Part shown: positions 1-11,987 of the stretch, one piece after another
How the letters are laid out: every line of letters begins with the position of its first letter
How positions within the stretch are numbered: position 1 is the first letter of the stretch
Assembly: GCA_029555925.1 (NCBI GenBank)
Contig: JAKPQU010000306.1
Span: 1 to 11,987, forward strand
Length of the DNA stretch: 11,987 bases
Source: Bacillota bacterium
GTDB taxonomy: Bacteria > Eremiobacterota > SpSt-956 > JAKJGF01
Direction of reading: 5' to 3'
Program-made: the position numbers and the translations under genes
Notes under the pieces: generated by a model
Database searches by the model: none
What the model was told of the DNA's origin: nothing
What the model saw: only the letters and a program-made list of their open reading frames with translations

Positions 1-7
1 GTAAAAA

Positions 8-148
8 GCTTCTGCCTGGCGGGCTCTGGAGAAGAAAAATTAGTTTTTTATATAGAATTAAAAATTAAATAAGGGCTAATTTATTGTCTGTAAAACAAAT
101 TAAATAAGGCAAATTATTTTTCTTCGTAAGAGCCTGTCAGGTAGAAGC
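8..148. repeat. Long imperfect inverted repeat, about 38-bp arms
   Basis: The left arm (8-46) and the reverse complement of the right arm (111-148) share the blocks GCTTCT, CCTG, GGCTCT and GAAGAAAAAT in the same order, with about 8-9 differences. The 64-bp centre is A/T-rich and carries AAATTAAATAAGG twice (62-74 and 97-109). No ORF of useful size lies inside. It could be a small non-autonomous element with terminal inverted repeats, or a large transcribed hairpin. It does not resemble the MITE-like repeat elsewhere in the window. The stretch 1-309 otherwise holds a short palindrome and a heptamer array and no gene I can support. Confidence 0.7.
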
Positions 149-171
149 TGATAAATGGTTACTAACAGCCA

Positions 172-186
172 TGACCGATACGGTCA
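172..186. repeat. Short palindrome TGACCG-ATA-CGGTCA
   Basis: Perfect 6-bp arms around a 3-bp centre. This could be an operator or a small hairpin, but no promoter or gene is obviously attached to it. Confidence 0.4.
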
Positions 187-213
187 CAACGAAAAATGAA
201 AATTTGTTCCCCC

Positions 214-241
214 CGTCACGCGTTACGCGTTACGCGTCACG
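214..241 (+). repeat. Heptamer array, 4 units (CGTYACG)
   Basis: Four contiguous 7-bp units: CGTCACG, CGTTACG, CGTTACG, CGTCACG. Each unit junction creates the palindrome ACGCGT. The array is followed by ATTCTCATATAAATTTA, similar to the sequence after the array at 5864-5891 (ATTCCCATATATTATTTA). It lies beyond the 3' end of the minus-strand acetyltransferase gene. No plus-strand gene follows at once, unlike the arrays at 1144, 1855 and 5864. Confidence 0.9.
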
Positions 242-309
242 ATTCTCATATAAATTTACCTGTAGCGGTATTTAGTAGTCTGCCTGTCCGGTGAGCCGTA
301 GGAAAAATA

Positions 310-795
310 TTATACATCTTTAAGAGATATGCCCATCCTGCGGCTTACCGTTCTGTAACCCAGCTTTTCATAGAACTCTATGGCACCTGTGTTAAATTCC
401 CATATAACAAGTGCAACCTGTTTTACTCCTTTACTTGAAGACCATTCATGGGCTTTTTCAATGAGTATTCTTCCTGCATCTGAATGGTGGAATTTACTTT
501 TTACTATCAGGTTATCAATCATGGAGTATTTCTGGGGAACTACAATAGGTAATGGAGGTGTTTCCTGTATATAAATGTGAACTAGGCCTATAATCTCTTT
601 ATCACTCTCTGCTACAAAAATGGCGGCATCTTCATTATCAATGATGCTGAATATATATTCCTCCGATCTGGCAGGTCCCTGAGTCTCACAGTAAACCTCC
701 GGTAACAGTTTATGGTGTACGGAATCCAATTCTGTAAATACATCGCATATACCTCTGTAATCTTCTTTTGTTGCAGGTCTTACGGTAAAATTCAT
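310..795 (-). CDS. GNAT-family N-acetyltransferase
   Basis: The product (161 aa) is a predicted cytoplasmic acyltransferase that moves acetyl from acetyl-CoA to an unknown amine. The N-terminus NFTVRPATKEDY is the usual GNAT opening strand. Motif A is at about 93-118 (IDNLIVKSKFHHSDAGRILIEKA); its pyrophosphate loop is altered, with HHSDAG in place of the usual R/Q-x-x-G-x-G/A. Motif B is well kept at about 127-147 (VALVIWEFNTGAIEFYEKLGY). I start at 795 because AAGGAAGGG lies 10 nt upstream. The open frame continues to 849, but the extra 18 residues would be encoded by simple heptamer repeats. A promoter-like TATAAT in the terminus of the neighbouring MITE copy points at this gene. The substrate cannot be told from sequence. 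Confidence 0.88.
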   Translation of the reverse strand: MNFTVRPATKEDYRGICDVFTELDSVHHKLLPEVYCETQGPARSEEYIFSIIDNEDAAIFVAESDKEIIGLVHIYIQETPPLPIVVPQKYSMIDNLIVKSKFHHSDAGRILIEKAHEWSSSKGVKQVALVIWEFNTGAIEFYEKLGYRTVSRRMGISLKDV

Positions 796-823
796 GTTTT
801 TTATTCCCTTCCTTATATAAGTT

Positions 824-868
824 AGTGAAAAGTGAAAAGAATAGGACATTACTCACTATTCACTCATT
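824..868. repeat. A/T-rich heptamer inverted repeat
   Basis: Left arm: AGTGAAA twice (824-837). Right arm: ACTCACT then ATTCACT (851-864). Read on the other strand, the right arm is AGTGAAT AGTGAGT, so the arms can pair imperfectly (about 10 of 12). It is the same repeat type as the hairpin at 9745-9808. It lies in the leader of the acetyltransferase gene and abuts MITE copy 1. Confidence 0.55.
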
Positions 869-894
869 ATAGTGTATTTCATAACTTATTGGAA
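866..894 (-). promoter_or_regulatory. Possible promoter for the acetyltransferase gene
   Basis: Minus strand: a poor -35 (TTCCAA, 894-889), 17-bp spacer, perfect -10 TATAAT (871-866). The -10 is the outer end of the left terminal inverted repeat of MITE copy 1, about 70 bp upstream of the chosen start codon. The weak -35 keeps confidence low. Confidence 0.35.
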
Positions 895-993
895 TTTAAA
901 TTGTCGTGACAAGTTTAATCCCTGCGCATCACGCATCACGCTTTACGCATTACGAGGTCATTAAGTATGGATTGTTATGAAACCAACTATAAT
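866..993. mobile_element. MITE-like element, copy 1 (about 128 bp)
   Basis: Terminal inverted repeats: left 866-885 ATTATAGTGTATTTCATAAC, and right 974-993, whose reverse complement is ATTATAGTTGGTTTCATAAC (17 of 20 match). The interior carries GAATTTAA, GTCGTGAC (903-910), GTTTAATCCCTG, and degenerate heptamers GCATCAC GCATCAC GCTTTAC GCATTAC (927-954). There is no ORF. Copies 2 (7454-7588) and 3 (from 11922) share the left end and centre. No clear target-site duplication was identified; a TA duplication hidden in the A/T-rich ends is possible. The spacer 850-1221 holds this element, the tandem repeat at 971 and the heptamer array at 1144, and no gene. Confidence 0.7.
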
Positions 994-1026
994 TATGAAT
1001 TGTTATGAGACTGACTGTATAATATT
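971..1026 (+). repeat. 28-bp imperfect tandem duplication of the MITE right end
   Basis: ATTGTTATGA begins both units (971 and 999). Most differences after it are transitions (ACCAACTATA versus ACTGACTGTA). Both units end in a TATAAT box (988-993 and 1018-1023). The second unit looks like a duplicated right terminus of MITE copy 1. Either TATAAT could act as a -10 for the gene at 1222, but neither has a good -35 at the right spacing. Confidence 0.55.
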
Positions 1027-1143
1027 ATAGCACTTATTTTCTCCGGTACAAATATATTTATCTGTAACATGTTTAAAATAACGATAAAAAATGCTAAACT
1101 GAATTACTGACCTGAGCATAAGCATGTGATAAAGCCTTCCTCC

Positions 1144-1166
1144 CGTCACGCGTTACGCGCGTCACG
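1144..1166 (+). repeat. Heptamer array, 3 units with a 2-bp insertion
   Basis: CGTCACG (1144-1150), CGTTACG (1151-1157), an extra CG, then CGTCACG (1160-1166). It lies 55 bp upstream of the start codon at 1222, in the same sense as that gene. Confidence 0.85.
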
Positions 1167-1221
1167 AGAGCAAATTTATGCTTACCGCTGTAATCATTTT
1201 TTATCATAAGGAGATGAGTTT

Positions 1222-1749
1222 ATGTATGGTGCCGACCAGAAAAAACATATGTTCTGGCATATTATCGTTATTGTTATTATGGTAATTCTTTTAATTCCGT
1301 ATATTACGCAGAAAATGTATTTCGGTCTGCTGGATTTTGTAAATCTGTGTTTTCATGAAGCAGGTCATTTCATCTTTGCTCTGACAGGAAATGAATTTAT
1401 TCATGTCTCAGGCGGAACTGCCGGGCAACTTTTTGTACCTGCAGCTTTTTTTATATATTTTTTCAGAAAGAAAGATTATGGTGCTTTTTTCTTCAGTCTT
1501 TTCTGGTTTTTTGAAAATTTTATAAATATTTCTATCTATATGGCAGATGCACCTTATCAGCAACTTCCCCTTCTCGGAGGAGACGGAGTAGTCCATGACT
1601 GGGTTTATCTATGTGCTGAACTGAAATGTCTCAGATCTATAGAAGGTCTTGCCATGATAGTAAAAGCCATTGGTGTTATGGGTATGTTGGCTTCCGTAAT
1701 GGGGCTTGGTGTGTTTACTTTTTACCGGGATAGTCAGACAAATTCTTAA
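1222..1749 (+). CDS. Membrane HExxH protein, M50-like metallopeptidase family
   Basis: The product (175 aa) is a predicted inner-membrane protein. A hydrophobic helix at about 13-28 is followed by HEAGH at 45-49, the zinc-binding and catalytic motif of HExxH metallopeptidases. Further family-like blocks are SGGTAGQLFVP (63-73), a second hydrophobic stretch about 71-106, YMADA (106-110), LLGGD (117-121) and HDW (125-127). A last helix is at about 146-167. H125 or D126 could supply the third metal ligand. The layout resembles uncharacterised M50B-like proteins found in many phyla. No substrate is known. AAGGAG at 1208-1213, 8 nt before ATG, fixes the start. It is transcribed alone or read through into the kinase gene; a weak hairpin follows it. 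Confidence 0.8.
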   Translation: MYGADQKKHMFWHIIVIVIMVILLIPYITQKMYFGLLDFVNLCFHEAGHFIFALTGNEFIHVSGGTAGQLFVPAAFFIYFFRKKDYGAFFFSLFWFFENFINISIYMADAPYQQLPLLGGDGVVHDWVYLCAELKCLRSIEGLAMIVKAIGVMGMLASVMGLGVFTFYRDSQTNS

Positions 1750-1774
1750 TAATTCAGGATAATTTGAATTTTAT

Positions 1775-1803
1775 TCCTGTTTTTGACAGGACTAAATTTT
1801 TAT
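1775..1803 (+). terminator. Weak hairpin with T-run after the M50-like gene
   Basis: TCCTGT (1775-1780), loop TTTTG, ACAGGA (1786-1791), then CTAAATTTTTAT. The stem is only 6 bp, so it is a weak intrinsic terminator at best. Confidence 0.4.
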
Positions 1804-1808
1804 ATAAA
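1783..1808 (+). promoter_or_regulatory. Possible promoter upstream of the kinase gene
   Basis: A consensus -35 TTGACA lies at 1783-1788 inside the terminator-like hairpin. The A/T-rich TATATAAAG (1801-1809) follows, but the best -10 matches sit at 14 bp (TATAAA) or 16 bp (TAAAGA), so the fit is imperfect. Confidence 0.3.
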
Positions 1809-1854
1809 GAATTTATTATGGTTGGTATCAGAACTTTTCCCGGTTTATTCCTCG

Positions 1855-1875
1855 CGTCACGCGTCACGCGTCACG
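1855..1875 (+). repeat. Heptamer array, 3 perfect CGTCACG units
   Basis: Three identical contiguous units ending 30 bp before the kinase-fusion start codon, in the same sense as the gene. Confidence 0.9.
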
Positions 1876-1905
1876 AAATCTTTAAAGAATAATGGTGATT
1901 GAATT

Positions 1906-3921
1906 ATGATATACTGTCTGAGTTGCTGTAATAAAAATGATGATAAAGCAAAAATATGTAATTCCTGTTCTTCCAGTCTGGAATTCTGTCCGAGAGATAA
2001 AATAAAAAAAGAGATAGTACTCGGTGATAGATACAAATTGATATCACCCCTTCAAAAAGGAGGCATGGGTGAATTATATGCAGCCCTTGATAAAAGGCTT
2101 AACTGTGTCTGTGCCGTAAAGCTTCTTTATTTTGATTCACTTTCAGATGAAGAAAAAGATTACAGGGTGACAAGATTCAAGTCTGAAGTAGAAATTCTTG
2201 CAAGATTGCGCCATCCCGCTTTACCTCATGTGCTTGATTATTTTCTCGAAGACGATAAATATTATCTTGTTATGGATTATATTCCCGGTAATGATCTGCT
2301 CACCATAATGGAAAAGGAAAGAAAAAGATCTCTCGAAGAAGACAGGGTTATTAACTGGGCTCTGACTCTATGTGATGTACTGGATTATCTTCACAATAAC
2401 AAACCTCAGATTATATACAGAGACTTAAAACCTGATAATGTAATGCTTAGAGCCAGAGATAATCAGATAATCCTCATAGATTTCGGTACTGCAAAAACTA
2501 CAGACAGAGTGACAAGACGCCAGACAGCTATAGGAACGGTAGGTTATGCACCGCCCGAGCAGTATTCGGGCATACAGGATGTGAGAAGTGATATCTATGC
2601 TCTGGGAGCCACTATTTATCATCTCGTAAGCGGCACCATGCCTGTAATGCCTTTTGAATTCAAACCTGTAAGAAGGGTAAATTCCTCTGTTTCTACCAGA
2701 CTTGAAGCAATATTGATAAAAGCCCTTCAAAAAGAAGTGGAAGATAGATATCAGACTGCAAAAGACCTCAAGAAGGATCTTATGTCGGTAATTTCTATGG
2801 AAGAGGAAAAACCTACTGTCATAAAACTACCACCGGCTGAAAAAGAAGAAAAATGGGATCTTCTCGGAAGAATAAAAAAGAATATTGTAGATTCTTTGAA
2901 TAAATTGAAAAGAGAATTTTATACTCATAAAAAGATAAAGGTTTTTCTTGTAGAAAGTTCAGTAACCCAGAGTCTTTCCTGCAGAAAAGCTATTGAAAAC
3001 TCTGTTGATATAGAAGTAATCGAATATGCTTCCACAGGTGAAGAATGTCTCGGGAAACTTAATAAATCCCGTGAAAAACCAGATGTAATCTTAATGGATA
3101 TATCGGTATCGGATAAAAGCAGTATCGATGTAATAAGCAAGATAAAAGGTACCATGCCCTCTGCCAGAATAATAGTGCTCAGTTCCCAGGACCTTGACAG
3201 GGATACGGTTTTGAATTCTCTTAAAGCCGGAGTGGCAGGTTATGTTTTAAAGAAAGAAGGCCATGAAAATATACTGGAAAGTATAAGGAAAGCTGCACAG
3301 GGCGGTACACCTATAGAATCTGAAGTTGTTTCATATCTCCTTGATGAATTTGTAAATAAAACGAGAGAGCCTAAAGAAGCAGAACTGACAGGATTTGACG
3401 GATTTGAACTGGAAATACTTGATATGTTTGATTTACTTGTCGAATTCTGTTCCTGTGAGGTCACGGGAAAACTATCCATTAAATCCCCCCTTGAAGACGG
3501 CGATATATATGTGGAGAAAGGTAATATAACCCACTGTGTTTACGGTCAGATTACAGGGGAAGAAGCTTTCTATCAATCGGTAAACTGGGTTATCGGAAAA
3601 GGAAGATTTTATGCCGGAGAAACACCTGATAAGAGAACAATAAATATTCCTACTGATGAACTTCTTACCGAGGTTCTGAAAAGGAAGGAACAGTTTGTAA
3701 AGATAAGAGAAGTGGTAAAATCCCTTGATGATATTTTTAAAGTTCAACTGTCTACTTCTGCCATAGTTACAGTTCAGTCTGAATATTTGTATATACTGTT
3801 TCATCTGGATGAAAAGAAAACTGTAAGAGATGTGATGAAAGGCTCCGGCAAGACCTATTTCGATGTAGGAAAAGCAATCTATGAGCTGGTAGCCGCCGGT
3901 ATGGTAAAAAAAGTGCAGTAA
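1906..3921 (+). CDS. Zinc ribbon - Ser/Thr kinase - receiver - PATAN fusion protein
   Basis: A 671-aa soluble signalling protein. Domains in order: a zinc ribbon (C4-x2-C7 and C18-x2-C21); a PknB-type kinase at about 43-295 with glycine loop GGMG (52-55), K72, YRDLKPDN (171-178), DFG (192-194) and APPE (215-218); a charged linker; a NarL-like receiver at about 343-470 with phosphoacceptor D398, S426 and K449; a DUF4388/PATAN domain at about 498-595; and a C-terminal region (605-671) that looks winged-helix-like. The catalytic residues are all present, so kinase activity is expected. HRD is YRD, which is tolerated in bacterial kinases. The receiver's acidic pair is E350-S351, so its metal binding may be weak. 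Only a poor Shine-Dalgarno (GGTGAT, 1894-1899) precedes ATG. There is no transmembrane segment. The exported protein 24 bp downstream is probably co-transcribed. Confidence 0.93.
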   Translation: MIYCLSCCNKNDDKAKICNSCSSSLEFCPRDKIKKEIVLGDRYKLISPLQKGGMGELYAALDKRLNCVCAVKLLYFDSLSDEEKDYRVTRFKSEVEILARLRHPALPHVLDYFLEDDKYYLVMDYIPGNDLLTIMEKERKRSLEEDRVINWALTLCDVLDYLHNNKPQIIYRDLKPDNVMLRARDNQIILIDFGTAKTTDRVTRRQTAIGTVGYAPPEQYSGIQDVRSDIYALGATIYHLVSGTMPVMPFEFKPVRRVNSSVSTRLEAILIKALQKEVEDRYQTAKDLKKDLMSVISMEEEKPTVIKLPPAEKEEKWDLLGRIKKNIVDSLNKLKREFYTHKKIKVFLVESSVTQSLSCRKAIENSVDIEVIEYASTGEECLGKLNKSREKPDVILMDISVSDKSSIDVISKIKGTMPSARIIVLSSQDLDRDTVLNSLKAGVAGYVLKKEGHENILESIRKAAQGGTPIESEVVSYLLDEFVNKTREPKEAELTGFDGFELEILDMFDLLVEFCSCEVTGKLSIKSPLEDGDIYVEKGNITHCVYGQITGEEAFYQSVNWVIGKGRFYAGETPDKRTINIPTDELLTEVLKRKEQFVKIREVVKSLDDIFKVQLSTSAIVTVQSEYLYILFHLDEKKTVRDVMKGSGKTYFDVGKAIYELVAAGMVKKVQ

Positions 3922-3945
3922 TTATTTAGAAAAAAGGTAACAGTA

Positions 3946-4878
3946 TTGAATTTTTTCAGGGTTATTTTTATCATATTTATAATTTCTTCCTTCTTATGTT
4001 CAATCATGAAATATGCAGAAGGAAAGCCATTGCAAAAAGCTCTCTGGGTATGGAATACATCTGAGATTCTTGCAGGTTCTTCTGAAAGAGAGGAATTTTT
4101 ATCATTTCTGTCTCATGAGGAATTTACCTGTATATTTCTGCAGATACCGGGAGATTTTGCTATGAAAACCAATAATATTCGCAGTCTCATTTCAGACCTT
4201 TCTTTGATAAATGTAAAAGTCTATGCCCTGGATGGAAATAAAGATTATGCTCTTCCAGAATACCATGGTCAGGTTCTGGAAAAAGTAGATGAGATTATCC
4301 TCTATAACGAAGAGTCGGAAAGAAATGAAAAATTTTACGGTATTCAATATGATATAGAACCTTATCTGTTACCGGAGTTTAAAACAGAGAAGCAGGCATG
4401 GATTTTAGAGCATTATATTGAACTGTTCATGGAAATATCAGACAGAATCTCCGGAAAAGATCTTGTGTTCAGTGCAGCTATACCTTTCTGGTTTGATTCT
4501 CCCGATCCATATACAAAACAGATAAGAACTGTGACAGTTGACGGACTGAAAAAACCTCTCATGGAACAAATAATAGATGTGACAGATAATATTGCTATTA
4601 TGGATTACAGGACTGTAGCAGATGGGAATAATGGTATTATAGCACTTGCGCAGAATGAATTATCTTATGCTTCTTTAAAAAATAAAGAAGTTTTTATAGG
4701 ACTTGAGACAAAACCTCTCTCTGATGACAATCTCAGCTTTGCCGCTATAGGTCTGACCGGTTTAAAATCAGTTATGGAAGAAGCAAAAAAGAAATTAATG
4801 GACTATAATTCTTTCTCCGGTTTTGCCATACATGAATACAGGAGTTATAAAAACCTTGTGAAGAAAGAGAATCTTTAA
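3946..4878 (+). CDS. Exported TIM-barrel protein, GH18-like
   Basis: A 310-aa protein with an N-terminal signal peptide (hydrophobic residues 4-20) and no canonical lipobox. Eight strand-like segments in TIM-barrel order are visible: KALWVWN (31), CIFLQI (62), VKVYALDG (90), FYGIQYDIEPY (130), LVFSAAIPFWF (173), NIAIMDYR (215), VFIGLET (249) and FAIHEYRSY (293). D136 and E138 in the strand-4 motif resemble the DxE end of the GH18 signature, and IMDYR recalls the GH18 strand-6 M-x-Y motif. A polysaccharide- or peptidoglycan-active hydrolase is therefore plausible, but the family is not one I can name. The start is TTG: AAAGG lies 8 nt upstream, and the signal peptide would be lost from the next ATG (residue 21). 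It lies 24 bp after the kinase fusion. Confidence 0.75.
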   Translation: MNFFRVIFIIFIISSFLCSIMKYAEGKPLQKALWVWNTSEILAGSSEREEFLSFLSHEEFTCIFLQIPGDFAMKTNNIRSLISDLSLINVKVYALDGNKDYALPEYHGQVLEKVDEIILYNEESERNEKFYGIQYDIEPYLLPEFKTEKQAWILEHYIELFMEISDRISGKDLVFSAAIPFWFDSPDPYTKQIRTVTVDGLKKPLMEQIIDVTDNIAIMDYRTVADGNNGIIALAQNELSYASLKNKEVFIGLETKPLSDDNLSFAAIGLTGLKSVMEEAKKKLMDYNSFSGFAIHEYRSYKNLVKKENL

Positions 4879-4939
4879 TGGAAATAATTCCGGGCTATAT
4901 TAGAGAAATAAAGAATAGCAAATTCTCCGGAAATATCTA

Positions 4940-4967
4940 TTGACTATTTAAAAAAAAAATATATACT
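4940..4967 (+). promoter_or_regulatory. Distal promoter P1 upstream of the XRE-cyclase gene
   Basis: TTGACT (4940-4945), 16-bp spacer, TATACT (4962-4967): 5 of 6 matches in each box. The predicted transcription start falls inside the palindrome that follows directly. It would give a leader of about 110 nt. Confidence 0.6.
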
Positions 4968-4988
4968 TAAAATTCCATTGGAATTTTA
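4968..4988. promoter_or_regulatory. Perfect palindrome, candidate operator
   Basis: TAAAATTCC, centre ATT, GGAATTTTA: perfect 9-bp arms touching the -10 box of P1. Its position over the predicted start site suits a repressor site. The XRE protein encoded at 5083 is the obvious candidate, but this is inference. Confidence 0.55.
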
Positions 4989-5030
4989 CTTTACACAAGA
5001 GACACGTTACAGGAATCAACTATGTCTTCA

Positions 5031-5059
5031 TTGATTTTTACTCTTATGCTCTATATAAT
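5031..5059 (+). promoter_or_regulatory. Proximal promoter P2 upstream of the XRE-cyclase gene
   Basis: TTGATT (5031-5036), 17-bp spacer, perfect TATAAT (5054-5059). The start site would be near 5066, about 17 nt before ATG, leaving room for the AGGGA ribosome site at 5072-5076. Confidence 0.6.
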
Positions 5060-5082
5060 GTTATCAGATACAGGGAAATATT

Positions 5083-5823
5083 ATGGACTTAAAAAAACTC
5101 GGTTCCAGAATTAAAACATCCCGTGAAAAAAGGAGATTGAAACAGACAGATATTGCAGGCGCTTTACAGATCAGTGCCCAGGCTGTGTCAAAATGGGAAA
5201 GAGGAGAGAATGCCCCTGATATCTCTGTTCTGGTAGAACTGTCCAGACTGCTCGGTGTAAGTGTTGAATGGCTTCTGGGAGGAACTATGGCGGAAACAGA
5301 CACATTTAATGCCACTGTATTCTGCACCGGTATTAACGGTTTTGCCGGTAAAGCTACTTTAATGGCACCGAAGGAACTTGCTTTATGGATGAATATTATC
5401 CATTATACAGTTACCGAAGCAGTGAAGAGATTTGACGGAGTTCCTGTAAAATATATAGGAGATGGTTTTCTTGGTTTTTTTACAGGCATAAATCATGAAG
5501 CGAGAGCACTGGAAGCAGCTAAAGAGAGCAGAAGATTGCTCAATATGCATGGGCTGATAATCACTCTCCATAAAGGCGATATTTTTCTCGGTCTTATGGG
5601 ACATCCTGATTATGAAAGACCTGATATAATAGGTGAAACTGTTAATACAGCTTTTCTTGTCATGCCATGGGTGGCAAAAAACTGTAAAACAGGTACAGGT
5701 CTTACAGATGCTGTGATGAATGAGCTGGCAGAAAGGGAAGAGTTTGTTAAATGCGGTGAGTTTTTTATCTCACATAATGAAACCCCGGTTATTATTTATG
5801 AACCTTTTATAGAAAAATTGTAA
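5083..5823 (+). CDS. XRE-type regulator with degenerate class III nucleotide cyclase domain
   Basis: A 246-aa protein. Residues 5-66 are a Cro/CI-type helix-turn-helix ([23 protein letters not shown]). Residues 75-243 match the class III cyclase fold: FCTGINGF (80-87), [11 protein letters not shown] (123-133), [12 protein letters not shown] (162-173) and [11 protein letters not shown] (181-191). K123 and D181 sit where adenylate cyclases hold their adenine-selecting Lys and Asp, and metal ligand D127 is kept. The first metal Asp is Gly (G83), and the transition-state Arg, four residues after N188, is Leu (L192). The domain is therefore probably catalytically dead and may bind an adenine nucleotide to control DNA binding. 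AGGGA 6 nt before ATG sets the start. SAH hydrolase follows after 101 bp on the same strand. Confidence 0.85.
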
Positions 5824-5863
5824 CCACCGACATGATTTTGATTACAGGTGATTGGAACAGACC

Positions 5864-5891
5864 CGTCACGCGTCACGCGTCACGCGTCACG
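5864..5891 (+). repeat. Heptamer array, 4 perfect CGTCACG units
   Basis: Four identical contiguous units, ending 33 bp before the true ATG of SAH hydrolase, in the same sense as the gene. Read as codons in the SAH hydrolase frame it gives residues VTRHASRVT, which would wrongly extend the predicted protein upstream. Confidence 0.92.
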
Positions 5892-5924
5892 ATTCCCATA
5901 TATTATTTAAGAGGAGGTCTTAAT

Positions 5925-7328
5925 ATGGTTAAGACAGATTATTATGTAAAAGATATTAACCTGGCAGATTTCGGTAGAAAGGAAATTATTATAGCAGAAC
6001 ATGAAATGCCGGGTCTTATGGAGACAAGAAAAAAATACGGCCCGTCAAAACCTTTAAAAGGTGCCAGAATTATGGGAAGTCTTCATATGACAATTCAGAC
6101 AGCAGTTCTCATTGAAACACTGGTTGAACTGGGAGCAGATGTGAGATGGGCATCATGTAATATATTTTCCACACAGGATCATGCCGCTGCCGCTATAGCA
6201 AAAGCAGGTATACCGGTATTTGCTTATAAAGGTGAAACACTGGAAGAATACTGGGAATTTACCAAAAAAGCTCTCACATGGCCCGATGGTAAAGGCCCAA
6301 ATCTTATTGTAGACGACGGAGGAGATGCTACATTAATCATTCATAAGGGTTATTACGGAGAAGAAAATCCGTCTCTTCTGAATGAAAAGGTTGATAATAA
6401 AGAACTTGCTATTGTATATTCCGTTCTCCGTCAAAGCCTTAAAGAAGACCCTCGGTTCTTCCATCGTCTTGTAGCAGATTGTAAAGGTGTGTCGGAAGAA
6501 ACAACAACAGGTGTAAAAAGACTTTATCAGATGATGGACAGGGGAGAATTACTGTTTACTGCCATAAATGTAAATGATGCTATTACAAAGAACAAGTTTG
6601 ATAATATTTACGGATGTCGCGAATCGCTGGTAGATGCCATTAAACGCGCTACAGATGTTATGATTTCCGGGAAAACTGCCATGATATGCGGTTATGGTAA
6701 TGTAGGGAAAGGTTCGGCAGAATCCCTTGCAGGACAGAAAGCCCAGATAATGGTAAGTGAAGTAGATCCGATATGTGCATTACAGGCACTTATGTGTGGC
6801 TACAGGGTTGTTACGGTAGAAGATGCACTTCCGATTGCAGATATTTTTGTAACAGCTACAGGGAACTGTAATGTCATCACTGCAGAACATATGTCGAAGA
6901 TGAAAGATCAGGCTATAGTCTGTAATATAGGACATTTTGACAATGAAATAGAAATGGATAAACTCGAAAGCTGGCCCGGTATAAAGAAAGAAAATATAAA
7001 ACCGCAGGTAGATAAATATATATTCCCTGACGGACATTGTATATATGTACTTGCAGAAGGCCGTCTCGTAAATCTAGGATGTGCTACAGGGCATCCCAGT
7101 TTTGTAATGTCTAACAGTTTTACCAATCAAGTTATGGCACAGATTGATCTCTGGACTAACAGACGCAAGACAGGTGTTTACAGGATTGATAAAAAACTGG
7201 ATGAAGAAGTTGCAAGACTTCATCTTGGGAAACTGGGAGCACATCTGACAGTACTTACGGAAAAACAGGCAGATTATATAGGAATATCCCCTGAAGGGCC
7301 TTTCAAGTCAGATCATTACTGCTATTAA
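5925..7328 (+). CDS. ahcY: S-adenosylhomocysteine hydrolase (adenosylhomocysteinase)
   Basis: Cytoplasmic NAD-dependent enzyme that splits S-adenosylhomocysteine into adenosine and homocysteine, clearing the product of SAM-dependent methylation. The 467-aa length fits the long bacterial/plant form, with the roughly 40-residue insertion at about 110-185. Visible residues: H54 (GSLHMT), [14 protein letters not shown] (77-90), DDGGDAT (130-136), EETTTG (191-196), K222 and D226 ([11 protein letters not shown]), the NAD loop GYGNVGKG (256-263), and the C-terminal K461 and Y465 that complete the NAD site of the partner subunit. GAGGAGG (5911-5917), 7 nt before ATG, fixes this start; an upstream ATG at 5832 would add 31 residues read through the heptamer array. 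No SAH riboswitch was recognised in the 101-bp leader. Confidence 0.97.
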
Positions 7329-7340
7329 GGGATATGTAAT

Positions 7341-7367
7341 GCGTAATGCGCAATGCGTAATGCGTAA
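7341..7367 (-). repeat. Degenerate heptamer array (GCGTAAT units)
   Basis: GCGTAAT, GCGCAAT, GCGTAAT, GCGTAA in tandem, the purine-centred orientation of the heptamer family. It lies between the SAH hydrolase stop codon and its terminator. Confidence 0.8.
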
Positions 7368-7389
7368 GATAAAACTCCTATACATTAAT

Positions 7390-7433
7390 AAATTTTTCAC
7401 AGGCCTGACAACGGGTCTGTGAAAAATTTTTAT
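7390..7433 (+). terminator. Strong intrinsic terminator after SAH hydrolase
   Basis: AAATTTTTCACAG (7390-7402) pairs perfectly with CTGTGAAAAATTT (7417-7429). Inner pairs GCCTG and CGGGT (two G-U) extend the stem to about 18 bp around an ACAA loop. The 3' side runs into TTTTTAT. The A-rich 5' side makes it possibly bidirectional. Confidence 0.9.
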
Positions 7434-7453
7434 GGGTAATTTTTTGTTCAACA

Positions 7454-7588
7454 ACATAAGTGTATCATAATTTATTAGAATTTAAGTGGTCGTGACGCGT
7501 AACGCGTAATGCGTGACAGGTTTATATCCCTGTGCATTATGTATCACGATTTTAATTGTTTATAAATTTATATGAAATTAACTATAAT
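7454..7588. mobile_element. MITE-like element, copy 2 (about 135 bp)
   Basis: The left end (7454-7480) is a diverged version of copy 1, with TTATTAGAATTTAAG and GTCGTGAC. The interior has heptamers CGTGACG, CGTAACG, CGTAATG, CGTGACA (7491-7518), then a CAGG...CCTG turn (7517-7532), then opposite-strand heptamers GCATTAT GTATCAC (7534-7547). The right end TATGAAATTAACTATAAT (7571-7588) matches the right terminal repeat of copy 1. The two heptamer arms face each other, so the centre could form a cruciform. The 321-bp spacer 7329-7649 holds a heptamer array, the terminator and this element, and no gene. Confidence 0.65.
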
Positions 7589-7649
7589 ATATCATTGAAA
7601 AGTGTTAGAATGTACATGGAATTAAAATTCAGGAAAAGAGAAACATACT

Positions 7650-8168
7650 ATGGAATTAAATCTTAAAAAAATTAAAAAACTATCAGAAAAACATAATGAT
7701 GAAAACTGGCAATTTCGTTCTTTTTTGCTATGCTGTAATATTTCTTCGAAGATTGTTGATAAGATGGTCCACAGGATTTATAAAGAAGTTGCATCAGAAA
7801 TAGATTGTACCAAATGCGGAAATTGCTGTAAAGAAATGAGCCCATGTTTTGAGCTTGAAGAAATGGAGGATTTATCACATTCGCTCGGAATATCTATGAA
7901 GGATTTTGAAAAAAAGTATCTCTTTAAAATGGAATTTGAAGAAGAATATATGTTCAGGGCAGATCCATGTCCTTTCCTCAAAAATAACATGTGTTCCTGT
8001 TACCCTTACAGACCCGATGCCTGTGCCGCTTACCCCCCGCTTCATACCAAACATTTTACATTAAAAATGACCAGTGTAATAGAAAGCTGTGCAATATGCC
8101 CCATTGTATATAACGTATATGAGAGATTGAAAGACAAAGTCTGGCACAGGGAATGTCTGGATAAATGA
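7650..8168 (+). CDS. YkgJ-family cysteine-cluster protein
   Basis: 172 aa, cytoplasmic. Residues 53-60 read CTKCGNCC, the family's opening metal cluster. They are followed by C66, PCPFL (106-110), CSCYPYRPDACAAYPP (C115, C117, C125) and a closing CAIC (C147, C150). This is the YkgJ/CxxCxxC pattern, thought to bind zinc or an iron-sulfur centre; biochemical roles of the family are mostly unproven. Residues 1-50 are helical and charged with no recognised fold. The ribosome site is modest (AGGA at 7631, GAG at 7638-7640). The right end of MITE copy 2 provides a TATAAT (7583-7588) about 60 bp upstream. An iron-sulfur flavoprotein gene follows downstream, so redox metabolism is a plausible setting. 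Confidence 0.87.
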   Translation: MELNLKKIKKLSEKHNDENWQFRSFLLCCNISSKIVDKMVHRIYKEVASEIDCTKCGNCCKEMSPCFELEEMEDLSHSLGISMKDFEKKYLFKMEFEEEYMFRADPCPFLKNNMCSCYPYRPDACAAYPPLHTKHFTLKMTSVIESCAICPIVYNVYERLKDKVWHRECLDK

Positions 8169-8179
8169 TTTCCGAAGAA

Positions 8180-8323
8180 TTACTTCCAGTCTCCTGTGAG
8201 AATAAAAGGAGCCCAGAAGAAGGGATGACTATATTTTTTCATTATATCTATCTGGGCAAGCCTTAAAGCTTCCGATACTGGCTCTCGACTGTTCGCTGCG
8301 GTATAAAGGTAAGCAGTGCTATG
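8180..8323 (-). pseudogene. CHAT-domain protein, C-terminal remnant
   Basis: The minus strand reads HSTAYL...[17 protein letters not shown], then [16 protein letters not shown] and a stop (8180-8182). This is the typical end of a CHAT (caspase HetF associated with TPRs) domain: the STAYLM strand, an EALRxAQ helix, and HPxxWAPFxLxGDW. About 48 residues are recognisable. The usual FYxxL segment between STAYL and PVSEAL seems deleted by a few residues. The frame is open only up to an in-frame TAA at 8354-8356 and has no start, because the leader and gene at 8374 now occupy the upstream side. It is therefore a decayed 3' fragment of a once longer gene, convergent with the YkgJ-family gene. CHAT proteins are caspase-like peptidases; the catalytic His-Cys region is absent here. 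Confidence 0.78.
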
Positions 8324-8373
8324 ATTGAATGGTGTAATGAAACAATGGAAAATTTAAAAGGAGGATTTTTAGA

Positions 8374-9744
8374 ATGAAAATTTCAGTGTTAAGCGGAAGT
8401 CCGAAAGGAGAACCGAGTCTTACCCTGCAATATTTGAATTATATAAAAAAGCATTTTCCCGAACATGAATTCAATATCTTTCATATAGGGAAAGAGATAA
8501 ATAAGATAGAAAAAGGAGAAGTATATTTTGACTCAATGCTTGAAGAAATAGAAAAATCCGATGGCATCATATGGGTTTTCCCTGTCTATGTTTTTCTGGC
8601 ACCTTCTCCTGTTCACAGGTTTGCCGAACTTATCTTTGAAAAAAATAAAAAAGATATATTTAAAGATAAATATGCAACGGCGATTACTACTTCCGTTCAT
8701 TTTTACGATCATACTGCCCATAATTATATTCACTCAATCTCAGAAGATCTGGGGATGAAATATCTGGACGGTTTCTCTGCAGAAATGCAGGATTTACTTA
8801 AAGAGAAGGAAAGGGAAATGTTGCTTAAATTCTCCAGAAATTTCTTTAATTTTATCAAAGAAAAAATGCCTGTAGAAAGAAAATTTAAGATTCCCTGTTA
8901 TGAAATGCCTGAATACAAGCCCGGTGAGATAAAGGAAAATTCAAAGAAAAGCAATAAAAAGATAGTGGTTCTTACAGATGCGCAGAAAGAAGACGTTAAT
9001 TTAAACAGAATGATAAAGGTTTTTGAGAGCCTGTGCCCATGCCGGGTTGAAGTGATTAATATAAGGGAATTTGACATGAAAGGCGGATGTGTGAGCTGTT
9101 ATTTATGCACCTATGACAATGAATGTGTATATAAAGATGGTTTTGCCGATATCATAAATAAACATGTTCTTCCTGCAGACGGAGTGGTAATGGCGGCACG
9201 TATAAAAGGCAGGTATTTGTCATCACGGTGGAAGATGTATATGGACCGCTCGTTTTTTAAAGGTCACTGTCCAGTATTTGAAGGAAAACAGTTCGGTTAT
9301 CTTATATCGGGCCCTCTCAGGGATATAGCAAATGTAAGACAGGTTCTGGAAGCCAAGGTGCAGATGGGCAGAGCCAATCTGGCAGGTATGGTTACAGATG
9401 AATATGAAGATTCACATTATATAACATCTCTTATAGAAACTCTGGTAAAACAGATGGTTACGGGAATAGAAGAAAAATTCTTAAAACCGCGAACCTATCT
9501 TGAAGTGGGAGGCCATATGATATTTCGCGATCTTGTTTACAGAGGATGGGGCATGTTCAGAGCAGATTATCTATATTATAAAAAACATAATCTTTTTGAT
9601 TACCCTCAAAAGAATTTTGGAGAAAGACTTCAAAATCTTATGTTTGCCTTTATGTTAATGCTGCCCGGTATGAAAAAAGAATTTTATAAGAAGGCAAAAG
9701 AAGAAATGATTAAACCACATCAGAAGGTTATTGAGAAATTTTAA
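8374..9744 (+). CDS. Double flavodoxin-fold iron-sulfur flavoprotein
   Basis: A 456-aa cytoplasmic redox protein built from two related halves. Residues 1-165 are an NADPH-dependent FMN reductase-like flavodoxin fold, with SGSPKGEPS at 7-15 as the FMN phosphate loop and IIWVFPVYVF at 65-74. Residues 195-365 are a second flavodoxin-like fold with a compact cysteine motif, C239-x2-C242-x2-C245-x5-C251. That spacing fits the CX2CX2CX4-7C motif of archaeal-type iron-sulfur flavoproteins, which holds a 4Fe-4S cluster. Residues 365-456 are an extra helical tail with a hydrophobic stretch around 420-433. AAAAGGAGG 9 nt before ATG is an excellent ribosome site. Substrate unknown; electron transfer or quinone/nitro reduction are options. 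The second half lacks an obvious phosphate loop. Confidence 0.83.
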   Translation: MKISVLSGSPKGEPSLTLQYLNYIKKHFPEHEFNIFHIGKEINKIEKGEVYFDSMLEEIEKSDGIIWVFPVYVFLAPSPVHRFAELIFEKNKKDIFKDKYATAITTSVHFYDHTAHNYIHSISEDLGMKYLDGFSAEMQDLLKEKEREMLLKFSRNFFNFIKEKMPVERKFKIPCYEMPEYKPGEIKENSKKSNKKIVVLTDAQKEDVNLNRMIKVFESLCPCRVEVINIREFDMKGGCVSCYLCTYDNECVYKDGFADIINKHVLPADGVVMAARIKGRYLSSRWKMYMDRSFFKGHCPVFEGKQFGYLISGPLRDIANVRQVLEAKVQMGRANLAGMVTDEYEDSHYITSLIETLVKQMVTGIEEKFLKPRTYLEVGGHMIFRDLVYRGWGMFRADYLYYKKHNLFDYPQKNFGERLQNLMFAFMLMLPGMKKEFYKKAKEEMIKPHQKVIEKF

Positions 9745-9808
9745 GATGAATAGTGAGTGGTAAGTAATGAGTAAAAATATGTTAAGTCACTACTTACCAC
9801 TCATTGCT
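9745..9808. repeat. Heptamer hairpin between convergent genes
   Basis: Left side reads GATGAAT AGTGAGT GGTAAGT AATGAGT (9745-9772); the right side mirrors it as AGTCACT ACTTACC ACTCATT (9785-9805). A 13-bp stem (9754-9766 with 9791-9803) is perfect, and flanking pairs extend it. It lies between the stop codons of the flavoprotein and GH13 genes, so it may stop transcription from both sides, although T-runs are poor. The units are an A/T-rich relative of the CGTNACG heptamers. Confidence 0.75.
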
Positions 9809-9813
9809 GAAGA

Positions 9814-11154
9814 TTATTTTACCACCATTATCCTTGCCCCGTAAGGATTTACATCGAATCTGGCTTTATTGCTATTTATATCAAAACAATCTCCTTCATT
9901 AAGCAAATCTATCAATTTATTGCCATGCTTTACATTTAAATCAAAGGAAGAACTTTTATCCGAAGAATTAATAGAAACTATTACTGTTTCGTCTCCTGAT
10001 TTTCTTGAGAAAGCAAGCTGTTCATGATTTACGTGAAGTTGTTCGTAATTACCGTAACAGAGTGCCGGTGAATTACGGCGTATACGGGCCAGGCTGCTTA
10101 TATACCAGAACAGCCCTGCATGTTTCCAGAATTTTACTTCCTGAAGGTCAATACATGGCCTCAGTGCATCATCACTTCCGTTTGTTTTTTTCCCTTCCAT
10201 GCCCCATTCACTGCCATAATAAATTGACGGAATACCGGGCATAGTAAATAAAATGGCGTAGAGAGTATACAGGTGTGACTGATTGTTAAGGGTTGATGCG
10301 ACCCTGTCCACATCATGATTGTCCACAAAATTGTACAGGGGCAGGTTTTTATAGAGGCCGTATTCATCACAGAATTCCCTGTTCAGTGAAAAGGCGATCT
10401 CGAAATAATTTTTATCATTATGGCTCGAATATAATCCTTTATAGCATTCGTAATTTGTCACGGAATCCAGATGACCTTCTTCGATCCATTTTCTGTAATC
10501 ACCATGGATGACTTCTCCTGCCATGAAGAAATTTTCTCTGAGGCCATGGCAGAAATCGGAAAATTCTCTCAGGAAATTTATATCCATACAGTCTGCAGCA
10601 TCAAGACGGAGACCGTCTATATGAAATTCATCGACCCAGAATTTTACCGCATAATAAATATGATTTTTTACATCACAGTGGTTAAGATTGAGTTTTACCA
10701 GATTATAATGGCCGTTCCATGTGTCATATGTGAAAGGATCATTATAAGGACTTCTTCTATCGAAGGAAAGTCCTGAAAACCAGTTGCAATATTGAGAATT
10801 TTCCCTGTTGTTTATTACGTCTCTAAAAGCCCAGAAATCTCTTCCCGTATGGTGAAACACACCGTCAAGTATTACCTTTATGCCTTCTCTGTGCAGAGCA
10901 TCTATTATATTTTTAAGAGTTTCGTTACTTCCGAGCCTCCTGTCTACCTGATAAAAATCGGCCGTATCATAACCATGACCGGTTGAAGAAAAAAGAGGGC
11001 CCAGATAAATAGCATTAATACCCAGTTCTTTAAAATGGGGAATCCACTCGTAAATTTTGTTCAGTCTCTCAGTTACGGGAGAAGAAAAATCATTCTCCTT
11101 CGGAGCGCCGCAGAAACCTATGGGATAGATGTGATAGAAAATTGATTCTTTCAT
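9814..11154 (-). CDS. GH13 alpha-amylase-family glycoside hydrolase
   Basis: 446 aa without a signal peptide, so a cytoplasmic alpha-glucan or maltodextrin enzyme. Conserved GH13 regions: I, DGVFHH (97-102); II, GLRLDAAD with nucleophile D185; III, GEVIHG with acid/base E214; IV, FVDNHD with D281. The barrel core begins at MKESIFYHIYPIGF. A C-terminal beta domain (about 375-446) is present, but N-terminal starch-binding domains are not. The pattern is closest to neopullulanase/cyclomaltodextrinase-type enzymes, but specificity cannot be read. AGGAGG 7 nt before ATG at 11154 sets the start; the frame is open to 11247, but that extension is the heptamer array and the promoter. It has its own promoter with a TetR-type operator and lies below the tetR-family gene on the same strand. 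Confidence 0.93.
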   Translation of the reverse strand: MKESIFYHIYPIGFCGAPKENDFSSPVTERLNKIYEWIPHFKELGINAIYLGPLFSSTGHGYDTADFYQVDRRLGSNETLKNIIDALHREGIKVILDGVFHHTGRDFWAFRDVINNRENSQYCNWFSGLSFDRRSPYNDPFTYDTWNGHYNLVKLNLNHCDVKNHIYYAVKFWVDEFHIDGLRLDAADCMDINFLREFSDFCHGLRENFFMAGEVIHGDYRKWIEEGHLDSVTNYECYKGLYSSHNDKNYFEIAFSLNREFCDEYGLYKNLPLYNFVDNHDVDRVASTLNNQSHLYTLYAILFTMPGIPSIYYGSEWGMEGKKTNGSDDALRPCIDLQEVKFWKHAGLFWYISSLARIRRNSPALCYGNYEQLHVNHEQLAFSRKSGDETVIVSINSSDKSSSFDLNVKHGNKLIDLLNEGDCFDINSNKARFDVNPYGARIMVVK

Positions 11155-11173
11155 TGAAATTCCTCCTTGTAAT

Positions 11174-11201
11174 CGTGACGCGTAACGCGTAACGCGTGAC
11201 G
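11174..11201 (-). repeat. Heptamer array, 4 units
   Basis: On the minus strand: CGTCACG, CGTTACG, CGTTACG, CGTCACG, the same unit order as the array at 214-241. It ends 19 bp before the GH13 ATG, between the promoter and the ribosome site and in the sense of the gene. Confidence 0.92.
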
Positions 11202-11217
11202 CGAGGTAATAGATATT

Positions 11218-11247
11218 TTTATATACCAACTGGTATATTGAAGGCAA
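11218..11247 (-). promoter_or_regulatory. GH13 promoter with internal TetR-type operator
   Basis: Minus strand: TTGCCT (11247-11242), then TATATA (11225-11220, 16-bp spacer) or TATAAA (11223-11218, 18-bp spacer). The 18-bp palindrome ATATACCA-AC-TGGTATAT (11221-11238) fills the spacer and the -10. It shares TATACCANNTGGTATA with the operator at 11832-11847. Binding here would block the polymerase. Confidence 0.68.
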
Positions 11248-11253
11248 AAAAAA

Positions 11254-11820
11254 TTATGAAAAAATTCCGTACATAAACTGCTGTACAGCCCTGTATATCA
11301 ATTCATCATTTAATTCGGTGTATCCATTCAGGGCAAGCCCTGTATAGGTATTTATCATTCCCAGGAACGTAGCTCCCAGAGCTTTATGTTTTCCCTTCAT
11401 ATTTCCATGATGGAGAGAGGCTGCAACAAACATTTCTTCTATAATATTAAAGTGTCTCTGGTTAAAACGGGCAATTATTTTCCATGAAGCACTTTCGGGA
11501 GGTGCAAACCACATGGCTAATTGCATCCTGTAAAAATTGCTGTTTTCTCTGGCAAACATAAAATGGGATTTTACAACTCTGTAGAGAGTAAGAGGAAGAT
11601 CTCCGTTATATAATGCCGCTTCTTTCGTTACTTCATATAAACGATTGAAGTTTGTCTCTATAAGTGCTTCCAGAAGTCCTTCTTTGCTTCCGAAGTAATA
11701 ATAGAGTGTCGGTTTTGTTATGCCTGCAGACTCTACAATCTCCTGTACGCTGACAGAGTCATAACCTCGTGAAGAAAAGAGTTTTAAAGCACACGATAAT
11801 ATATTTTCTCTGTTATCCAT
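11254..11820 (-). CDS. TetR-family transcriptional regulator
   Basis: 188 aa. The N-terminal DNA-binding domain is typical: ENILSCALKLFSSRGYDSVSV at 5-25, then the helix-turn-helix VQEIVESAGITKPTLYYYF (25-43) and the GSKEGLLEAL helix. The remaining all-helical part (about 50-188) is the ligand and dimer domain, too variable to name a ligand. The gene is likely self-controlled: a palindrome TATACCATTTGGTATA overlaps its promoter, and the same site recurs in the promoter of the GH13 gene below it. No Shine-Dalgarno precedes ATG, and the -10 box ends only 9 nt before it, so the mRNA is probably leaderless or nearly so. The next Met is far inside the fold, so this start is preferred. The CDS ends 100 bp before the GH13 start. 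Confidence 0.92.
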   Translation of the reverse strand: MDNRENILSCALKLFSSRGYDSVSVQEIVESAGITKPTLYYYFGSKEGLLEALIETNFNRLYEVTKEAALYNGDLPLTLYRVVKSHFMFARENSNFYRMQLAMWFAPPESASWKIIARFNQRHFNIIEEMFVAASLHHGNMKGKHKALGATFLGMINTYTGLALNGYTELNDELIYRAVQQFMYGIFS

Positions 11821-11829
11821 AATATTATT

Positions 11830-11858
11830 AGTATACCATTTGGTATATAAAATGTCAA
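11830..11858 (-). promoter_or_regulatory. Near-consensus promoter of the tetR-family gene
   Basis: Minus strand: perfect -35 TTGACA (11858-11853), 17-bp spacer, -10 TATACT (11835-11830). The start site is predicted 2-4 nt before the ATG at 11820. Confidence 0.82.
11832..11847. promoter_or_regulatory. TetR-type operator in its own promoter
   Basis: TATACCA-TT-TGGTATA, a perfect palindrome with 7-bp arms that covers the spacer and most of the -10 box. It matches the operator at 11221-11238 except for the two central bases. Confidence 0.8.
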
Positions 11859-11921
11859 TATTACATATAGAAATATGGTTCGCAAAAATTATGAATGGTT
11901 ACGAAATTACCTGTTCCAGTG

Positions 11922-11987
11922 ATTATAGTGTATTTCATAACTTATTAGAATTTAAGTTTGTCGTGACGCGTAACGCGTAACGCGTGA
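11922..11987. mobile_element. MITE-like element, copy 3, cut by the window end
   Basis: The left terminus ATTATAGTGTATTTCATAAC is identical to copy 1 over 20 bp. CTTATTAGAATTTAAGTTTGTCGTGAC continues with one inserted T and two substitutions relative to copy 1. Purine-centred heptamers CGTGACG, CGTAACG, CGTAACG and a partial unit follow (11962-11987). The right half lies outside the window. Confidence 0.72.

Follow-up and report, generated by a model that had tools for sequence, protein, structure and literature searches.

SahR, the repressor of Proteobacteria that responds to S-adenosylhomocysteine (SAH), is a winged-helix protein of the ArsR family. The gene for SAH hydrolase, ahcY, is also a target of the SAH riboswitch. 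Mycobacterial cyclase–LuxR proteins join a cyclase domain to a helix-turn-helix (HTH), as does the protein described here, with an HTH of a different class; we know of no link between them and the methyl cycle. In the literature searched, the repressor proteins found to respond to SAH are SahR, whose core regulon is given as sahR, ahcY, metH, metF, metK and, in part, metE (PMC4239095), and McbR. Both belong to families other than the present one, of which we found no description in the literature searched (open-licence PMC papers only).

The window, that is, the whole stretch of 11,987 nucleotides analyzed here, encodes on its forward strand a 246-residue protein (5083..5823) that we have named XC, an XRE-type HTH followed by a pseudo-class-III-cyclase domain. 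Like SahR and SamR, XC is predicted to be autoregulated, and its candidate regulon is close to the SahR core regulon (PMC4239095). However, SahR uses another DNA-binding family and a 20-bp palindrome, whereas XC combines XRE and cyclase folds with the element CAAC-N9-ATTG. SahR is found in Proteobacteria, whereas we saw XC in samples of Planctomycetota, Hydrogenedentota, Nitrospinaceae and Armatimonadetes. McbR is likewise a protein repressor of methionine genes that answers to SAH, for XC a candidate ligand, but it is a TetR-type protein of unrelated fold that acts on methionine and cysteine biosynthesis in Corynebacterium. The SAH riboswitch also places methionine-cycle genes under the control of SAH, the candidate effector of XC, but it is an RNA; an Rfam search of 13 sources returned no SAH or SAM riboswitch at gathering scores, the sole match being a tRNA.

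Residues 1-66 of XC (5083..5280, forward strand) form the Cro/CI-type HTH domain. PF01381 matches residues 10-64 above the Pfam cut-off (E 2.5e-14), the P22 C2 repressor is the best match among solved structures, and five helices are seen in the predicted structure. Matches in both Pfam and NCBIfam are to XRE/Cro/CI types, and the ArsR-type winged helix that is a trait of SahR is absent. Residues 70-246 (5290..5820, same strand) adopt a class III cyclase fold in the predicted structure. An earlier note on this DNA had read the protein as a Cro/CI HTH joined to such a fold, and the Pfam match and the model of the C-terminal domain agree on this point.

Alignment to solved cyclase structures places K123 and D181 at the adenine-selecting Lys/Asp pair. 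As to the two metal-binding Asp residues of the enzymes, D127 is present and position 83 is Gly, while the transition-state Arg, four residues past the Asn, is replaced by Leu192. When XC was aligned with 119 close relatives (120 rows in all), K123, G126, D127, G128, H174, D181, G184, V187 and N188 proved invariant. Position 83 was Ser in 94 rows, Gly in 15, Asp in 4, Thr in 4 and Asn in 3, and position 192 was Leu in 114, Ile in 6 and never Arg.

A wider set of 48 distinct fusion loci (37 sample loci, the window, nine further loci and L081, a contig from a viral collection) retained K123 and D181 in 47 loci each, D127 in 41, N188 in 40, Asp83 in 5 and Arg192 in 4; none combined all six catalytic residues. 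Thus, compared with class III adenylyl cyclases such as CyaC, CyaB, OaPAC and Rv1900c, most members lack the first metal Asp and the catalytic Arg, and they never keep both along with the remaining site residues. The 28 rows linked to ahcY have K123, D127, H174, D181 and N188 without exception (28/28 each), with Ser (19), Gly (6), Thr (2) or Ala (1) and no Asp at position 83, and Leu (23), Arg (3) or Gly (2) at position 192. The three ahcY-linked members that keep Arg192 (L118, L119, L121) have lost Asp83, and both metH-linked members keep Asp83. An unfused cyclase with intact residues and no XRE domain (L117) was left out of the family counts and the tree, its upstream region remaining within the set of 49 used below. 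From these residues we infer that cyclase activity has been lost in XC. Model, alignments and the 48 loci together uphold the earlier suggestion of an XRE one-component regulator whose cyclase-fold domain lacks catalytic residues and retains an adenine pocket.

XC is a member of an old fusion family, older and wider than one sequence could show. A protein search returned 905 proteins at E ≤ 1e-3, the best 120 being 55-100% identical over 91-100% of the query, and the altered cyclase site is, judging from the alignments, a conserved state rather than the decay of a single genome. An origin from mobile elements was considered and rejected: among the plasmid and phage matches listed (the best 20 of 482 and the best 20 of 39 records) none spans as much as 80% of XC; coverage reaches 68% in the best of the listed plasmid matches, and most of those listed take in the HTH part only.

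Downstream of XC on the same strand lies ahcY (5925..7328; TIGR00936, 599 bits against a cut-off of 497.6), whose ATG start at 5925 was chosen by eye from the open reading frame. Its closest named relative, 96% identical, is from a Candidatus Eremiobacterota MAG. The two genes are probably co-transcribed. The XC–ahcY order recurs at 28 of the 48 distinct loci, always on the same strand and with gaps of -7 to 175 bp. Genome samples from six phyla, each centred on one XC relative, contained 37 fusion-type XC genes, and 27 of these were followed by ahcY on the same strand: 12/12 in the phylum of L005 (Hydrogenedentota), 8/8 in that of L007 (Nitrospinaceae), 2/3 in those of L004 and L006, 1/3 in that of L016 (Armatimonadetes) and 2/8 in that of L001 (Planctomycetota). 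At 20/48 loci ahcY does not adjoin XC; these are 10 of the 37 sample loci, the nine further loci and L081. Within phyla the occurrence of XC is patchy (at least 3/201, 8/24, 8/294, 12/68, 2/14 and 3/40 genomes). On the tree, which was built without L002, L010 and L117 and in which protein-only rows carry no gene-order label, the ahcY-linked rows fall into three separate, large and well-supported groups. For the nearest relatives, 18 of 119 longest-contig sizes in the XC protein list recur in the ahcY list, compared with a chance estimate of 0.55 and a maximum of 4 in 2000 trials, which suggests that the two genes share contigs there as well.

Other methyl-cycle genes also neighbor XC. Two genomes from the phylum of L001 have metH directly after it, G601 has metK just upstream, and metE stands next to it on L081. 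The latter contig (IMG/VR; 2415-8093) carries consecutively a gene resembling ribonucleotide reductase (by eye), a full-length XC relative and metE; it may be viral, with a regulator of the methyl cycle on board, or else have been misfiled.

Expectation-maximisation on the XC upstream regions, the window's own among them, yielded the motif a.tCAAC.g..gCGTCATTGt, with a score of 761 as compared to 391-413 in five shuffled sets. It exceeds 14 bits in 33 of 49 distinct upstream regions. In the window, the predicted operator AATCAACTATGTCTTCATTGA (CAAC-N9-ATTG; 5014..5034, forward strand, 17.9 bits) is the single match to TCAAC-N9-ATTG over the whole length, 0.11 being expected by chance. A second, weaker copy tends to lie 21 bp upstream, i.e., two helical turns away (mean score -1.6 at this offset, versus a mean of -31.3, sd 5.3, at other offsets). 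The best -10 box is spaced 17 from the TTG within the motif in 18/33 cases, so that the operator covers the -35 box, and the promoter predicted here (TTGATT-17-TATAAT; 5031..5059, forward strand) overlaps the operator in this manner. The promoter scan is by itself weak evidence, because 5 promoter-like sites were found in the window versus 3.8 expected. The position of the predicted operator over the -35 box argues that XC would repress its own operon.

The earlier note had instead placed the operator at the perfect inverted repeat TAAAATTCCA-t-TGGAATTTTA (4968..4988). This assignment did not hold, since the conserved element is the one at 5014-5034 and the core of the palindrome occurs in 1/49 upstream regions, the window's alone; it was accordingly dropped as a family operator. 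A few other XC loci carry inverted repeats unrelated to this palindrome, which is possibly the operator of another regulator. A second promoter-like site, TTGACT-16-TATACT (4940-4967), directly precedes it. In L015, some 290 bp upstream of where XC starts, a second strong operator-like site (26.9 bits) on the opposite strand faces minus-strand genes, one of them UroD/MtaA-like by eye.

The candidate regulon was scored on sequence outside the motif training set. A predicted operator was found upstream of glyA in 3/30 loci (24.1 bits in G005, 22.5 in G583, 14.1 in G578) and upstream of metF in 2/30 (22.3 bits in G408, 20.9 in G348); a further match at a metF locus (L299, 16.8 bits) falls downstream of the gene start. 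The reversed motif, used as a control, scored above 20 bits in 0/89 loci and above 16 bits in 3/89. We discarded metK as a target, as 29 loci were without a site except for XC's own promoter beside a metK fragment in L339.

The most discriminating test concerned ahcY genes apart from XC. Among 17 genomes considered, 15 had an ahcY match, and its lack in G009 and G266 is possibly due to incomplete assembly. The separate gene has a predicted operator of 16.6-18.0 bits in 4/15 genomes (G408, G294, G617, G003), each time the best of its locus, on the same strand and about 125-170 bp upstream. The site in G294 is the sole strict-pattern match in that genome, and in G408 the gene is just about 2.6 kb from XC. 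There was no predicted operator at the separate ahcY in 11/15 genomes. In five of these the XC pocket is altered (G011, G013, G014, G032, G060), and in two others a segment of the HTH has changed (G002, G010). G015 has no site there despite operators at XC, which in this genome lacks K123, D181 and N188; G001, G008 and G345 have none although their XC shows an apparently unchanged HTH core and an unaltered pocket.

Across 32 genomes the strict pattern gave 99 matches, versus 49 for the reversed control; XC promoters account for 22 of them. All but six of the remaining 77 lie inside some open frame of at least 100 codons, a weak test because the glyA sites also count as covered. A large regulon was thus rejected on the strict pattern, with just glyA (G005, G583) and ahcY (G294) standing out. 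Downstream genes were inspected for 11 of the 77; in G579 (L188), an intergenic match is followed by a gene that by eye resembles a 2-oxoacid oxidoreductase. Considering the SahR-type targets, XC is connected in some genomes to its own gene, ahcY and metF by operator and to metH by adjacency, while metK has no operator.

On these grounds we favor, with somewhat better than even confidence, the view that XC acts as a one-component repressor that controls its own gene along with the activated-methyl (SAM/SAH) cycle, and that its pseudo-cyclase domain binds an adenosyl compound, likeliest SAH. Its parts differ in strength: that XC regulates the methyl cycle seems to us very probable and an adenine-containing ligand probable, while for SAH specifically the case stands evenly balanced. 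From the computed fold, residues, gene order, operator and candidate regulon, we infer a scheme of repression by dimers, ligand binding and allostery. At the XC–ahcY operon an XC dimer would bind CAAC-N9-ATTG where it covers the -35 box, often with a second dimer on a tandem site at a distance of 21 bp. In some genomes XC would also bind before a separate ahcY, metF or glyA, and bound XC would block RNA polymerase. The cyclase-fold domain, presumably no longer making cAMP, would hold an adenosyl metabolite, likeliest SAH, in a pocket at the dimer interface, where the Lys/Asp pair that selects adenine and the Asn on the ribose side are kept. The ligand would then alter the dimer geometry so that DNA is released, switching on SAH hydrolysis and homocysteine remethylation. 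Because the two subunits of a class III cyclase dimer enclose the pocket between them, a ligand there could determine how far apart the HTHs stand.

A pocket with adenine and ribose contacts from which the triphosphate machinery is mostly gone would fit SAH. As a dead-cyclase regulator standing before SAH-recycling genes in many little-known bacteria, XC probably senses this compound. With operator, candidate regulon and candidate ligand named, a single purified protein and a single DNA fragment suffice to test the proposal. A signaling-enzyme fold has apparently turned receptor, in several phyla with few studied regulators; if our reading is true, XC would be a clean case of a cyclase active site rebuilt into a ligand pocket, and might serve methyltransferase assays as a protein-based sensor of SAH.

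Some branches of the family have diverged. Seven rows (support 100/99; L115/L152, L116/L153, L009, L148, L011, L013, L014) have lost D127 and N188 and kept K123 and D181, and they precede purA (L009), acnA for aconitase (L115/L152, L116/L153), a class II aldolase gene (L148) and others. Two of them, L009 (23.5 bits, before purA) and L115, keep an operator of more than 23 bits. Since both pocket and neighbors are altered, the ligand of this branch may differ. One genome, G006, holds two paralogues, L147 with a full pocket before ahcY and L148 with the altered pocket before the aldolase gene. L002 and L010, from Syntrophus and Syntrophorhabdales MAGs, keep K123, D127, D181 and N188; next to them lie a gene that by eye is thyX-like and one for a small membrane protein, and upstream both share the element AGGTTGATTTATTTAAACC, which does not resemble the main operator. 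The neighbors of both groups make it seem that the family has been re-used. Tentatively, just short of an even balance, we propose that XC represents an undescribed, widespread family of SAH sensors derived from an adenylyl cyclase, its catalytic side decayed and its adenosine side kept, with the branch lacking D127 and N188 re-tuned to purA and acnA through a similar operator.

The same data can be set against other ligands. The earlier note had suggested ATP, cAMP, adenosine or a related molecule; the neighbors and operators point to ahcY, metH, metE, metF and glyA, making SAH or another adenosyl compound likelier than ATP or cAMP. The effector might also be SAM, as co-repressor, or free adenosine, as a signal of AhcY activity, rather than SAH. 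Both contain the adenosine part, and metK is found just upstream of XC in G601, but the recycling genes ahcY, metF and metH make up an SAH-type regulon and the 29 metK loci are without a site other than XC's own, so that we regard this as unlikely. Slightly less likely still is a domain that binds ATP, ADP or AMP and reports the energy or adenine-nucleotide state; the methyl-cycle genes would then be one of its outputs, given the ATP that SAM synthesis consumes. The kept residues, being those of the adenine and ribose sides, would suit it, as would the 23.5-bit operator of L009 before purA and the two members before aconitase. However, the positions of Asp83 and Arg192 serve the triphosphate in class III cyclases, and these residues are gone in 28/28 and 25/28 of the ahcY-linked rows; moreover, the main targets belong to the methyl cycle, and the purA and acnA members are precisely those without D127 and N188.

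Two further readings dispense with a sensed ligand or with a dead enzyme. Class III cyclases act as dimers and many XRE repressors require just a dimer domain, so the cyclase fold could be a mere dimerisation module of a ligand-free autoregulator; yet K123, D127, D181 and N188 are invariant in the 120 close relatives (54-91% identity to the window protein) and in 28/28 ahcY-linked rows, and invariant pocket residues are not needed for a plain dimer interface, which leaves this reading quite improbable. That XC still slowly makes a cyclic nucleotide or other product is, in our judgment, very improbable. It could draw on the retention of D127 and of the Lys, Asp and Asn, on Asp83 in 5/48 and Arg192 in 4/48 loci, and on 4/120 and 0/120 close relatives, respectively, but all six catalytic residues occur together in 0/48 rows and Asp83 is absent from the ahcY-linked rows.

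Two other features of the window were observed. A single protein encoded at 1906-3921 joins a Ser/Thr kinase, a receiver domain and DUF4388 in this sequence, an order that to our knowledge is not common. Arrays of heptanucleotides (CGTCACG, CGTAACG and variants) lie mostly between genes, including the XC–ahcY gap, at 214-241, 925-954, 1144-1157, 1853-1875, 5864-5891, 7336-7367, 7491-7514, 11174-11203 and 11962-11985; their 13-base unit has 32 matches in the window with at most 2 mismatches, versus 0.03 expected.
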